Assembly (NCBI GenBank): GCA_017428765.1
Contig: JAFRQF010000034.1
Coordinates: forward strand, 1 to 64,000
Direction: 5' to 3'
DNA from: Erysipelotrichaceae bacterium
Lineage (GTDB): Bacteria; Bacillota_I; Bacilli_A; Erysipelotrichales; Erysipelotrichaceae
DNA: 64,000 nucleotides
The notes under the pieces are model-generated. The model was not told the origin of the DNA. It saw nothing but the letters and a program-made list of their open reading frames with translations, and searched no databases. Position numbers and translations under genes: made by a program. Below, piece after piece: positions 1-64,000 of the stretch. Position 1 is the stretch's first letter; each line of letters starts with the position of its first letter.

Positions 1-708
1 GCCGCCGCCGGAATAACCGCCTCCGCCGCTGCCGGAAGAAGAAGATTCCACATGCTTGCGGGAATGGGAAGAAGTGATCTTTTTGGACAGTACATGGACA
101 GCCATCGCCGTCGTCATTGCCGGAACGCCCTTCATGATTATCGTCTCGTCGTCGTTTCTCTGGGCCGTCAGGATGAAGAAGTTTACCAGCAAGGCTACGA
201 CACAGGCGATCAGGGCGTTGGAGATGTATTTCATCGGCTGAGCGATCCTGCCCCCTTCCAGAAGTGTGAGAGCTTCATTAAAGACTTCGCGGGCACACGC
301 GAAGTACTCGGCTTTGCTGGCAAAACGGTAGACGTTATCGGTGATCGTATTGGCATAGGCCTTATCGATGGTCCGATAGATCTTTCCGTCGCAATAGATC
401 CAGATATTCCGTCTGCCCATATCGATGACAAACAGGATGCCGCTTTCATGTCCGAACAGCTGCCGGTACTTCTCTTTTGCATAAGAAGCCGTCGAATCAT
501 ACTGGCTGATGCTCACAAATCCGGCGTTTCCGTATTTGGTGATGGCATCCATCTGCATGGCCAGAGCATTTTCTTCCTCACTGCTTAACAGGTCTTCTCC
601 GTCTTCAATAACGACACGGTAGTCGTTTTCGCCATATACATGACACACATCCGCACAAAGGATGTTTATAAGCAGGAAAGCCACGAACACTTGTATGAGC
701 TTACGCAC
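1..708 (-). CDS. TPM-domain membrane protein, 3' end outside the window
   Basis: This reading frame opens with GTG at 708 and runs without a stop off the left edge, giving 236 codons. GTG is preceded by GAGGAAA and lies inside the last codons of the upstream zinc-ribbon gene, with an 8 bp overlap that suggests translational coupling. Residues 1-25 form a hydrophobic signal or anchor. Residues about 28-140 look like a TPM domain, with the stretch GILFVIDMGRRNIWIY. A second membrane segment follows near 160-180. The visible end is Ser/Gly-rich and glycine-repeat-like, as in many TPM proteins. TPM domains are found in envelope proteins including PSII repair factors and some have phosphatase activity; the substrate here is unknown. 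Confidence 0.8.
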   Translation of the reverse strand, partial: MRKLIQVFVAFLLINILCADVCHVYGENDYRVVIEDGEDLLSSEEENALAMQMDAITKYGNAGFVSISQYDSTASYAKEKYRQLFGHESGILFVIDMGRRNIWIYCDGKIYRTIDKAYANTITDNVYRFASKAEYFACAREVFNEALTLLEGGRIAQPMKYISNALIACVVALLVNFFILTAQRNDDETIIMKGVPAMTTAMAVHVLSKKITSSHSRKHVESSSSGSGGGGYSGGG

Positions 709-2308
709 GGTCGTTTCCTCCTTTCCTTTCATAGAACGAAGGCAAAGGCCTGGTCGCCGTTTCGTTGTAACGCAGGATCAGGTCGATCGACATCGCACTG
801 GCAGCCACCAGACAGATCAGAGCCCCGAGATAATACCACCAGTCCTGCACCGGACGCAAGGAAGCCACCAGGAACGCATAGACGATTGACCCTAGCGACA
901 GCATACAGACTAAGACAGAACGTTTGTTTTTCAGATATAAAGCCGAACCGAGCTGTTTGAAGAAACGGATCGTCTGCAGAAGCAGGATTAGAAAAGTCAA
1001 AGCGATCGCCCCTTCCTGCGAGACGGCAAAGTCATAGAGTTCACCTGCGATCAGAAAGAAGATGAAAGAAAAGACCAGCCCGACGCCCATGGCGATGACC
1101 GTAAAATCATAGTTTTTGGAAACGAAACGCTTCCGGATGCGGGCACGCTTTCTTTCCGACATGGACAGTTCCTTTTCATCGCTGAGCAGATAGCCCTTAT
1201 CAAAGACGTGATTTTCACGGTTGCGGATCTGTTTCAGTTCATGGTGATAACGGATGGAGACCAGATAGACCAGGAGTGCCGAAAACCAGATGACGAAACG
1301 GGAAGTCACCGAGACAAATACGCTCAGAAGAACGAACAGTATTCCCGCACCGATCGCCGTATACAGGGAGAACCTGTTGATATCGGCCGGCAGATCGATG
1401 TGGATCTTGCCGCTTTGTCCGTTCACCACCGCATAAGCGACGCGGTCATCGTTCTTCCAGGTCAGAAACCAGACCGGCAGATAAAAAGTATCGGCACCTT
1501 CCTTTTTTGCCATCAGATATTCCTTGAGCTTCTTCCTGCGTTTCGGAAGATCCAGCTCGATATTGCCGACCGACGCTTTCATCTTCTCTACGGCGATATC
1601 GGTCGCCTTATCCAGCACTTCCTCTTCGTAGACATCCGGCTCGACGTTTGGCGAATCGGCATACATGCCTGCCAGATACCCCGGGCGGTACTTCCTCAGG
1701 TATTTTCTGGAAAACGGTGCGATATGTTCGGCGATCGCATCATCGAAATTGCGCGACGCATCAAACGGCACGCCATAGGCGGATTCTTCCAGTTTCACTT
1801 TGACGTCATAATCTTCATAATAATCATAGCCGCCGGCCGTATAGCTTTTGTGTCCTTTGACCTCGATCGGTTCTTCCCTGAACGATACGGTATACATCCA
1901 ATACGGGATATAGAACGGTCTGAAGCGTTCGATGAATTCGGGATCCTTGAACTGCTTCGGGACATAGACTTTGGAAGAAAGCTCTTTTTCATAGATCCTC
2001 TTGCATTCTTCCTTGTCGATGGAAAAAGGCACGATGTATTTGGGACGCTTTATCCCTTCCATATTCGATTCTATGAGGGCCTGACTGCCGCAATAGCTGC
2101 AGAAAGTCACCGCTTCATCATTGGCGGAGATCAGCTTTGCCCCGCAGCTCTTGCAGGTATACAGTCTGCCTCCTTCGATGATGTTTTCTTCAGCGGATTG
2201 TGCCCCTTCGTATTTATCGACGTCCAGCGTTATGTCACAGCTCTGACATTTCAGTTTCTTTGAACCGATATTATAATAAAGCGTGCCTGAACAGTTCGGG
2301 CATTTCAT
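701..2308 (-). CDS. Multi-pass membrane protein with two N-terminal zinc-ribbon motifs
   Basis: The 535-residue product starts with CPNC and CQSC pairs (residues about 3-24), then CKSC and CSYC pairs (about 52-74), so it probably binds two structural zincs. A soluble middle of about 230 residues follows, then roughly six hydrophobic helices between about 310 and 520. ATG at 2308 is chosen because AGGAGGTGA lies 6 nt upstream; a TTG one codon earlier is less likely. The gene overlaps the TPM gene by 8 bp, and zinc-ribbon plus TPM pairs of this kind recur in Firmicutes. The pair may act together in the envelope. No catalytic motif is visible. Confidence 0.75.
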   Translation of the reverse strand: MKCPNCSGTLYYNIGSKKLKCQSCDITLDVDKYEGAQSAEENIIEGGRLYTCKSCGAKLISANDEAVTFCSYCGSQALIESNMEGIKRPKYIVPFSIDKEECKRIYEKELSSKVYVPKQFKDPEFIERFRPFYIPYWMYTVSFREEPIEVKGHKSYTAGGYDYYEDYDVKVKLEESAYGVPFDASRNFDDAIAEHIAPFSRKYLRKYRPGYLAGMYADSPNVEPDVYEEEVLDKATDIAVEKMKASVGNIELDLPKRRKKLKEYLMAKKEGADTFYLPVWFLTWKNDDRVAYAVVNGQSGKIHIDLPADINRFSLYTAIGAGILFVLLSVFVSVTSRFVIWFSALLVYLVSIRYHHELKQIRNRENHVFDKGYLLSDEKELSMSERKRARIRKRFVSKNYDFTVIAMGVGLVFSFIFFLIAGELYDFAVSQEGAIALTFLILLLQTIRFFKQLGSALYLKNKRSVLVCMLSLGSIVYAFLVASLRPVQDWWYYLGALICLVAASAMSIDLILRYNETATRPLPSFYERKGGNDRA

Positions 2309-2382
2309 CAAAACTCACCTCCTTACATGTCATGATCTGATCGATGTCTTCATCTATATTCTAACAAATAAGCACGGATAAA

Positions 2383-2411
2383 AGAAAAAAGCACCTGTTC
2401 AAGGTGCTTTC
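2383..2411 (-). terminator. Intrinsic terminator after tRNA-Val
   Basis: On the minus strand AAAGCACC pairs with GGTGCTTT across a short loop and is followed by a T-rich tract. It sits 12 nt beyond the tRNA 3' end. Confidence 0.8.
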
Positions 2412-2422
2412 TGAAGACTACA

Positions 2423-2498
2423 TGGTGGACACTAAGGGACTCGAACCCCTGACCCCCTCCACGTCAAGGAGGTGCTCTCCCAACTGAGCTAAGTGTCC
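2423..2498 (-). tRNA. tRNA-Val (anticodon GAC)
   Basis: A full cloverleaf is readable. The acceptor stem is GGACACT with AGTGTCC, the anticodon loop TTGACGT is closed by a CCTCC/GGAGG stem, the T loop is TTCGAGT, and CCA is encoded. The gene stands alone between the zinc-ribbon gene and the MATE gene. Confidence 0.95.
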
Positions 2499-2557
2499 AG
2501 CTGCATTAATTATTATATACTAATTGATCTCAGTTTCCAACAACTTTTTCAAAAACT

Positions 2558-3925
2558 TTAAGAAACGGTTTTTGACAGCTCACGATAGCGCAGCATCCAT
2601 ATGCAAAGCTGGATCACAAATGCCAGCGTCCAGCTTAACGGGAAACAGCTGTAGAGGACCTGCGGCGTATGGTGCAAGGCAAACACCGTATAGATATAAA
2701 GAAGACGAAAACCGCAGACACAGACTAAGGTCACGACCGTCGGAAGACTGACCAGGCCCATGCCGCGTATCGAATTGACGATGACATCCAGAAGACCGTT
2801 CAGGAACAAGAAAAACGTGACATAGAACAGGCGATACATCCCCAGTTCGATGACTTCGCTTTCCTTTACCAGCAAGCCAAGGAAGAATCGTCCGTTGAAA
2901 AGGATGAAGGCACCGATGAAAAAGGCGCCGATACCGCAGATCAGGAATGTGGTGCAGGTCACTTTGGCGATCTTCTTGTATTCTTTTGCCCCGTATAATC
3001 TTGAATTGAAACTCAAAGAAGCAAGCGGAAAGGCATCGACAAAGACATAGACGTATTCTTCGATCGCATTGGCAGCCGTATTTGCGGCAACGAAAAGCGA
3101 ACCGAAGGAATTGATGGACGACTGGATGATGATGTTCGAGAAAGAAAACAGCTGGTTCTGCAAAGCTGACGGGATGCCATAGCGAAGCATCTTTGCGGCC
3201 AGCCTCATATCCAGTAACTCTTTTCTGAAACGCAGTTTGACCAGGCCCTTATCCCTGTAAAGTCTTGAAAGGATCAGACAGGCCGAGATGCATTGGGCGA
3301 TGACACTGGAGAAAGCCGCACCAAGGATGCCCATTTTCAATAACGCCACGCTCAGATAATTCAAAGCGACGTTTGCCGCTCCCGAAACAGCCAGAAACAG
3401 TGTCGGATCTTTGGTGTTGCCGGTAGCCCGAAGGATAGAAGAACCGAAATGATAGATCGCGATCGGAAGGCAGGAAAGGAAATAGACTCTGGTATACAAG
3501 GAAGCATCGTTCAGGATATCGGCCGGTGTTGCAAGGATGGCCAGAAGCTGTCTGGAAAAAAGAAAACCGAACAGACCGATGAGCGTTCCGAAGATGAGAG
3601 CAATAAAGATCGCCGAACAGACGGCTTTTTCGATCGTCTTATACTCTTTGCCTCCGATCATGCGTGAGATCAGCACATCCGCACCAAGGGACAGCCCGTT
3701 GAGTCCCCAGGTAAAAAATACGATCAGAGGCGCTGCCGAACCTACAGCTGCCAGTCCTTTTTCGGATACGAAATTGCCGACGACGAGCGTATCGGCAAAA
3801 TTAAAAGATATCTGTAAGAGGTTTGCCAGCATGATCGGCCAGGCAAAACTCAGGATATCTTTGAACAGAGATTTATCGAAGTATCTTTCTTTTTGATCGG
3901 TGTTTCCCATATGAAGCATATACAT
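2558..3925 (-). CDS. MATE-family efflux transporter
   Basis: The 455-residue protein has the length and twelve-helix pattern of MATE/MatE multidrug or metabolite exporters, with an N-terminal ILSFAWPIMLANLLQISF helix and the VVGNF segment typical of the first repeat. A second repeat begins near residue 235. Such proteins exchange Na+ or H+ for cationic compounds at the cytoplasmic membrane; the substrate cannot be told. The start is uncertain. ATG codons lie at 3925, 3919 and 3910, and none has a clear Shine-Dalgarno. An in-frame TGA stands 6 nt before the first. The gene is monocistronic, with tRNA-Val downstream. Confidence 0.85.
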   Translation of the reverse strand: MYMLHMGNTDQKERYFDKSLFKDILSFAWPIMLANLLQISFNFADTLVVGNFVSEKGLAAVGSAAPLIVFFTWGLNGLSLGADVLISRMIGGKEYKTIEKAVCSAIFIALIFGTLIGLFGFLFSRQLLAILATPADILNDASLYTRVYFLSCLPIAIYHFGSSILRATGNTKDPTLFLAVSGAANVALNYLSVALLKMGILGAAFSSVIAQCISACLILSRLYRDKGLVKLRFRKELLDMRLAAKMLRYGIPSALQNQLFSFSNIIIQSSINSFGSLFVAANTAANAIEEYVYVFVDAFPLASLSFNSRLYGAKEYKKIAKVTCTTFLICGIGAFFIGAFILFNGRFFLGLLVKESEVIELGMYRLFYVTFFLFLNGLLDVIVNSIRGMGLVSLPTVVTLVCVCGFRLLYIYTVFALHHTPQVLYSCFPLSWTLAFVIQLCIWMLRYRELSKTVS

Positions 3926-3967
3926 TACTCATTTAATCACAAAATCCGATCTTTTTCATTCAAAAAA

Positions 3968-3990
3968 AGACCCGTCATTAAGACAGATCT
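3968..3990 (-). terminator. Probable intrinsic terminator of the phosphate transporter unit
   Basis: AGATCTGTC pairs with GACGGGTCT, including G-U pairs, on the minus strand and runs into seven Ts. It overlaps the stop of the 79-residue membrane protein. Confidence 0.6.
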
Positions 3991-4228
3991 ACTGATCGAT
4001 CTTGAATAAGGCAAACACGCCGCACAGAAATCCCAGGATGACGGACGGAAAGCCGATGAAACAGGCCATCCATTTCAAGCTGTTTCCCAAAAGGTCATCC
4101 CCGACAGTAAACCAGACCACGGCACCGACGATCGCAAAGATGAACGCGCAGATCGCGAGGAACAGGTTCTGTTTATGCCGCTGTTTCATATCCAGCTTGC
4201 TGACATATTTCCAAATCAGTTTATACAT
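3989..4228 (-). CDS. Small two-helix membrane protein downstream of the phosphate cotransporter
   Basis: This 79-residue protein has a basic N-terminus (residues 1-22) and two hydrophobic helices at about 23-43 and 52-74, so both ends probably face the cytoplasm. A good Shine-Dalgarno (AAAGGAGAGG) precedes ATG. It starts 11 nt after the stop of the Na/Pi cotransporter gene, so the two are very likely cotranscribed. I do not recognise a family. An accessory role in phosphate uptake is possible but rests only on position. Confidence 0.65.
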   Translation of the reverse strand: MYKLIWKYVSKLDMKQRHKQNLFLAICAFIFAIVGAVVWFTVGDDLLGNSLKWMACFIGFPSVILGFLCGVFALFKIDQ

Positions 4229-4239
4229 CCCCTCTCCTT

Positions 4240-5922
4240 TCAGTGTGTACTGACATTATCTTTGTCATTGATATTGATCAGGTGATCTCCGATCCTTTCG
4301 GCATCCGAAGAAAGCTTCAGATACTGAGCACCGAGGTTGGCGGTACATTCTCCTTTATTGAGACGCTTGACATGATTCTTTGCCATCGCATGCGTCATTT
4401 CATCGATCTTGTCTTCGAGCTTGTATGCATTTTTCATGAGCTTGCGCTTATTGGAACCGTATATCTGCATCGTGATCTGATAAAGGTCGTTGATGAGTTT
4501 CTGCAGCTGCAGTATCTCGCCTTTTGCCTCATCAGAAAAGCTCTCTCCGCTTTCCTGCAGGTTCTGTGCGTATTCCATGATATTGATCGAATAATCACCG
4601 ATCCTTTCGATATCCGAGATCACCCGGTATGTTGAAGAAAGGAAATAGTAGTCTTTCTTGGAAATCGCTTCCTTGCGGGTCAGCTTCACGACGATCTCGA
4701 CAAGATGATGATTCAGGAAGTTGAGTTCCGCCTCGTTATCCTGCAACAGTTCCTGCTTGGACAGGTCGCCACTGAGGATCATTTCGATGGCCAGATCGAA
4801 ATTAGTGATGGCGATCATCGCCATGTTGATGATCTCCTTCTTGACCTGCTGAACAGCGATGGCCGGTGTGGCGATCATGTTTTCATCGACAAAATAGAAG
4901 CGCTGCTTGGAGATCTCACTGCCGTCGTCCGGAATGAACTTCTTGGTCAGTCCGACCAGGAAGTCGGAGATCGGAAGGACCAGAATGACCGATGCGATAT
5001 TGAATATCGTATGGAACATCGCCAGCTGGGTGTGCGGGATGCCCGGGAACATATGTTCAAACATGATCGAGAAGGACAAGGAATTTCCGGAAGCCATCTT
5101 GATGATCATATCCAGGACCGTCACCAGTACGACACCGCCGATATTGAAGATCAGCTGTATCAAAGAGGCCCTCCTGGCATTTAACGATTCGGTCTTCATG
5201 CCTGCCAGCAAGCCGGTCAGACAGGTACCGACATTGGCACCCAAGGTAAGATAGATGCCCTGGTTGAGATCGATGAGGCCGGTCACGACCATCGTGATGG
5301 CGATGGAAGTGATGGCGGAAGATGACTGGATGATCGCTGTGAGTATCGCACCGATCACGATCAGCAAGATCACCGAATCGATGCCTGCTAAAAAGGTCTT
5401 CAAACCTTCCGTCTGTGCAAAGCCGCGCATGGAAGTCGACATCATATTGAGTCCGACAAACAGCATGCCTAAGCCTGCCAGGACATATCCTAAAAGTTTC
5501 TTTTTCTCCGATTTGGCAAACATATTCGTGAAGACGCCGATGCCTGCCAAAGAAGAAAACAATACGTTGACATCAAAATTGCCTGAGCCGAACATGCCCA
5601 AAGCGACGATCTGTCCGGTGATGGTCGTACCGATCTCACCGCCGAAGATGATGGTCGCTGCCTGTGATAACGTGATGATGCCGGCGTTGACGAAACCGAT
5701 CGTCATGACCGTCGTCGCACCGGAAGACTGGATCGCGACCGTTGCAAGAGCACCGATCATGACACCTACCAGCTTGTTTCCTGAAACTTTGGAGAACAGA
5801 CTCTTCAGCTTATCCGAGCTGATCGCCTCCAGGTTTTTTGACATGATCTCGCATGCCATAAGAAAAACGCCTGTTCCGGCAAGCAGTCTAAGCAGATCCG
5901 TAATAATCTGATCCATTTCCAT
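4240..5922 (-). CDS. Na/Pi cotransporter with C-terminal PhoU-like domain
   Basis: The 560-residue protein has the inverted-repeat signature of the NptA/PNaS family: QSSGATT near residue 66 and QSSSAIT near residue 200, each in a re-entrant region. Membrane helices occupy roughly residues 8-330. Residues about 360-555 are a charged helical PhoU-like domain. These transporters import phosphate with sodium. A fused PhoU-like tail probably senses or gates. ATG at 5922 is preceded by GAGGAGA. The gene lies just downstream of phoB-phoR on the same strand, and Pho-box-like repeats fill the gap, so phosphate control is a reasonable inference. Pi export in some conditions cannot be excluded. Confidence 0.88.
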   Translation of the reverse strand: MEMDQIITDLLRLLAGTGVFLMACEIMSKNLEAISSDKLKSLFSKVSGNKLVGVMIGALATVAIQSSGATTVMTIGFVNAGIITLSQAATIIFGGEIGTTITGQIVALGMFGSGNFDVNVLFSSLAGIGVFTNMFAKSEKKKLLGYVLAGLGMLFVGLNMMSTSMRGFAQTEGLKTFLAGIDSVILLIVIGAILTAIIQSSSAITSIAITMVVTGLIDLNQGIYLTLGANVGTCLTGLLAGMKTESLNARRASLIQLIFNIGGVVLVTVLDMIIKMASGNSLSFSIMFEHMFPGIPHTQLAMFHTIFNIASVILVLPISDFLVGLTKKFIPDDGSEISKQRFYFVDENMIATPAIAVQQVKKEIINMAMIAITNFDLAIEMILSGDLSKQELLQDNEAELNFLNHHLVEIVVKLTRKEAISKKDYYFLSSTYRVISDIERIGDYSINIMEYAQNLQESGESFSDEAKGEILQLQKLINDLYQITMQIYGSNKRKLMKNAYKLEDKIDEMTHAMAKNHVKRLNKGECTANLGAQYLKLSSDAERIGDHLININDKDNVSTH

Positions 5923-5970
5923 AAGTCAATATCTCCTCGATAATAACTTACCGCCGGCTCATCACAGGTG

Positions 5971-5998
5971 TTTCAAATTTAAGTAAATTCTATGTAAA
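5971..5998 (-). promoter_or_regulatory. Pho-box-like direct repeats in front of the Na/Pi cotransporter
   Basis: Immediately after the phoR stop codon the minus strand reads TTTACA, five bases, TTTACT, five bases, TTGAAA. The 6+5 spacing gives an exact 11 bp period, as in PhoP boxes of Gram-positive bacteria (TT[A/T/C]ACA repeats). No strong -35/-10 pair is visible downstream, as expected for an activator-dependent promoter. Confidence 0.6.
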
Positions 5999-7663
5999 TC
6001 ACGGCTTTTCAAACGTGACGGTGAACCTGGTCCCTTTTCCGAGCTTGCTGTCGACCTCGATCGAAGCATTGTTCAGGATGCAGGCATGCTTGACGATCGA
6101 AAGACCTAAGCCCGTGCCGCCGACCTGTCTTGAACGGGCCTTATCGACCCGATAGAAACGTTCAAAGATCCGCTCGTGGTCTTTCTTTGCGATGCCGATG
6201 CCGGTATCTTCCACGATGAGACAGACCTTCTTTTCATCGCCCCTGACCCTGAGATAGACATCACCGTTCTCCTTGTTGTAGCGGATCGCGTTCTCGCAAA
6301 GGTTGTAGATGATGCTTTCAAGAAGTTCCTCGTTGGCGTAAACGATCTGATGATCTTCGATATCGCCGTGGATCTTTACATTGTTTTCGTGTTTCTCCTC
6401 TTTCAGGAAGGAGACGATCTGCCCGCACAGTTCGGAAAGATCGATGTTTTCTTTCTGTATTATCGTCTCTTCATCTTCCAGGTGTGAGACTTTGATGACG
6501 TCCTTGACCAGGGTGAACATGTGCTGTGCCTCATTGTAGATCTTGTCATAGCACTCGTTCCTGTCTTCCTCTTTCACCAGGCCGCTCTTTAAAAGCTCGG
6601 CATAGCCAAGGATCGACTGCAACGGCGTCTTCAGCTCATGGGAAACATTGGATGCGAATTCCTTCCTCATGTTCTCATTGGCTTCCTTATAGGATTCATC
6701 GAATATCAGCAATACGTAACCCGAGACGAGGTTTTCGACTTTGACGGGAGACAGTTCAAATTCATAGGTCCGGTCATTGAGACGGACGCGCTTGGAAACG
6801 ATCTGCGTCCGATCACCTTCTTCAAAGAGTTCGGAAAACTTTTCGTAGTTATCGCAAGATGAGATATAGCCGCCTAAGACATCCTCGTCATTGGCGATGA
6901 TGCTTCTGGCCGACTTGTTGATATCGATGATCACGTTCTCCAGAGAAAGAAGGACCATGCCTTCGTTCATATTGCCGGTGATCGCTTCAAATTCCTGTCT
7001 TTGCTGAAACAGAAGTTCCCTGTCCTTGTTGATCATGTTCTGCTGCTGCGAAAGACGCTTCATCAAAGGACGGATCTCCTTGTAACTGCCCTCTTCATCC
7101 GGCTTGTCCATATCGATCTGATTGAGCGGATCGACGATCCTGGAAGTCAGATGATACGCCAGCGGGAAAGAGATCACGAAGATCAGCAGGATGATGATCG
7201 CCATCGGCTGGGCGAGTATCGACATCACATGATACATCGAAGGATAGGTATTGGAAAGACGGACCACATCGCCGTTTTTCAATAACGATGCCGTATAGAC
7301 GTATTTCTCAGTCAATGTCGCGGATTGCCTGGTCGAAGTGCCAAAGCCCGTCTCAAAAGCATCCCTCACCTCCTGTCTGTCGTAGTGGTTGTCCATCAAG
7401 GAGATGTCGTTTCCGCTGTTGTCATAGATGACGGTGCCGTCAGCATCGATCAGGGTGATACGGTAGTCGGTCTCATCGAGATCATCGAGAAAACTCAGTC
7501 CGTCTTTATCGATGCCGTAGGCGATGACCCTGGTTTCTGCTTCCAGCAGTTCCATCTGGGCATTGAAAAAAGACTGGTACATCTCATCCACGGTAAAAAT
7601 GACGGTCAGCACCAGGACCGTCATTGCAACTGCGAGAATGGATTTGAAGATCTTATTTGCCAT
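5999..7663 (-). CDS. phoR: Sensor histidine kinase, PhoR type
   Basis: The 554-residue protein has a TM helix at about 8-28, an extracytoplasmic loop of about 120 residues, a second TM near 150-175, a HAMP-like linker, a PAS domain near 220-330, the H-box SHELKTPL near residue 344, then the N-box NLCENAIRYN and G-boxes DTGIGI and GGTGLGLSIV. This order matches PhoR/WalK-type kinases. It overlaps the response regulator by 11 bp, so the two are translationally coupled. The phosphate role is inferred from the adjacent transporter with a PhoU-like domain and from the Pho-box-like repeats around the operon. Confidence 0.85.
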   Translation of the reverse strand: MANKIFKSILAVAMTVLVLTVIFTVDEMYQSFFNAQMELLEAETRVIAYGIDKDGLSFLDDLDETDYRITLIDADGTVIYDNSGNDISLMDNHYDRQEVRDAFETGFGTSTRQSATLTEKYVYTASLLKNGDVVRLSNTYPSMYHVMSILAQPMAIIILLIFVISFPLAYHLTSRIVDPLNQIDMDKPDEEGSYKEIRPLMKRLSQQQNMINKDRELLFQQRQEFEAITGNMNEGMVLLSLENVIIDINKSARSIIANDEDVLGGYISSCDNYEKFSELFEEGDRTQIVSKRVRLNDRTYEFELSPVKVENLVSGYVLLIFDESYKEANENMRKEFASNVSHELKTPLQSILGYAELLKSGLVKEEDRNECYDKIYNEAQHMFTLVKDVIKVSHLEDEETIIQKENIDLSELCGQIVSFLKEEKHENNVKIHGDIEDHQIVYANEELLESIIYNLCENAIRYNKENGDVYLRVRGDEKKVCLIVEDTGIGIAKKDHERIFERFYRVDKARSRQVGGTGLGLSIVKHACILNNASIEVDSKLGKGTRFTVTFEKP

Positions 7664-8336
7664 CTTCCTCTTCTTTCAGACAATAACCGACACCGCGTAT
7701 CGTCGTGATACAGGATCCGTATTCCTTCAGTTTGGAACGCAAAGTCCCCACGTGGACATCGATCGTCCTGGATTCGCCAAGATAATCCGAGCCCCAGACC
7801 TTCTCCAGCAGCTGCTGTCTGGAAAAGACGATGCCCTTGTTCTCGGCAAGCGTCAGAAGCAGTTCGTATTCCTTCAGAGTCAGTTCGACATATCTGCCGC
7901 CCGCTTCCACGGTCCGGCGTTTCTTATCGATGACGACATCGGAAAACGTGATCATTCCGTCATTTCCGATCTTTTTCCCTCTTCTTAAGACCGCCTTTAC
8001 ACGCGAGATCATCTCCATCATCCCGAACGGTTTGGAAAGATAATCATCGGCTCCGTTGTCGAGCCCGTAGACTCTGTCATACTCCGTCGTCTTTGCGGTC
8101 GCCATGATGACCGGGATCTCTTCATAACGCGGATCGGCTTTGAGTTCCTTGAGGATCTGCAAGCCATCCTTCCCCGGCAGCATGATATCTAAAAGGATGA
8201 GCTCCGGCAGCTGCTTGGAAAGCTGTGCGAACATCGCATCGCCTTCTTCGAAACCGAGCGCATCAAAACCCGACAGTTTCAGGGTATAAATGATCAATTC
8301 TCTGATCGAAGCATCATCTTCAACACAATATATCAT
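7653..8336 (-). CDS. phoB: Response regulator, PhoB/OmpR family
   Basis: The 227-residue protein has a receiver domain (about 1-120) with the phosphoacceptor Asp in LILLDIMLPGKDG and the conserved Lys in LSKPFG. A winged-helix DNA-binding domain of the OmpR/PhoB type follows (about 130-225) and ends in the classic RGVGY wing. It is the first gene of the unit with phoR. The start at 8336 has no usable Shine-Dalgarno: the only purine run, AAAGG, lies 2 nt from ATG. A TATAGT hexamer ends 7 nt upstream, so the mRNA may be leaderless. Pho-box-like repeats upstream suggest autoregulation. Confidence 0.88.
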   Translation of the reverse strand: MIYCVEDDASIRELIIYTLKLSGFDALGFEEGDAMFAQLSKQLPELILLDIMLPGKDGLQILKELKADPRYEEIPVIMATAKTTEYDRVYGLDNGADDYLSKPFGMMEMISRVKAVLRRGKKIGNDGMITFSDVVIDKKRRTVEAGGRYVELTLKEYELLLTLAENKGIVFSRQQLLEKVWGSDYLGESRTIDVHVGTLRSKLKEYGSCITTIRGVGYCLKEEEDGK

Positions 8337-8343
8337 TACCTTT

Positions 8344-8386
8344 ACTATACCGCGTCAGGGTAAGCGACGTGTAAAGTTTTTGTAAA
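8344..8386 (-). promoter_or_regulatory. phoB promoter: three 11-bp-period Pho-box-like repeats plus -10
   Basis: Reading the minus strand from 8386, TTTACA, five bases, TTTACA, five bases, CTTACC are followed after 9 bp by a TATAGT -10 element (8349-8344). The two perfect TTTACA copies are in phase with the degenerate third. No TTGACA-like -35 lies at 17 bp from the -10, which fits an activator-dependent promoter. Confidence 0.65.
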
Positions 8387-8401
8387 ACAGGGACTCTTCC
8401 A

Positions 8402-8428
8402 AAAGAAAAAAGGACCTTTCGGTCCTTG
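8402..8428 (-). terminator. Intrinsic terminator of glgA
   Basis: AAGGACC, loop GAAA, GGTCCTT on the minus strand is followed by a run of Ts. The GNRA-type tetraloop makes this a strong hairpin. Confidence 0.9.
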
Positions 8429-8440
8429 ATCGGTATTGGT

Positions 8441-10270
8441 TTATTCCGGTCTCAGCTGCAGATACAATTCTCTGTACTGCGCAGCGGAATTCTCCCAGGA
8501 AACATCCTTTTGCATATCGCGGATGACCATCTTGTCATTGTTTTCGCGATGCTCGAAGTAAAGCGTCTTGGCTCTGTTGACCGCATCCAGCAGCAGGCCT
8601 GCATCGTAGCCATCGAACGTGAAGCCGTTTCCGGAATCTTCATACATGTTGTACGGTTCGACCGTATCCTTGAGGCCGCCGGTCTCTCTGACGATCGGAA
8701 GTGTGCCGTAACGCATGGCGATCAGCTGTGTGAGTCCGCACGGTTCGAATAAGGACGGTACCAGTAAGGCATCACATGCCGCATAGATCCTGTGTGCGCG
8801 GTCCTCATCGTACATGATGTTGGAACAGACTTCGCCCTTATAAGCGCCTTCGTAATAACGGAAGGAATCTTCATAGCCCGGATCACCGGTACCTAAGACG
8901 ACCAGCTGTGTATTGCCGTCGATCATATTCGGAACGATCGCATTGATCAGATCGAGACCCTTCTGGTTGGTGAGTCTGGAGATCAGACCGATGACGAACT
9001 TGTTCTCATCGACGTTGAGACCCAGTTCTTCCTGTAAAGCCTTCTTGTTGGCTTTCTTCTTTTCGATCGCATCTTCAGTGTTGTAGTTGGTATAGATCCT
9101 CTGGTCGGTATCCGGATTCCAGATGTCACAGTCGATACCGTTGACGATACCTCTGAGCTTTCCGGAATGGTAACGCAGATGGGCATCCAAGCCTTCGCCA
9201 TAGAATTCCGTCTGGATCTCGCCGGCATAGGTATTGGAAACGGTCGTGATCATGTTGGCATAAGCCAGACCGCCCTTGAGCATGTTGGCATCGTTGTAGC
9301 CGACCTTGAGGCAGTCTTTGTTGAAGACATAATCAGGAAGACCTGACCAGTAAGAGATCGTGCCCATATCGTAGATGCCCTGGAAACGCAGGTTGTGAAC
9401 GGTCATGATCGTCTTGGAACGGGCGATCGCCGTATTTTCAAACTTGGTGTGCAGATAGACCGGCACCAGAGCCGCCTGCCAGTCATGGCAATGGATCACA
9501 TCAGGGATCCAATTCAGGTACAGCAATGCGGACAAAGCTGCCTTGGCAAAGTAGCAGAACTTAGGGATATCGTCGACCATATTGGTATACGGGTTGCCGC
9601 TGGTGAAGAATTCTTCATTATCGATGAAATCATAAACGACGCCGTCAGCTTCGTATTCCATGATACCGACATAGAACTGACGTCCGTCGGAACACAGATC
9701 CATATAGAATTCGCCGCGGTAGACCATCTTCTCCTGGTACTTCCAAGGGATGCATTTATAACGAGGCAGGATGACCTTGACATCACAGTTCTGCTTCACG
9801 AGCTCTCTCGGCAAAGCATACATGACATCGGCCAGACCGCCGGTCTTGACAAACGGATAACACTCCGAACCGATGAAAGCTACGCTTCTTCTCGGACCGA
9901 GATCCTTTACCGGCTCTTCAAAGACGACAGGTTCCTCGACCTTTTCTTCGACCTTTTCTTCAACGACCTCTTCCGCCTTTTTCACCTTGACGGCTTTCAC
10001 TGTCTTTCTGGTCTTCTTTTCTTCTGCCGGCTTTTCTTCTTTTGCGGCCTTGGAAACTCCGGAAGTCTTCCTGGCAGGTTTGACAGCCTTGCCGTCAGCC
10101 GCTACCATGACCTCAGCCATCTCGCTTTCAACGTTCGCCGCAGCTTCTTTCACCTTGCGGGCCGCCGTCTTCTTAACAGGTTTCTTCTCTGTTTCTTTCA
10201 GAGCACTTTCTGTCTTTTCTTTTTTTACAGTCTTGCTTTTAGTCTTCTTTTCTTCTTTCTTTTCAGGCAT
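8441..10270 (-). CDS. glgA: Glycogen/starch synthase with a ~140-residue Lys/Glu/Ala-rich N-terminal extension
   Basis: Residues about 140-609 are a complete GT5 glycogen synthase that transfers glucose from ADP-glucose to alpha-1,4-glucan. The N-terminal substrate loop KTGGLADV and the C-terminal EPCGLTQLIAM segment are present. ATG at 10270 is chosen because GAGGGGGG lies just upstream. Upstream in-frame codons lack such a site. The first 140 residues are low complexity: KK, EKK, VKK, EEKVEEK blocks rich in Lys, Glu, Ala and Val. Typical GlgA is near 480 residues, so the tail is an added segment with no recognisable fold. No other glg genes are adjacent; the gene is monocistronic with its own terminator. 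Confidence 0.9.
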   Translation of the reverse strand: MPEKKEEKKTKSKTVKKEKTESALKETEKKPVKKTAARKVKEAAANVESEMAEVMVAADGKAVKPARKTSGVSKAAKEEKPAEEKKTRKTVKAVKVKKAEEVVEEKVEEKVEEPVVFEEPVKDLGPRRSVAFIGSECYPFVKTGGLADVMYALPRELVKQNCDVKVILPRYKCIPWKYQEKMVYRGEFYMDLCSDGRQFYVGIMEYEADGVVYDFIDNEEFFTSGNPYTNMVDDIPKFCYFAKAALSALLYLNWIPDVIHCHDWQAALVPVYLHTKFENTAIARSKTIMTVHNLRFQGIYDMGTISYWSGLPDYVFNKDCLKVGYNDANMLKGGLAYANMITTVSNTYAGEIQTEFYGEGLDAHLRYHSGKLRGIVNGIDCDIWNPDTDQRIYTNYNTEDAIEKKKANKKALQEELGLNVDENKFVIGLISRLTNQKGLDLINAIVPNMIDGNTQLVVLGTGDPGYEDSFRYYEGAYKGEVCSNIMYDEDRAHRIYAACDALLVPSLFEPCGLTQLIAMRYGTLPIVRETGGLKDTVEPYNMYEDSGNGFTFDGYDAGLLLDAVNRAKTLYFEHRENNDKMVIRDMQKDVSWENSAAQYRELYLQLRPE

Positions 10271-10376
10271 TGTGTTACCCCCCTCACATTTTGGATCAAA
10301 AGACCACATCACGGCACTTCCACAGGTACCGCGGTCCTATACCCATTATCGCAGATTTTTATTTTTTTCAAAACTT

Positions 10377-10958
10377 TCATCCGTTTTTTGTTGCAAAACC
10401 GTCCATTTTTTCACGATCCAGCCCTTCGATCACAGTAAGAAGTTCTCTGTAATAATCGGAAACATCATTTTTTATCATCAGCCCGCCCTGCAAAGACATG
10501 TGATCGCCTTCATATACATCAAACACGTTCCAGATGCCCTTTTTGATATCTGTTCCATCATAAGAACGATGAGGATCAGGCAGAGGATACATGGAAGAGA
10601 CCGTATTGACCAGACCGTCATTTGCCTTCCAGCTTTCATCGATCACAAAACCGCCTTTCGTCTTACCGGTATAAACACCCATGCGTCTCGATGTCCTGGA
10701 ATAGATGATCTCCGTTTTTTCTCTGACAGGTTCCTGATCGCCTTTTTCGTTGCAGACAGTCATGCAGCAGGGCTGTGAGAAATAATAGATGTCCTTTGAG
10801 ATCGGCATCCTTTCATTCAAAGATAAGGCATTGTCGATAAGCATGTCATAGGCCGCACGATCACGTATCGGCAAAGTATCCTTCCCTTTATTGTTTCCCG
10901 ACATCAGCGAAGCACCGATCCGCTCTTTGAAATTACCTTTGATCGCATACGGTCTCAT
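10377..10958 (-). pseudogene. C-terminal remnant of a secreted lipase
   Basis: This 193-codon frame matches the C-terminal part of Firmicute triacylglycerol lipases (staphylococcal lipase group): YDMLIDNALSLN, DIYYFS, ANDGLVNTVSSMYPLP, KGIWNV and EGDHMSLQGG. These carry the Asp and His of the catalytic triad. The N-terminal half, including the signal peptide and the GxSxG nucleophile, is missing. Upstream DNA is instead the start of an EAL-domain gene in another frame. There is no Shine-Dalgarno for the nominal ATG. I read it as a truncated, non-functional remnant that ends at its natural stop. Confidence 0.7.
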
Positions 10959-11166
10959 CCTTACAGCTTACGATCGGCTGATAATAGACTTCGATCTGCC
11001 TGTTTTCGATCGCTTCATCAAACAAGAGGGAGATCTCATCTTCATAGGAGACCTCTTCCGTTTCAGTTTCTTTCCCCTTCGTATACATATAGGCCAGAAG
11101 AAAAGTCTCGCCCAGCAAGGTCAGCACCAGCAAAACAAGCAGCAAGTTTTTAAGACCGTTTTTCAT
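10933..11166 (-). pseudogene. N-terminal stub of an EAL-domain (cyclic-di-GMP phosphodiesterase-like) membrane protein
   Basis: This 77-codon frame encodes one TM helix (about 6-29), a Glu-rich linker, then LFDEAIENRQIEVYYQPIVS, the opening of an EAL domain. The homology stops at KDETVC, and the frame closes four codons later where lipase sequence takes over. An EAL domain needs about 240 residues, so this stub cannot be active. ATG at 11166 directly follows the stop of the upstream GNAT gene, so a longer gene was once coupled to it. The junction with the lipase tail lies near 10945-10955. Confidence 0.65.
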
Positions 11167-11628
11167 CTACAGCGCCTTCTTTACTATGACCTTTTCTTCA
11201 TCACGGAATACTTCTTTGAAACCCTGCTTCAGAAACAGCGACAGAGACGGATTGTCTATGGCGATCTCATCATATAGTTCTGCGATACCGTTTTCCTTCG
11301 CCATATGGCAAAGCATCTGCAGGCCTTTCCTGCCATAGCCCTTGCCTCTGAAAGGAAAATGGATCAGGACATCCGCCTGGCATCTTCCCGCTGTATCGAT
11401 GTGATACGCGATCTCGCCGACAAAAGCGCCTTCATCGTTTTGAAGATAACGATAGACCCGCTTCCCCTGACCGTTAACGATCCATGCATCATACCAGTTT
11501 CGCCATTCCTTTTCAGGAAAAGGGATGCATCCGCCATAGGCATGATTGTAGGACATGGTCTTCTCGTCTTCCATCATCATCTTTCTGAAATAGAGGTCTT
11601 CATATTCCGGAACATACGTCTTCAGCAT
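11167..11628 (-). CDS. GNAT-family N-acetyltransferase
   Basis: The 153-residue protein shows the GNAT fold order. The acetyl-CoA pyrophosphate loop is in FPFRGKGYGRKGL (residues about 92-104), and the C-terminal strand contains LSLFLKQGFKEV. It transfers an acetyl group from acetyl-CoA to an amine. The substrate is unknown and could be a small molecule or a protein N-terminus. It lies downstream of the tRNA-Leu terminator and directly abuts the EAL stub, which was probably its operon partner before deletion. Confidence 0.85.
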   Translation of the reverse strand: MLKTYVPEYEDLYFRKMMMEDEKTMSYNHAYGGCIPFPEKEWRNWYDAWIVNGQGKRVYRYLQNDEGAFVGEIAYHIDTAGRCQADVLIHFPFRGKGYGRKGLQMLCHMAKENGIAELYDEIAIDNPSLSLFLKQGFKEVFRDEEKVIVKKAL

Positions 11629-11701
11629 ATCATCTTCATTATAGCGAAGTCCGCTTCCGCTTTGATATCGCTGACACCTTCCCTGTCATGTAGGAAGGCA
11701 T

Positions 11702-11727
11702 AAAAAAAATCATCTTTTCAGATGATC
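11702..11727 (-). terminator. Intrinsic terminator after tRNA-Leu
   Basis: On the minus strand ATCATCT, GAAA loop, AGATGAT is followed by eight Ts, 11 nt beyond the tRNA. Confidence 0.9.
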
Positions 11728-11737
11728 GCTTATCAAA

Positions 11738-11820
11738 TGGTCCGGGCTAAGGGACTCGAACCCCCACGGTCGCCCACCAGATTCTAAGTCTGGCGCGTCT
11801 ACCAGTTCCGCCAAGCCCGG
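11738..11820 (-). tRNA. tRNA-Leu (anticodon TAG)
   Basis: The acceptor stem is CCGGGCT with AGCCCGG. The anticodon stem CCAGA/TCTGG encloses CTTAGAA. A long variable arm typical of leucine tRNAs, a T loop and an encoded CCA are present. The length is 83 nt. Confidence 0.95.
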
Positions 11821-11847
11821 ATACCTATTTATCTTATGATAATTGCC

Positions 11848-11876
11848 TGGAAAAAGCAATTCATAACCTTTATAAT
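11848..11876 (+). promoter_or_regulatory. coaX promoter, -10 seven bases before the start codon
   Basis: TATAAT at 11871-11876 is preceded at 17 bp by TGGAAA, a weak -35. The ATG of the best-supported coaX start is at 11884, so transcription would begin at or next to the start codon. No Shine-Dalgarno is present. Confidence 0.55.
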
Positions 11877-11883
11877 AATGTGT

Positions 11884-12645
11884 ATGATTTTAACAGTTGA
11901 TTTAGGGAACACCAGCACGAAATTAGGCCTGTTTGACGGGGATCTGCAGATCTCTTTCCTTTGTGCTGACGGTGTTTATGACAATTATCGCAGCCTTATC
12001 CTTTCATTCATCTATAAGGCCAATCTGAGGGAAGATGCCATCGACAAGGCGATCCTTTCCTGCGTCGTACCGCGTGTCTACGACAACATCTTCGATGCGC
12101 TGGCTTCGATCGTCGGCGAAGAGAATATCGTCGACATCAACCCGAATACCGACTACGGCATCAAGCTGGTCATGCCATCCCCGCAGGATACGGGCGATGA
12201 TCTGATCGTCATGTGCGCTTATGCCTACAACCTGTACAGAAGAGAGATGCTGATCGTATCGATGGGTACGGCTACCGTCATCTGTCACGTGACAAAGTCA
12301 GGCGAATTCAAGCACTGCATCATCGCGCCGGGCTTCTCCAAGATCGCCGAAACGCTTTGGAAGAATGCTGCCCAGCTTCCGGAATTCGAACTCAAACATA
12401 CCGATACCTATCTGGCCAACAATACGGTCGATGCGATGAACGTCGGCATCTACAACGGCTATATCGGCATGTTGAAATCGCTGATCGAAGGCATGAAGAA
12501 CGAGATCGGCGAAGACATGTACATCATCGGCTGCGGCGGACTTGGCAAGAAAGTCGCACCATACATGAACGTTTTCAACGAATACGACCCGGACTTCGTG
12601 ACAAAAGGACTCAACTACCTGTGTCAGAGGTATATCGGTGACTAG
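11884..12645 (+). CDS. coaX: Type III pantothenate kinase
   Basis: The product (253 residues from ATG 11884) opens with MILTVDLGNTSTK, the phosphate-binding loop of the ASKHA-fold CoaX family. It also has MGTATVICHV and the GCGGLGKK segment near the C-terminus. It phosphorylates pantothenate, the first step of coenzyme A synthesis. An upstream in-frame ATG at 11878 is possible. Longer starts are rejected because the promoter -10 would lie inside the gene. Its stop overlaps the GTG start of maf by 8 bp, forming a two-gene operon that ends at a strong terminator. Confidence 0.92.
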   Translation: MILTVDLGNTSTKLGLFDGDLQISFLCADGVYDNYRSLILSFIYKANLREDAIDKAILSCVVPRVYDNIFDALASIVGEENIVDINPNTDYGIKLVMPSPQDTGDDLIVMCAYAYNLYRREMLIVSMGTATVICHVTKSGEFKHCIIAPGFSKIAETLWKNAAQLPEFELKHTDTYLANNTVDAMNVGIYNGYIGMLKSLIEGMKNEIGEDMYIIGCGGLGKKVAPYMNVFNEYDPDFVTKGLNYLCQRYIGD

Positions 12646-13195
12646 GATCATATTAGCTTCCAAATCGCCGCGCAGAAGAGAGCTCATGGAACTTCTGCAC
12701 ATCCCGTTCGAAGTCATCGTTTCCGACATCGATGAGCAGATCGACTATACAAACGATCTGGTCAAAGAGATCGAAAAGCTCTCCTTTCGAAAGGCACAAG
12801 CCGTATTCAAAGATCACTCTGATGCCCTGGTCATCGGTTCGGATACGATCGTCAAGATCGGCAACGATGTCTTAGGAAAGCCCAAAAACATCGAAGATGC
12901 CAAAGCGATGCTCAAGGAACTCTCCGATAACACCCACCAGGTCGTTACCGGCGTCACGATCTTATGCAAAGACAAGGCAGAGACCTTCTCTTCCGTAGCG
13001 GATGTGACCTTCTATCCTTTGAGCGATGAAGAGATCGATGCCTATATCGCTACCAACGAACCGATGGATAAGGCCGGCTCCTATGCCATTCAGGGCGATG
13101 CCGCCAAGTTCATCCGTTCCATCCATGGCGATTATTACACGATCGTCGGACTGCCGATCGCCGAACTTTACCATCGCTTAAAGAAATATTTGTAA
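12638..13195 (+). CDS. maf: Maf-family nucleotide pyrophosphatase
   Basis: The 185-residue protein begins with the Maf signature ILASKSPRRRELM and has IGSDTIVKIG and AGSYAIQGDAAKFI, which form the nucleotide site of the dTTP/UTP pyrophosphatase subgroup. Maf proteins hydrolyse non-canonical or selected nucleoside triphosphates to monophosphates and have been linked to arrest of septation. The start is GTG at 12638 inside the end of coaX, so translation is probably coupled. Confidence 0.9.
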   Translation: MTRIILASKSPRRRELMELLHIPFEVIVSDIDEQIDYTNDLVKEIEKLSFRKAQAVFKDHSDALVIGSDTIVKIGNDVLGKPKNIEDAKAMLKELSDNTHQVVTGVTILCKDKAETFSSVADVTFYPLSDEEIDAYIATNEPMDKAGSYAIQGDAAKFIRSIHGDYYTIVGLPIAELYHRLKKYL

Positions 13196-13196
13196 A

Positions 13197-13222
13197 AAAT
13201 ATCCTTCACGGATATTTTTATT
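13197..13222 (+). terminator. Intrinsic terminator of coaX-maf
   Basis: AAATATCC, loop TTCAC, GGATATTTTT forms a hairpin with a T-rich tail directly after the maf stop codon. Confidence 0.85.
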
Positions 13223-13242
13223 TGTAGTAGAATAAGATACAG

Positions 13243-13316
13243 GCCGACATAGTATAGTGGTAATACGCATCCATGGTAAGGATGAATCCCGTGTTCAATT
13301 CACGGTGTCGGCACCA
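13243..13316 (+). tRNA. tRNA-Thr (anticodon GGT)
   Basis: The acceptor stem is GCCGACA with TGTCGGC, the anticodon loop ATGGTAA lies between CATCC and GGATG, the T arm is CCGTG/CACGG, and CCA is encoded. The length is 74 nt. Confidence 0.93.
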
Positions 13317-13325
13317 TCTTAAGAC

Positions 13326-13351
13326 AAAGCCTGCTGAAGGGCTTTTTTCTT
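13326..13351 (+). terminator. Intrinsic terminator after tRNA-Thr
   Basis: AAAGCC pairs with GGGCTTT and is followed by a T run; it lies about 10 nt after the tRNA. Confidence 0.75.
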
Positions 13352-13362
13352 TATATATATTA

Positions 13363-13386
13363 AAAGTTCAGGATGACCTGAACTTT
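13363..13386 (-). terminator. Intrinsic terminator of the sensory hydrogenase-phosphatase operon
   Basis: AAAGTTCAGG, loop TCAT, CCTGAACTTT on the minus strand follows the phosphatase stop by 4 nt. The facing tRNA-Thr terminator lies close by, so the two convergent units are separated. Confidence 0.8.
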
Positions 13387-13390
13387 CTTA

Positions 13391-14563
13391 TCAATAATAG
13401 GTGACCTTGACGGTCTTATTCAGCTTTTTGAGCACATCTATAAGCTCATCGACCAGTTTCATCTTCAAAGAGATGGAAAGCGATGAATTGTTCTGGTGGG
13501 CCGGATTGACGGCACAGCCGGAGAAGATGTTGACATCGGTCGCCTCTTCAAACAGGATCGAGGCAAGCCTGGATGCGCCATCCGTCTTGAAATACCAGTT
13601 GAAGTAATCATCGTTCTGACCGGCAAAGTTCTTTCCGTATTCCAGAACGCGGTTCATCGTGATCATGCCCTCCGTCACCAGATCCACTCCTTCGATCCTT
13701 GACATCGGCGGGATATCGGTGTCCATCTCGTTGTTTTCATTGATGATCTCTTTGCCCAGACATCTGGCAACGATCTTGGCGGTCGTGCCGCCGCAGACGA
13801 TGTGCTTGCCTTTTTTGGACATGAACAGAGACACCATCTTTTCATCATCTTCCGGTTTGGTGGAAGGTCCCATCATCAGATTGACCTGCTTCCTTTCTTT
13901 GATACGCACGCAGGCACAGGTCACATCATCTCCCGGCTTGGAGGCATACAAGGCATTGCAGCGATCGATCAGAGTGGTGGCCAGCACTTTTGCGCAGGAA
14001 TCATCCATCACTGTCTCTTCCATGAACTTCATGATCTCCGGAAGTTCCCAGCCGTAGTTCAGTATCTCTCCGGCACCGGCGTTCTTCACGCCGTCCGACA
14101 TCATGAAGATGCAATCCCCTTCCATTGCCGTAAAGTCATAGCGTTCGATCCTTTTGCCATGGATCTCATTTACGATATATTCCGGCAGGATCGCCTTGTG
14201 ATCTCTTACGATGAACGGGGACGGATTGTCGTAATTGTAGACCTTGATCTCTCTGTTGTTTTTTATCGAGATGACCGAAAACGTCGAATAGGCAACGCCC
14301 CTGTCCTTACATACGGGCAGAGTCGCGATGATCGTTTCCACGCACTGTTCGATACTGATGCCGTTTCCTACCATCTTCGACAGCATCGTGGAAGTCAGCG
14401 TCGAAAGGATGTTTGCCTTGACCCCGCTTCCCAATCCGTCGGCCAGGACGACGACATAGGAGCCTTCTCCCAAGTCGGTGACAGTCACATTGTCGCCGCA
14501 CAGCATCTCTCCGACGTGGTTGATCGAAACATAGCCGATATCGCTGTAAAGATTATTCACCAT
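13391..14563 (-). CDS. SpoIIE-type serine phosphatase paired with the sensory hydrogenase homologue
   Basis: The 390-residue protein has a PP2C/SpoIIE phosphatase domain in residues about 1-225. Metal-binding aspartates sit in LADGLGSG, MSDGVKNAG and GDDVTCACVRI. The C-terminal 160 residues form a second domain that I cannot assign. ATG at 14563 overlaps the hydrogenase homologue by 11 bp, so the two proteins should be made together. SpoIIE-type phosphatases usually dephosphorylate anti-sigma antagonists or other Ser/Thr phosphoproteins. Here the upstream iron-sulfur sensor probably controls the activity. The target is unknown, and no antagonist gene is adjacent. Confidence 0.82.
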   Translation of the reverse strand: MVNNLYSDIGYVSINHVGEMLCGDNVTVTDLGEGSYVVVLADGLGSGVKANILSTLTSTMLSKMVGNGISIEQCVETIIATLPVCKDRGVAYSTFSVISIKNNREIKVYNYDNPSPFIVRDHKAILPEYIVNEIHGKRIERYDFTAMEGDCIFMMSDGVKNAGAGEILNYGWELPEIMKFMEETVMDDSCAKVLATTLIDRCNALYASKPGDDVTCACVRIKERKQVNLMMGPSTKPEDDEKMVSLFMSKKGKHIVCGGTTAKIVARCLGKEIINENNEMDTDIPPMSRIEGVDLVTEGMITMNRVLEYGKNFAGQNDDYFNWYFKTDGASRLASILFEEATDVNIFSGCAVNPAHQNNSSLSISLKMKLVDELIDVLKKLNKTVKVTYY

Positions 14564-16232
14564 CTGATTTCACCAGCCCTTTGAGTTTCTCCAGAGCGAT
14601 CTTTGTCTCGGCTGCCGTTTCGCCTAACAGAGAAGCGATCTCGTGAACCGAGCGCATGTTCTGTTCAAGCAGCGAATCGGTGATCGAAACGGTATTGTTG
14701 ATGATCTTGAACTTCTCCTGCTTCTGTAATTCCTCTTCGGTGATGTCCCGGAAAACGGCGACCAGAACTTTGAACTTCTCATCATAGGAGATGGTCTTTT
14801 CGATGTATTTTTCATATTCGGAAAGATATTCATATTTGCCGGCGATCTTCTTACCTTCCAGAGCCTCAAAGAAATCGGAAGGATCCAGGATCATGGCGAT
14901 ATGCTGGCCTGTGACCGTATCCGGTGAATTCAAAGACAGGAGCTTGCACATGGTATTGTTGATCAGACCGATGTTGAGCTCTTCATCTAAGACCATCAGG
15001 CCGTTTGGCGTATTGTTGACGATGTTGTTTGCCAGAGACTGGGATTTCTCCATCAGCAGCGGCAGACACATGTCGATATTGGCATAGCCGCGGATGATCG
15101 CTCTGGCTTTGTCTTTGCAGGAATCATAGCCGCAGCAGCCGCAGTTGATCCTGTCTTTCGGATCTTTCTTGCCCATCTTTCCCAGCATCGCTTCGATCTC
15201 TTCCTCGCTTGGCTGGCGGTGCTGGATGGCGCTACGGTCATATGCGGTCCTGATATCATCCATGGTCGTCAGTTCGTAATCGAAATCTTGATTTCCGGCA
15301 TACTGATTGATCATGTGGGTGCTGGCTAAGATCGATCTTTTCTTGCGCTTGGCGATCGGACCGGCCACACAGCTGCCCTGGCAGGAAGACATCTCGATGA
15401 AACACTTGTGAAGCTTTCCTTCCCTGAGATCGTTCAAAGCGGAGATGCAGTTCTTCATCCCATCCACGACAAGGTAGTCATATTCCTTGTTTTCGCATTT
15501 CATGGTCTTTAAGATACCACCGGATTCCGGGAAGAGTCTGGCTTTCGAGCGTTCACGGACCTCTTTGTTTTCCGTTGTCATGACTTCGATGCCTTCTTTT
15601 TCCAGCCACTCATCGAGTTCTTCGAAAGTCAGCACGGCATCGATGTATTCGCTGTGATCGCCTTCGTCCTTCTTGGCGATGCAAGGCCCGATGAATACGA
15701 CGTTTGCGTTATCGAATCTCTGTTTCAGGTTGAGACCGTGTGCGCACATCGGCGATAAGACATCCGCGAGATACTTCCGGCATTCCGGATAGTGTTTCTG
15801 TATCAGGATGTTCACGGCATGGCAGCAGGAAGAGATGATCACATCGCGGTCCTTATCTTCCAGAAGCCTGTCATAGGCATTCTTGACGATCGTCGCACCG
15901 AGCGCCGTCTCTTCGACATCCGCAAAGCCGAGTTTCTTCAGCGTTTCCTTCATGCACAAGATATCACTTTCGGAATAATAGGAAACAAAGCTCGGTGCCA
16001 GTGAGACATACGTCTTTCCTTTTGCGATGAGAGCTTTGACTTTGTCCACGTCATTTCTGACGACTTTGAGTCTCTGCGGACAGATGTTGTAGCACGAACC
16101 GCAAAGGACGCAATCCTCATGGATGATCGAAGCGCGGTCGTTTTCAAAAGAGATCGCCTTGATACGGCAGCTCCTTATACACTTGTAGCAGTTCTTGCAA
16201 TTATCTGTCTTGCTTACCAGGCATCTTTCCAT
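14553..16232 (-). CDS. Sensory-type [FeFe]-hydrogenase homologue with PAS domain
   Basis: The 559-residue protein starts with two ferredoxin [4Fe-4S] motifs (CKNCYKCIRSC and CVLCGSCYNICP, residues about 12-53). An H-cluster domain follows, with cysteines in ISSCCHAV, IGPCIAKKDE and EMSSCQGSCVAG. These correspond to the L1, L2 and L3 motifs of hydrogenases, though with non-catalytic-type neighbours: His replaces Pro after CC. A further cysteine cluster CGCCGYDSC lies near residue 355, then a PAS domain near 390-490 and a helical tail. This order matches sensory HydS-like proteins, not energy-conserving hydrogenases. GGGAGGAATAG precedes ATG. Sensing of H2 or redox state is inferred. Confidence 0.82.
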   Translation of the reverse strand: MERCLVSKTDNCKNCYKCIRSCRIKAISFENDRASIIHEDCVLCGSCYNICPQRLKVVRNDVDKVKALIAKGKTYVSLAPSFVSYYSESDILCMKETLKKLGFADVEETALGATIVKNAYDRLLEDKDRDVIISSCCHAVNILIQKHYPECRKYLADVLSPMCAHGLNLKQRFDNANVVFIGPCIAKKDEGDHSEYIDAVLTFEELDEWLEKEGIEVMTTENKEVRERSKARLFPESGGILKTMKCENKEYDYLVVDGMKNCISALNDLREGKLHKCFIEMSSCQGSCVAGPIAKRKKRSILASTHMINQYAGNQDFDYELTTMDDIRTAYDRSAIQHRQPSEEEIEAMLGKMGKKDPKDRINCGCCGYDSCKDKARAIIRGYANIDMCLPLLMEKSQSLANNIVNNTPNGLMVLDEELNIGLINNTMCKLLSLNSPDTVTGQHIAMILDPSDFFEALEGKKIAGKYEYLSEYEKYIEKTISYDEKFKVLVAVFRDITEEELQKQEKFKIINNTVSITDSLLEQNMRSVHEIASLLGETAAETKIALEKLKGLVKSDGE

Positions 16233-16320
16233 ACTATTCCTCCCTGAAAATAAGTCTGTAAACCATCAGCTTTCGGCTGTCATCTTAAATGATACACCAG
16301 CGAAAGCCTTTTTCTTTTAT

Positions 16321-16353
16321 AAAAAAGAAAACGCCCTGTTTTTGCAGGACGTT
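16321..16353 (-). terminator. Intrinsic terminator of tex
   Basis: On the minus strand AACGTCCTG pairs with CAGGGCGTT and a long T tract follows, just after the tex stop. Confidence 0.8.
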
Positions 16354-16358
16354 GCTGT

Positions 16359-18641
16359 CTAATACTTGGAACCGAATCTTTCCAGAAGCCTCTTCATGGC
16401 TTCTTCTTCGGAGATCTCTTTTTCCTCTGCTTTCGGTTTTTCCTTATGATAAGGACGGTTCTGTGCCTTCTTGCGGGAACGGAACTCCTTCTTGTCGGCA
16501 TCTCGTTTTGCCAGGGCATCAAGCGGCAGGAGCGAAAGCTGTACACGCTGCTTGACTTCATCGACGTCGTAGACATAGACCTTGACGATATCCGATACCG
16601 CCACGACCTCACTTGGGTGGTTGACGCGCTTCAAAGACATGCGGGAGATGTGGACCAGACCGTCATCATGCAAGCCGATATCGACGAAGGCGCCGAAGTC
16701 GACGACATTTCTGACCGTACCGGAGAGCTCATCGCCCTTCTTGAGGTCCTTGAGTTCAAGGACGTTGGATTTCAAGATCGCACCGTCGAACTGCTCACGG
16801 TAGTCACGCAAAGGTGCCTTGATGCAGTCCTTGATGTCATTGAGCGTATATTCATCGATGCCCAGCGTTCTGATGGCTTCATCGTTGAAGGTGATGTTGG
16901 GATCGCCGAGCTTTTCGATGCCGGAGACTTCCATGACTTTTCTTGCCAGATCATAGGATTCCGGATGGATGTTGGTGGCATCGAGCGGTTCATCACCGTC
17001 GATGATCCTCAAGAAGCCGGCACACTGTTCGAATGCCTTGGCACCTAATTTCTTGACCTTCAGCAGCTGCTTGCGGTTGGTGAACTTGCCGTTTTCATTG
17101 CGGTAGCTGACGATCTCGGCAGCGATGCCCTTATTGAGACCGGAGATGTGCTCCAGCAGTTCGGCAGATGCCGTATTGGCATCGGCACCGACACGGTTGA
17201 CGACCTTCATGATCGCCTCATCAAGCCTTTCGTTGAGGGCCTTTTCCGGCAGGTCATGCTGGTACTGACCGACACCGATGGACTTCGGATCGATCTTGAT
17301 CAGTTCGGCAAGCGGATCCAAGAGCCTTCGGCCGATCGAAACGGCCGATCTTTCTTCGACTGCCAGATCCGGGAATTCCTTACGGGCCTCTTCCTGTGCC
17401 GACCATACGGAAGCACCTGCTTCGGAAACGATGGCATAGGAGACATCGAGATGATTCTCATTGATCAGTTCGGCGACCAGCTTTTCCGATTCTCTGGATG
17501 CGGTGCCGTTACCGATCGCAACGATCTTGACATCGTATTTTCTGATCATATTGAGCAGCTTCGCTTTGGAACGCGGGATATCGCCGTCTTTTCTGAACGG
17601 ATAGATCTTGTCTACCGTCAGCATCTTGCCTGTGGCATCCAATACCGCCAGCTTGCAGCCGTTATAGAAGCCCGGGTCGAAACCCAAGACGACTCTGCCC
17701 TTCAAAGGAGCCTGGGACAGTAACTTTTCCAGATTGAGTGAGAAGACTTCGATCGAAGTGTTGTGTGCCTTTTCCGAAAGATCGGAACGTATCTCGTTTT
17801 CGATGGAAGGCATCAGCAGTCTGTCGATACCGTCATCGATCGCCGTCACGATGACATCCTCAAGATCGGTCTTCTTATTTTTCAGATACGCTTCATGCGC
17901 CAGATCCTTGATATGATCGAGGTCATAAGACATGGAAACGGTGATGACCTTTTCCTTTTCCGCTCTGTCGATCGCCATGACGCGATGATCCGCAACATTG
18001 GAGATCTTTTCAGAGTACTCATAGTACATCTCATAGACCTTCTTCTCATCGACCGCATCCTTCTTTATAAGCGTATTGATCGCTCCGGCCTTGACGATGA
18101 GATCCTTGAACTTCCAGCGCAGATTGGCATTGTCCGATACGTTTTCGGCAATGATGTCTTTGGCACCCTGAATGGCATCTTCAACGCTCTTGACATTTTC
18201 ATTGATATATCTGGCTGCCTCGTTTTGCAGATCGGAGTGTTCCGGAAGAGACAGGATATACTGGCTCAAAGGTTCCAGACCGTTCTTGATGGCGATGCCG
18301 GCTCTGGTCTTCTTCTTCTGCTTGTAAGGCTTATAGAGATCTTCGACCTGAGAGAGCTTGGTGCAGTCCATGATCTGCTTTTTCAATTCATCCGTCAGCT
18401 TGCCCTGTACTTCGATCAGGGCGATGACGCTTTCTTTTCTCTCAGCGAGATTGAGTTCATATTTATATTGCTTCTCGATGTATAAGATCTGTTCTTCATC
18501 CAGAGCTCCGGTCTGTTCCTTTCTGTATCTGGCGATAAAAGGAACGGTATCACCGCTCTGCAGCATTTCCAATACGGTATTTACCTGTTTTACGCTGATC
18601 TTAAGCTCTTCAGCAATGGTCTTTATGATCGTTTCATTCAT
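16359..18641 (-). CDS. tex: Tex-family RNA-binding transcription accessory protein
   Basis: The 760-residue protein has the full Tex order. An N-terminal helical Tex domain is followed by a YqgF/RNase H-like domain (VLGFDPGFYNGCKLAVLD near residue 325), helix-hairpin-helix repeats (ELLEHISGLNKGIA near 500) and a C-terminal S1 domain (GTVRNVVDFGAFVDIGLHDD near 650). Tex binds nucleic acid and acts in transcription or RNA turnover, and it lacks a known catalytic activity. ATG at 18641 is preferred over one at 18650 because TGAGGT lies 9 nt before it and directly abuts the other. The tail after S1 is Lys/Arg/Glu-rich. Confidence 0.92.
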   Translation of the reverse strand: MNETIIKTIAEELKISVKQVNTVLEMLQSGDTVPFIARYRKEQTGALDEEQILYIEKQYKYELNLAERKESVIALIEVQGKLTDELKKQIMDCTKLSQVEDLYKPYKQKKKTRAGIAIKNGLEPLSQYILSLPEHSDLQNEAARYINENVKSVEDAIQGAKDIIAENVSDNANLRWKFKDLIVKAGAINTLIKKDAVDEKKVYEMYYEYSEKISNVADHRVMAIDRAEKEKVITVSMSYDLDHIKDLAHEAYLKNKKTDLEDVIVTAIDDGIDRLLMPSIENEIRSDLSEKAHNTSIEVFSLNLEKLLSQAPLKGRVVLGFDPGFYNGCKLAVLDATGKMLTVDKIYPFRKDGDIPRSKAKLLNMIRKYDVKIVAIGNGTASRESEKLVAELINENHLDVSYAIVSEAGASVWSAQEEARKEFPDLAVEERSAVSIGRRLLDPLAELIKIDPKSIGVGQYQHDLPEKALNERLDEAIMKVVNRVGADANTASAELLEHISGLNKGIAAEIVSYRNENGKFTNRKQLLKVKKLGAKAFEQCAGFLRIIDGDEPLDATNIHPESYDLARKVMEVSGIEKLGDPNITFNDEAIRTLGIDEYTLNDIKDCIKAPLRDYREQFDGAILKSNVLELKDLKKGDELSGTVRNVVDFGAFVDIGLHDDGLVHISRMSLKRVNHPSEVVAVSDIVKVYVYDVDEVKQRVQLSLLPLDALAKRDADKKEFRSRKKAQNRPYHKEKPKAEEKEISEEEAMKRLLERFGSKY

Positions 18642-18755
18642 GATATGCATACCTCACAATGATAGATTGTATCATTTTATCTTTGTATTTTCCAAAATCA
18701 TTTTATCTGCATTATTCCCAAATAGGATTAGAATAATATCTGGGAGGTCTTTCTT

Positions 18756-19604
18756 ATGGTAATTATCGCAACAGATTCTGCAGCCGACTTCGAAATGAAC
18801 GAGCTCCAAAAGATGAATGTGACTTATCTGCCGATGTCTGTCATGTTCGGCGAAGATCAGTACCTGGAAAACATCTCGATTTCCAAGGAAGAGTTCTTCG
18901 AAAGACTGAAGTCTGACTCACATTTTCCGAAAACATCCCAGCCGTCTCCGGCGATGTTTGAAGAATTATTTGAAAACGCAAAGAAAAACAGCGATGAGGT
19001 CGTCTATCTGCCTCTGTCGTCCGGGCTTTCCGGCGATTATCAGACGGCGATGTCCGTAAAAAACATGGTCGGTTACGAAGGGATCTACGTCATCGATACC
19101 CTGACCTGCACCGGTGGACAGCGTCTTCTGGTCGAAAAAGCCGTAAAGATGAGAGATGAAGGATATACCGGTGCGCAGATCGCCGAAAAGATGGAGTCTC
19201 TCAAAGAAAAGACCGTCATCTATACGGTCATGGATACTTTGGAGTATCTCTTCAAAAACGGCAGGCTTTCCAATGCCGCCTATTACATCGCACAGCTCGG
19301 TCACATCAAGCCGATCATGCATTGTGCCGCAAACTCGCAAGGCAAAGCCGAGATCGTATCGAAACACATCGGTCTCAACAAGGCGATCCGCTATATCGTC
19401 GACCGTCTGGATGACGAAGTTCCGGATCCCGAGTATCCGTTCTATGTCATGTACACTTATGACAAGGTCAATGCCTATAAACTGGTCGAGAAGCTGAAAG
19501 AAAAAGGCATCGAAGTCTCTGAAGACAGGATCATACCGGTCGGCGCCACCGTCGGTGCTCATATCGGCCCGTATGCCTGTGCAGTAGCATACATCAAAAA
19601 ATAA
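18756..19604 (+). CDS. DegV-family fatty-acid-binding protein
   Basis: The 282-residue protein starts with VIIATDSAADF and has LPLSSGLSGDYQTAM, which form the acyl-binding site of DegV/FakB proteins. FakB-type members present exogenous fatty acids to the FakA kinase for phosphorylation and entry into phospholipid. No fakA-like gene is adjacent. GGGAGGT precedes ATG at an ordinary distance. The gene is monocistronic and divergent from tex. Confidence 0.9.
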   Translation: MVIIATDSAADFEMNELQKMNVTYLPMSVMFGEDQYLENISISKEEFFERLKSDSHFPKTSQPSPAMFEELFENAKKNSDEVVYLPLSSGLSGDYQTAMSVKNMVGYEGIYVIDTLTCTGGQRLLVEKAVKMRDEGYTGAQIAEKMESLKEKTVIYTVMDTLEYLFKNGRLSNAAYYIAQLGHIKPIMHCAANSQGKAEIVSKHIGLNKAIRYIVDRLDDEVPDPEYPFYVMYTYDKVNAYKLVEKLKEKGIEVSEDRIIPVGATVGAHIGPYACAVAYIKK

Positions 19605-19628
19605 TGCGGGTCTTCACCCGCATTATTC
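19600..19628. terminator. Bidirectional terminator between degV and the zinc-ribbon unit
   Basis: AATAATGCGGGT and ACCCGCATTATT form a 12 bp perfect stem with a CTTC-type loop. It serves the convergent genes on both sides. Confidence 0.8.
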
Positions 19629-20019
19629 AATTCAATTCGTTTTCCAGTTCACCGATCACATCCAGGATCTTCTTCCATGTGATCTTTTCTTTTTGCGCAT
19701 TCATCAGATCCCGATACTTTCCTTCTTCGGGATGCGCTTTGGCCAGAGTGAAGTAATGATAATAATAGCCAAAGGCTTCATACTGGCTGACATCGACGCT
19801 GAGTTCATCATCCGCATACTTGTTCGACAGAGTCCTTAAATAGATCTGTTCGTACTCGCCGTTGTCGAAATCCGCATTCAAGGCTTCCAGCCCGTAGCTT
19901 CTTGAGCCATAGGTGACGTCCCGCTTGATATCGACAAAGAGCGTATGCGCGTTGATGTAGAGTATCAGCATAAAGAAGATGATCAGTATCCTTGCAAGAG
20001 TGACCCACCTATTCCTCAT
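19627..20019 (-). CDS. Hypothetical membrane-anchored protein, third gene of a zinc-ribbon trio
   Basis: The 130-residue protein has one N-terminal TM helix (about 8-25) and an extracytoplasmic domain rich in Tyr, Glu and Asp. The start overlaps the preceding gene by 11 bp, so translation is coupled. The outer part resembles the extracytoplasmic parts of its two upstream neighbours, with short helices containing acidic and tyrosine residues. However it lacks their cytoplasmic zinc ribbon. No family is recognised. A complex with the two neighbours is plausible. Confidence 0.6.
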   Translation of the reverse strand: MRNRWVTLARILIIFFMLILYINAHTLFVDIKRDVTYGSRSYGLEALNADFDNGEYEQIYLRTLSNKYADDELSVDVSQYEAFGYYYHYFTLAKAHPEEGKYRDLMNAQKEKITWKKILDVIGELENELN

Positions 20020-20728
20020 GATTCAGCCTCTCATTCACCAGCACCAGCAATTGCGCATCGCTGAGATCCTTTATCGTAGCGATGTCTTCTTCCGTTAAAG
20101 ACAAAGTCGCCTGCAAGTACAGATCGAGCTCATGATCGAGATCTTCAAGATAGACGGCGGTCTCCGGATAGGAGTTTCGCTTCTCGTATCTTTGCATCTC
20201 GGTCTTGAATTCCTTGATCTGCTTGCACGAATCCAGCAAGGGATCGCTGTAGAGCTCCTTGCCGTAATAATAATTGCTTATGTCTCTGACCACTCTTTCG
20301 TAGTTCTCTGCCATATAGATGATCTGGTTGTAAGGCGCAAAATCTTTGTACGGCAGCGGGAACTTTCTGGCGAAGACGGCCAGTTCGATGTATTCCCCGT
20401 CTTCCAGGAAAGTATCCATCGTATCCCTGATCTGCTTCACGCTCATCCTGGAAGCGATGATGCGCTCGGCGATCTCGTAACTTGCCGAATGCACCGGGAT
20501 CAGAAACAGATTTGCCAGAAGGATCATCACCAGTATCACCAGAAGGCCATAGCCCTTCTTGGACTTCTTGACCTCATCAACGACCTCAAAACGCGTACTC
20601 TGAAACTTCCTATCGAGATCTTTGAGTTTTTTCAGGTGTTCCTGCGCCTCGGGATTCGGTGTACCGCAATGAGGACATACAGCATCCTCGAGCGACAAAG
20701 GAGCGCCGCAGTTCTTACAGTTAACCAT
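20009..20728 (-). CDS. Membrane protein with N-terminal zinc ribbon (trio gene 2)
   Basis: The 239-residue protein begins with CKNCGAPLSLEDAVCPHCGT, a zinc ribbon with two CxxC pairs. A charged linker, one TM helix at about 60-80 and a 150-residue extracytoplasmic helical domain follow. AAGGAGG lies 6 nt before ATG, and the start overlaps gene 1 of the trio by 8 bp. A cytoplasmic zinc ribbon with one membrane crossing recurs in Firmicute envelope proteins of unknown role. The ligand of the outer domain is unknown. Confidence 0.68.
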   Translation of the reverse strand: MVNCKNCGAPLSLEDAVCPHCGTPNPEAQEHLKKLKDLDRKFQSTRFEVVDEVKKSKKGYGLLVILVMILLANLFLIPVHSASYEIAERIIASRMSVKQIRDTMDTFLEDGEYIELAVFARKFPLPYKDFAPYNQIIYMAENYERVVRDISNYYYGKELYSDPLLDSCKQIKEFKTEMQRYEKRNSYPETAVYLEDLDHELDLYLQATLSLTEEDIATIKDLSDAQLLVLVNERLNHEE

Positions 20729-21452
20729 TCGTCCCCTCCTTGAGATAGCCGCTTAATTCAGAGCCCCGCAGATAGCCGTATTCATCGCAATGTTCCCGAT
20801 AGATCTCTTCCAGCTTGGCTTCGGAGAGTCCTTTCTGGTTGAGCATCGTCAGCAGGGATCCGCGCATCAGTTCATATTCTTCCATATCGACCTTGCTCAT
20901 ACCGTTATATCCGGCAAAGTATTCCGGATAGAACAGGAAATACAGCGCATCCGCAAGATCGTATTCATTGAAATATTCTTCTTCCGAGATCTTCTTGAAC
21001 TCCTTCTTCAAAGCATAGGAAGGATAATGCGACCAGCGGGATACCGCCGATGAGTTTTCGTAATACAGCTTATCGATCGTCTCAAAGTCGTCATTGCGAT
21101 AGGCTTCATCGAGCTTTTCAAGATTCTCATCTTCCCAAAGGATGGCCTCAAGAGCTTTTTCATCGTATTCCCGGTCATTGTAATAATTGACATTGGCAAA
21201 ACGCGAAAAGAAGAACGCCAGCAATATGATCGCAGCAATCATGACCAGAGAACGCAAAAGCGAAGTAAAAATGATCCTCGTGACCGAACGATGTGCCTCC
21301 TGCTTGAGACCGAGCATCGAATCGATCATATCGTAGATCTTTTTACGGAACTTTTTGTAAGCACCCTTCTTGTTCATCGTGCCGCAGTACGGACATTTGT
21401 CCAAAGACTCACTGAATACCGCACCGCAGTTCTTGCATGTGATCTGTTTCAT
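20721..21452 (-). CDS. Membrane protein with N-terminal zinc ribbon (trio gene 1)
   Basis: The 243-residue protein has CKNCGAVF and CPYCGTMN as zinc-binding pairs (residues about 5-25), a basic linker, a TM helix near 70-90 and an acidic, Tyr-rich outer domain. The topology is the same as the next gene, so the two probably arose by duplication. No Shine-Dalgarno precedes ATG. An extended -10-like TGATAAGAT ends 8 nt before it, so an internal leaderless transcript may start here, 20 nt after the stop of the AlkP-family gene. Readthrough from that gene is also likely. Confidence 0.68.
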   Translation of the reverse strand: MKQITCKNCGAVFSESLDKCPYCGTMNKKGAYKKFRKKIYDMIDSMLGLKQEAHRSVTRIIFTSLLRSLVMIAAIILLAFFFSRFANVNYYNDREYDEKALEAILWEDENLEKLDEAYRNDDFETIDKLYYENSSAVSRWSHYPSYALKKEFKKISEEEYFNEYDLADALYFLFYPEYFAGYNGMSKVDMEEYELMRGSLLTMLNQKGLSEAKLEEIYREHCDEYGYLRGSELSGYLKEGTNG

Positions 21453-21471
21453 ACTCTTTTATCTTATCACT

Positions 21472-22587
21472 TTATCTGCGGATGAGCTTTATTCCGTTTT
21501 GCGCTACGATGATCGGCACATAGAGTTCATCATCGCAGATCCCGGCATGCTGGCCGGAATAGTACAGATTTCCCCTCTCCTTGTATATGAGCACCAGGTC
21601 ACTTTTGGCGATGGCGATATAATCGCCGATGAACTGTTCGAATCGCGGATGATTCGGCCTGTCGCCGAACAGATGTGACTCTATGACCTGTGCCTTGGAT
21701 AAAAGGACATAGTCATCTTCGAAACGCTGTTTGAACAGTTTTTCAAATTCTCTTTCCATCCCCTTGCGGATCTTGAAAGCCATGGCTCTTTGTTCCAGAG
21801 AAGGTCTTCTTGCGAAAAACCTGTCGAATTCGGAATTCCAGAGATTATAGAAACGGCGGATGTCCACCTGGCCATGGTCTGCCGTCACCACCAGCAAGGT
21901 ATCCTTATTCAGATTCTTCACGAGTTCTTCGATCTCATAGTTGATGTGCTCGAGATAGGAATCGCATATCTTACTGGAAGGTCCGTGCTCATGCATGTAG
22001 GTGTCGTATTTGTCCCAATAGGCATAGATGTAGCGGTATTGCGAATAGGAAAGATCCGCCAGACGGCAGCACATCTCATCGAAGTCCTCACAGCCGTCTT
22101 CTTCAAAGGAAGGAAACAGGATCCTGGAAGGAACACCGATGCGATTCAGTTCCTGTTCCGTCGTAGTTACCGGCACATATTTGCGAAAGATATCTCCTTC
22201 GTAGGTGATCTCGTTATAATAACCCATCGAACGGAACGGGATCACGATATCATCGACTTCTTCAAGATACTGCATCCAGCCCAGCCATCCGTTCTCGCAT
22301 GGCGGACGGCCGTTGCGGATCGACGTGGTGGCCGCAGTCGTCGTGGAAGGAAAGACGGTCGACGGGCTTGCCAGCATATTGCTGACAAGGAAAGAATCTT
22401 TGGGAAGCTTCTTTCTGATCAGGTTGGCGCCCATTCCGTCCACCAACAAAACAAAGACCTTCTCAGGCCTTTGTTCATTGAGGATGGCAGTCAAAGACGG
22501 ATCATCATCATAAACGTGATTCAGACCAAAATACTTCCTGATCGAAGCCACATACGATAATACTGATCCGTTGTAGTTGACAAACAT
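21472..22587 (-). CDS. Alkaline-phosphatase-superfamily phosphodiesterase or nucleotide pyrophosphatase
   Basis: The 371-residue protein has the superfamily metal and nucleophile motifs: LLVDGMGANLI near residue 50, the nucleophile threonine region VFPSTTTAATTS near 80, an Asp/His site in YAYWDKYDTYMHEHG near 190, and TADHGQVD near 235. There is no signal peptide, so it should act in the cytoplasm. Enzymes of this branch hydrolyse nucleotide pyrophosphates or phosphodiesters. ATG at 22587 overlaps the TGA of the M18 aminopeptidase gene. Together with two nucleoside hydrolases upstream in the operon, a role in nucleotide breakdown is plausible but unproven. Confidence 0.78.
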   Translation of the reverse strand: MFVNYNGSVLSYVASIRKYFGLNHVYDDDPSLTAILNEQRPEKVFVLLVDGMGANLIRKKLPKDSFLVSNMLASPSTVFPSTTTAATTSIRNGRPPCENGWLGWMQYLEEVDDIVIPFRSMGYYNEITYEGDIFRKYVPVTTTEQELNRIGVPSRILFPSFEEDGCEDFDEMCCRLADLSYSQYRYIYAYWDKYDTYMHEHGPSSKICDSYLEHINYEIEELVKNLNKDTLLVVTADHGQVDIRRFYNLWNSEFDRFFARRPSLEQRAMAFKIRKGMEREFEKLFKQRFEDDYVLLSKAQVIESHLFGDRPNHPRFEQFIGDYIAIAKSDLVLIYKERGNLYYSGQHAGICDDELYVPIIVAQNGIKLIRR

Positions 22588-23957
22588 CAATCCATTTCCT
22601 TTAAGAATACTTTGTATGCACGATATGCTTCATAGATATCCGCTTTGGAAGCCGTCTCATACGGAGCGTGCATGTTCTGAACCGCGATGCCGGCATCGAC
22701 GACATCCATGTTCTTATTTGCCAGGACATAGGCGATCGTTCCGCCGCCGCCCTGATCGACTCTTCCCAGCTCGGAGAACTGGAAAGCGACATCGTTTTCA
22801 TCCATGATCTTACGGATCTTGGCGATGAACTCAGCCGGTGCATCGTTGGATCCGGACTTGCCTCTTGAACCCGTGTACTTGTTGAAGGAGATGCCTTTTC
22901 CGAAGTAAGCGGCATTCTTGGCTTCATTTACCTGCGGATAGTTCGGGTCGTAAGCTGCCGAGACATCGGATGATAACATCCTGGAATTCTCCAGGGCATG
23001 TCTGATCTTGAGATCGTTGTATTCGCCTTGTACGTTGATGAGTTCGGCGACACTGTTTTCAAAGAATGCGGACTGCGCACCGGTGGAACCGATGGAGCCG
23101 ATCTCTTCTTTATCGGTAAGGATGCAGACGGAGGTGCGTTCCGGCTTGTCGGATTCAAGCAAAGCTGCCAGAGAAGTATAGGCACAGATGCGGTCATCAT
23201 GACCATAGCCCATGATCATCGAACGGTCCAGACCGAGGTCTCTTGCCTTGCCGCAAGGTACCAGCTCGAGTTCTGCCGAAATGAAATCGGCTTCTTCCAT
23301 GTCGTAATCCTTCTTGAGGATATCCAGAAGGTTCTTCTTGACCGGGTCCTTTTCTTCCTTCTTGGACTTGGCCGGGATGGATCCTGCCAGAGCGTTGAGG
23401 TCTTCGCCTTCGACGACATTGGAACCCGGCTTGGACATCTGGTCTTTTGCCAGGTGGATCAGCAGATCCGAGATCTCTACGATCGGATCGGATTCCTTCT
23501 CGCCGATGCAGATATCGATCTTCGTGCCGTCTTTCTTGCATACGACGCCATGGATCGCCAGAGGTCTGGCTGTCCACTGGTATTTCTTGATGCCGCCGTA
23601 GTAATGGGTATCCATCAGGACCAGACCGTTGTCTTCATACAACGGATTCTGTTTGACATCGATCCTCGGAGAATCGATGTGGGCACCTAAGATGTTCATG
23701 CCTTCTTCGATCGGCTTCTTGCCGATGACGAAGAGTGCCAGCGATTTGCCGCGGTTGTTGAAATAGAATTTATCGCCTGCCTTGATCTTCTTTACGTTTC
23801 TGAATTCCTTGAAACCGGCCTTTTCTGCCAGCTCGATCGATTTGCTTACAGCTTCTCTTTCTGTCTTGGCATGATCCAGGAAGTCTTTGTAGTCTTCCGA
23901 GAACGCCATGACTGCCTTCATCTGTTTCGCATCATACTTTTCCCAAACTGTCTTCAT
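22587..23957 (-). CDS. M18-family aminopeptidase
   Basis: The 456-residue protein has the M18 zinc and catalytic motifs: LGAHIDSPRIDVKQNPLYE near residue 90, DKEEIGSIGSTGAQ near 285, and a C-terminal HAPYETASKADIYE with the last metal His. M18 enzymes are dodecameric cytosolic aminopeptidases that prefer acidic or neutral N-terminal residues. GAGGAAAAAGG precedes ATG. It starts 14 nt after the nucleoside hydrolase gene, within one reverse-strand unit, which couples peptide and nucleoside salvage. Confidence 0.92.
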   Translation of the reverse strand: MKTVWEKYDAKQMKAVMAFSEDYKDFLDHAKTEREAVSKSIELAEKAGFKEFRNVKKIKAGDKFYFNNRGKSLALFVIGKKPIEEGMNILGAHIDSPRIDVKQNPLYEDNGLVLMDTHYYGGIKKYQWTARPLAIHGVVCKKDGTKIDICIGEKESDPIVEISDLLIHLAKDQMSKPGSNVVEGEDLNALAGSIPAKSKKEEKDPVKKNLLDILKKDYDMEEADFISAELELVPCGKARDLGLDRSMIMGYGHDDRICAYTSLAALLESDKPERTSVCILTDKEEIGSIGSTGAQSAFFENSVAELINVQGEYNDLKIRHALENSRMLSSDVSAAYDPNYPQVNEAKNAAYFGKGISFNKYTGSRGKSGSNDAPAEFIAKIRKIMDENDVAFQFSELGRVDQGGGGTIAYVLANKNMDVVDAGIAVQNMHAPYETASKADIYEAYRAYKVFLKEMD

Positions 23958-23971
23958 CCTTTTTCCTCTTT

Positions 23972-24904
23972 CTAAAACTGACGGTAAGTGTCGATGATCT
24001 TCTGTGAGAACAACTCACGATCGACATCCATAAACGCCATGCAGTGGCGGTCCTCAAATTTGAAGTCCGTATACAGATCGCTTACGGTCTTACCAAATGT
24101 TATTTTACCTTGTGTTTCCACATAAATGCCACATTTGTGCCCCTTGAACCAATCGGGATGTGCGGTATAGATGACCGGGCAGGAATCGTGTTCGCACACG
24201 CCCTTCCAGTGCAATTTCGCCCTTGATTCATACAGCAGATGATTGGAATCGATAAAAAGCTTCGAAGCCGGATTGTCAAAGGAAGCGATCGCATCGATAT
24301 CGTCATCGTCCAGATAGGCCTTATGCGTCACATCCAGACCAAACAGGTTGACTCTGATGCCCGATTTCATGACGTTTTCCGCCGCATGGGGATCGGAGTA
24401 GATATTGAATTCCGCACATGGCGTGACATTGCCGCCGATGATGGCACCGCCCATCACATTGAGCTCTTTGATCATATGTACGATATCCGGATGCTTGGCG
24501 ATCGCGATGGCGATATTGGTCAAAGGACCCACCGGGCAGACGACGAGCTGCCCTTCATATTCTTTTGCCGCCTCATATAAGGCATCCCAGGCTTTCTTTT
24601 CCTGTACAGGCGCATCAGACAAAGGGATCTGTGCCCCGCCCAAGCCGTTGGAACCATGGACATATTCCGCCGTATGCAGATCGATGACCAGCGGCTTCTT
24701 AGCACCGGGATAGACTTTCACTTCTTTCTTTCCCGCCAGGGCAAGGACGTCTCTGGCGTTGCGGAAGGCGTTTTCCTGCGATGTATTGCCGGCGACTGCG
24801 GAAACGCCGATCAGCTCGATCTCTTCGAGTTTCGAAGCGACCAGAAGAGCGACCGCATCATCGACGCCGGTATCCGTATCGATCCAAACAGGTATCTTCT
24901 TCAT
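23972..24904 (-). CDS. Nucleoside hydrolase (IunH family), second copy
   Basis: The 310-residue protein opens with VWIDTDTGVDDAVALL, the calcium-binding aspartate cluster of inosine-uridine nucleoside hydrolases. It also has the family core AEFNIYSDPHAAE near residue 165 and a late catalytic Asp segment. It cleaves the N-glycosidic bond of ribonucleosides to base and ribose. The true start is ATG 24904, 1 nt after the previous stop. A longer frame upstream is overlap with the first copy. It shares its fold but only moderate similarity with the upstream paralogue, so specificity may differ (purine against pyrimidine). Confidence 0.9.
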   Translation of the reverse strand: MKKIPVWIDTDTGVDDAVALLVASKLEEIELIGVSAVAGNTSQENAFRNARDVLALAGKKEVKVYPGAKKPLVIDLHTAEYVHGSNGLGGAQIPLSDAPVQEKKAWDALYEAAKEYEGQLVVCPVGPLTNIAIAIAKHPDIVHMIKELNVMGGAIIGGNVTPCAEFNIYSDPHAAENVMKSGIRVNLFGLDVTHKAYLDDDDIDAIASFDNPASKLFIDSNHLLYESRAKLHWKGVCEHDSCPVIYTAHPDWFKGHKCGIYVETQGKITFGKTVSDLYTDFKFEDRHCMAFMDVDRELFSQKIIDTYRQF

Positions 24905-24905
24905 A

Positions 24906-25856
24906 TCAGAACTCCCATCCTTCAAAACTTGCGCAGGCTTCCACGAGCTTATCGACGAACTTCTGTCTGTCAAGTCCGACGACACATCTGAAATTCGGCT
25001 TATTGCCGCTACTTCCGTTATAGTCCGCCACCGTCGCTCCGCGGCAATACCTGCCGCTAAGCTCGATATCCACATAATAGTCCCGGATATCGAAGATCTC
25101 CGGCCAGACCAGTGACATGACTGCGCACGGATCATGGGTGCAGCAGCCCTTCCAGCCCAGAGACTTCATATGGATAAAGAAGAAATCGAACCATTCCGCA
25201 ACGACTTTGGCGACCGGATTGTTCAAAGCACGGATCCTCTCCCAGTCTTCCGGATAGACGATGGCCTGCTCGGTCACGTCCAGTCCGCACATCTGCAAAG
25301 GAAGACCGGAATGCGCGATCGTATAGGCAGCCTCCGGATCGACCAGGATGTTGAATTCCGCTCCTGCCGTCCAGTTACCGTTGCGAAGTCCGCCGCCCAT
25401 CGTGGAGATCCGGCCGATCTTTTCTTTCAGTTCCGGATGCGCCAGAAGCAGCGCTGCCACATTGGTCTGTGCACCGGTGGAAATGATCGTCACTTTTTCT
25501 TCCGATTCACGCAGGACTTTTTCCATCATCTCGATCGCCGAAAGCTTCGAAAGTTCATGATCGGGCTCCGGAAGTCTCGGTCCGTCAAGGCCGGTCTCGC
25601 CATGGAAATTCGGCGCGATGATCAGATCGGAGACCAGCGGACGGTTCCTGCCTTTTGCCACCTCGATATCCAAATGCAGCAAGGAGACGATGCGTCTGGC
25701 ATTGTAGGTGACTTTTTCCAAAGTCTGGTTGCCGGCAACCGTCGTGATCGCTTTGATATCGAAATCCGGGATCGTCGAAGCCAGCACCCAGGCGATCGCA
25801 TCATCATGTCCGGGATCGCCATCGAGTATGACCGGTATTTTCTTATTCTGATTCAT
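24906..25856 (-). CDS. Nucleoside hydrolase (IunH family), first copy
   Basis: The 316-residue protein has VILDGDPGHDDAIAW at its N-terminus and AGAEFNILVDPEAAY near residue 160, the family signatures. The C-terminal region has the CCTHDPCAVM segment with a conserved His/Asp. ATG at 25856 follows AGGAGAGACATCT. Earlier in-frame starts overlap the promoter. It is the first gene of a seven-gene reverse-strand unit and is divergent from adenosine deaminase. Released ribose could be phosphorylated by the PfkB-family kinase encoded 5 kb away. Confidence 0.9.
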   Translation of the reverse strand: MNQNKKIPVILDGDPGHDDAIAWVLASTIPDFDIKAITTVAGNQTLEKVTYNARRIVSLLHLDIEVAKGRNRPLVSDLIIAPNFHGETGLDGPRLPEPDHELSKLSAIEMMEKVLRESEEKVTIISTGAQTNVAALLLAHPELKEKIGRISTMGGGLRNGNWTAGAEFNILVDPEAAYTIAHSGLPLQMCGLDVTEQAIVYPEDWERIRALNNPVAKVVAEWFDFFFIHMKSLGWKGCCTHDPCAVMSLVWPEIFDIRDYYVDIELSGRYCRGATVADYNGSSGNKPNFRCVVGLDRQKFVDKLVEACASFEGWEF

Positions 25857-25887
25857 AGATGTCTCTCCTAAAATATTGACCACTTTC

Positions 25888-25896
25888 ATTCTAGCA
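25888..25896 (-). promoter_or_regulatory. Extended -10 of the nucleoside hydrolase unit
   Basis: TGCTAGAAT on the minus strand is an extended -10 lying about 30 nt before the Shine-Dalgarno-led start. Its spacing leaves a short leader. Confidence 0.5.
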
Positions 25897-25912
25897 TACC
25901 CTGTTCATCGGC

Positions 25913-25918
25913 TATAAT
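25913..25918 (+). promoter_or_regulatory. -10 element of the add-udp operon
   Basis: TATAAT lies 24 nt before the add start, and an AAGGATGG ribosome binding site lies between them. It is divergent from the nucleoside hydrolase promoter, within about 25 bp. Confidence 0.5.
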
Positions 25919-25942
25919 GAACATAGAAGGATGGTAAAAACT

Positions 25943-26983
25943 ATGAAATATTCATTCCCGAAAGTCGACCTTCATCTGCATCTCGACGGCTCTTTTCGCA
26001 CTTCCACGATCTGGCAGCTTGCCCTTGAACAGGGCGCTGAGATGCCTGCCGATACTCTGGAAGGATATGAAGCCTGGATGGAAAAATGTTCGCATTCCGG
26101 CAGTGTCAACGAATATCTGAAGATGTTCGATGCGCCGCTTCAGGTCATGCAGGACAGGGATTCGCTTGCCAGAGTTACGAAAGAACTCATCGAAGATATC
26201 GCTGCCCAGGGTCTTGCCTACGCAGAGATCCGCTTTGCGCCGCAGCTTCACACCCATAAGGGCATGAGCCAGCGTGAGGCCATCGAAGCGGTCCTCGAAG
26301 GAAGAAGACAGGGCCTTGAAAACTGTCCGAATATAAAGATCGGCATCATCTGCTGCATGATGTGCGTAGGAACGGAAGATCTCAACTGGAATGAAAATAT
26401 GGAGACCGCCACGATCACCCACGAATACCTCGACAAAGGCGTCGTCTGTCTCGATCTTGCGGGAGCGGAAGGCATTGTGCCGTTAAGCAACTTCGCCCCA
26501 TTGTTCGAGAAAGCGAAGCAGCTTGGCACACCTTTGATCTGCCACGCCGGCGACTCCCAGGACTGGCGCACGGTCAAAGATGCCATCGAAATGGGTGCCG
26601 TCCGTATCGGACATGGCCATCATGTCTATGAAAATCCATACCTGTCCCGCTATGTTGCGGAACACGACATCGCTTTGGAGATCTGTCCGACTTCCAATGT
26701 GCACTGTGAGACCCGAGAATCCTACAAGATGCATCCGGCATGGAACTTATATACGATCGGCGTACCGGTCACCATCAACACCGACAACATGACGATGTCG
26801 CGGATCAATCTGGAAGACGAATACGACCATTGTCTCAACGAGATGGGCTTCGAATACGAGGATCTGATCCTGATGAACATCAATTCGGTCAAACACTCCT
26901 TCCTGAAAGAAGAAGATAAGAAAATCCTTCTGGAAAAACTCGCTCTGGCTCTGGAAGAGTGCCTGCAAGAGGCAGCCGCATGA
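25943..26983 (+). CDS. add: Adenosine deaminase
   Basis: The 346-residue protein has the zinc and catalytic motifs in order: VDLHLHLDGS (residues about 8-17), a HAGD motif near residue 200, GHGHHVYENP near 225, TSNVHC near 260 and NTDNMTMS near 285. It deaminates adenosine or deoxyadenosine to the inosine form. ATG 25943 is chosen over 25931 because AAGGATGG fits only the later codon. The stop overlaps the udp start as ATGA. Inosine made here can feed the nucleoside hydrolase or phosphorylases encoded nearby. Confidence 0.93.
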   Translation: MKYSFPKVDLHLHLDGSFRTSTIWQLALEQGAEMPADTLEGYEAWMEKCSHSGSVNEYLKMFDAPLQVMQDRDSLARVTKELIEDIAAQGLAYAEIRFAPQLHTHKGMSQREAIEAVLEGRRQGLENCPNIKIGIICCMMCVGTEDLNWNENMETATITHEYLDKGVVCLDLAGAEGIVPLSNFAPLFEKAKQLGTPLICHAGDSQDWRTVKDAIEMGAVRIGHGHHVYENPYLSRYVAEHDIALEICPTSNVHCETRESYKMHPAWNLYTIGVPVTINTDNMTMSRINLEDEYDHCLNEMGFEYEDLILMNINSVKHSFLKEEDKKILLEKLALALEECLQEAAA

Positions 26984-27714
26984 AACAGCCGCATATCGCA
27001 CTGGACGAAAGTCTGCAGGCTCCCTGCGCTTTGATGCCGGGAGACCCCAGAAGGGTCGATGTGATCGCACAGTATCTCGATGATGTAAGAGAGCTTGCCT
27101 TCAACCGTGAATACCGTTCGATCATCGGTACCTACAAAGGCATGAAAGTGATCGGCATCTCGACAGGCATGGGCGGTCCTTCCGTTGCCATCGGCGTTGA
27201 AGAATTGAAAAACATCGGCGTTCACACTATGATGCGGGTAGGCTCGGCCGGTGCCTTACAGACAGGGATCGATCTGGGCGATCTGATCCTTTGTGAAGGT
27301 GCGGTGCGCGATGAAGGCACTTCGAAGGCTTATGTCGATGCCATCTATCCGGCGATCGCCGACTTCCGGCTGCTGAATCATTGCCTTGATGCGGCAAAAG
27401 ACTTCGCATATAAAAGTCATAGCGGCATCATACTGTCCCATGAATCGTTCTATTATGACGATGATGCCAAAGATTCACTGAAGTGGTCAAAGAAAGGCGT
27501 TCTTGCCTCCGACTTTGAAACAGCCGCCTTATATACGGTCGCCAGACTGCGCGGCGTACACGCGGCTTCCATCCTCAACAATGTCGTCTTATGGGGTGAA
27601 AATACCTCCGATTCGATCGGTTCCTATCAGGAAGGTGCTAAAAAGACCGCACTTGGCGAAAAGGCAGAGATCCTTACCGCTTTGGAAGCCATGTATCGTT
27701 TCGAAAACCGATAA
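26980..27714 (+). CDS. udp: Uridine phosphorylase-like nucleoside phosphorylase
   Basis: The 244-residue protein has the NP-I family phosphate loop MPGDPRRVDVIA near residue 20 and RVGSAGAL near 88. A substrate region follows near SDFETAALYTVA, with the catalytic Glu-Met-like position replaced by FETAA. It cleaves a nucleoside with phosphate to base and (deoxy)ribose 1-phosphate. Length and the ATGA overlap with add support this start. Uridine or a related pyrimidine is the likely substrate, but the altered motif leaves specificity open. Confidence 0.82.
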   Translation: MKQPHIALDESLQAPCALMPGDPRRVDVIAQYLDDVRELAFNREYRSIIGTYKGMKVIGISTGMGGPSVAIGVEELKNIGVHTMMRVGSAGALQTGIDLGDLILCEGAVRDEGTSKAYVDAIYPAIADFRLLNHCLDAAKDFAYKSHSGIILSHESFYYDDDAKDSLKWSKKGVLASDFETAALYTVARLRGVHAASILNNVVLWGENTSDSIGSYQEGAKKTALGEKAEILTALEAMYRFENR

Positions 27715-27722
27715 TCTATATA

Positions 27723-27755
27723 ATATGCGAAGCTCCCGCTTCGCATATTTTTTTA
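27723..27755 (+). terminator. Intrinsic terminator of add-udp
   Basis: ATATGCGAAG pairs with CTTCGCATAT across a short loop and seven Ts follow. Confidence 0.9.
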
Positions 27756-28658
27756 TTCTCTTTCAAACCGGTAATCAAGATCACCGGACACCGTTTCGTA
27801 ACGCAAAGTCCTGTACCCGTTTCTTTCGTAAGTCCTTGGACCCTTGAGACCTTCTTTTCTTATATCGTAGTCTTCCCTGCTTCCCTTTAGCAGCAGCGTA
27901 AGGTCGCCTGACACCGTCTCTGCCTTCATTTCTTTGAAAGAAAGCCCCTTTGCATCCGCATCGCCGGAGACTGTTTCAATCTTCAGCGTCTTAAGACAAT
28001 CGACATCATCAAGTTCGATATCACCGGAAACTGCCGTGATCTTTCCTTCGTTCATACTTATGTCTTTCAGCGTGATGTCACCGGATACCGTCCCGATGTT
28101 CAACTCATCGGCTTGCAGATCACAGAGTTCAAGATCGCCGGACACCGTTTTGATATCAAGATCCTCCAGTTTTCCCTGTGGGATATAGATCTTCGCTGTA
28201 GCGTTAAAACTTCTGCCGGAACGAAAGATCCTAGCGAAGAGCGAATCGATGAAGATCTTTTCGTTCCTCTGATCGATCTTGAGTTCATCGCCGTCGATCT
28301 CGACATCCAGGGAAACATCCTCTGTGAAATCATATTCGACCCTTCCCGTTTCTTCCTTGCAGGAGAAGATCTCTATGTCATAGGACTCCACATCGATATC
28401 AATGTTTCTGATGCCGTTGAAGACGACGCAGCCTCTTTCTTCATCCAGGTTCATCTTTTCCGTTTTGACTTTGCGTTCGCCGATCGCGTCGAGCAGTATC
28501 TGCGGATCGCCCAAGGCATCGATGATCTCCTGTTCGCTCTTTCCGTTTTCCAGATGGTCGGAGATCATCTCTTCAAAATAAGAAAATACTTCTTCCCTGT
28601 CTTTGATATCTCTTTCTTCCAGACCTCTTTTCAGAGCTTCCATGTATTCATTCAACAC
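27753..28658 (-). CDS. DUF1700-like helical domain fused to DUF4097 beta-repeat domain
   Basis: The 301-residue protein has a helical N-terminus (about 1-65) like DUF1700 and a beta-rich remainder with repeated VSGDL/VSGDI motifs (at least seven copies between 150 and 295), as in DUF4097 adhesin-like folds. It has no TM helix or signal peptide. GTG at 28658 follows AAGGAGG and overlaps padR by 11 bp. PadR-DUF1700-DUF4097 arrangements are widespread in Firmicutes and linked to envelope stress, but the biochemical role is not established. The regular VSGD repeats suggest a beta-helix or solenoid. Confidence 0.78.
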   Translation of the reverse strand: MLNEYMEALKRGLEERDIKDREEVFSYFEEMISDHLENGKSEQEIIDALGDPQILLDAIGERKVKTEKMNLDEERGCVVFNGIRNIDIDVESYDIEIFSCKEETGRVEYDFTEDVSLDVEIDGDELKIDQRNEKIFIDSLFARIFRSGRSFNATAKIYIPQGKLEDLDIKTVSGDLELCDLQADELNIGTVSGDITLKDISMNEGKITAVSGDIELDDVDCLKTLKIETVSGDADAKGLSFKEMKAETVSGDLTLLLKGSREDYDIRKEGLKGPRTYERNGYRTLRYETVSGDLDYRFERE

Positions 28659-28971
28659 TTTTTTTGACCTCCTTGCCGATAAATTCGTACACCTGCATCA
28701 GCTGCTTGAAATCTGTCAGGTAATCTTTGATCTTGTCAACTCCGTTTTCCGTTATGGAATAGAATCTTCTGAGTCTGCCGTTATGCTCGACCGTATAGGA
28801 AGTCAGACATTTCGTCGCCTCGAGCCTCTTTAAGATCGGATAGAGCGTCGATTCCGAGATCTCGATCACTCCTTCAAGTGACTGTATGATCTTATAGCCG
28901 TAAGAATCTTCTCTCAATAAGGCAGCCAGGACACAGACATCCAGGGAACCTCTCTTCAGCTGTATATCCAT
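28648..28971 (-). CDS. PadR-family transcriptional regulator
   Basis: The 107-residue protein is a winged-helix PadR regulator: a KRGSLDVCVLAALLR N-terminus, a YGYKIIQSLE recognition region and the ESTLYPILKRLE wing motif typical of the family. A short C-terminal helix should mediate dimers. GGGAGGTAAAAA precedes ATG. It is coupled to the DUF1700/DUF4097 gene and probably represses its own operon through the palindrome just upstream. The effector is unknown. Confidence 0.9.
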   Translation of the reverse strand: MDIQLKRGSLDVCVLAALLREDSYGYKIIQSLEGVIEISESTLYPILKRLEATKCLTSYTVEHNGRLRRFYSITENGVDKIKDYLTDFKQLMQVYEFIGKEVKKSVE

Positions 28972-28987
28972 TTTTTACCTCCCTATA

Positions 28988-29016
28988 CATAATACTATAT
29001 ATCACATAGTATTATG
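28988..29016. promoter_or_regulatory. Candidate PadR operator: perfect 11-bp inverted repeat
   Basis: CATAATACTAT and ATAGTATTATG form perfect arms around a 7 bp centre, about 20 bp before the padR start. The repeat contains AT-rich -10-like hexamers, so binding would block RNA polymerase. Position and symmetry support autorepression. Confidence 0.65.
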
Positions 29017-29030
29017 CGTCAAGCAATATA

Positions 29031-29056
29031 AAAGGATCCGTCTGACGGATCCTTTA
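29031..29056 (-). terminator. Intrinsic terminator of the deoD-kinase-dipeptidase unit
   Basis: AAAGGATCCGTC and GACGGATCCTTT pair across a very short loop on the minus strand, ending in TTTTAT. It overlaps the dipeptidase stop. Confidence 0.75.
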
Positions 29057-30019
29057 TCTGAATACTTCCTTATATACTCGGAGTACGTTCCTGTAGAAGA
29101 TCTTTTCGATCTCCTCCTCGCTGAAATACTCTTTCAAAGCCTCATACAGTAACGGCATGCCGGAGGCATCTTTGATCTGAAGCGTACTGCCGATACCATC
29201 GAAATCCGAACCAAGACCGATGCAGTCGATCCCGCCCACGTTGACGATGTGGCGGATATGGTCGACCATGCCTTTGATCGGCGTATAGCCTTCATCTTTT
29301 TCTTCAATGAAGGAGGAACAGAAGTTGAGGCCCATGACGCCGCCCCGATCCGCCAGCAGTCTTATCATCTCATCATCGAGATTCCTGGCGACCGAGCATA
29401 CGGCTCTGGCATTGGAATGGGATGCGACGAAAGGTTTCGAAGTATACTTCAATACATCGTAGAATCCCGCATCCGACAGATGGGAGACATCGACGATCAT
29501 TCCAAGCTCTTCCATCCTTCTTACATATTCGATGCCGAAATCCGTCAGACCGTCCTTGCGGTTGGTGATCCTGAGCATGTCTGCCCGATCATCCTTTCCC
29601 GGTGTGAAGTTGGGATGACCGATCCCGTTTTTGAAATTCCAGGTCAGTGCGATCATCCTGACGCCTGCCTCATAGAAACGATTGAGATTATCCAGATCAT
29701 CATCGATGACCGCTCCTTCTTCCAGTGTCAGCAAGGCATTCATCAGGCCTTTTTTGGAATTATTGAGGATGTCCTCGTAATGATAGACCGGAGCGATCTT
29801 ATCTTTGTTTTCCTCCAGCTGTTGGTAGTAATAATCGATGGCCGCCCAGGCAAAGTCCGAACCCTGCTTGGGCAGATAGGTGAAGATCGCAAAATTCTGT
29901 AAGAGGCAATCTCCCTTTTCCATCTTTTCGATGTCGATATGCAGATCGTTTTTTCTTAAGGACCCGTTTTCACGATAGAGGTTCGTGATGGTGTCGCAAT
30001 GCATGTCGACGTATTTCAT
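29054..30019 (-). CDS. M19-family membrane dipeptidase homologue
   Basis: The 321-residue protein has the renal-dipeptidase motifs VDMHCDTITNL at the start, VDVSHLSDAGFYDVL near residue 175, ASHSNARAV near 200 and GLGSDFDGI near 268, which form the binuclear zinc site. It hydrolyses dipeptides, including D-amino-acid-containing ones in some members. There is no signal peptide, so it is probably cytoplasmic. ATG overlaps the stop of the PfkB-family kinase (ATGA). Its position in a nucleoside operon is unusual. Confidence 0.9.
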   Translation of the reverse strand: MKYVDMHCDTITNLYRENGSLRKNDLHIDIEKMEKGDCLLQNFAIFTYLPKQGSDFAWAAIDYYYQQLEENKDKIAPVYHYEDILNNSKKGLMNALLTLEEGAVIDDDLDNLNRFYEAGVRMIALTWNFKNGIGHPNFTPGKDDRADMLRITNRKDGLTDFGIEYVRRMEELGMIVDVSHLSDAGFYDVLKYTSKPFVASHSNARAVCSVARNLDDEMIRLLADRGGVMGLNFCSSFIEEKDEGYTPIKGMVDHIRHIVNVGGIDCIGLGSDFDGIGSTLQIKDASGMPLLYEALKEYFSEEEIEKIFYRNVLRVYKEVFR

Positions 30020-30891
30020 AAGTCAGAGATCTCCGGAATGGACTGCGCCGCGCCTTTGCCCTGTACGGTGATGCTGGAAGCTTTCGCTGCCAGATCCAGA
30101 GCCTTTTTCACATCCTTGTCTTTCAGATAAGATGCCAGGAAATACCCCGTGAAGGTATCACCGGCTGCCGTCGTATCGACAGCTTCGACCGGATAGATGT
30201 CCTGGCGTATGCAAGTGTCCTTATCGAAGTAGAAGGAACCGGATTCCCCTGCCGTCAGGACGAACTTCCTGTCCGGATACGTTTCTTTCAAAGCTTCGAT
30301 GATCTTTTCCAGGTCGTCAGTTTCGATCTTTGCCAGACCGGCGCCTTCGATCTCGTTGACGATGAACAGATCCACTTTATCGAGCGGATAGCTGAAGACC
30401 TTTTCGTTCATCGGTGCCGTATTGAAAACGATCATCATCCCCTTTTCATGTGCCTTTTCGATCAGATAGGACATGGAAGAGATCTCATTCTGCACGAGCA
30501 GGACATCTTCTTTTGAAAAATCCTTCAGCGTCTCATCGATCTGTCCTTCATCGATGTCCTGGTTGGCTCCGCCATGTAAGATGATGCGGTTCTGCCCCTT
30601 GCAGATCTCGATGATCGCATGACCTGTGGCTTGCGCATCGTCTTTGACAAGATATCTCGTATCGACATGATATTTCTTAAGATAATCGATGAAATCCTGT
30701 CCGTCATTTCCTACTTTGCCCGCATGAAAGACGTCGACCCCGGCTTTAGCCAGGGCGATCGACTGATTGAGTCCCTTTCCGCCGAAATTGCGGATATAGG
30801 ACAGTGATGATTGTGTCTCTTTAGGCTGCGTGAAATGATCCATCTCATAGACATGGTCGTAGTTCAGCGAGCCGAAATTGAGGACGGCCAT
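30016..30891 (-). CDS. PfkB-family carbohydrate kinase, ribokinase-like
   Basis: The 291-residue protein has the ribokinase N-terminal FGGKGLNQSIALAKAG loop (about 38-53) and the anion hole DTTAAGDTFTGYFLASY near residue 245, with the catalytic Asp in AAGD. These place it with ribokinases. The start may be either of two adjacent ATGs; GAGGAAGA fits the second better. It lies 3' of deoD with a stop/start overlap. Phosphorylation of ribose released by nucleoside hydrolases would give ribose 5-phosphate, so a salvage role is natural, though the exact sugar is inferred. Confidence 0.85.
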   Translation of the reverse strand: MAVLNFGSLNYDHVYEMDHFTQPKETQSSLSYIRNFGGKGLNQSIALAKAGVDVFHAGKVGNDGQDFIDYLKKYHVDTRYLVKDDAQATGHAIIEICKGQNRIILHGGANQDIDEGQIDETLKDFSKEDVLLVQNEISSMSYLIEKAHEKGMMIVFNTAPMNEKVFSYPLDKVDLFIVNEIEGAGLAKIETDDLEKIIEALKETYPDRKFVLTAGESGSFYFDKDTCIRQDIYPVEAVDTTAAGDTFTGYFLASYLKDKDVKKALDLAAKASSITVQGKGAAQSIPEISDL

Positions 30892-31610
30892 CATTCTTCC
30901 TCGACAGCTTCCAAAGCGATCTTTATCATATCGACGAGCTTGGACTGTCTTTCCTCAGCCGTCGTTTCGACATGCGTGATGATGTTGTCGGAAACCGTCA
31001 GGATGCAGGCAGCTCTCTTGCCCATGTTCTTGGCTGTCGCAAACAGACCGAACGATTCCATTTCCGCCGCGATCAGATCATTGTCCATCGCCGTCTTCAA
31101 AGCACCCGGAAGCATCTTTTCATCATAGTAGAAGACATCGGAAGACCAGATGAGACCTTCGATCACATGAACGCCGAGTTTTTCGGCAGCGGCTTTAAGT
31201 TCCGCATTGAGCTTCTCATCCGGATACTGGAAGACGTTCTCGTCACCGCACATGCACCTGGCATAAGAAGAATCGGAATACGAACCGGTAGCCAGGATCG
31301 TCTCGAAGACATCGATGTCCTCTTTGTATGTGCCGGTCGAGCCGATACGGATGATGTTTTCTACGCCATAGAACTCATAAAGCTCATGCGCATACAAGCT
31401 GATGGAAGGAATACCCATGCCAGAACCCATGACGGATACTCTTTTTCCCTTGTAGGTTCCGGTATAACCTAACATGTTACGGACACTGTTGAACTGTTTT
31501 ACATCTTCCAGGAATGTTTCTGCGATGAATTTCGCACGCAAAGGATCGCCCGGCATCAGAACCGTTTTTGCGATCTCGCCCATGGAAGCCGAATTATGTG
31601 GTGTAGCCAT
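30891..31610 (-). CDS. deoD: DeoD-type purine-nucleoside phosphorylase
   Basis: The 239-residue protein has MPGDPLRAKFIAETFLED near residue 20, RIGSTGTY near 87 and the late EMESFGLFATA with the catalytic Glu-Met. These are the hallmarks of hexameric DeoD enzymes. It splits purine nucleosides with phosphate to the base and ribose 1-phosphate. Length equals the family norm. TAGGAGGAAAT precedes ATG. It opens the unit with the PfkB-type kinase and the dipeptidase. Confidence 0.95.
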   Translation of the reverse strand: MATPHNSASMGEIAKTVLMPGDPLRAKFIAETFLEDVKQFNSVRNMLGYTGTYKGKRVSVMGSGMGIPSISLYAHELYEFYGVENIIRIGSTGTYKEDIDVFETILATGSYSDSSYARCMCGDENVFQYPDEKLNAELKAAAEKLGVHVIEGLIWSSDVFYYDEKMLPGALKTAMDNDLIAAEMESFGLFATAKNMGKRAACILTVSDNIITHVETTAEERQSKLVDMIKIALEAVEEE

Positions 31611-31664
31611 TTATATTTCCTCCTATTATATGATTGGTACCTGTTAATAAAATTATAGCACAAG

Positions 31665-31688
31665 AAAAAAGCCCCTAACGGAGCCCTT
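31665..31688 (-). terminator. Probable terminator of the glycosyltransferase gene
   Basis: GGGCTCC pairs with GGGGCTT, using G-U pairs, around a GTTA loop on the minus strand and precedes a T run. The stem spans the stop codon. Confidence 0.55.
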
Positions 31689-32832
31689 CATGTCTGTTGA
31701 TCAGATACTGGTAACGGTCCAGGACATCATCGATCAGATCGTCCCAGGCCACCGGGATCGTTTCCTTGGCCTGAAGACCGATGCGTGAAAGTGTCTTAGT
31801 ATCGGAAAGCGCCTTTCTGATGACCTGAGCGATCGAATCGGCATCATCTTCGCAATAATAGCCGTTGACCATGTCATCGATGCCTTCGGCTGCCGAAGAA
31901 CCTCTCACGACGATCGAAGGCGTACCGGCGTTGGCCGCTTCCCTGACGACCATCGGACCGTTGTCGTACAGCGACGGGAAGACGAACAGATCCGCCAGCA
32001 TATACAGACCGGTCAGAAGATCTTCTCTTAAGATATGTCCGACGATATAGGCATCATCTTCAAAACCGAATTCTTTGATCTTTGCCTTGATCTCTTCTTC
32101 GTGAGGACCTTTGCCCGCCATGATCAGATTGAAACGCACACCATCCTTTTTCAGCTTTTCGCAAGCCTGCAAGATCTTAAGGATGTTCTTTTTCCAGTTC
32201 ATCTGGCCAACGAAAAGAAGGCAGGGATCATCATCGATGCCGAAATGTTCTTTCGCCATCTTCTTCCAGGAAGGATCGGTCTCCTTGATGATCATGCCGT
32301 TAGGCATGACTTCCACCTTGCCTTTGTAGCCGTATTCGTTCAAAGTCCTCGCGGAATTCTCCGAGACCGCCCAGACTTCATCGCACTGGTCATAGAACTT
32401 CACGATGATGTCCGTACCAAAACCGGCCAGGTGTCTGGAACCGGTGAGCTGCAGGAAATCATCGTAATATTTGGAATGGAAGGTACCTACCAGGGGGATC
32501 TTATGTTCCCTGGCATAGCGTATGCCTTCCGTGCCGGCAATGAACGGCGTATGGACATGAACGATGTCAAAATCCGTCATTTTGAGTCTGGCATTGTAAT
32601 GCATATCGATGAACGGAAGACCGGCATCGTATTTCGACATCAAAGGCACACTGTGAGAATAGTAATCCAGGATCTCGAAAGGATATGTGCCCCTGTAACC
32701 GAAATCATCCATCGGAACGATGGCGGTACATTCATGTCCTTTCGTAGCGATCGTCTGGCAATAGTTATATACGACTCTGCCTACACCGTCGATGATGGGC
32801 AGAAAGGAATCCGAGAATTCTCCAATCTTCAT
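31675..32832 (-). CDS. GT4-family glycosyltransferase
   Basis: The 385-residue protein has the GT-B layout. The N-terminal domain begins MKIGEFSDSFLPIIDGVGRVV with a donor/acceptor loop. The C-terminal domain has LFVGQMNWKKN near residue 205, and the nucleotide-sugar site ends in the catalytic ANAGTPSIVVRGSSAAEGI region near 315. This resembles diacylglycerol glucosyltransferases and related lipid-modifying GT4 enzymes. A role in glycolipid synthesis is inferred only from family resemblance. The ATG at 32832 overlaps the stop of the upstream GNAT gene (ATGA), so a two-gene operon is likely. Confidence 0.82.
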   Translation of the reverse strand: MKIGEFSDSFLPIIDGVGRVVYNYCQTIATKGHECTAIVPMDDFGYRGTYPFEILDYYSHSVPLMSKYDAGLPFIDMHYNARLKMTDFDIVHVHTPFIAGTEGIRYAREHKIPLVGTFHSKYYDDFLQLTGSRHLAGFGTDIIVKFYDQCDEVWAVSENSARTLNEYGYKGKVEVMPNGMIIKETDPSWKKMAKEHFGIDDDPCLLFVGQMNWKKNILKILQACEKLKKDGVRFNLIMAGKGPHEEEIKAKIKEFGFEDDAYIVGHILREDLLTGLYMLADLFVFPSLYDNGPMVVREAANAGTPSIVVRGSSAAEGIDDMVNGYYCEDDADSIAQVIRKALSDTKTLSRIGLQAKETIPVAWDDLIDDVLDRYQYLINRHEGLR

Positions 32833-33359
32833 AAGCTGATCCAATACCTCTCTATCATCTTGTCTTCCGGCGGATACAGGATCTTTCCTTCCAGCACACC
32901 GCCGTTATTCATTATAACTCTTCTCGACCCCTCATTATCCTCTGCACAGGTGATCAGTATCCTGTTTAACCCGTAATCGTTCCTGCATATCCCCAGCATA
33001 TCGTGCAGCATGCCCGTACCGACGCCATGTCTTCGCCAGGAAGGCTTGATCGAATAGCCGATATGACCGCCGAAGCGTTTCAGGTAGGGATGGGTAAGGG
33101 CGAGCGGACGCACGTTGATCATTCCGACGACTTCATCCTCGTGGACATAGACATATTCAAAAGCGATCGAGTAGCCCGGCGGCAGCGTTTCTTCCCGTTC
33201 GAAAAGCATGACATTGAGATGCCACTTTTCGATGTCGTCATACTTTTCCAGGGACGAACACCCATCAAATCCATCGTGATTATCTTTCATTGCTTTTTTG
33301 TAATCAGCGATCGATGCGTAAAACGACGGTTCAATCCTGCTTAACAAAAAACTGTTCAC
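32829..33359 (-). CDS. GNAT-family N-acetyltransferase with GTG start
   Basis: The 176-residue protein has the GNAT acetyl-CoA loop in IKPSWRRHGVGTGMLHDML near residue 110 and the final SRRVIMNNGGVLEG. The GTG at 33359 has TATAAT ending 6 nt upstream and no Shine-Dalgarno, so it is a leaderless candidate with an unusual GTG. Its promoter overlaps the divergent tRNA-Trp promoter. The RimJ/RimL-type substrate range cannot be told from sequence. Confidence 0.8.
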   Translation of the reverse strand: MNSFLLSRIEPSFYASIADYKKAMKDNHDGFDGCSSLEKYDDIEKWHLNVMLFEREETLPPGYSIAFEYVYVHEDEVVGMINVRPLALTHPYLKRFGGHIGYSIKPSWRRHGVGTGMLHDMLGICRNDYGLNRILITCAEDNEGSRRVIMNNGGVLEGKILYPPEDKMIERYWISL

Positions 33360-33375
33360 ACCTTAATTATATACC

Positions 33376-33404
33376 TTGCGAAAATGATTGCTTTAAGATA
33401 AAAT
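33376..33404 (+). promoter_or_regulatory. tRNA-Trp promoter
   Basis: TTGCGA and TAAAAT are separated by exactly 17 bp and lie 12 nt before the tRNA 5' end. Confidence 0.7.
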
Positions 33405-33416
33405 AAATAAGCGCAT

Positions 33417-33490
33417 AGGGGAGTAGTATAGCGGTAGTATACCGGTCTCCAAAACCGTTGGTGTGGGTTCAACCCCTACCTCCCCTGCCA
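33417..33490 (+). tRNA. tRNA-Trp (anticodon CCA)
   Basis: The acceptor stem is AGGGGAG with CTCCCCT, the anticodon loop is CTCCAAA between CGGT and ACCG, and CCA is encoded after the discriminator G. The length is 74 nt. Confidence 0.93.
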
Positions 33491-33501
33491 TCATAAACTT
33501 C

Positions 33502-33532
33502 AAAACACTGTCAGACGACAGTGTTTTTATTA
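33502..33532 (+). terminator. Intrinsic terminator after tRNA-Trp
   Basis: AAACACTGTC and GACAGTGTTT form a perfect stem with a short loop and a T-rich tail. Confidence 0.9.
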
Positions 33533-33543
33533 TATTTTAGGAT

Positions 33544-33571
33544 ATAAAAAAGTAAGGCGTTCGCCTTACTT
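33544..33571 (-). terminator. Intrinsic terminator of the Mrp gene
   Basis: AAGTAAGGCG pairs with CGCCTTACTT and a T run follows on the minus strand. The stem overlaps the stop codon of the Mrp-family gene. Confidence 0.8.
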
Positions 33572-34375
33572 GAGTTTTTCAACAAGACCTTTGAGAAGAT
33601 CACCGTTGTAAGATTCGATGCAGCCCTCATCGGCATCATTTGCCAGTTCGGGATCCATCGGCATCTTCGCTGCGATCTCAAGACCGTATTTCTCGGCAGT
33701 TGCCGCTGTTTCATCGTTCCTGTAGATCTGTATCTCATGACCGCACTCATCACATTTGACATAAGCCATGTTTTCGACAAGACCGACGATCGGCTTGTTG
33801 ACGGTCTTTGCCATATTGATCGCCTTGCCGACGACCATGGAGACGAGTTTCGACGGCGTCGTGACCATGACGAACTGATCGACCGGGATCTGCTGGATGA
33901 CGGAGATCGCAACATCCGAAGTTCCCGGAGGCATATCGATCAGAAGATAATCGAGTTCGCCCCAATGGACTTCCGTATAGAACTGTTTGATCAGACCGCC
34001 GAGGATCGGACCTCTCCATAATACGGCATCGTCTTCGTTTTCCAGCATCATGTTGATGGAAACGACCTTGATGCCAAGTGTTGAAACTGCCGGGAAGATG
34101 CCTTCCTCATCACCATAAAGCTGCTGGTGAAGACCGAACATCTTCGGGATGGAAGGGCCGGTGATATCGGCATCCATGATACCGACGCTGTAACCCTGCT
34201 GAGCCAGTTCGACTGCCAGCAAGGATGAGACCATCGACTTGCCTACGCCGCCTTTTCCGGAAAGGACACCGATGATCTTTTTTATTTTTGTATCTGCAGT
34301 AGGCACGACAGGCTCCGGTACTCTGGAAGCACAGTCCTGTGAGCAGCTGCTGCAGTTATGGTTGCATTCAGACAT
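33566..34375 (-). CDS. Mrp/NBP35-family ATP-binding iron-sulfur carrier
   Basis: The 269-residue protein carries the deviant Walker A loop GVLSGKGGVGKSMVSS near residue 40, typical of SIMIBI ATPases, plus LLIDMPPGTSDVA near 138. A CDECG zinc-like pair lies near 213. The first 25 residues have a cysteine-rich CNHNCSSCSQDC segment, a plausible extra cluster-binding site. Family members carry [4Fe-4S] clusters to apoproteins. GGAGG lies 8 nt before ATG 34375, so the longer frame is rejected. The gene is divergent from the DUF523 gene. Confidence 0.88.
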   Translation of the reverse strand: MSECNHNCSSCSQDCASRVPEPVVPTADTKIKKIIGVLSGKGGVGKSMVSSLLAVELAQQGYSVGIMDADITGPSIPKMFGLHQQLYGDEEGIFPAVSTLGIKVVSINMMLENEDDAVLWRGPILGGLIKQFYTEVHWGELDYLLIDMPPGTSDVAISVIQQIPVDQFVMVTTPSKLVSMVVGKAINMAKTVNKPIVGLVENMAYVKCDECGHEIQIYRNDETAATAEKYGLEIAAKMPMDPELANDADEGCIESYNGDLLKGLVEKLK

Positions 34376-34421
34376 ATTCTTTACCTCCATCAAATATCAT
34401 AACATAGGATACAATGGATTT

Positions 34422-34856
34422 ATGAAAATTGCCATTTCTGCCTGTTTATGCGGCAAAAACGTCAGATATGACGGGTCGAACAAGAAAGATGAGAGGCTTT
34501 TAAAACTCTTAAAAGGTCATGAACTTGTCTTGATCTGCCCGGAAACAAGTGCCGGTTTTCCCATTCCTCACGAACCCCTGGAGATCCTTTCGGGAAAGGT
34601 CTTTACCTCCTCAATGAAAGACGTCACAGATAAGCTTATTCAAGGTTCCTATAAGTGCCTTGCGCAGATCAAAGACTGTGATATGGTCATACTCAAACAG
34701 AAGTCACCTTCCTGCGGCAAGGGAAAGATCTATGACGGCAGCTTTTCGGGAAGACTGATCGAAGGAAACGGTATCTTCACGAAGATGTGCATCGATAACG
34801 GATACAGGGTATTCAGTGAAGAAGACTATGAATGCATCAGAAAAGAACTCGGCTGA
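34422..34856 (+). CDS. DUF523-family protein
   Basis: The 144-residue protein begins MKIAISACLCGKNVRYDG and has LVLICPETSAGFPIPHEP and KQKSPSCGKGKIYDG. These conserved cysteines (about residues 8, 10, 47 and 97) define the DUF523 family. Four cysteines suggest metal or cluster binding, but the function is not established. ATG at 34422 has no Shine-Dalgarno, and TACAAT ends 6 nt upstream. Earlier in-frame codons lie inside the divergent mrp gene, so they are rejected. Confidence 0.8.
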   Translation: MKIAISACLCGKNVRYDGSNKKDERLLKLLKGHELVLICPETSAGFPIPHEPLEILSGKVFTSSMKDVTDKLIQGSYKCLAQIKDCDMVILKQKSPSCGKGKIYDGSFSGRLIEGNGIFTKMCIDNGYRVFSEEDYECIRKELG

Positions 34857-34867
34857 GTTCTTTTTAT
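34842..34867 (+). terminator. Intrinsic terminator of the DUF523 gene
   Basis: AAAGAACTC and GAGTTCTTT pair around GGCT and five Ts follow. The stem contains the stop codon. Confidence 0.8.
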
Positions 34868-35613
34868 TCGAACAGATTGTCGGAATCTTCTTCCTTGTTG
34901 TATTCCGGTAAGTCGGGCAGCTCATTGAGCGTATACAGCTTGAAAGAATCCATGAATTCTTCGGTAACTTCGTATAAGATCGGTCTGCCGACAGCTTCCG
35001 AACGGCCGGCTTCCCTGATCAGATTGCGGGCCTGCAGCTTACGTAACATGACATCAGCGGATACGCCCCTGAGTTCCTCGATCTCGACCCTGGTGATCGG
35101 CTGCTTGTAAGCGATGATCGCCAGTGTTTCAAGAGCGGCTTGCGAGAGGGTGTTCTGCTTGGAAGCGCCGAACAGTTCCTGGGCATAAGGATAGACCGCT
35201 TTCTTGGAGATGAACTTATAGACCGAACCGTAACAGACCAGTTCGATGCCGAACAGTTCGCTGGCATATTTCTCCTGGATGTTTTCCAGGATGATCCTGG
35301 TATCTTCCAGAGACTTGCCGATGGCGAGCGCCAGCTGTTCAAGTCTGGCTCCGTCTTCCCCGACGATATACAGAAGTCCTTCTACGATCGCTTCCGGATT
35401 ATCCGGCTGTTTCACATTTTCCGCATGGGAAAAGATGTCTTCTTCCGGTTCCTGAACTTCTTCCGCATCTTCTTTCGAAGCCTCAGGATCCGTTTCTTCC
35501 GAATTTTCTTCCGCTGTCTGATCTTCGATCACATTTTCTTCAGAAACATCAGAAGATACTTCTTCTTCCGTCTCTTCTTTCGGATCTATCTCATAATTTT
35601 TTTCTTCATTCAT
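34864..35613 (-). CDS. scpB: ScpB segregation and condensation protein with acidic N-terminal tail
   Basis: The 249-residue protein has two winged-helix domains from residue about 75, with SQAALETLAIIAYKQPITRVEI near 155 and the GRPILYEVT signature near 215. It binds ScpA and SMC to form the condensin complex. Its N-terminal 70 residues are strongly acidic (runs of Glu and Asp, few hydrophobics), whereas most ScpB proteins are about 190 residues and lack this tail. ATG at 35613 is preferred because GAGGTAGCAACA precedes it. It overlaps the scpA stop by 8 bp. Confidence 0.9.
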   Translation of the reverse strand: MNEEKNYEIDPKEETEEEVSSDVSEENVIEDQTAEENSEETDPEASKEDAEEVQEPEEDIFSHAENVKQPDNPEAIVEGLLYIVGEDGARLEQLALAIGKSLEDTRIILENIQEKYASELFGIELVCYGSVYKFISKKAVYPYAQELFGASKQNTLSQAALETLAIIAYKQPITRVEIEELRGVSADVMLRKLQARNLIREAGRSEAVGRPILYEVTEEFMDSFKLYTLNELPDLPEYNKEEDSDNLFE

Positions 35614-36337
35614 TGTTGCTACCTCTGCTGAACCAGATGTTTTCACTTTCATCGACGCTGAACGTCAGATAGTGATCCTTTGCCATGTCAAGGATGGCGA
35701 TAAAGGTGATGACATACTCGTGGATATTGTCACAATCCTCAAGCAGCGTTTCAAAACTGAAGGTATCGGGCAGATCTTTCAGCCTTGCCTTGATCTGTAA
35801 GATCCTGTCTTCCGTGGAAAGTTCCTTCTGCGTGAACTTGATATCCAAAGGCCTGGAAAGCTGCAGTCTGCGTAAGACCTTGTTCATGGCCTTGAGCAGA
35901 TCATAAGGATCGCCCTCGATCTTCTGATCGTTCTCATTGGAGAGCCTGACGACTTCCTCGAACGAGACCGGTTTTGACAGCTGGTCCTGTCTCTCCACGA
36001 AAGAATCATATAAGGTATGGGAGACTTCCTTGAACTTCTGATATTCCAGAAGTCTTCTGACCAGTTTGTCCTTAGGATCTTCGAGGTCTTCCTCCTGTTC
36101 GTCTTCCTTTTTCGGAAGCAGCTTCTTCGACTTGTATTCGATCAAAGTCGCCAGTTCGACCAGATACTCGCTTTCGATCTCCAGATGGAGCTCTTTCATC
36201 GCGTGAAGATATTCGATGTACTGCTGTGTCAGTACTGACATGTCCAGATCAAAAATATCCAGCTGCTGTTCATGGATCAGATGCAGCATCAGATCTAAAG
36301 GACCTTCAAATTTCAGTGTTTCGACCTCAAAACCCAT
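35606..36337 (-). CDS. scpA: ScpA segregation and condensation protein (kleisin)
   Basis: The 243-residue protein begins MGFEVETLKFEGPLDLMLHLI, the kleisin N-terminus, and ends in a winged-helix region. It bridges SMC heads together with ScpB in chromosome segregation. ATG at 36337 follows a TATAAT extended -10 by 7 nt. A GAGGTG purine run sits only 2 nt before ATG, too close to act as a Shine-Dalgarno, so leaderless initiation is likely. scpA-scpB form one operon. Confidence 0.93.
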   Translation of the reverse strand: MGFEVETLKFEGPLDLMLHLIHEQQLDIFDLDMSVLTQQYIEYLHAMKELHLEIESEYLVELATLIEYKSKKLLPKKEDEQEEDLEDPKDKLVRRLLEYQKFKEVSHTLYDSFVERQDQLSKPVSFEEVVRLSNENDQKIEGDPYDLLKAMNKVLRRLQLSRPLDIKFTQKELSTEDRILQIKARLKDLPDTFSFETLLEDCDNIHEYVITFIAILDMAKDHYLTFSVDESENIWFSRGSNNE

Positions 36338-36344
36338 ACACCTC

Positions 36345-36353
36345 ATTATAGCA
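36345..36353 (-). promoter_or_regulatory. scpA extended -10 promoter, seven bases before ATG
   Basis: TGCTATAAT on the minus strand is a consensus extended -10. Seven bases separate its end from the start codon. Confidence 0.65.
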
Positions 36354-36387
36354 TCAAAATATGCTATTATTGACTTGAGGTTGGATT

Positions 36388-36534
36388 ATGGAAACGGACA
36401 GATCACGCGGTCATCCGGCTGCCGATCTGAAAAACAGTGCCTTGAAGCATCCAAAGGAAAAAGGCCATGATCCGTTTCGTATCAAGAGGCTTCCTTCTCT
36501 GACAGAGAAAGACATAAAGGACATATCGCCATGA
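36388..36534 (+). CDS. 48-residue basic small protein
   Basis: An ATG with GAGG 7 nt upstream opens a 48-codon frame that ends 20 nt before a strong terminator. The product is basic (many Lys, Arg and His) and has no TM or cysteine. It lies in the divergent gap between scpA and the SIS gene, a self-contained unit with ribosome binding site and terminator. No family is recognised. It may be a genuine small protein or a leader controlling the SIS gene. Conservation must decide. Confidence 0.45.
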   Translation: METDRSRGHPAADLKNSALKHPKEKGHDPFRIKRLPSLTEKDIKDISP

Positions 36535-36554
36535 TCCTGTGGATCTTAGAGCAG

Positions 36555-36581
36555 ATGAGATCCCTGAGGATCTCATTTTTT
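36555..36581 (+). terminator. Terminator between the 48-residue ORF and the SIS gene
   Basis: ATGAGATCC and GGATCTCAT pair around CTGA and are followed by six Ts. It lies just before the Shine-Dalgarno of the SIS gene, so it could work as a leader attenuator. Confidence 0.75.
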
Positions 36582-36596
36582 CAAGGAGGACATACA

Positions 36597-37712
36597 ATGG
36601 AAAAAACGATGCTCGACTATATCAAAGAGACTCCGGATGTATTGAACGGCATCATCGATCATTCTTACGAGTACACGAAAGATCTCGTCACTTTTTATCA
36701 CGATAAGCATTGCGAAGGGATCATACTGATCGCATCAGGTTCTTCCTATAACGGCTGCCTGATGGCAAAGCCGTTCTTAAAGCACATCCTGGGCATCGAA
36801 GTATCTCTTTATACCCCTTTCTCTTTCCTTCATCATGAACTGCCGTTTGTAAAAAACGAGCTCCTCTTAGGTGTCTCGCAATCCGGCTGTTCGACGAATA
36901 CGCTGGAAGCTCTCAAAGCCTTGAAAGAAAAAGGCCTTCCGTGTGCCTGCCTGACCGGCAGAGATGACTGCGATGCCAGAGACATCGCCGATCTTACCGT
37001 CAACTGGCGGGTCGGTGAGGAAAAAGTCGGCTTCGTCACCAAAGGCGTAAGCTCCCTTGCCTGTTTCCTGATGTGCTTCGCCCTCGAACTCGGAAAGACC
37101 CTTGGCAAAGTGAGCGATGAGAAATACGCTCATGGCAAGAAGCAGCTGAAAAAGACCCAGCAGATACAGCCGGAAATGCTTGAAAAGACGATCGAAGTCT
37201 TCGAAGAAAACAAAGAACTCTTCAAAGGACCGAAACGCGTGATCCTCTTATCTTCCGGACCGGGCTATGGCACAGCTTGCGAAGGAGCACTTAAGATCGC
37301 GGAAACTTCCTGCATCGATGCCTTTGCCTATGAAGCGGAAGAATTCCTGCACGGACCGATCTATCCAAGCAGCGAAGACGATCTCTTCCTTGTCATCGAC
37401 AACAGCGATGCTTCCTCATCCGCCAGGATCGTCGATATCGCCCTCGCCTTGCAGGATATCTCTGAAAGAGTCTTCCTATTAAGCAACGACGAACGTTTCC
37501 CGCAGGAAAGAAGATTCTCCCTGTCAGATACGACCTGTCAGCATACATCCGTCTTATATAAGCTGACCTGCTTGCAGGCACTGTCCTATTTCATGACGAT
37601 GCAAAGCAATCGCTTTGAACCCAAGGAGTGCGTCAAGCGTTTCAAACGGGCCAATAAGGTCGCCAGCAAGTCCCGCGAAGGGCTCTACCTGGATCTTCAG
37701 AAGATCAAATGA
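36597..37712 (+). CDS. SIS-domain protein, fructosamine deglycase or GlmS-like isomerase half
   Basis: The 371-residue protein has two SIS domains: ILIASGSSYNGCLMAKP near residue 40 and VILLSSGPGYGTACEGALKI near 215. The FLHGPIYPSSEDDLFLV segment lies near 250. This is the double-SIS layout of the GlmS C-terminal half and of FrlB-type fructosamine-6-phosphate deglycases. There is no glutaminase domain. AAGGAGGACATACA precedes ATG. Amine-sugar phosphate handling is likely, but the substrate cannot be chosen from sequence. No PTS or kinase is adjacent. Confidence 0.82.
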   Translation: MEKTMLDYIKETPDVLNGIIDHSYEYTKDLVTFYHDKHCEGIILIASGSSYNGCLMAKPFLKHILGIEVSLYTPFSFLHHELPFVKNELLLGVSQSGCSTNTLEALKALKEKGLPCACLTGRDDCDARDIADLTVNWRVGEEKVGFVTKGVSSLACFLMCFALELGKTLGKVSDEKYAHGKKQLKKTQQIQPEMLEKTIEVFEENKELFKGPKRVILLSSGPGYGTACEGALKIAETSCIDAFAYEAEEFLHGPIYPSSEDDLFLVIDNSDASSSARIVDIALALQDISERVFLLSNDERFPQERRFSLSDTTCQHTSVLYKLTCLQALSYFMTMQSNRFEPKECVKRFKRANKVASKSREGLYLDLQKIK

Positions 37713-37731
37713 GCGAAATGCTCATTTTTTC
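37707..37731 (+). terminator. Intrinsic terminator of the SIS gene
   Basis: AAATGAGC pairs with GCTCATTT and six Ts follow, overlapping the stop codon. Confidence 0.8.
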
Positions 37732-37772
37732 TTTCTTCCGGTCGGGTTGAAAAAAATCTGCAGCCGTAAGTA

Positions 37773-37801
37773 TTGCACAAAGCGTTTTTTTATGTTATTA
37801 T
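37773..37801 (+). promoter_or_regulatory. Promoter of the four-tRNA array
   Basis: TTGCAC and TATTAT are separated by 17 bp. The array starts 44 nt downstream. Confidence 0.65.
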
Positions 37802-37844
37802 TTCTAAGCGTTCACAAGTTGGGTGGGCGTAGTTATTAGCCTGT

Positions 37845-37929
37845 GGAGAGGTAGCGAAGTGGCTAAACGCGGCTGACTGTAAATCAGCTCTCTACGAGTT
37901 CGACAGTTCGAATCTGCCCCTCTCCACCA
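37845..37929 (+). tRNA. tRNA-Tyr (anticodon GTA)
   Basis: The acceptor stem is GGAGAGG with CCTCTCC, the anticodon loop is CTGTAAA, a long variable arm is present as in tyrosine tRNAs, and CCA is encoded. Confidence 0.95.
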
Positions 37930-37932
37930 CTT

Positions 37933-38008
37933 TGGGATGTAGCCAAGTGGTAAGGCAACAGACTTTGACTCTGTCATCTCGCTGGTTCGATCCCAGCCAT
38001 CCCAGCCA
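37933..38008 (+). tRNA. tRNA-Gln (anticodon TTG)
   Basis: The acceptor stem is TGGGATG with CATCCCA, the anticodon loop is CTTTGAC, and CCA is encoded. It follows tRNA-Tyr after 3 nt. Confidence 0.95.
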
Positions 38009-38015
38009 AAATCAT

Positions 38016-38091
38016 GACTCGGTAGCTCAGGCGGTAGAGCATCTGACTTTTAATCAGAGGGTCCCGGGTTCGATTCCCGGTCGAGTCACCA
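38016..38091 (+). tRNA. tRNA-Lys (anticodon TTT)
   Basis: The acceptor stem is GACTCGG with TCGAGTC (one G-U pair), the anticodon loop is CTTTTAA, the T loop is TTCGATT and CCA is encoded. Confidence 0.95.
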
Positions 38092-38097
38092 CTGAAT

Positions 38098-38171
38098 GCA
38101 GGTGTAGTTCAATGGTAGAACTTCAGCCCTCCAAGCTGAATACGTGGGTTCGATTCCCATCACCTGCTCCA
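38098..38171 (+). tRNA. tRNA-Gly (anticodon TCC)
   Basis: The acceptor stem is GCAGGTG with CACCTGC, the anticodon loop is CCTCCAA, and CCA is encoded after discriminator T. It is the last tRNA of the array. Confidence 0.95.
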
Positions 38172-38187
38172 TCGCAAACATAGATCC

Positions 38188-38211
38188 CCGCTGTTGAAGC
38201 GGTTTTTTTTA
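38188..38211 (+). terminator. Terminator of the tRNA array
   Basis: CCGCT pairs with AGCGG around GTTGA and eight Ts follow. Confidence 0.85.
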
Positions 38212-38215
38212 TTGT

Positions 38216-38494
38216 TCAGCTGTCAAAGACGGTCATCGAATCGATCTCATCTTCAAATCTTTCTTTCCAGTCTTCATAAACTTTTGATCCTTCAAATACA
38301 GGCAAAGATGCTTTCTTCATACGGATGCGGATCATCATGTCATATCTGTCTTTGAGGCGATACGAAGAAAGAAAGACATCGACCTTCTTGATCCCTTCGA
38401 TACGCAAAGCCTCCTGCAATACCGCAGTCATCTCTTCCCGCATCTGCTTTGCCTTTGTGCCGTCTTTCAGCCTGATGATCATATAATGTTCCAT
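38216..38494 (-). CDS. Small alpha/beta-barrel (Dabb-like) protein
   Basis: The 92-residue protein has the size and alternating strand/helix pattern of stress-responsive Dabb ferredoxin-like barrel proteins. It opens with a hydrophobic strand (YMIIRL), has a central KVDVFLSSYRLKDRYDMMIRI segment, and a C-terminal helix. The match is weak and no catalytic residue is evident. AGGGG precedes ATG loosely. The gene converges on the tRNA array and is probably monocistronic. Confidence 0.55.
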   Translation of the reverse strand: MEHYMIIRLKDGTKAKQMREEMTAVLQEALRIEGIKKVDVFLSSYRLKDRYDMMIRIRMKKASLPVFEGSKVYEDWKERFEDEIDSMTVFDS

Positions 38495-38508
38495 ATTTCT
38501 GCCCCTAT

Positions 38509-38542
38509 TTGAACCTAAACTTCCCGTTTCCTATACTATAAT
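38509..38542 (+). promoter_or_regulatory. Promoter of the GH25 lysozyme gene
   Basis: TTGAAC (38509-38514) is 17 bp from TATACT (38532-38537). An overlapping TATAAT (38537-38542) ends 8 nt before ATG. In either case the leader would be about 0-7 nt and there is no Shine-Dalgarno. Confidence 0.6.
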
Positions 38543-38550
38543 AATCTCAT

Positions 38551-39381
38551 ATGAAGAAAAACAAGATCCGCAGGCTTGAGATGCTCGTCGCTGCCCTGTT
38601 TATCGTTTTTGCCCTGCTGATAATGATCGGAAGACTGTTTCGAAAGGAAGAACCGATCGAAGAAAACACGGAAGAAGTGAGCGAACCGACGATCGATTAT
38701 TCCAAGATCGACGTCATCTCCGGCAAGTACTATTACGAAGATGAAAACTTCTCCAGCAGTTTTGGCATCGATGTCTCGGAATTTCAGGATGAGATCGACT
38801 GGAAGAAAGTAAAGGAAGACGGTGTGGAATTCGTCTATCTGCGCATCGGCAGACGCGGTGCCACGACCGGTCTGATCTATGAAGACAGCAAGTTCGCCGT
38901 CAATTATGAAGACGCGAAAGAAAACGGACTGAAACTGGGTGTCTATTTCTTCTCGCAGGCAAAAGACGAAAAGGAAGCTCTGGAAGAAGCCGCCTGGGTC
39001 AGGGAACACCTCAAAGGAAAGGAAGTGGATCTGCCGGTCGTCTACGATTGCGAAGAAGTCATACTGGAAGATGAACCGAGCCGTCTGGAAGGCGTGGAGA
39101 AGGAACAGCTTACCGCCAACACCATCGCCTTTCTGGAAGATATGAAAAAAAGCGGGTATGACGTCATGGTCTATACCTACTTATACTGGGCGGATACCTT
39201 TTATGATATGGAACAGATCGCAAGATACCCGATCTGGTTTGCGCAATACGATACGGAAGCTCCGAAACTGGAATGGCCGGTAAGCATCTGGCAATACTCC
39301 AATCAGGGAACGATCAACGGGATCAAGGAACCTACCGATCTCAACATCATGTTCATACGAAAGAATGATCGATCTGAATGA
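38551..39381 (+). CDS. Membrane-anchored GH25 lysozyme
   Basis: The 276-residue protein has an N-terminal TM anchor (about 8-28), a charged linker, then a GH25 barrel from residue about 70. It begins FGIDVSEFQDEIDWKKVKEDG and has the acidic active site in YDCEEV near residue 166. These enzymes cut the beta-1,4 MurNAc-GlcNAc bond in peptidoglycan. The 29 bp overlap with the convergent CDF gene at the 3' end is small. Lack of an exported-signal cleavage site suggests it stays anchored on the outer face of the membrane. Confidence 0.88.
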   Translation: MKKNKIRRLEMLVAALFIVFALLIMIGRLFRKEEPIEENTEEVSEPTIDYSKIDVISGKYYYEDENFSSSFGIDVSEFQDEIDWKKVKEDGVEFVYLRIGRRGATTGLIYEDSKFAVNYEDAKENGLKLGVYFFSQAKDEKEALEEAAWVREHLKGKEVDLPVVYDCEEVILEDEPSRLEGVEKEQLTANTIAFLEDMKKSGYDVMVYTYLYWADTFYDMEQIARYPIWFAQYDTEAPKLEWPVSIWQYSNQGTINGIKEPTDLNIMFIRKNDRSE

Positions 39382-40519
39382 CACAGCGATAGGAACTGTC
39401 GATCTCCGATACTTTATCGGAGATCTCTTTTTTTAAGAGCTCATGGCTGATCCTGTCATCGGAAGGAAGCAGGACATCGAAGACCAGGTTGCAGTGGCTG
39501 GGTCCTTTGACGACACGGAAATCATGGATATTGTAGTCCTTGTTTATCGATGTGACGATCTGTTTTACGATCTTCTTCAAAGAAGCGGTCTCTTCATCCT
39601 TCGTATCGACCGGATCCATGTGGATTGTCGTCAGGATCTTGTATCGGTTCAATATCTCAAGTTCGATGTTGTCGATCAGATCATGTGTCTCCATGATCGG
39701 TTTTGAGGCATCGACCTCGGCATGTAAGGACATGAAACGGTGGCTTGGTCCGTAGTCGTGCAGGATCAGATCATGGATCCCCAGGATCCCCTCATGCGCG
39801 CAGATATCCTTTTCGATCGCGGTGATCTCTTCTTTGTCTGGTGCCTTGCCTAAGATCGTATCGAGAACATTGCGGAAGATCTCGATGCCGGCCTTTACGA
39901 CAAGAAGTGATACGACAAGGCCGACATAGGCATCGATATTGACATCCGTGAGACGGTAGATGATCAAAGAAAAGACGGTCGAAAGCGTCATGAAAGAATC
40001 GTTGAAGGAATCGGCAGCCGCCGCTTTCAGAGTTTCCGAAGAGATCCTTTCTCCCGCCTTCCTGTTGATATACGCCATAAACAGTTTCAGACCCACCGAA
40101 CACAATAAGACGAAGATGCCGATATAGGAGAAGCTGATCGCCTGCGGCTTGAGGATCTTTTCAACGGATTCTCTGACGGAACTGAAACCGGCCAGCAGGA
40201 TCAGGAAAGAGACGATCATGCCGGAAACATATTCCATTCGGCCGTGACCGTACGGATGGTCGGAATCCGGATGTTTTCCGGACAGCGCAAAGCCGAAATA
40301 GGAAGCCAGGTTGGAACCGACATCCGAAAGGTTGTTCAAGGCATCGGCACGGATGGAGACCGAGTTGCTTAAAAAGGAGACGATGAGCTTGAAGATCACC
40401 ATCAGGATATTGCAGAAGATGGAGAACACGGAAAAGAAAGTACCGTATCTTTCCCGCACTTTTTCATCTTCGATGTTTTCATGGTCTTTGATGAAGGCCT
40501 TGCAAAGCAGTTCAAACAT
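39353..40519 (-). CDS. Cation diffusion facilitator transporter
   Basis: The 388-residue protein has six predicted helices in residues about 25-220 with the metal-site motifs ADALNNLSDVGSNLA and HPYGHGRMEYVSG, and a C-terminal cytoplasmic domain from about 230. A further C-terminal region (about 290-385) is longer than in typical 300-residue CDF proteins. It exports divalent cations (Zn, Mn or Fe) by H+ antiport. ATG 40519 is chosen because TATAAT ends 7 nt upstream and the earlier frame overlaps the divergent methyltransferase. It is a leaderless candidate. Confidence 0.9.
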   Translation of the reverse strand: MFELLCKAFIKDHENIEDEKVRERYGTFFSVFSIFCNILMVIFKLIVSFLSNSVSIRADALNNLSDVGSNLASYFGFALSGKHPDSDHPYGHGRMEYVSGMIVSFLILLAGFSSVRESVEKILKPQAISFSYIGIFVLLCSVGLKLFMAYINRKAGERISSETLKAAAADSFNDSFMTLSTVFSLIIYRLTDVNIDAYVGLVVSLLVVKAGIEIFRNVLDTILGKAPDKEEITAIEKDICAHEGILGIHDLILHDYGPSHRFMSLHAEVDASKPIMETHDLIDNIELEILNRYKILTTIHMDPVDTKDEETASLKKIVKQIVTSINKDYNIHDFRVVKGPSHCNLVFDVLLPSDDRISHELLKKEISDKVSEIDSSYRCVIQIDHSFV

Positions 40520-40526
40520 TATCTCT

Positions 40527-40551
40527 ATTATAATTCCAAAGATCATATAAT
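40527..40551. promoter_or_regulatory. Divergent -10 elements of the CDF and methyltransferase genes
   Basis: TATAAT occurs on the minus strand at 40532-40527 and on the plus strand at 40546-40551, 13 bp apart. Each ends 6-7 nt before its own start codon. No matched -35 is clear for either. Two polymerases could not occupy both at once. Confidence 0.6.
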
Positions 40552-40557
40552 GGATAC

Positions 40558-41325
40558 ATGGACGAATTAAAAACAAAGCTGACCGCCTTCTACAACAAGT
40601 TCAACGAAGACAAACGCCTGGAGACGAGACATGGCCGGGTGGAATTTCTGACTTCGATGAAATACATTCATGAATACCTGAGACCCGGTGATAAGATCGT
40701 CGATATCGGTGCCGGACCCGGCAAGTATTCCCTGGCATTGAAGAAAGAAGGCTATGATGTCACGGCCGTCGAGCTCACCAGACCCAACATCGGCAAACTG
40801 CGTTCCAAAGATAAGGAATTGAAGATCGTAGAAGCCAATGCGGTCGATCTTTCGATGTTTGAAGATGACACCTTCGATGTTGCCATCCTTTTCGGCCCGA
40901 TGTATCACATCTATGATCCCGCCGACCGTATCCGGGCACTCAAAGAAGCCAAGCGCATCTGCAAAAGAGAGATCTTCGTCACCTATATTATGAACGAATA
41001 TGCGATCATCGAATATGCCTTCAAAGACAACAATTATCTGTCCGTCAAAGACAGGATCGATGAAGATTTCAAGATCAAAGATCCCGATGCCCTATTCGTC
41101 CATTCCCGCATCGAAGAGATCGATGAACTCAACAAAGTCTGCGGTCTGAAGCTGATCCGCCGTTTTGCCTCGGATGGTCCGACCGATTACATGCGAAGTT
41201 ACATCAATGCAATGGATGATGAGACATTCCAAGCGTATCTTGCTTTTCATCAGAAGACCTGCGAAAGAAAAGAACTGCTCGGGGCAAGTTCTCACATCGT
41301 AGATATCCTCATAAAAGAAGACTGA
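40558..41325 (+). CDS. Class I SAM-dependent methyltransferase
   Basis: The 255-residue protein has the Rossmann motif IVDIGAGPGKYSLALKKEG near residue 47 and VAILFGPMYHIYDPADRI near 115. It methylates an unknown small or large substrate; the motifs place it with the broad class I group. The ATG is 6 nt after a TATAAT hexamer and has no Shine-Dalgarno. A terminator follows, so it is monocistronic. Confidence 0.85.
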   Translation: MDELKTKLTAFYNKFNEDKRLETRHGRVEFLTSMKYIHEYLRPGDKIVDIGAGPGKYSLALKKEGYDVTAVELTRPNIGKLRSKDKELKIVEANAVDLSMFEDDTFDVAILFGPMYHIYDPADRIRALKEAKRICKREIFVTYIMNEYAIIEYAFKDNNYLSVKDRIDEDFKIKDPDALFVHSRIEEIDELNKVCGLKLIRRFASDGPTDYMRSYINAMDDETFQAYLAFHQKTCERKELLGASSHIVDILIKED

Positions 41326-41352
41326 CACGGTTACAAAAACCGTGTTTTTGTT
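41326..41352 (+). terminator. Intrinsic terminator of the methyltransferase gene
   Basis: ACACGGTT pairs with AACCGTGT around ACAAA, and five Ts follow, just after the stop. Confidence 0.85.
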
Positions 41353-41381
41353 TGATTATTTTCATTTTCTGATCAAAAACT

Positions 41382-41410
41382 TTCAGAAAATTTTTTCTTA
41401 TGCATATAAT
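41382..41410 (+). promoter_or_regulatory. Candidate promoter of the FGGY kinase gene
   Basis: TTCAGA and TATAAT are separated by 17 bp. The leader to the start codon would be about 70 nt and includes an AAAGGGGG ribosome binding site. Confidence 0.45.
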
Positions 41411-41486
41411 TGAGTATCAGACATCCGTTTTCGGACCTCATCTTGTAAGCTCAGATCATCAAAAAACGTTTTCGAAAGGGGGCAGC

Positions 41487-43007
41487 ATGGAAAACTATCT
41501 TTTAGGTTTAAATAATGGCAAAAATGAAGTGCGCTGCGCTCTTTTCACTACGGAAGGAAGGATGATGGCTTCTGCGATCCGTACCCTTTCCAAGCAGCAG
41601 AATGATGAAAAGACCGCACAAAGGGATTGCGAGGAAGTATGGCTTGCCAACATCGAAGTCCTGAAAGAAGTCCTTCTTTCTTCCAAGGCCGATCCCGAAA
41701 AGATACTCTGCATCGGCATCACCGCCTGCGGCAGCGGGATGGTTTTGGTCGATGAACAGATGAAACCCGTATATCCGATGATCCTGCCATCCGATCAAAG
41801 AGCGAAAGACCTCTGCCTTGAACTTCGGAAAGATATGACGGAGCGAAAGCTCTACCCTCTGACGAGGTCTGAACTTCGCCCATCCCAGCCTTCGATGCTG
41901 CTGAAGTGGTTTTCCATCCATGATCCGAAAATCATAGATAAGACCAGATGGGTCCTTTCGATCAAAGACTACATCCGCTACAGACTGACGAACGAAGTCT
42001 ATGGCGAACTGACGGAAGCTTCCGCCAGCGGTCTGCTCAATCTGTCAAGCGGCAGATACGATCCCTACATCTTCGATACGCTGAAGATCAGCTCCTGTTA
42101 TGAGCGAATGCCCGAGGTCCTTGACAGTATCTCGATCGCCGGACACATCAGTGAGAAGACCGCCTTGCTTACCGGTCTGAAACAGGGGACGCCGGTCACT
42201 GCCGGGTATTTCGATGTCGATGCCGAAGCTCTGGCAAGCGGTGTTCTGTCCGATGAGGAACTGTGCATGATCGCCGATACCTGGTCGATCAATGAATTCC
42301 TGGTCGGGTCAGTCTCGGACAATTATGACAGGATGACCAATTCTGCAACACTGAGCTATATCAAAGGTCTCTACCTCATGGAAAGTCCGGAAATGCCCGA
42401 TATCAGTACGCTGGATCTGTGCATCCGCAAGATCGTTGCATCCTATGCGCCGGAGATCGATTGTGAAGATCTGAATAAAAAATGCGACACACTGGTCGCC
42501 CGTCGGGATCCTTTAAGATCTTCCGCCATCTTCATCCCCTATTCCCATACGGCAAAAGGAAACGATGAAGCACAAGGTGTCTTTCTCAATCTCAGCGAAG
42601 AAGATGACTATGTCTCTTTGCTGAGAGCACTTTATGAAGGGGTCGTCTTTTCGACCATCCATCATATACGGAATCTCAAGCGTCCTACCTACACCTATAC
42701 GGCAGCAAAGCTTTCCGGAAGCGTCGCCGATTCCTCGATCTGGCTGCAGATCCTGGCCGATACTCTGGAACTTCCGATACAGACCATCAAAGGCAACTAC
42801 ATCGGCTCCAAAGGCGCGGCGATCGGTGCCGGCATCGCCTGCGGTGTCTTCAAAGATCTGAAAGAGGGCATCGATAGAATGGTACGCACCGGAAAGACCT
42901 ACATACCGCGAAGCCGCTATGTACCGATCTATCGGAAAAAGTACGAGGCGTATGAATCGGCTTTGCTGAACCTGCTGACAGAAAAACAGGATCTGTTAGT
43001 GATATAA
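41487..43007 (+). CDS. FGGY-family carbohydrate kinase
   Basis: The 506-residue protein has the FGGY/ASKHA kinase layout: an N-terminal phosphate loop in LLGLNNGKNEVRCALF, SYRLTN-like acceptor region near 165-180, and the second domain with AAKLSGSVADSSIWLQILAD near 400 and GAAIGAGIACG near 435. Family members phosphorylate pentuloses, erythritol or glycerol; the exact sugar cannot be assigned. ATG 41487 is preceded by AAAGGGGGC. The gene has no sugar transporter beside it, and its terminator is shared with khpB. Confidence 0.83.
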   Translation: MENYLLGLNNGKNEVRCALFTTEGRMMASAIRTLSKQQNDEKTAQRDCEEVWLANIEVLKEVLLSSKADPEKILCIGITACGSGMVLVDEQMKPVYPMILPSDQRAKDLCLELRKDMTERKLYPLTRSELRPSQPSMLLKWFSIHDPKIIDKTRWVLSIKDYIRYRLTNEVYGELTEASASGLLNLSSGRYDPYIFDTLKISSCYERMPEVLDSISIAGHISEKTALLTGLKQGTPVTAGYFDVDAEALASGVLSDEELCMIADTWSINEFLVGSVSDNYDRMTNSATLSYIKGLYLMESPEMPDISTLDLCIRKIVASYAPEIDCEDLNKKCDTLVARRDPLRSSAIFIPYSHTAKGNDEAQGVFLNLSEEDDYVSLLRALYEGVVFSTIHHIRNLKRPTYTYTAAKLSGSVADSSIWLQILADTLELPIQTIKGNYIGSKGAAIGAGIACGVFKDLKEGIDRMVRTGKTYIPRSRYVPIYRKKYEAYESALLNLLTEKQDLLVI

Positions 43008-43009
43008 AA

Positions 43010-43044
43010 AAGAAGAAGCTAATCCTCAGCTTCTTCTTTCTTTT
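43010..43044. terminator. Bidirectional terminator between the kinase and khpB
   Basis: AAGAAGAAGCT pairs perfectly with AGCTTCTTCTT around a 7 nt loop, with T-rich tails on both strands. Confidence 0.85.
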
Positions 43045-43672
43045 CCGGAGAATATTTGATGCACAGATGTCTCTTGTTTCCTTCACCGATGGAAACGGTA
43101 GTGACATTCTTGAAATCCTGCAGATACTGATGGATGACCTTTCTTTCATCGTTAGGCATCGGATCGAGTTCGCAGTCGATATGGGTCTTGGCTACGTTGA
43201 TCGCCTCTCTTCTGGCGATGGCCTTGACCTTTTTATATCTGTCTTCTTTGTAATGATTGACATCGACGATCAGGTTGATGCGCTTTTTGAATGTCGCATT
43301 GACTGCCGCCTTGAGGACTGTGGAGATCGCTCTTAATGTCTGACCGTTCTTACCGATGATGATGGCATTGTTTTCGGCATCGAGTATGACACGGTAAAGG
43401 AGTTCTTCTTCCTTATCCTTATCTTTTTCAACGATGATCTCGATCGCTACGCCCTGATTGAGTTCAGTGAAGTAAGCACCGAGATAATCGAAGATGAATT
43501 CTTTGACATCTTTGGAAGTGAAAGCTTCGATGGTGATCGACTTGTGCAAGCCGAAGATGCCGCCCTTTTCTTCTTCCAGAACATTGTAAGTGATATCCTG
43601 GACCTGGCATCCCTGATCGGCCGCGATGGAGTTCAGCACTTCGTCGAGTGTTCTTCCGGTATACTGTTTCAT
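43019..43672 (-). CDS. khpB: KhpB/Jag RNA-binding protein
   Basis: The 217-residue protein has an N-terminal Jag domain (about 1-50), a KH domain with the GKNGQTLRAI loop near residue 130, and an R3H domain with REAINVAKTHIDCELDPM near 165. It binds RNA with KhpA and influences cell division and envelope growth in Firmicutes. It sits 3 nt downstream of yidC, the standard order. A short acidic tail follows R3H. Confidence 0.93.
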   Translation of the reverse strand: MKQYTGRTLDEVLNSIAADQGCQVQDITYNVLEEEKGGIFGLHKSITIEAFTSKDVKEFIFDYLGAYFTELNQGVAIEIIVEKDKDKEEELLYRVILDAENNAIIIGKNGQTLRAISTVLKAAVNATFKKRINLIVDVNHYKEDRYKKVKAIARREAINVAKTHIDCELDPMPNDERKVIHQYLQDFKNVTTVSIGEGNKRHLCIKYSPEKKEEAED

Positions 43673-43674
43673 TC

Positions 43675-44511
43675 TTATGCCTCCTTGTGAGTCATCTTAT
43701 CGATGACAACTGTCTTGGCGATATTGACGATCGATGAGATGCAGTAATAAAGTGACACGGCAGTCGGAATGGAGAACATCGCTACAGCGACCATCGCCAG
43801 CATACCATATGTCATTGCCTGATTCTGCTGTTCAGGCTTCTTGTAAGTTTTGTGATGCTTATCCGCTTCTTCCTTGCCGCGCTTCTCAGCGATCCACTGC
43901 GGGATCTTGATCGAGATGAACTGGCAAGCGACCATCAGCACGAAGATCACTACGCAGACCCATTTGCCTGCCGGGATGGCCTGCGAAGGAGATAAGGACA
44001 GGCTTGCACCCATGAATGTTGCGTTGGCGACCGCATACGATCTTCTGACGGCATTGTACATACCGATCAGGAGCGGGAACTGGATGAATGTGGAAGCTAA
44101 TGAACCAAGCGGATTGATGCCGTACTTGTTGTAGAGCTGCTGCATCTCCATAGCCATACGCTGCTGGGACATCTCGTCGCTCCTGCCTTCGTACTTGGCC
44201 TGGATCTTCTGCAGTTCCGGCTGGATCTCCTGCATCTTCTGCATCGCGATGTTGGACTTGAACGTGAATGCCAGAACGATGGCGTTGAGCACGATCGTGA
44301 CGACTGTGACCGCCATGAAGATGCCGATCTTCGGTGTCAGCCAGTTGATGGCCTGGGAAAGCGGATAGGTAATGATCGCGGACAGGAAGCCGTCGTTCAT
44401 TGCCTCCGAGAAAGTTGTATCTAACGTTATAAGCTCGGTCGATGTTGAACAGCCTGTTAACAGCAACGCTAAAGCTATAAGCGATAAAATCAGTTTTAAG
44501 CGTTTATTCAT
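43675..44511 (-). CDS. yidC: YidC/Oxa1 membrane protein insertase (lipoprotein form)
   Basis: The 278-residue protein begins with a lipoprotein signal, LLLTGCSTS, with the lipobox Cys near residue 21. Five TM helices and the hydrophilic groove region follow, including the coiled cytoplasmic loop QEIQPELQKIQAKYEG. This is the Gram-positive SpoIIIJ form. It inserts membrane proteins with or without SecYEG. The operon is rpmH-rnpA-yidC-khpB in the conventional order. Confidence 0.95.
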   Translation of the reverse strand: MNKRLKLILSLIALALLLTGCSTSTELITLDTTFSEAMNDGFLSAIITYPLSQAINWLTPKIGIFMAVTVVTIVLNAIVLAFTFKSNIAMQKMQEIQPELQKIQAKYEGRSDEMSQQRMAMEMQQLYNKYGINPLGSLASTFIQFPLLIGMYNAVRRSYAVANATFMGASLSLSPSQAIPAGKWVCVVIFVLMVACQFISIKIPQWIAEKRGKEEADKHHKTYKKPEQQNQAMTYGMLAMVAVAMFSIPTAVSLYYCISSIVNIAKTVVIDKMTHKEA

Positions 44512-44534
44512 AGTGAACTCCTCATTTCATACTG

Positions 44535-44864
44535 TTATATTATAGCTTTTTTAAGCGCTATTTCCAAATCATTTTTATTCTCGGAAAAAGCCCTGTTTAC
44601 ATAGGGTTTTCTGACGATGATGATGAGATCTTTCGGGCAGGTTTCAAAGTCGATCAGCGACCTCACCATTTCCCTCACCTGACGTTTGATCCTGTTTCGT
44701 TCCACGGCATTGCCGAGCTTCTTGGACACCGAGATGCCCACTCTGGCATTCTCCTTGGCCCGATCGGAAGAATAGACGACAAAAAAGGCATTTGCCGTAC
44801 TCTTCTTTCTGGAAATGATCGATGAGAATTCTTCGCTTTTTCTGACCCGATATAATTTTTTCAT
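44535..44864 (-). CDS. rnpA: Ribonuclease P protein component
   Basis: The 109-residue basic protein begins MKKLYRVRKSEEFSSII and contains RNRIKRQVREMVR, the RNR signature that binds P RNA and precursor tRNA leaders. It supports 5' maturation of tRNAs. AGGTGG lies 12 nt before ATG, slightly far. The gene follows rpmH by 26 nt. Confidence 0.95.
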   Translation of the reverse strand: MKKLYRVRKSEEFSSIISRKKSTANAFFVVYSSDRAKENARVGISVSKKLGNAVERNRIKRQVREMVRSLIDFETCPKDLIIIVRKPYVNRAFSENKNDLEIALKKAII

Positions 44865-44890
44865 AAAAATTAAAAGCCACCTAAGTGACT

Positions 44891-45031
44891 TTAAACGGAT
44901 AATACCTTTCTTCCTTTAGCACGACGTCTTGACAGCACCTTGCGTCCGCCGACTGTCTTCATTCTGGCTCTGAAACCATGAACGTTCTGACGTCTTCTTT
45001 TGCTTGGTTGATACGTTCTTTTTGTTGACAT
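44891..45031 (-). CDS. rpmH: 50S ribosomal protein L34
   Basis: A 46-residue frame starts [20 protein letters not shown] and ends [12 protein letters not shown], the unmistakable L34 sequence. L34 binds 23S rRNA. AAAGGTGG precedes ATG 6 nt upstream. It heads the rpmH-rnpA-yidC-khpB unit. The usual divergent dnaA is absent: the next upstream gene is a PTS permease on the same strand. Confidence 0.97.
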
Positions 45032-45114
45032 AATAAGCCACCTTTCTCAAAATACTATTCAATTTTAGTCCAAAGGGGGAAGAAATGTCAATACGAGCCG
45101 GACAAGTGTACCGA

Positions 45115-46641
45115 CTAATTCAGAAGTTTTTTATTGATCCTGCGGGCGATCGCGTTGCACGAAGTCCCGAGCTCAAAAGTCAGACCGTTCCTTGTCTCGA
45201 CCACCTTGCGTATACCGATGTCCTGTATCCTTTCATAAGAGATCTTTTCCGGATCACGGATATAGACGTTGAGCTTGAAAAGGCCCGAACCGGCATTGAT
45301 GATGTTGTCCTTGCCGCCGGCCACTTCGATGATATCGTTGATGATATCTTCGCCATTCCCTGTCCTGACAAAGTCAAAGGCCAGATAGCGGTAGTAGAAC
45401 AGTGTCATCAGAAACATCACCGCAAAAGCACCAGCGCCCACCAAAAGGATGGTGCGGATCGACGGGATCAGAGAAGCATTCCGGATATTGATGATGAAAT
45501 CCGCAAAGCTTCCCGGCATGGCGATGACCGTATTGGAGATACGGCTCGAGAAGCCCAGGAAGGCCTCGAAGCTGACCAGGATGCCGGAAGACACGCCGAC
45601 GATCACCAGATAGATCGCAAGCAGCGCCGGTGAAGTCGCAAACATCAGCAGTTCCGTCGGCAAAGGATTGCCGGCTGCGATGGACAGGATGATGATGAAC
45701 AGGAATTCAAACAGCAGGATATTGCGGTCGGTCCTGTCCGACATGGAGAACAAGGTCCCCAGGTAGAAGGCCGGGATGATGAACATGTTGATCACATAGA
45801 ACGGCGTGATGAACCTGCCGGCACCGATATAGGATGCACTGGAATCCTTGATGTAAGTCCAGATATTGACATCGCCCAGAACGCTCTGGCCGGTCACCGT
45901 GTTGGAGAAGGATCCGCCGGCGGAAGTATACCAGAACGGATAACGGATGATGTTTCCAAGTCCCAGGATCGACAGCACTCTGTCCAGGATCGAATACATG
46001 CCGATCTTCATCGGATCGAGCAGGTCGGAACCGATGAAAGCGATCGCTCTTTGTATGTACGTATACAGATACGGGAAGCTGTAGGAGACCGCAATGCCCA
46101 ATACGAAACAGAAGACGGAGTTATAGATGATGCCTGCCGTGTCTCTGGCAAAGATATTGGACAGAGAATACGGGCCTCTGTGTCTGGAGAAGATGAAGGC
46201 CGCCCTGGTCGCATAGGCGACAAGGAAAGAACCGATCATGCCGGTCTCCAGCGGAAGCCTGCTTCCGGAGGTCATATTGAAAATGGAATTGATGCCATGG
46301 CCCGTCGCATATGCCTGCGCATTGAGGGTCTGCGTCGAGAACAGCATCGTCGTCACGACGAATGTGAAGTAGCCCACCAGCGCCAGGATGACAGGCGAGG
46401 CGTTGTTGGCCTTCTTACATACGATATTCAGCATGAAGATCAGCGGCAGATTCATGATCGTCAGTTCGCCGATCTTCAGTAAAAGTTCCGCGAGAAACAG
46501 AATGATGGAAGAACGGAAAGTATAGAAGACATTGACGCTCTCATTCTGGATCAGGAAACCTACCGCAACACAAATAAAGCCGAAATAGGCAACTCTGATC
46601 GGTGTCTTACAGCTTTCATAGAAATTCATCATCTTTTTCAT
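45115..46641 (-). CDS. PTS EIIC permease with a degenerate EIIB domain lacking the phosphorylated cysteine
   Basis: The 508-residue protein has about ten hydrophobic helices over residues 15-410 with the EIIC core segment IRYPFWYTSAGG near 235 and GNPLPTELL near 325. Residues about 435-505 are EIIB-like, with the VAGGKDNI opening. The expected Cys-containing loop (CATRLR-type) reads AGSGLFKLNV, so the phosphoryl-accepting Cys is missing. It may be a non-phosphorylating permease, or partner with a separate EIIB. No EIIA or catabolic gene is adjacent. ATG 46641 has TAAAAT ending 6 nt upstream and no Shine-Dalgarno. Confidence 0.8.
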   Translation of the reverse strand: MKKMMNFYESCKTPIRVAYFGFICVAVGFLIQNESVNVFYTFRSSIILFLAELLLKIGELTIMNLPLIFMLNIVCKKANNASPVILALVGYFTFVVTTMLFSTQTLNAQAYATGHGINSIFNMTSGSRLPLETGMIGSFLVAYATRAAFIFSRHRGPYSLSNIFARDTAGIIYNSVFCFVLGIAVSYSFPYLYTYIQRAIAFIGSDLLDPMKIGMYSILDRVLSILGLGNIIRYPFWYTSAGGSFSNTVTGQSVLGDVNIWTYIKDSSASYIGAGRFITPFYVINMFIIPAFYLGTLFSMSDRTDRNILLFEFLFIIILSIAAGNPLPTELLMFATSPALLAIYLVIVGVSSGILVSFEAFLGFSSRISNTVIAMPGSFADFIINIRNASLIPSIRTILLVGAGAFAVMFLMTLFYYRYLAFDFVRTGNGEDIINDIIEVAGGKDNIINAGSGLFKLNVYIRDPEKISYERIQDIGIRKVVETRNGLTFELGTSCNAIARRINKKLLN

Positions 46642-46691
46642 AAAACCATTTTACTACAAATCTGTCATATAATTAAAAAGAGGTGTCCGCC

Positions 46692-47219
46692 ATGAAAGCT
46701 ATGATCATCGTCAATAACGGTCTTGAGGAATGCGAAGCATTGATCACTTACGACCTTCTTTACAGAGCTGGGATACAGATCGACCTGGTCGGTTTTACGC
46801 AAGAGATCCTATCTTCCCACAACGTCTGTTTCAAAGCGCATAAGCTGATCGATGATATCGATCCTTCAGATTATGACTGTCTCATCCTGCCCGGCGGCAT
46901 GCCCGGGACAAAGAATCTGGAAAGTGATGAACGCGTACAGAAACTGATCGATCTTTTCGTTCAAAGCGACCGCTATATCGCGGCGATCTGTGCGGCGCCA
47001 TCCATCCTGATCCACAAGGGGCTTCTTAAAAACGAACGTTTCGTCTGCTTCCCGGGTTTTGAATCCGGTCTTACTCCGGCGCAAGAAAAAGCTTATAAAG
47101 ACGGAAAGTTCATTACCGGCAAAGGACTTGGTGCAGCCTTTGAATTCTCTTACGAGATCATCAAAGCACTGCTGGATGAAAAGACCGCCAAAGAAGTCCT
47201 CGCCAAGATCCAGTACTGA
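46692..47219 (+). CDS. DJ-1/PfpI-family protein
   Basis: The 175-residue protein has IVNNGLEECEALI with the conserved Glu near residue 13, LILPGGMPGTKNL near 60, and the nucleophile Cys in IAAICAAPSIL near 100. These are the DJ-1 hallmarks. Members act as glyoxalase/deglycase-type enzymes or chaperones; which applies is unclear. ATG 46692 is supported by AGAGGTG 8 nt upstream. A GTG three codons earlier is less likely. Confidence 0.88.
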   Translation: MKAMIIVNNGLEECEALITYDLLYRAGIQIDLVGFTQEILSSHNVCFKAHKLIDDIDPSDYDCLILPGGMPGTKNLESDERVQKLIDLFVQSDRYIAAICAAPSILIHKGLLKNERFVCFPGFESGLTPAQEKAYKDGKFITGKGLGAAFEFSYEIIKALLDEKTAKEVLAKIQY

Positions 47220-47256
47220 TCTTTACGGGACGGAGCTCAATAAATCACTGTATGAA

Positions 47257-47281
47257 AAGATCTCATCGATCTTTTCTTTTA
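47257..47281 (+). terminator. Terminator after the DJ-1 gene
   Basis: AAAGATC pairs with GATCTTT around a TCATC loop and a T-rich stretch follows. Confidence 0.7.
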
Positions 47282-47317
47282 TCCCTTCATACTGCAATCG
47301 ATAAAAAAGGTAGAGAT

Positions 47318-48493
47318 ATGAATACAAAACAATTCACGGATATGTATTACATCGATCGGAAGAAAAACGATTCCGTCAAGTGGCAAAGAGGCGTCAAGAT
47401 GGATTGCCTGCCGATGTGGATCGCCGACATGGATTTCAAAGGCGATCAGAAAGTCATCGATTCCATAAAAGAATTCATCGAAAAAGGTGACTACGGATAC
47501 GCCAACCTGCCCAAAGACTATTATGATGTCCTCATCGATTTCCACCGGAAAAGACATGGCATCGAATACAAGCCGGAATGGATCCGTTTCACCAAAGGCG
47601 CCATCGATGCGATGTATCAGGTCATCTACTCCCTCACCGAACCGAAGGACGGTATCATGATCTCGACACCGGCCTATCCGCCTTTTTATTCCACCGTCAA
47701 AGAAAGCGGAAGGAAGCTCTATACTACGAAGATGATCGATAGCGGAGGCTATTTTACCTTCGACTACAAAGACATCGAAGCCAGATTCAGAAAAGGAAAG
47801 ATCTCGATGTTCATCCTGTGTTCGCCGCACAACCCTTTAGGCAGGGTCTTCAAGAAAGGCGAACTGGAAGAACTCTTCGAACTGTGTAAGAAATATGATG
47901 TGCTGGTATTGGCCGACGAGGTCCATTGCGACATCATCATGCCCGACCAGGAATTCTATCCGGCACTTTCCTTTAAGAAATACCGCAGAAACATCGTATC
48001 CATCTGTGCGGCTGCCAAAAGCTTCTCACTGGCCGTATTCTCTCATTGCCACGTGATCATTCCCGATCCTGCCCTTCGCAAGAAGTTCATCGCCTACCAA
48101 AGACACACCCACACCGGCAGTGTCAATGTCTTCAACGCCTTATCCACCTACTATTCCTATAAGTATGGAAGTGAATGGCTGGATGGTGTGATCGATGTGA
48201 TCTATGAGAATTACAGCTATTTCCGAAAGGAACTTTCTCCATATTATGAGATGACGAATCTCGAAGGGACCTATCTGCTTTTTGTCAACATCGCGCCTTA
48301 CAACAAGGACAGAACAGCCTTTGATACTCTGGTCAGCGAATGTAAGATCCTGGCCAACGCCGGCGAAAGCTTTGGCGAAGAGTATTCTTCCTGGGTCCGG
48401 ATCAATCTCGCCACATCGCCTGCCAATATAAGAAAAGCGGTGCGCAGTTTGAAAAAACTCGCAAAAGAAAAACAGGACCAAGCCTGTTCATAG
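47318..48493 (+). CDS. MalY/PatB-type PLP-dependent aminotransferase or C-S lyase
   Basis: The 391-residue protein is a fold-type I PLP enzyme. MWIADMDFK near residue 35 is the MalY/PatB hallmark, CSPHNPLGRVF lies near 170, LADEVHCDI near 205, and the PLP-binding Lys is in CAAAKSFSLAV near 235. Such enzymes cleave cystathionine or other C-S bonds. AAAGGTAGAGAT precedes ATG. It lies after the DJ-1 terminator and overlaps the convergent FliB-like gene by 6 bp. Confidence 0.87.
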   Translation: MNTKQFTDMYYIDRKKNDSVKWQRGVKMDCLPMWIADMDFKGDQKVIDSIKEFIEKGDYGYANLPKDYYDVLIDFHRKRHGIEYKPEWIRFTKGAIDAMYQVIYSLTEPKDGIMISTPAYPPFYSTVKESGRKLYTTKMIDSGGYFTFDYKDIEARFRKGKISMFILCSPHNPLGRVFKKGELEELFELCKKYDVLVLADEVHCDIIMPDQEFYPALSFKKYRRNIVSICAAAKSFSLAVFSHCHVIIPDPALRKKFIAYQRHTHTGSVNVFNALSTYYSYKYGSEWLDGVIDVIYENYSYFRKELSPYYEMTNLEGTYLLFVNIAPYNKDRTAFDTLVSECKILANAGESFGEEYSSWVRINLATSPANIRKAVRSLKKLAKEKQDQACS

Positions 48494-49522
48494 TTTCAGA
48501 AATACTGCCGCATTGTCGCAGATCAGCGGTGCATTGTAATAGAAGGCCGTATGTTCGATCAGGTGGAATAAAGCCGCCGTCGCATCGATCAGGTCTTCTT
48601 TTTTATCATGCAGAGAACAATAACCGATGCACACCAGTCTGAGCAAGCCATAGGTCAGGCAAAGACCTTTGTATACCGAAGTCCTGTCTGCCCTCTTGTC
48701 GACGAATGGGAAACACTCATAGATCATCGAATTGTTGATCAGCCTTTCAAAGAAAGGCATCCAGTCAGGATATCTTTTTTCAAATCCTTCCTTATCCTTT
48801 TCATAAAGTTCTTTATCTTTTTCATAGCGCTCATACACTTCCATGGCGATCTGTCCGAACAGGTTGTTCTGTCCGATGAAACGCTTTAAAAGCTTCAGTC
48901 CTTCGGGAAGCGGATCGATATCTTCATGATAGTCTTTCGAAAATTCCTTTTCATTGATGATCTTACAGATATCGGAGATACTCTGGCAAAGCGAAGTCGT
49001 ATGGTCTTTGATCAGTTCCTGAAATAAGAGGATCTGTTCGCCTTCTTCTTCTCCGATCTCATAGAAAAGCTCATTCTCCGCTTCCATTTCGATACTGATG
49101 ATATGAAGATCCTTTCTTTCATATAACATCTCGATGATCCTTTCGCAGGAGCTGGAACAGGAAGCGACATTGTGTACACCGACTTTCTTGAGCGAACGCG
49201 GATACAGCTTGCAGACTTTCGGAAGATAGCCTTCCCCTTTCTCGGCATGCAGGGAACAAAGCCCCTTCTCCTGGATCGGACACTGACCCAGCCAATTGAA
49301 CGAGACATAGCGGTAGACATCATCATTCACCGTTTCCGGGACCACAAAAGCACTCTGCACTCTGCGGTTGAGATCTTCGGAACATTCCATCGTGATCAGT
49401 TTCTGGTATTCCTTCTTACTGACAGGGATACGCCAAGTGCTGCAGCAGGTATGGCGGCATTTATCGGCCTTGCAGGAAAATTCAGGATAATAATCAGGTG
49501 TGAACCATTCTTCTTTTTTCAT
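48488..49522 (-). CDS. FliB-like cysteine-rich protein, YkgJ/lysine N-methylase family
   Basis: The 344-residue protein has cysteine clusters FSCKADKCRHTCCSTW (residues about 15-30) and LGQCPIQEKGLCSLHAE with KVCKLYPR downstream. This is the pattern of flagellin lysine-N-methylase and YkgJ-type zinc/iron proteins. The remainder is helical and acidic. No flagellar gene is present in the window, so modification of flagellin is unlikely here and another protein may be the target. TATAAT lies 12 nt before ATG with no Shine-Dalgarno, giving a very short leader. Confidence 0.8.
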   Translation of the reverse strand: MKKEEWFTPDYYPEFSCKADKCRHTCCSTWRIPVSKKEYQKLITMECSEDLNRRVQSAFVVPETVNDDVYRYVSFNWLGQCPIQEKGLCSLHAEKGEGYLPKVCKLYPRSLKKVGVHNVASCSSSCERIIEMLYERKDLHIISIEMEAENELFYEIGEEEGEQILLFQELIKDHTTSLCQSISDICKIINEKEFSKDYHEDIDPLPEGLKLLKRFIGQNNLFGQIAMEVYERYEKDKELYEKDKEGFEKRYPDWMPFFERLINNSMIYECFPFVDKRADRTSVYKGLCLTYGLLRLVCIGYCSLHDKKEDLIDATAALFHLIEHTAFYYNAPLICDNAAVFLKL

Positions 49523-49565
49523 TTTTTTAAGATGATTATATATTTCGGAAAATCAATTTTCAACT

Positions 49566-49593
49566 AAAAAAGAGCTGCTATTCGCAACCCTTT
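49566..49593 (-). terminator. Terminator at the end of the BtpA operon
   Basis: AGGGTTGC pairs with GCAGCTCT (two G-U pairs) and a T tract follows on the minus strand. Confidence 0.65.
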
Positions 49594-49624
49594 GTCAGAC
49601 TATGCAATATATTTTTCAGAGAAA

Positions 49625-50404
49625 TCAGTACTTGCTTCTTACAACTTCCATGAATTCTTTGACTTTCGCAGGATCGATGCGATCGCCTGTTTTGAATCCG
49701 CGGCCTACAATGACCGCATCCGCATATTCAAAATAATCAAGTACATTGTTTGCTTTGACTCCGGAACCGACGATGATCGGGAAATCGCCAATATCTTCTC
49801 TCATCGCTTTGACATCTTCCACTGTGATCCTTTTCGCCTGATCGTTCTCGGTTACGATGATCGCATTGGAATCATGTCCCATGGCGTTATGCGCGAGTTC
49901 ATTGATCGGAACATCCGGATTGCCATAAGTTTCCTGGGTACGGACATCGGTAAAAAGCATGACGTCTGCTGGATAATCTTTCATTACCTTTGATAACGGT
50001 GTGGAACAGGCAGGAATATAGCCAAAGGAACCGCCTCGGTTATCTACAAAAGCCTCCAAACGGATAAAATCCGCATTGACTGCCCAAGCCATGATCCACT
50101 CCTGCTGCCATGCGTTCATTTCTATATTGACGCCGAACGGGATCGGACAAAGATCTCTGATTTTGGATGCAACTGCCGTCATCAGAGTATAAGATTCCAT
50201 AGGGATCTCATCCGCGTATTGCGGCCAGTCATTGAAATTCTCCAGCATGATCGCATCGACACCGCAGTCGATCAGAGTTTTGGCATCTTCCAGCGCAAAC
50301 TGAACGATCTCATCTTTATTTCCTTTATAAGCCGCATTCGACGGCAACGGAAGCAGATGGACCATACCGATTACTTTTTTCTTCCCGTCAAAAAATTCTT
50401 TCAC
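49625..50404 (-). CDS. BtpA/SgcQ-family protein, copy B
   Basis: The 259-residue protein starts with a VIGMVHLLPLPSNAAYKG N-terminus and has DLCPIPFGVNIEMNAW near residue 90 and VGSGVKANNVLDYFEYAD near 215, the markers of the BtpA/SgcQ TIM-barrel family. Bacterial members occur in sugar or amine catabolic operons and their reactions are poorly defined. GTG 50404 follows AAAGGAGAAG. It is the last gene of a reverse-strand operon. The eroded SDR remnant separates it from copy A, so the two are tandem paralogues. Conserved acidic and glycine motifs are intact. Confidence 0.85.
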   Translation of the reverse strand: MKEFFDGKKKVIGMVHLLPLPSNAAYKGNKDEIVQFALEDAKTLIDCGVDAIMLENFNDWPQYADEIPMESYTLMTAVASKIRDLCPIPFGVNIEMNAWQQEWIMAWAVNADFIRLEAFVDNRGGSFGYIPACSTPLSKVMKDYPADVMLFTDVRTQETYGNPDVPINELAHNAMGHDSNAIIVTENDQAKRITVEDVKAMREDIGDFPIIVGSGVKANNVLDYFEYADAVIVGRGFKTGDRIDPAKVKEFMEVVRSKY

Positions 50405-50417
50405 TTTTTCTTCTCCT

Positions 50418-50561
50418 TTAAATAATTGTCATGCCGCTATCGATGAGGATGTCGACTCCGTTGATATGACTGCCCGGTCACCGCACAGAAAATACAGCGT
50501 ATCGGCGATCTTTCTGCCGATACCGTTACTTGCCCCGGTGACCACGCACTCTGTTTTTCAT
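50418..50561 (-). pseudogene. Eroded short-chain dehydrogenase/reductase remnant
   Basis: On the minus strand this 144 bp gap contains VVTGASNGIGRKIAD, the nucleotide-binding loop of an SDR, joined directly to LYFLCGDRAV and then, in a second frame, to NGVDILIDSGMTII and a stop, the C-terminal SDR signature. About 200 residues including the catalytic Tyr-x-x-x-Lys are missing. The ATG at 50561 overlaps the copy A stop, but a frame break lies between it and the loop. At least two frame disruptions plus an internal deletion make it non-functional. Confidence 0.75.
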
Positions 50562-51349
50562 TATTTCAGTTTCTGCATCAACGATCTGACCCTTTGCTCA
50601 TCGATCGGATTCATCACATTTCCGTTTTCTTTAAATGAACTTCCGATGATCGCACCATCAGAAACCGCCATATAATCACATACCGTCTTTTCGTTGACAC
50701 CGCTTCCTACGACAACAGGGATATCACCTGCGATCTTTTTCATTTCCGCAACATCTTCCACCGATGGAGATTTTCCGGTCATTATACCGGTGCAGATCAA
50801 AGCGTCTGCTCCTCCCTCTATGATCGATTCGATAGTGAAATCAAGGGGCTGTTCAACGATCGCAAACGTATGTTTGACATTCACGTCAGCCAGGATCGCA
50901 ATGTCTTTCGGATATCTCGACTTGATCCTCATCAAAGCAGGGCCTGACGATATACAGACGCCGTTTGGTCCCATCCTGTTTTCTGCAAATACCTCTTCGC
51001 GAATGAAGTCATAACCGCAGGAATATGCAATGGCCCATTCAGCTTCATAATTATTGAACTGCACATTGATCCCCATCGGCAGATCGCATTCTTTGCGCAG
51101 TCTTGCGGCAATCGAAGCAAATGCGGTCGTGGTGATCAGCTCCTGGTCGGTAGCGTATGGAATATCGCCGAAGTTCTCAACGATGACAGCGTCCGCACCG
51201 CCGGCTTTCAAAGCGTTCAGATCTTTCAAGGCAGCATCATATACCTTTTCAAGATCTCCGCAATAGCCCGGTGCACCGGGCAGCGGTTTCAGATGGACCA
51301 TGCCAATGACAGGCTTTGTATCGCCAAATATTTTTCTGAATAAATTCAT
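50561..51349 (-). CDS. BtpA/SgcQ-family protein, copy A
   Basis: The 262-residue protein shares the family core with copy B: VIGMVHLKPLPGAPGYCG at the start, CDLPMGINVQFNNYEA near 90 and VGSGVNEKTVCDYMAVSD near 215. The sequences diverge enough that they may act on different substrates or form a hetero-oligomer. AAGG precedes ATG. It follows the VOC gene by 11 nt in the operon. The SDR remnant begins at its stop codon, indicating that the original order was BtpA-SDR-BtpA. Confidence 0.85.
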   Translation of the reverse strand: MNLFRKIFGDTKPVIGMVHLKPLPGAPGYCGDLEKVYDAALKDLNALKAGGADAVIVENFGDIPYATDQELITTTAFASIAARLRKECDLPMGINVQFNNYEAEWAIAYSCGYDFIREEVFAENRMGPNGVCISSGPALMRIKSRYPKDIAILADVNVKHTFAIVEQPLDFTIESIIEGGADALICTGIMTGKSPSVEDVAEMKKIAGDIPVVVGSGVNEKTVCDYMAVSDGAIIGSSFKENGNVMNPIDEQRVRSLMQKLK

Positions 51350-51360
51350 ATCCTTAGCCC

Positions 51361-51735
51361 TTAATAACAGACTTCGATGATATTGTCTTCAAACGTGACA
51401 GCACGGAATTCCTGCCCGCCGACTGTTGCCGGCTCATAAAGAATCTCGTATCCGTCTGCCTTAACTTTGCCAAGGATCTCCTCAAATTTTTCCTTACTGT
51501 CAACTTTGATGCAGATATGGATAAAGCCCGCATTGTTTTTGTTTTTTTCTGCATCAATGACTTCCGGCTTAGTCATAAGTTCCAGTTTAGGGTTTTCATC
51601 AAACTTCATGATATATGACTTATAACCGTTATCTTCGGAATACTCCGCATGAACTGTCGCACCGAAATAATTCTCAAAGAAAGCCTTTGCGCCTTCCAGA
51701 TCTTTGACCATAAGTCCAACGTTACTGATTCTCAT
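51361..51735 (-). CDS. VOC-family (glyoxalase/dioxygenase-fold) protein
   Basis: The 124-residue protein has the VOC start VGLMVKDLEGAKAFFENYFG and paired beta-alpha-beta modules with metal-ligand-type positions: an N-terminal Val-Gly-Leu region without His, HICIKV near residue 75 and a C-terminal IIEVCY Glu. Members are glyoxalases, epimerases or ring-cleaving enzymes. The reaction here is unknown. It is cotranscribed with the ABC transporter and BtpA genes, so it probably acts on the imported compound. ATAGGAGGAG precedes ATG. Confidence 0.82.
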   Translation of the reverse strand: MRISNVGLMVKDLEGAKAFFENYFGATVHAEYSEDNGYKSYIMKFDENPKLELMTKPEVIDAEKNKNNAGFIHICIKVDSKEKFEEILGKVKADGYEILYEPATVGGQEFRAVTFEDNIIEVCY

Positions 51736-51802
51736 ATTTTTCTCCTCCTATAAGCTGATCCGGTCCCATCAGTGAAAAACCGGATGTTTATTGATTACAC
51801 AG

Positions 51803-51837
51803 CAGATCATGTGCAATAGTGAATATCACACGATCTG
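51803..51837. repeat. Intercistronic inverted repeat between the ABC ATPase and VOC genes
   Basis: CAGATCATGTG and CACACGATCTG form an 11 bp stem with one mismatch around a 13 nt loop. No T run follows, so an RNA-processing or stabilising hairpin is likelier than a terminator. Confidence 0.5.
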
Positions 51838-51838
51838 A

Positions 51839-52588
51839 TCAATCCTGTTCTTCTTTACGTAAGATCCTTTTCAAGAATCTTCTTGTCGCTTCCTGTTTCG
51901 GATCGCTCAGGATCTGTTCAGCAGGTCCTTCTTCGACTACGATGCCGTTTTCCATAAAAATAACACGATTCGCTACGTTTCTCGCAAATTCCATTTCATG
52001 AGTTACAACGACCATTGTCGTCCCCTCTTTTGCCAGCTTGATCATGACTTCGAGGACCTCACCTGTCAGTTCCGGGTCCAAAGCTGAAGTCGGTTCGTCA
52101 AAGAGAATGACTTCCGGGTTCGTTGCCAGAGCTCTGGCTATAGCGACCCTTTGCTGCTGTCCGCCGGAAAGCTGATCCGGATAATAATCCGCGCGATCTA
52201 GCATGCCGACTTTTTCAAGCATTTCCAGGGATCTTTTCTTAGCTTCTTCCTTCGAGACCTTTCGAGCGACTGTCAGACCTTCCATTACGTTCTGCAAAGC
52301 AGTCATGTTTCGAAAGAGATTGAAACTCTGGAAAACAAAAGCCATCTTCATTCGGATCTCTTTGATCTCCTTTTTACTGATCGTACGGATATCTTTGGAA
52401 AGATCGTCAAATGTAAAGATGCCATCATCCGCCTGTTCCAGAAACGCCATGCAGCGCAGCAGCGTCGTTTTCCCGGAACCGGAAGAACCGATGATTGCAA
52501 CGACCTCGCCCTCATCGACCTGAAAATCGATCCCTTTCAGGACCTGATTAGAACCGAAGGATTTATGTATATTTTTTACTCCTAACAT
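51839..52588 (-). CDS. Polar amino-acid ABC transporter ATP-binding protein
   Basis: The 249-residue protein has Walker [12 protein letters not shown] near residue 33, the signature [15 protein letters not shown] near 140, Walker [16 protein letters not shown] near 160 and the H-loop VVVTHEMEF near 195. It powers the adjacent permease and belongs to the GlnQ/HisP-like group. GAGGTAAAAAC precedes ATG. The gene has intact catalytic residues and is part of the AT-richer operon. Confidence 0.93.
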
Positions 52589-52604
52589 GTTTTTACCTCG
52601 ATCA

Positions 52605-53327
52605 TCAGCCTTCTGTGACAGTTTCCGCTTTTATCTTTGTATCGCTAGGCTGTTTCCATTCCAGTTTCTTTTCCATGAAAGACTGCAGTTTTGTCAGGAT
52701 CGTACAGATCATTAGATAGATGAAACCAGCTTCCATGTACATCCAGAATGGTTCATAGTAGACGGCTGCGATCCTTTTCGCAACCGACATCATTTCAACC
52801 ACTGTTGCTGTAGATGCCAAAGACGTATCTTTGGTCAGACCGATCAAAGATGAAAACAAAGGAGGAAAGGCAACTCTTGCCGCTTGTGGTAAAACGATTC
52901 TGGTCATGATCTGGAAATAATTCAGGCCAATCATGTATCCTGCTTCGCTCTGACCGATCGGCACCGCCTGGATCGCCGAACGGATGATCTCTGAATTATA
53001 AGCAGCCAGGTTTAAAGAAAACGCAACGACCGCTGATGTAAAGCCGTTAAAATTGATACCAAAAGAAGGCAGACCAAAAAATATAATGAATAGCTGCAGC
53101 ATCAACGGCGTGCCTCTAAAAATCCAAACATAAAACCTGGCGAATTGTTTCAGTCCTTTAATATCGGCTACCTGTACCAAAGCAAGAATCATTGCCAATA
53201 AAAGGCCAAAAAAGAACGACAGTACAGTCAAAGGTATTGTCATTTTCAGGCAAGGTATCAGCAGTTTAGTAAATGAATTAATCAGAAGATTAATGATTTT
53301 AATGAATCGGGCGCTAAAGTTGAACAT
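52605..53327 (-). CDS. Polar amino-acid ABC transporter permease
   Basis: The 240-residue protein has about five helices and the HisM/GlnP-type segment [19 protein letters not shown]. The EAA loop is [19 protein letters not shown] near residue 130. It forms the membrane channel with the adjacent ATPase and takes substrate from the lipoprotein encoded upstream. AGGAGAATTATT precedes ATG. A strong hairpin separates it from the binding protein gene. Confidence 0.93.
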
Positions 53328-53343
53328 AATAATTCTCCTAAAA

Positions 53344-53380
53344 AATCAGCGATAATATGACTACTATCGCTGATTATGAA
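53344..53380 (-). terminator. Intercistronic terminator-like hairpin between the binding protein and permease genes
   Basis: AATCAGCGATA pairs perfectly with TATCGCTGATT and six Ts follow on the minus strand. It should reduce transcription into the permease, raising the ratio of binding protein to membrane components. Confidence 0.7.
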
Positions 53381-53399
53381 AGTCTCTCTGTTTGCTCAG

Positions 53400-54242
53400 T
53401 TATTCAGCGAATGGATTGTAAGTCAGATCCTGACCAAACCATTTCATCGAGAACTCAAGCAGCTTTCCGCTGTCTCTCAGTTCTGCGATTGCTGCATTGA
53501 ATTCAGCGAGCAGTCTCTCTTCACCCTTCCTGCACGGGATTGATACTTCGTTGATATCGGAATCGATCTTAAACGCTACTTCCAACGGAGCCTCAGGGTG
53601 TTCTTCAAGATATACGCCAAGGACAGCATCATTGAACATGCAGAAATCAGCATCTCCTTTAATAACAGCCTGTGCACACTGGTTCGGATCTTCAATTGGT
53701 ACGATCGTAACGCCCAGTTCTTCCAGACGCGGAACCCAGCTGTTCGTGGCATTTGTCGCAATCTTCAGACCGTTGAGGTCTTCCAGTGAATGCAAGTTAA
53801 GCGGATTGCCAGGTGTAACAACGACCTGTCTGGCAGTGAAACAATATGGATCGGAGAAATCATATGTCTCTCTTCTTTCGTCGGTTGCAGTAACGTCGGC
53901 AATAACGGTGTCCCATCTTTGTGCATTAATGCCTACCAGCAGCGCATCCCAATCATCCATTACAAACTCTACTTCGACACCAAGGTACTCAGCTATAGCT
54001 TTTGCGACATCAACATCATATCCGGCAAAGTTTCCATCGTCATCGACAAAATTGAATGGCTTATAAGTCCCCTCGATGCCGACGACCAGCTTTCCGGCTT
54101 TCTGAATATCAGCAAGCTGGTCGTTGATCTCAGCCTCCGCTTCAGCTTCCGGTGCAGGAGCAGGTTCTTCCTTCTTAGCACAGCCTGTGAATAAAGTTGC
54201 GATAAGAACAAAAACAAACAACAGAGTGATTCTTTTTTTCAT
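53400..54242 (-). CDS. Amino-acid-type ABC transporter solute-binding lipoprotein
   Basis: The 280-residue protein has a lipobox FTGCAKK after a hydrophobic signal peptide, then a SBP_bac_3-type bilobed domain with LVVGIEGTYKPFNFVDDDGN near residue 55 and DVTATDERRETYDFSDPY near 115. A Glu/Ala/Pro-rich spacer follows the lipid anchor. ATG 54242 is preferred since GGAAGG lies 6 nt upstream, whereas the previous ATG abuts that purine run. It is the first gene of the reverse-strand operon. The ligand is likely a polar amino acid or amine. Confidence 0.92.
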   Translation of the reverse strand: MKKRITLLFVFVLIATLFTGCAKKEEPAPAPEAEAEAEINDQLADIQKAGKLVVGIEGTYKPFNFVDDDGNFAGYDVDVAKAIAEYLGVEVEFVMDDWDALLVGINAQRWDTVIADVTATDERRETYDFSDPYCFTARQVVVTPGNPLNLHSLEDLNGLKIATNATNSWVPRLEELGVTIVPIEDPNQCAQAVIKGDADFCMFNDAVLGVYLEEHPEAPLEVAFKIDSDINEVSIPCRKGEERLLAEFNAAIAELRDSGKLLEFSMKWFGQDLTYNPFAE

Positions 54243-54306
54243 TTTCATCCTTCCTTTCGAATCTGTTTTATTATTCGGCAGTCATCCGCCGATACCCATC
54301 ATTAAT

Positions 54307-54335
54307 ATAATAAAAAAAGTAGAACTTCATGTAAA
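54307..54335 (-). promoter_or_regulatory. Promoter of the ABC-VOC-BtpA operon
   Basis: TTTACA and TATTAT are separated by 17 bp on the minus strand. The leader to ATG 54242 is about 58 nt. A conventional -35 with a Shine-Dalgarno-led first gene contrasts with many other units in the window. Confidence 0.65.
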
Positions 54336-54475
54336 TCGATATCATCTCGAGCTCTTTCAGCCGGTATGATGTAAAAACGGATTCATCTGACTTACAATGA
54401 TATGCTGCTGTTTTATCTACTATTATTTTAAAATAAGCAGACATCATTTGAAAGCAAGAAGTTTCTGCCTCCGGC

Positions 54476-54505
54476 TTGAAAACGTTCCGCACTATGTCCT
54501 ACAAT
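54476..54505 (+). promoter_or_regulatory. Promoter of the HAD phosphatase gene, -10 six bases before ATG
   Basis: TTGAAA and TACAAT are separated by 18 bp, and TACAAT ends 6 nt before the start codon. This is one of the clearest leaderless promoters in the window because both boxes are good. Confidence 0.72.
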
Positions 54506-54511
54506 GCTGAC

Positions 54512-55165
54512 ATGAACAGATACAAACTCTGCATCTTCGACATGGACGGACTATTGATCGATACGGAGATCATCTATCTCAAAACCGCTCTGCAATGTTC
54601 TCAGCTTTATGGCTATAACGTCCCGGAAGAACTCATCCGTTCGACCATGGGCAACAACTCGCAAGAGACGAAGAACCGTTACATGAGATACCTGGGCGAT
54701 GCTTTTCCATATGAAGAGTTTATGCAAAAAAGATCGGTCCTGGAGCGCGAGTATATCGAAAATAATTCCATTCAGAAGAAAAAAGGCTGTGACGAGCTTC
54801 TCGATTTCCTTGATGAAAAAGGGATCCGGAAGGCGATCGCCACATCGACCAAGCGCAGGACGGCGGACCGCTTCCTTGCGATCACGGGTCTTACCGGACG
54901 TTTCGATCACATCGTCTACGGCGACGATCTCAAAGAATCCAAACCGCGTCCCGAGATCTATCTGAAAGCCGCGGCAGCCTTCCCATATAAGAAGGAAGAG
55001 ATCCTGGCATTTGAGGATTCGGGAAACGGCATCCTGTCAGCGGTTGCGGCCGGTCTCAAGGTCGTCCACATTCCCGATCTGGCAAATGTGCCCGAAGAAA
55101 TAAAAGAAAAAAGCCTCGCCGTTTTCGATGATCTCTCGCAAGCGGTAAAGCTCTTTGAAGATTGA
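54512..55165 (+). CDS. HAD-superfamily phosphatase (beta-phosphoglucomutase-like)
   Basis: The 217-residue protein has CIFDMDGLLIDTE, the HAD nucleophile motif, near residue 8; a Thr motif in AIATSTKRR near 110; a Lys near 150; and AFEDSGNGILSA near 170. The helical cap (about 17-85) is subclass I. It hydrolyses a sugar phosphate or similar. The true start is ATG 54512; the longer frame covers the promoter. It is convergent with the AI-2E family gene. Confidence 0.87.
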   Translation: MNRYKLCIFDMDGLLIDTEIIYLKTALQCSQLYGYNVPEELIRSTMGNNSQETKNRYMRYLGDAFPYEEFMQKRSVLEREYIENNSIQKKKGCDELLDFLDEKGIRKAIATSTKRRTADRFLAITGLTGRFDHIVYGDDLKESKPRPEIYLKAAAAFPYKKEEILAFEDSGNGILSAVAAGLKVVHIPDLANVPEEIKEKSLAVFDDLSQAVKLFED

Positions 55166-55186
55166 ACAGGTCAGGCCTGTTTTTTC
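55165..55186 (+). terminator. Terminator of the HAD gene
   Basis: AACAGG pairs with CCTGTT around TCAGG and five Ts follow. It overlaps the stop of the convergent gene. Confidence 0.7.
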
Positions 55187-56292
55187 TTTGCCTTTTTCTT
55201 CGTTTTGTCTTTCGGTTTCTGTTTGACCGGTTTTTCCGGACGAAGCAGGATCGGATTGTCCTTATTGTGGGAGACTAAGAAGGACAGGGTCAAAGGCAAT
55301 CCGAACATGCCGATCGCGCCAAAAAGACGCACACCGCAGATCATCGCCATCAGCGTTGCCAGCGGATGAAGACCCAGATTGGTACCGACCAGACGCGGCT
55401 CGACGATATTACGTACGACTGTGATGACCAGATAGATAAGTAAGATCCCGAAACCGAGCAGCAGCTTGCCGGTGATCAAAGCGGAAATGCCCCAAGGGAT
55501 CAATACAGTACCGACACCCAATACCGGAAGGATATCCAGCACCGAGATGATGGCGGCCCACATGCCCGAATTGGAGATGCCGATTATGGACAGACCGATG
55601 AACAGTTCGATGAAAGTCAGGCCCATGATGGCAGCATAGGATCCGATGATCTTGAACAAGGTGTTTTCGCAGAAGTCTCTGATATCGTACAATACCGTCA
55701 TCACTTTCTCCGGCATGACACCGGTGAACCATCTCGAGATGTTCTCATAGTCCGAGACCATGTAGAAAGAAGAGACGATCATGACGACAAAGGAGATCAG
55801 CAGTTCCGGTGCGGAAGTGATGAGCGAAGTCGTCAGATTGACCAAACCGGTCGTGACCCTTGTAAGTAAGCTCTTCAAGCCTTCGAAGATGCCGTCAGTG
55901 ATGTTATTGAAGACAGCGGAGATGTTGTCCGGCAGATTCTGGCCGACTTCCAGCAGGGTATTTTCGATCTGCCCGATGTAAGGCTCCAGGGTGTTCTTAT
56001 AGAAGCCCGGCAGTGTCTTGATGAAATCACCCAGTTTTGTGACGCCAAGCGAGATCAGCAAGACCAGTATCAGGATGATCGCGATATACAAGCCGAAAAG
56101 TACGAGGCATCTTTTCCATTTTGCGTCCTCTTCGATAAAACGTTTCCGGATGCGCAAAGCGATATAGGCAAATAAGAATCCCAGCAGGAATGGAAACAAG
56201 ACGCCCAGCAGATGATTGACACTGATGTATATGATCGCAAAGATCACTGCGATATATAAAGCATTTATGATAAACTCTTTTCTTTTTTCCAT
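55171..56292 (-). CDS. AI-2E-family transporter with basic C-terminal tail
   Basis: The 373-residue protein has seven or eight helices and the PerM/AI-2E pattern: three N-terminal helices, a long loop, then a helical C-terminal core with GIGLSIIG-like and LVGTNLGLHPLATLMAM segments. Members export autoinducer-2, ions or other solutes. The last 25 residues are Lys-rich (KPKDKTKKKAKKK). ATG 56292 has TACAAT ending 6 nt upstream and no Shine-Dalgarno. Earlier in-frame codons overlap that promoter. Confidence 0.85.
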   Translation of the reverse strand: MEKRKEFIINALYIAVIFAIIYISVNHLLGVLFPFLLGFLFAYIALRIRKRFIEEDAKWKRCLVLFGLYIAIILILVLLISLGVTKLGDFIKTLPGFYKNTLEPYIGQIENTLLEVGQNLPDNISAVFNNITDGIFEGLKSLLTRVTTGLVNLTTSLITSAPELLISFVVMIVSSFYMVSDYENISRWFTGVMPEKVMTVLYDIRDFCENTLFKIIGSYAAIMGLTFIELFIGLSIIGISNSGMWAAIISVLDILPVLGVGTVLIPWGISALITGKLLLGFGILLIYLVITVVRNIVEPRLVGTNLGLHPLATLMAMICGVRLFGAIGMFGLPLTLSFLVSHNKDNPILLRPEKPVKQKPKDKTKKKAKKKQA

Positions 56293-56335
56293 AATTCTAT
56301 TGTACCAAATCGAACAAATGAAAAAGTAGCGGATG

Positions 56336-56722
56336 CTACTCTGTTTCACTCCATGAAGGGATCTGCTTCCCTCTTCTTAACAGGACCGATTTCTGATAAT
56401 CGGTGCAATTGAGAAAATGAAGCACTTCCAGGCACTCTTCTTCGCTGAGGCCTACAAGAGCCCTGACTTCAAAACGCTTGTCGATGATGTCGGCACAGAC
56501 GACGATCGCATCGACGCTTCCCTTCTTATCCGAACGGAAGACTTCCATCGGCGTGTCCGTATCCGACGACAGTGTCTCGATATAACCGAAATCACAAGGA
56601 TAGGTCAGTGACGGGTACATCTTATGTGCGCTGCCCTTTTTACATACGACTTTGAAATCCCCAGAGGAATACAAAGTATCGACCTTCTGCCAGAAGTAGG
56701 CATTATTTTCAAATTCACTCAT
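56336..56722 (-). CDS. Small pyrophosphatase-like protein with altered catalytic motif
   Basis: The 128-residue protein has KMYPSLTYPCDFGYIETL near residue 35, which resembles the YP...NYGYI entry motif of short soluble inorganic pyrophosphatases. DIIDKRFEVRAL near 78 corresponds to the D..K..VR region. The central DG..iDV metal motif reads DTPMEVF, so an expected Asp is missing. Catalysis is doubtful. GGAGAG lies 8 nt before ATG. The function could be a regulatory or ligand-binding relative. Confidence 0.6.
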   Translation of the reverse strand: MSEFENNAYFWQKVDTLYSSGDFKVVCKKGSAHKMYPSLTYPCDFGYIETLSSDTDTPMEVFRSDKKGSVDAIVVCADIIDKRFEVRALVGLSEEECLEVLHFLNCTDYQKSVLLRRGKQIPSWSETE

Positions 56723-56805
56723 TTTCTATACTCTCCGAAAACTACGATATAACAATTATAAGCCAAAAGACGATGATTGTAAACGTTTTCTAAAAATGAA
56801 AATAT

Positions 56806-57360
56806 TTACATATTATATCTGACATTGATCCGTATCCGTCTGAGGAACTCTTCGATATCATAGAGGCCATACGCCTCCATCGCCTTTAACAGGATCATCA
56901 GACAGCCGAAGGCATCCGACTTCCCGTTATGATGCTGCAGATCGATATCCAGATACTGGCAGACCGTATTGAGTTTGTGATTGTACAGCTCCGGATAGAC
57001 TCTTCGGGATATCGCGACCGTATCGATAAAAGGATTCTTGAAATGATCCAGGCCATAGACATCGCACATCGCATTGAGCACCGACAGATCGAACGGTGCG
57101 TTATGCGCAACGATCAGTGAATCTTTCAAAAGCGTTCCAAGCTCCTCATAATAATAAACGAATTCTTCCTCATTCTCCACATCTTCCTTATATATACCGT
57201 GGATGTGGGAATTGGTGAAGAAATTGTAGCGGTACGGTGGCTTGAAATACCACTCGAAACTGTCTAAGATCTCTCCTTCTTCATAGACCGCTACACCCAG
57301 GCTGCAGGCGGAAGCGGGCGAAGAGTTTGCCGTTTCGAAATCCAAAGCGACGATCTTCAT
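56806..57360 (-). CDS. DEDDh 3'-5' exonuclease (DnaQ/PolC-epsilon-like)
   Basis: The 184-residue protein has the exonuclease motifs VALDFETAN near residue 3, VAHNAPFDLSVL near 90, and HNGKSDAFGC near 150, which contain the catalytic acidic residues and His. It degrades DNA or RNA from the 3' end, perhaps in repair or proofreading. ATG overlaps the stop of the upstream membrane gene as ATGA. An acidic, tyrosine-rich N-terminal half surrounds the catalytic core. Confidence 0.88.
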   Translation of the reverse strand: MKIVALDFETANSSPASACSLGVAVYEEGEILDSFEWYFKPPYRYNFFTNSHIHGIYKEDVENEEEFVYYYEELGTLLKDSLIVAHNAPFDLSVLNAMCDVYGLDHFKNPFIDTVAISRRVYPELYNHKLNTVCQYLDIDLQHHNGKSDAFGCLMILLKAMEAYGLYDIEEFLRRIRINVRYNM

Positions 57361-57797
57361 TGGGCGAACTTCCTGTATTTGTCTTTCAGGAAACGGTTCA
57401 TGTTGCTTTCAAAGACCGTCTTGGAGAAAGCTTCGATCCTTTCCTGCTTGCCCTCATCGAGCTCGATATACAGATAATCGCGGTTGGCACCTCTGCTGTA
57501 TGACCAGGAGAGCACATCTTCATAATAGATCAGGACGCACTTGTTCTTGTCGGCACGGTTATAGACGACAAGATACTCATTATAGAATTCCATGAGGACG
57601 ACCCGCGGCGTATAGATCAGGGCACCAAGTGAAAAAAGGATCAGCACGACACCGTAGATCTTGGGGATCGAAGGAAGAAGCAGGAAGAGTCCGGCGATGA
57701 TCATCGTGCCGAACAAGGAATTCGGTTTGGCATCGATCTGGGCCAGGACCATGGAGTCTTCCGGAAGATTATACGTCTTGAGTTCCTTGGATTTCAT
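57357..57797 (-). CDS. Membrane protein with PH-like fold, coupled to the exonuclease gene
   Basis: The 146-residue protein has two hydrophobic helices near residues 32-75 and a beta-rich C-terminal half (YTPRVVLMEFYNEYLVVYN) that resembles a bacterial PH domain. No family is certain. ATG 57797 has an extended -10 (TGTTATACT) ending 6 nt upstream and no Shine-Dalgarno, so it is a leaderless candidate. The exonuclease gene starts in its stop codon. The pair is divergent from tgt, whose own -10 lies 13 bp away. Confidence 0.6.
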   Translation of the reverse strand: MKSKELKTYNLPEDSMVLAQIDAKPNSLFGTMIIAGLFLLLPSIPKIYGVVLILFSLGALIYTPRVVLMEFYNEYLVVYNRADKNKCVLIYYEDVLSWSYSRGANRDYLYIELDEGKQERIEAFSKTVFESNMNRFLKDKYRKFAQ

Positions 57798-57803
57798 GAA
57801 TTC

Positions 57804-57827
57804 AGTATAACACGCATATGTTATCAT
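57804..57827. promoter_or_regulatory. Divergent extended -10 elements of the PH-like gene and tgt
   Basis: On the minus strand TATACT (57809-57804) is preceded by TGT. On the plus strand TATCAT (57822-57827) is preceded by TGT. Each ends 6-7 nt before its start codon and neither start has a Shine-Dalgarno. Confidence 0.6.
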
Positions 57828-57831
57828 ATAG

Positions 57832-58967
<1,136 letters not shown>

Positions 58968-58968
<1 letters not shown>

Positions 58969-59993
58969 TGAAATTGAGTGATTTTGATTTTCAGCTGCCC
59001 GAAGAGCTCATCGCCCAGCACCCCGCGGAAAAACGCGACACTTCAAGACTCATGGTCTTGCATAAAAACACCGGTGAGATCGAACATAAACATTTCTACG
59101 ACATCATCGATTACCTGCATCCGGGAGATGTCCTGGTCAGAAACAACTCCAAGGTCATCCCGGCCAGACTTTACGGCACCAAGCGCAATACCGGCGCCAG
59201 AGTCGAAGTCCTCATCTTAAAAAGAGAGGGAGACATCTGTGAGTGTCTGTGCGGAAATGCCAAGGCCATCAAGACCGGCACGGTCATCGATTTTTCCGAT
59301 AAGCTCTATGGCGAATGTATCGAACGAAAGGATGAAGGCATCCGCGTCTTTGAGATGCACTATGAAGGCATATTCCTGGAAGTGCTCAATGAAGTCGGCA
59401 TGATGCCCACTCCGCCCTACATCCATGAAAAGCTGAAAGACAATTCCCGTTACAACAACGTCTATGCGCAGATCAACGGTTCTGCCGCCTGTCCGACAGC
59501 AGGCCTTCACTTTACGGAAGAGCTCTTGCAGAAAATAAGAGACAAAGGCATCGAGATCCTCGATGTCACCCTGCATGTGGGCTTAGGCACCTTCAAGCCG
59601 GTCAAGGAAGACGAGATCGAAGACCATGTCATGCATTCGGAATACTACGAGATGGATGAATACACGGCGCAGCGGCTCAATCTCGCCAAAAAGGAAGGAA
59701 GAAGGATCATTGCCGTCGGCACCACTTCCACCAGGACCCTTGAGACCATCATCAACACCTATGGCGAATTCAGAAAATGCAGCGGCAATACCGCCATCTT
59801 CATCTATCCGCCATACACCTTCAAAAGCATCGATGCGCAGATCACCAACTTCCATCTGCCCAAATCGACTCTGATCATGATGATCGCCGCCCAGTGTTCC
59901 AGAGAAATGATCTTGCACGCCTATGAAGTAGCCGTACAGGAAAGATACCGCTTCTTCTCATTCGGCGATTCCATGTTCTTGGACAATGAATAA
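58968..59993 (+). CDS. queA: S-adenosylmethionine:tRNA ribosyltransferase-isomerase
   Basis: The 341-residue protein has [19 protein letters not shown] near residue 9 and [11 protein letters not shown] and GTTSTRTLE, all QueA signatures. It transfers the ribosyl group of SAM to preQ1-tRNA, making epoxyqueuosine. Its start overlaps the tgt stop (TGATG) and its end overlaps queH by 8 bp, so the three queuosine genes are tightly coupled. Confidence 0.95.
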
Positions 59994-60576
59994 CTATCAG
60001 AAACATCTCAAACAGATCGCATCTTTGAAAGGAAGACCGGACTTGCTGATCCACATCTGCTGCGGTGTCTGCTCGGTCTACCCTTTGAAATACCTTTCGC
60101 AGTATTTTAAGATCACCATCTTCTTCTCCAACTCCAATATCTACCCTTACGAGGAATACCAGAGAAGACTTGATGCCTTGAAACAATACCTGCAATATCT
60201 CAACGATGACTCGATCCGTCTCATCGAAGACCGCTATGACAATGTCACATATATGAAAGACCTGGCACGCTTCAAGGATGAACCGGAAGGCGGAAAGCGC
60301 TGCAAGCTGTGCTATGAAAAGCGCATGGAAGAGACCTTCGCCTATGCGGCAAAGCATTCCTATGCCTATTGCACGACGGTCATGTCGATCTCCAACCGCA
60401 AGAATGCCGACTGGATCAATGAGATCGGCGAAAAGCTGCAGAAGAAGTATCCTGAAACGACCTATCTGTATGCCGATTTCAAAAAAGGCGACGGGATCAT
60501 CATGAACGACAGGATGAACAAGGAACTTGGTCTTTATCATCAGGACTATTGCGGATGCATCTACTCGATCCGTTAA
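59986..60576 (+). CDS. queH: QueH epoxyqueuosine reductase
   Basis: The 196-residue protein has HICCGVCSV near residue 20, [11 protein letters not shown] near 105 and HQDYCGC near 185. These cysteine clusters bind the [4Fe-4S] and iron centres of QueH, a non-homologous alternative to QueG. It removes the epoxide to make queuosine, so with tgt and queA the last steps are complete. No preQ1 synthesis genes are nearby, so salvage of preQ1 or queuine is possible. Confidence 0.92.
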
Positions 60577-60605
60577 GATCTTCGTAAGGAAGATCTTTTC
60601 TTTTG
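60575..60605 (+). terminator. Terminator of tgt-queA-queH
   Basis: AAGATCTTC pairs with GAAGATCTT around GTAAG and TTTTC follows. Confidence 0.85.
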
Positions 60606-60609
60606 ATGC

Positions 60610-60615
60610 TAGAAT
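60610..60615 (+). promoter_or_regulatory. Extended -10 of the 39-residue ORF and cyclo-ligase unit
   Basis: TGCTAGAAT ends at 60615, 6 nt before the ATG of the small ORF. It follows the queH terminator. Confidence 0.6.
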
Positions 60616-60621
60616 GAAATC

Positions 60622-60741
60622 ATGAAGGGATTCTTCCAAAAATTCAGAAACATCATCGATACCGTCCTGCAGGATCTGATCATCGGCTGCACCGCCGGTT
60701 TCATTTCCACATATCTGACTCACAGGAACCATGTCCGATAA
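60622..60741 (+). CDS. 39-residue small membrane-like peptide
   Basis: The frame encodes an amphipathic N-terminus (MKGFFQKFRNIID) and a short hydrophobic stretch (about residues 14-31), ending in a basic tail. Its ATG is 6 nt after an extended -10. It overlaps the start of the cyclo-ligase gene by 11 bp, as a leader or accessory frame would. No family is recognised. Translation through it would deliver ribosomes to the cyclo-ligase start. Confidence 0.5.
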   Translation: MKGFFQKFRNIIDTVLQDLIIGCTAGFISTYLTHRNHVR

Positions 60742-61258
60742 AAAAGAATTACGCAAAAGATATAAGAAGATCCTGGGATCTCTTTCCGAAGAAGAAAGGG
60801 CTTCGTATTCAAGGATCATCTGCGAAAAGCTTTCTTCTCTGGTCAAAGGGAAGATCTTTCTTTCCTATTCACCGATCGGCAAGGAAGTCGATGTCTCCCG
60901 TATCAATGAGCTTTACCTTCCGGCCTACCCTCGTGTCCTGAAGGACCATCAGATGGAGGCGCGTTTACCGAAAGATAGCCGTTTCCTGATCAGCCGTTAC
61001 GGCATAGCGGAACCCGATCCCGATCACAGTATCCTCATCGATAAGAAGAAGCTGGAAGTCATCCTCGTCCCCCTTGTGGCCTTTCATGAAAGTAGGATCC
61101 GGCTGGGACATGGCGGCGGCTATTATGACCGCTATTTAAAAAACACCGACGCTTTGAAGATCGGTGTTGCCTATGAGATACAGAAAACTGAGGAAGATTT
61201 TTCTCAGATGCATGACATCCCGCTGGATATGATCGTAACTGAAAAGAGTATCTATTGA
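60731..61258 (+). CDS. 5-formyltetrahydrofolate cyclo-ligase
   Basis: The 175-residue protein begins KKELRKRYKKILGSL and has the ATP-binding GHGGGYYDRYL near residue 130, the YgfA/MTHFS hallmark. It converts 5-formyl-THF to 5,10-methenyl-THF with ATP. The ATG follows AGGAACC closely and overlaps the 39-residue ORF, so it is probably translationally coupled. Confidence 0.92.
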   Translation: MSDKKELRKRYKKILGSLSEEERASYSRIICEKLSSLVKGKIFLSYSPIGKEVDVSRINELYLPAYPRVLKDHQMEARLPKDSRFLISRYGIAEPDPDHSILIDKKKLEVILVPLVAFHESRIRLGHGGGYYDRYLKNTDALKIGVAYEIQKTEEDFSQMHDIPLDMIVTEKSIY

Positions 61259-61271
61259 GATACTCTTATTT
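61244..61271. terminator. Bidirectional terminator between the cyclo-ligase and E2-like genes
   Basis: AAGAGTATCT pairs perfectly with AGATACTCTT around a 4 nt loop. T-rich tails lie on both sides and it includes or abuts both stop codons. Confidence 0.75.
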
Positions 61272-62141
61272 CATATTGATCTTGGCCCAGAGCTCGTCCG
61301 GAAGTTTTTCGTTCAGCGGACGTTCCAGCAGTTCCGGGTTCTCCAGGAAGAGCTGCAGCATCTTGATCGATTTTGAGAAATAGTAACCGTCGGCGATCCT
61401 TTCATCGACCGTGAAGCCGAGCTTCACGCCGTCTTTGAAGATGACCTGTTCGTTCTCGAAGAACGGCATCTTTCCCGACTGGCCGATGACGACGAACATC
61501 GACGTCGTGCCCCAGTTGGTCAGATGGTGATAACCATCCGGAAGACCGATGGAACCAAGGTTCGCCAAAACGACGGAAGAGTGGTACGGATCCGTCTCGA
61601 TGAGGGCCTTCGGGATCCAGCTGTGCTTTTCCAGCCAGCACACGAAACGAAGGACAGGACGGGAGATGAACTTCGGCAGTTTGTTGAACTTGTCCATGAA
61701 ACCGGTCGATTCATCCACATACGACTTGTTTTTCAGCTTCAGAAGCTGTCTTTTCAATTCGTTATGGACATCGTCGATATTCCATTCCGGCTTGGAATGC
61801 ACGAAGGCCAGCACTTCGCCGCCATTGTCCGCAAACTCCTGTTTTACCGTGAAGGCCGCAGAAACTTCATTCCTCTTGTACATCTTGCGGTCATGAATGA
61901 ACAGCGACAGTTTGGAGCGAAGCGTGACGATCTTCAGAACACCTGTTACGATGCACTGGAACATATTGTATTTGTAGTCCGGATTTTCCGCATTCTTCTT
62001 TTTGATGAACTCATTCAGATTCGTCAGATCGATCTGGAACGTAAAATACGTCTGGTTGTCACAGCGATCCGGATACATGAACGGCATAATAAAATGCATG
62101 GAATCCGTATTTTTCAGATATTTGGCATCAAATCTATCCAT
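61266..62141 (-). CDS. CAT/E2-like acyltransferase-fold protein lacking the catalytic His
   Basis: The 291-residue protein matches the catalytic domain of 2-oxoacid dehydrogenase E2 and chloramphenicol acetyltransferase, but has no lipoyl or E3-binding domain. SSVVLANLGSIGLPDGYHHL near residue 190 and a C-terminal TVDERIADGYYF align with the HxxxDG active site, where Glu replaces the His. The protein is therefore probably inactive in classical acyl transfer. AAGGGG precedes ATG. It stands alone between two terminators. A ligand-binding or structural role is possible. Confidence 0.75.
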   Translation of the reverse strand: MDRFDAKYLKNTDSMHFIMPFMYPDRCDNQTYFTFQIDLTNLNEFIKKKNAENPDYKYNMFQCIVTGVLKIVTLRSKLSLFIHDRKMYKRNEVSAAFTVKQEFADNGGEVLAFVHSKPEWNIDDVHNELKRQLLKLKNKSYVDESTGFMDKFNKLPKFISRPVLRFVCWLEKHSWIPKALIETDPYHSSVVLANLGSIGLPDGYHHLTNWGTTSMFVVIGQSGKMPFFENEQVIFKDGVKLGFTVDERIADGYYFSKSIKMLQLFLENPELLERPLNEKLPDELWAKINMK

Positions 62142-62255
62142 TTTTTAAACCCCTTAATAACTATTTCATTCTACTTTTTAAATCAGCGTTTTTCAATAAT
62201 GCGTGTGACAAAAGCGGATCGCCTGTAACTGATATAATCAAAGTGAGGTGACGAT

Positions 62256-62570
62256 ATGATAAAGATATACAGCAGTGAGATGTGCCCGGACTGCCGGGAT
62301 TTCAAGAAGAACCTTGACCGTTACAAGATCGCATATGAGATCATCGACATCAATTCGAGCCTGCGCGATCTCAAAGCCTTTCTGGCTTTAAGAGACGAGA
62401 GCTCCGTATTCGATCAGGTGAAAAAAGGCCATTCCATCGGCATACCAGCTCTTGTAAAACAAGACGGGTCCGTAAGTCTCGATTGGGCGGGATTCATCAG
62501 CGAAAACGGATTCGAGCCCTTCTATGAAGAGACAGGTCCGGCCTGTTCGATCGACGGAAAGAACTGTTAA
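62256..62570 (+). CDS. Glutaredoxin-like thioredoxin-fold protein
   Basis: The 104-residue protein has the active site CPDC near residue 10 and a cis-Pro-like GIPALVKQDG near residue 68. It may reduce disulfides or report redox state. Two further cysteines sit in the C-terminal CSIDGKNC, which could form a second pair. GTGAGGTGACGAT precedes ATG. It is convergent with the Mbeg1-like gene and otherwise isolated. Confidence 0.8.
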   Translation: MIKIYSSEMCPDCRDFKKNLDRYKIAYEIIDINSSLRDLKAFLALRDESSVFDQVKKGHSIGIPALVKQDGSVSLDWAGFISENGFEPFYEETGPACSIDGKNC

Positions 62571-62572
62571 AA

Positions 62573-62596
62573 AAGAAGACTAGCTGTCTTCTTTTT
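62573..62596. terminator. Bidirectional terminator between glutaredoxin-like and Mbeg1-like genes
   Basis: AAGAAGAC pairs with GTCTTCTT around a 5 nt loop, with T-rich flanks on both strands. Confidence 0.8.
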
Positions 62597-63776
62597 CTTT
62601 CAGTTCATTGATATAATCTTCGATCAGCCGGCTGGCAAAGGAGATCTCGGCATGTTTTGCCCTGGCTTTGATGCTTTCAGCCTTTTGCGAGACCTTTTGC
62701 GTCAGGTTGAGACCGCTGGAGACCGAGATCGAGAACGTCTTGGCAAGATCGATCGCGATCGATCTGGCAACGGAATCCATTTCCGAGAGTTCCTTGATCA
62801 CCTTCAACAAGACGCTCATACCGCCCGTCGCCAGCTGAGAGACGGATTCGATGCCGGCTTCATGGAAGGCTTTGAACAGTTCTTCGGTGAAGATCTCTTT
62901 CTGTTCATCGCTGGAGTCGTTCAGAAACTTCAGTAAGGCGATCCTGGTCTTGTCCGTCTGGAAAGAGTCGGAATCCGCCCTGTCGATGCGGTTGACCTTG
63001 ATCTGCCAGGTCATCATGCCGTGAGCTTCGACGATGTTTCTGGTCGTGACTTTGGCGATCGTGCGGGCCGGGCTCATCTCAAAGATCGTACCGACACCGT
63101 CTTTTTCCGGAACGATCAGCTGGTAACGGTCTTTGACCTTATTGAATTCGTTTTCGTCATACGAGCCCGGACGAAGACCCGGTCCGTCATTGGAGATGAT
63201 CTGGATGATCCTGCTCCGTATGAGAGGCTTGCAATGAACGGCAGCATAGAGCGCAAGGTTGCCGCCCTTGGAATGACCGATGATCCTGTATTTGCGGAAA
63301 AGATTGAAGTGCCGGTTGACATAGGAGAGCGCATCGTCCTGCGAAGCGATCTTCTTGTATGCCAGATAGCAGTCTTCCTTCCAGCCGATGAGACTGTCAT
63401 CCGTTCCCTTGAAACAGACGACTGTCGTGCGGTCGGGCAGGTCGACCATGAATGCGGCAAACTGCTCCGCCGTACCTGCGTGTAACAGTGACTCATAATT
63501 GTATATGATGCAATCCCTGTAACGCGGTACATCTTTCATCGCTTGCAATATCTGCACGGCGTCTTTGTTGTGGTGCTTTGAAAGATTCGCCGGATCCTTC
63601 ATATCCTCAAAGTAACGCTCAGCGAGCTGCTGTATCGTGACCTTGTCATCTTTTTTCAGAACATTATCAAAATTCGCATAAATCAGCTGCGAGAATACAA
63701 GATTGTCCGCTTCATTGAAAGGATCGGATCTGAAACTCAGATCCCCTCTCAGCCTAATATAATCCAGTGCGTTCAT
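62580..63776 (-). CDS. Mbeg1-like (DUF2974) alpha/beta hydrolase
   Basis: The 398-residue protein has a lipase-like core: VVCFKGTDDSLIGWKEDCYL near residue 135 and the nucleophile elbow RIIGHSKGGNLALYAAV near 165, containing GHSKG. An Asp/His region follows near 205 and 260. The C-terminal 130 residues are helical. DUF2974 proteins are putative cytoplasmic lipases or esterases. TATAAT lies 30 nt before ATG, and no Shine-Dalgarno is clear. Confidence 0.78.
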   Translation of the reverse strand: MNALDYIRLRGDLSFRSDPFNEADNLVFSQLIYANFDNVLKKDDKVTIQQLAERYFEDMKDPANLSKHHNKDAVQILQAMKDVPRYRDCIIYNYESLLHAGTAEQFAAFMVDLPDRTTVVCFKGTDDSLIGWKEDCYLAYKKIASQDDALSYVNRHFNLFRKYRIIGHSKGGNLALYAAVHCKPLIRSRIIQIISNDGPGLRPGSYDENEFNKVKDRYQLIVPEKDGVGTIFEMSPARTIAKVTTRNIVEAHGMMTWQIKVNRIDRADSDSFQTDKTRIALLKFLNDSSDEQKEIFTEELFKAFHEAGIESVSQLATGGMSVLLKVIKELSEMDSVARSIAIDLAKTFSISVSSGLNLTQKVSQKAESIKARAKHAEISFASRLIEDYINELKEKEDS

Positions 63777-63864
63777 AAACCGTTTCTTTTCTTTACGGCT
63801 TCATTATACCAGCAAGCCCTCACTTTTTTAACATAGACAGAAGATACGTTTTTCCGTTTTTGTA

Positions 63865-63893
63865 TTGCAAGAGAGAAAATACAGAGATATAAT
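63865..63893 (+). promoter_or_regulatory. Promoter of the metal-transport HMA gene
   Basis: TTGCAA and TATAAT are separated by 17 bp. The initiation region is covered by the adjacent palindrome. Confidence 0.7.
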
Positions 63894-63894
63894 A

Positions 63895-63916
63895 CATATG
63901 AACAGATGTTCATATG
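63895..63916. promoter_or_regulatory. ArsR/CzrA-type metalloregulator operator
   Basis: CATATGAACA and TGTTCATATG form perfect 10 bp arms around a 2 bp centre, just after the -10. Palindromes of ATATGAAC type are bound by ArsR/SmtB-family metal sensors in Gram-positive bacteria. The repressor gene itself is not in view. Confidence 0.75.
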
Positions 63917-63937
63917 TTCATTATGGAGGAATCAGAT

Positions 63938-64000
63938 ATGAAAAAAACTTACAAGATCGACGTCGACTGCGCAAACTGTGCTAGCAAGATGGAAGAAGCC
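63938..64000 (+). CDS. Heavy-metal-associated (HMA) protein, probably the start of a P-type ATPase; 3' end outside the window
   Basis: Only 21 residues are visible: MKKTYKIDVDCANCASKMEE. DCANCASKMEE is an HMA-type CxxC metal-binding segment with the CANC motif common in Zn/Cd P-type ATPases. GGAGGAATCAG precedes ATG. The ArsR-type palindrome over the promoter suggests metal-induced expression. It could also be a short metallochaperone. Confidence 0.7.
   Translation, partial: MKKTYKIDVDCANCASKMEEA

Follow-up and report, generated by a model that had tools for sequence, protein, structure and literature searches.

Group C3 of the [FeFe]-hydrogenases has been named 'Phosphatase-linked (putative)' in Table 1 of HydDB since 2016, where its role is listed as undetermined and the proposal made is a sensor that works by way of a Ser/Thr phosphatase (PMC5037454). 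Greening et al. propose the same mode of action for R. albus, in which the sensor, which contains a PAS domain and is accompanied by a phosphatase subunit, shares its gene cluster with a hydrogenase and an aldehyde/alcohol dehydrogenase, and is 111-fold lower in co-culture (PMC6776011). The HydS protein of T. maritima (group C, M2f) has a PAS domain, a C-terminal FeS cluster and changes at both methionine positions, with Ser at M497; at the CpI C299 position, where just 17% of the sensory sequences in HydDB have Cys, it carries Ala (PMC10055695). HydS of T. mathranii (group D, M2e; PMC8163306, PMC13104023) has a sensory-type H-domain followed by a C-terminal cluster. The Cx2Cx4Cx16C spacing of this cluster is reported for both proteins and for group C enzymes (PMC8163306). 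On the output side, a helical linker that joins a PAS-type sensor to the catalytic domain serves as the switch in related PPM phosphatases (PMC12143880).

We analyzed a gene pair of this kind in a 64,000-nucleotide stretch of an Erysipelotrichaceae genome (positions 1 to 64,000 of contig JAFRQF010000034.1, assembly GCA_017428765.1; hereafter the window). Judged by its phosphatase linkage rather than by the HydDB classifier, the pair fits group C3, so its kind is already known: it shares with that group an H-cluster sensor transcribed with a Ser/Thr phosphatase, and the same proposed role. The C3 table entry is, however, silent on the C-terminal domain of the phosphatase and on lineages without maturases. 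The R. albus system likewise has an H-domain, a PAS domain and a separate Ser/Thr phosphatase within an AdhE/hydrogenase cluster, but that cluster includes a group A1 hydrogenase; the pair described here is an orphan, and its genome lacks HydEFG. T. maritima HydS resembles the window protein in its PAS domain, C-terminal cluster and altered methionines, and differs at the C299 position, where window HydS has Cys. T. mathranii HydS shares the H-domain type and the C-terminal motif but, unlike window HydS, has no PAS domain. What is new here is the maturase-less setting of a C3 sensor, both in its own genome and in most relatives within the class. In our judgment, this setting and the C-terminal domain of the phosphatase are the parts worth following.

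The gene pair and the placement of HydS

The features of the locus are as follows.

14553..16232, minus strand: hydS-like gene, 559 aa, with two [4Fe-4S] ferredoxin motifs, an H-cluster domain, a C-terminal [4Fe-4S] motif, a PAS domain and a long C-terminal helix
16071..16208, minus strand: two ferredoxin-type 4Fe-4S motifs, residues 9-54 (C12/15/18/22 and C41/44/47/51; Pfam Fer4 models)
15357..16016, minus strand: Fe_hyd_lg_C (H-cluster) domain, residues 73-292 (PF02906, E 6.7e-49)
15819..15833, minus strand: L1 motif SSCCH, residues 134-138, with cubane ligand C137 and with C136 at the CpI C299 position (motif comparison)
15663..15689, minus strand: L2 motif GPCIAKKDE, residues 182-190, with ligand C184 and Gly at CpI M353 (motif comparison)
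15357..15398, minus strand: L3 motif IEMSSCQGSCVAGP, residues 279-292, with ligands C284 and C288 and Ser at CpI M497 (motif comparison)
15060..15149, minus strand: C-terminal FeS motif Cx2Cx4Cx16C, residues 362-391 (PF04060, E 1.6e-8)
14736..15026, minus strand: PAS domain, residues 403-499 (Pfam match at 403-454)
14559..14741, minus strand: C-terminal signalling helices, residues 498-558, with the conserved stretch MRSVHEIASLLGET.AETK (AF2 secondary structure)
14553..14563, minus strand: 11-nt overlap of the hydS stop and the phosphatase start (read from sequence)
13391..14563, minus strand: SpoIIE-type PP2C phosphatase gene, 390 aa
13901..14467, minus strand: PP2C/SpoIIE catalytic domain, residues 33-221 (Pfam match PF07228, E 1.8e-15)
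13394..13900, minus strand: alpha/beta C-terminal domain without assigned family, residues 222-390 (conservation and structure model)
13363..13386, minus strand: perfect 10-bp hairpin AAAGTTCAGG-TCAT-CCTGAACTTT directly 3' of the phosphatase gene (read from sequence)
16239..16245, minus strand: AGGGAGG, resembling a ribosome-binding site, ahead of the hydS ATG (read from sequence)
16330..16353, minus strand: tex terminator-like hairpin in the tex/hydS gap, upstream of hydS (terminator scan)

The overlap suggests that translation of the two genes is coupled. The hairpin beyond the phosphatase gene is a possible terminator with a weak T tail; the terminator scan, whose total number of sites was about that expected by chance, did not call it. 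The pair's neighbours in the window are tex, a tRNA-Thr gene (downstream of the phosphatase, on the opposite strand), maf and coaX, and none of the genes adjoining the pair encodes an anti-sigma factor or an antagonist.

The HydS fold matches solved [FeFe]-hydrogenases, with a best E of 3.1e-19. Ferredoxin, H-domain and FeS matches were found in 23/23 aligned relatives, and the ferredoxin-motif cysteines are invariant among them; the cubane cysteines C137, C184, C284 and C288 are invariant in all 72 HydS proteins compared. By CpI numbering, assigned by eye from the motifs, Gly182 occupies the M353 position and Ser282 the M497 position, both being substitutions of the sensory type, and the C299 position, Cys, Ser or Ala across the clade, is held in the window by C136, the proton-transfer cysteine. 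The extra cysteines C364, C367, C372 and C389 form an exact Cx2Cx4Cx16C motif. The PAS match at residues 403-454 (E 1.4e-4) falls slightly below the Pfam cut-off; for 17 of the 23 relatives a PAS match was obtained at E <= 0.001. An AF2 model, with a pLDDT of only about 50-73 over the last 50 residues, places helices at 498-536 and 540-558. The most conserved stretch of this end is MRSVHEIASLLGET.AETK; M526, E531, I532, A533, L536, G537, E538, A541 and K544 are invariant in the aligned relatives.

In an IQ-TREE phylogeny of 52 proteins, HydS formed a single clade (100/99) separate from group B (96/97) and group A (100/100). A tree built on 262 H-domain columns alone gave the same split, with a support of 0.998 for HydS; both trees were made without the T. 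maritima and T. mathranii proteins. Window HydS groups with proteins from Erysipelotrichaceae MAGs; its identity with the HydS proteins of Ruminococcus bromii and Butyrivibrio is about 49%. This placement, together with the cubane cysteines, the replacement of M353 and M497, and the Cx2Cx4Cx16C motif followed by PAS, agrees with group C (M2f, sensory). Membership of the catalytic group A was rejected on the tree.

The catalytic domain of the phosphatase aligns with SpoIIE, and the metal-binding aspartates expected of a catalytic PP2C enzyme are kept (D24, D42, D157, D212 and D213, invariant in 29 relatives), which places it among the SpoIIE-type enzymes. Its model (pLDDT 88.4) matches SpoIIE 5mqh over the first part (E 1.2e-14). 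The SpoIIE equivalog TIGR02865 scored 61 bits against a cut-off of 490.8 and covered the phosphatase part only, so that the protein is no full-length SpoIIE. It shares the catalytic domain and its aspartates with SpoIIE/RsbU-type PPM phosphatases, but it differs from them in three respects: its sensor is a separate protein, it has an extra conserved C-terminal domain, and it lacks an N-terminal regulatory region. Indeed, the catalytic fold starts at about residue 5, and the structure model has neither the sensor nor the helical linker that RsbU-like proteins carry at their N-terminus. The C-terminal domain, modeled mostly at high confidence, has the invariants GP, GG, PP, D..TEG, GA and N..H, which suggest, as far as sequence can, a ligand pocket. 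It had no Pfam or NCBIfam match (29 members each) and no relative in a PDB sequence-profile search (best E 0.63), and among the matches listed by Foldseek for the whole model there were only PP2C-type phosphatases.

Most of this architecture had been anticipated in a preliminary description made from the sequence alone. The two overlapping genes, the ferredoxin motifs, the extra cysteine cluster, the PAS domain, the phosphatase with its additional C-terminal domain and the absence of an adjacent anti-sigma factor or antagonist were all recovered, and the hydrogenase tree that it proposed gave a sensory rather than a catalytic placement. Its claim of H-cluster cysteines in non-catalytic surroundings was right as to the four cysteines, Gly182 and Ser282; the proton-transfer cysteine, however, is retained as C136.

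Phosphatase linkage and operon context in relatives

A search of 395 genomes of the class was made with the phosphatase as the only query. In about 48 of them, matches scored well above other SpoIIE proteins, and nearly all of these strong matches were full length, including the C-terminal domain. A hydS gene was present at 49/49 phosphatase loci that could be inspected; at the 50th the contig stops at the phosphatase, and the 50 loci partly overlap, because some genomes contributed a wide as well as a narrow stretch. In named genomes we found at least 582 HydS relatives, of which 80 were kept. The phosphatase lies directly downstream of hydS in 73 of the 77 loci with room for it, and 55 of the 64 full-length pairs share an overlap of exactly 8 nt. 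The pair is not a chance arrangement; it recurs across hundreds of genomes.

Relatives often add further genes around the pair, in the conserved order rex, adhE, APH-like kinase, [2Fe-2S] ferredoxin, hydS, phosphatase, group B hydrogenase. The thioredoxin-like [2Fe-2S] ferredoxins, one or two in number and 80 aa long, precede the pair; a group B hydrogenase, or HydABC, follows it. A neighbourhood of the kind typical of Clostridia (hydS, rex and kinase) also occurs on a contig labelled Methanocorpusculum sp., which is probably misbinned. In two genomes of the class (G024 and G015) the pair is found in a third context, after a gene resembling NAD kinase. Tests of the role of group C3 can start from concrete parts: a strict pairing, a conserved operon and a phosphatase domain without known family.

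Hydrogenase maturases in hydS-bearing genomes

Profile searches of the window's own genome (93.8% complete) detected no HydF above cut-off, no HydG, no HydE and no HypD. Of 50 hydS-bearing genomes in the class, 47 lacked each of HydE, HydF and HydG, among them the single-contig genomes G289, G226, G174, G162, G105 and G082, and the other three (G072, G083 and G094, of one family) had all of them. HypD, the [NiFe] counterpart for Fe(CN)2CO, was missing in 49 of the 50. Where maturases do occur in these genomes, they were clearly detected. Among named hydS-bearing genomes, which are mostly Clostridia, HydG was found in 19 of 49, and the R. bromii and Butyrivibrio genomes carry it. In the literature, we found maturase-less hydrogenase lineages mentioned only in a passing remark (PMC3226654).

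With HydE/F/G absent and HypD nearly so, H2 sensing through a complete H-cluster is unsupported in these genomes. A C3 sensor that works without the [2Fe] subsite, in which the cubane and accessory clusters form an H2-blind redox receptor controlling the phosphatase, is what we tentatively propose for a large part of the class's anaerobes (Erysipelotrichaceae and relatives), at a little short of even odds. The opposite reading, a HydEFG-independent route of H-cluster assembly in these anaerobes, would be equally novel.

This second reading would make HydS a plain H2 sensor, its complete H-cluster assembled by a novel route or from scavenged precursors, with H2 driving the phosphatase as proposed for R. 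albus. The four cubane cysteines and Lys187 (CpI K358) are invariant in maturase-less members, homologues of about 49% identity come from the HydG-bearing genomes of R. bromii and Butyrivibrio, and hydrogenase activity without dedicated maturases is reported, at second hand, in references cited in PMC9161772. Loss of the maturases has not led to decay of the H-domain motifs, an idea that we rejected when the 72 HydS proteins proved equally strict with and without HydG in the genome; such strictness is expected if the full H-cluster is still made somehow. The conserved motifs and the maturase-free activity reported elsewhere therefore keep H2 sensing within reach. Against this stands the joint absence of HydE, HydF and HydG from the 47 genomes, single-contig ones included, and of HypD from nearly all, in a search that readily detects maturases. 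On balance, we consider a plain H2 sensor unlikely. Accordingly, where the preliminary description spoke of an H2- or redox-sensing protein that controls the phosphatase, the sensory placement and the phosphatase link stand and the H2 half is weakened. It had also named catalytic placement, a maturation set and a lacking phosphatase link as outcomes that would speak against it, and none of the three was found.

The absence of maturases from most hydS-bearing genomes of the class makes it possible to test whether the sensor needs the organometallic site or another assembly route is in use. It also means that H2 metabolism in maturase-less lineages may be overestimated when genes with an H-cluster domain are counted in metagenomes from gut and rumen.

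Several other hydrogenase loci were noted in these searches. The HydA of the window's own genome, part of a HydABC-like set (L055:7101-8879, G000:C5), reads TSCSPGW where HydA of T. maritima and T. kivui has TSCC; the CpI C300 ligand is replaced by Ser, and a Cys occurs in the following LSSCKSP. A unique loss of this ligand in maturase-less genomes was considered and rejected, as TSCSPGW was found in all sampled relatives of the HydABC type, 14 lacking and 5 bearing HydG. The motif therefore does not explain the absence of maturases, and the HydABC line may not be a hydrogenase. In G042 (L063:3549-19387) and G043 (L065:4981-19999), two genomes of the same taxonomic order without HydG, a single [FeFe]-hydrogenase cluster contains HydF, HydE, HypC/D/E/F-like and nitrogenase-like proteins, named from sequence except for HypD, which was identified by HMM; G048 is likely alike. 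Hyp proteins possibly supply CO/CN there in place of HydG. The one hydS-bearing genome with HypD, G111 (G111:C1:612385-613413, L219), has no HydE/F/G and may offer another case of maturation by a mixed or [NiFe]-type route.

Proposed route from the Fe-S clusters to the phosphatase

Taken as a whole, we read the pair as a group C3 Fe-S redox (possibly H2) sensor that acts through PAS and a helix on the phosphatase and thereby tunes fermentation, to which we assign a probability of roughly 0.65. The signal, direction of control, helix coupling and target in this model are our interpretation of the domains, clade, residues, pairing, operon context and maturase absence described above. The two N-terminal [4Fe-4S] clusters would bring electrons to HydS. 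The PAS domain would receive the redox or H2 signal from the C-terminal [4Fe-4S] cluster and from the H-domain, or at least from the [4Fe-4S] cubane of the latter. Since the unit stands alone in a genome with no known enzyme for an Fe-CO/CN site, the sensor is more likely to read the redox state of the ferredoxin pool than H2 bound at a complete H-cluster. In T. mathranii HydS, a group D protein without PAS, the C-terminal cluster stays unreduced under H2 (PMC13104023), which makes an Fe-S relay to PAS doubtful.

PAS and the conserved C-terminal helices may then act in trans on the co-translated phosphatase. Because the phosphatase begins directly with its catalytic fold, we propose that the linker helix found at the N-terminus of other PPM phosphatases is here provided by HydS. 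The enzyme would dephosphorylate Ser/Thr of a regulator, candidates being Rex, AdhE or a substrate of the neighbouring kinase. In relatives with the rex, adhE, kinase, ferredoxin and group B operon, the outcome might be the balance between H2-linked and ethanol-linked fermentation. In T. saccharolyticum, deletion of hfsA or hfsB raises ethanol yield and adhE expression (PMC5707799).

It could be argued instead that the pair, cut off in this genus from its operon and hydrogenase, is a decaying remnant with little function left. The window copy has no rex, adhE, kinase, ferredoxin or group B gene beside it, full-length hydS is confined to 4 of the 36 genomes from the genus, and in a sister species (G034, L062:7586-7909) hydS is reduced to a remnant of about 102 residues next to unrelated genes. 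Yet both window frames are intact with all catalytic and ligand residues kept, the overlap is retained, and the intact pair of another genome (G033) is 87-89% identical and, like the window pair, sits after tex; decay thus seems improbable to us. That HydS is an active, group B-like hydrogenase misread as a sensor is very improbable: C136 is retained and the group B1 model is its best NCBIfam match, but at 199 bits against a cut-off of 450, which together with a tree position outside group B rules out membership, and Gly and Ser at the two methionine positions, the PAS domain, the phosphatase linkage and the missing maturases all point to the sensor.

For the sensor-phosphatase route, other proteins of the same genome are of note. 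It encodes a 631-aa frame (G000:C28:71366-72352) that combines a SpoIIE phosphatase with a HATPase_c_2 (anti-sigma-type kinase) domain and, besides it, four other SpoIIE-domain proteins, the window one included. The 631-aa protein and the other SpoIIE-domain proteins are possible partners or targets of the pair.
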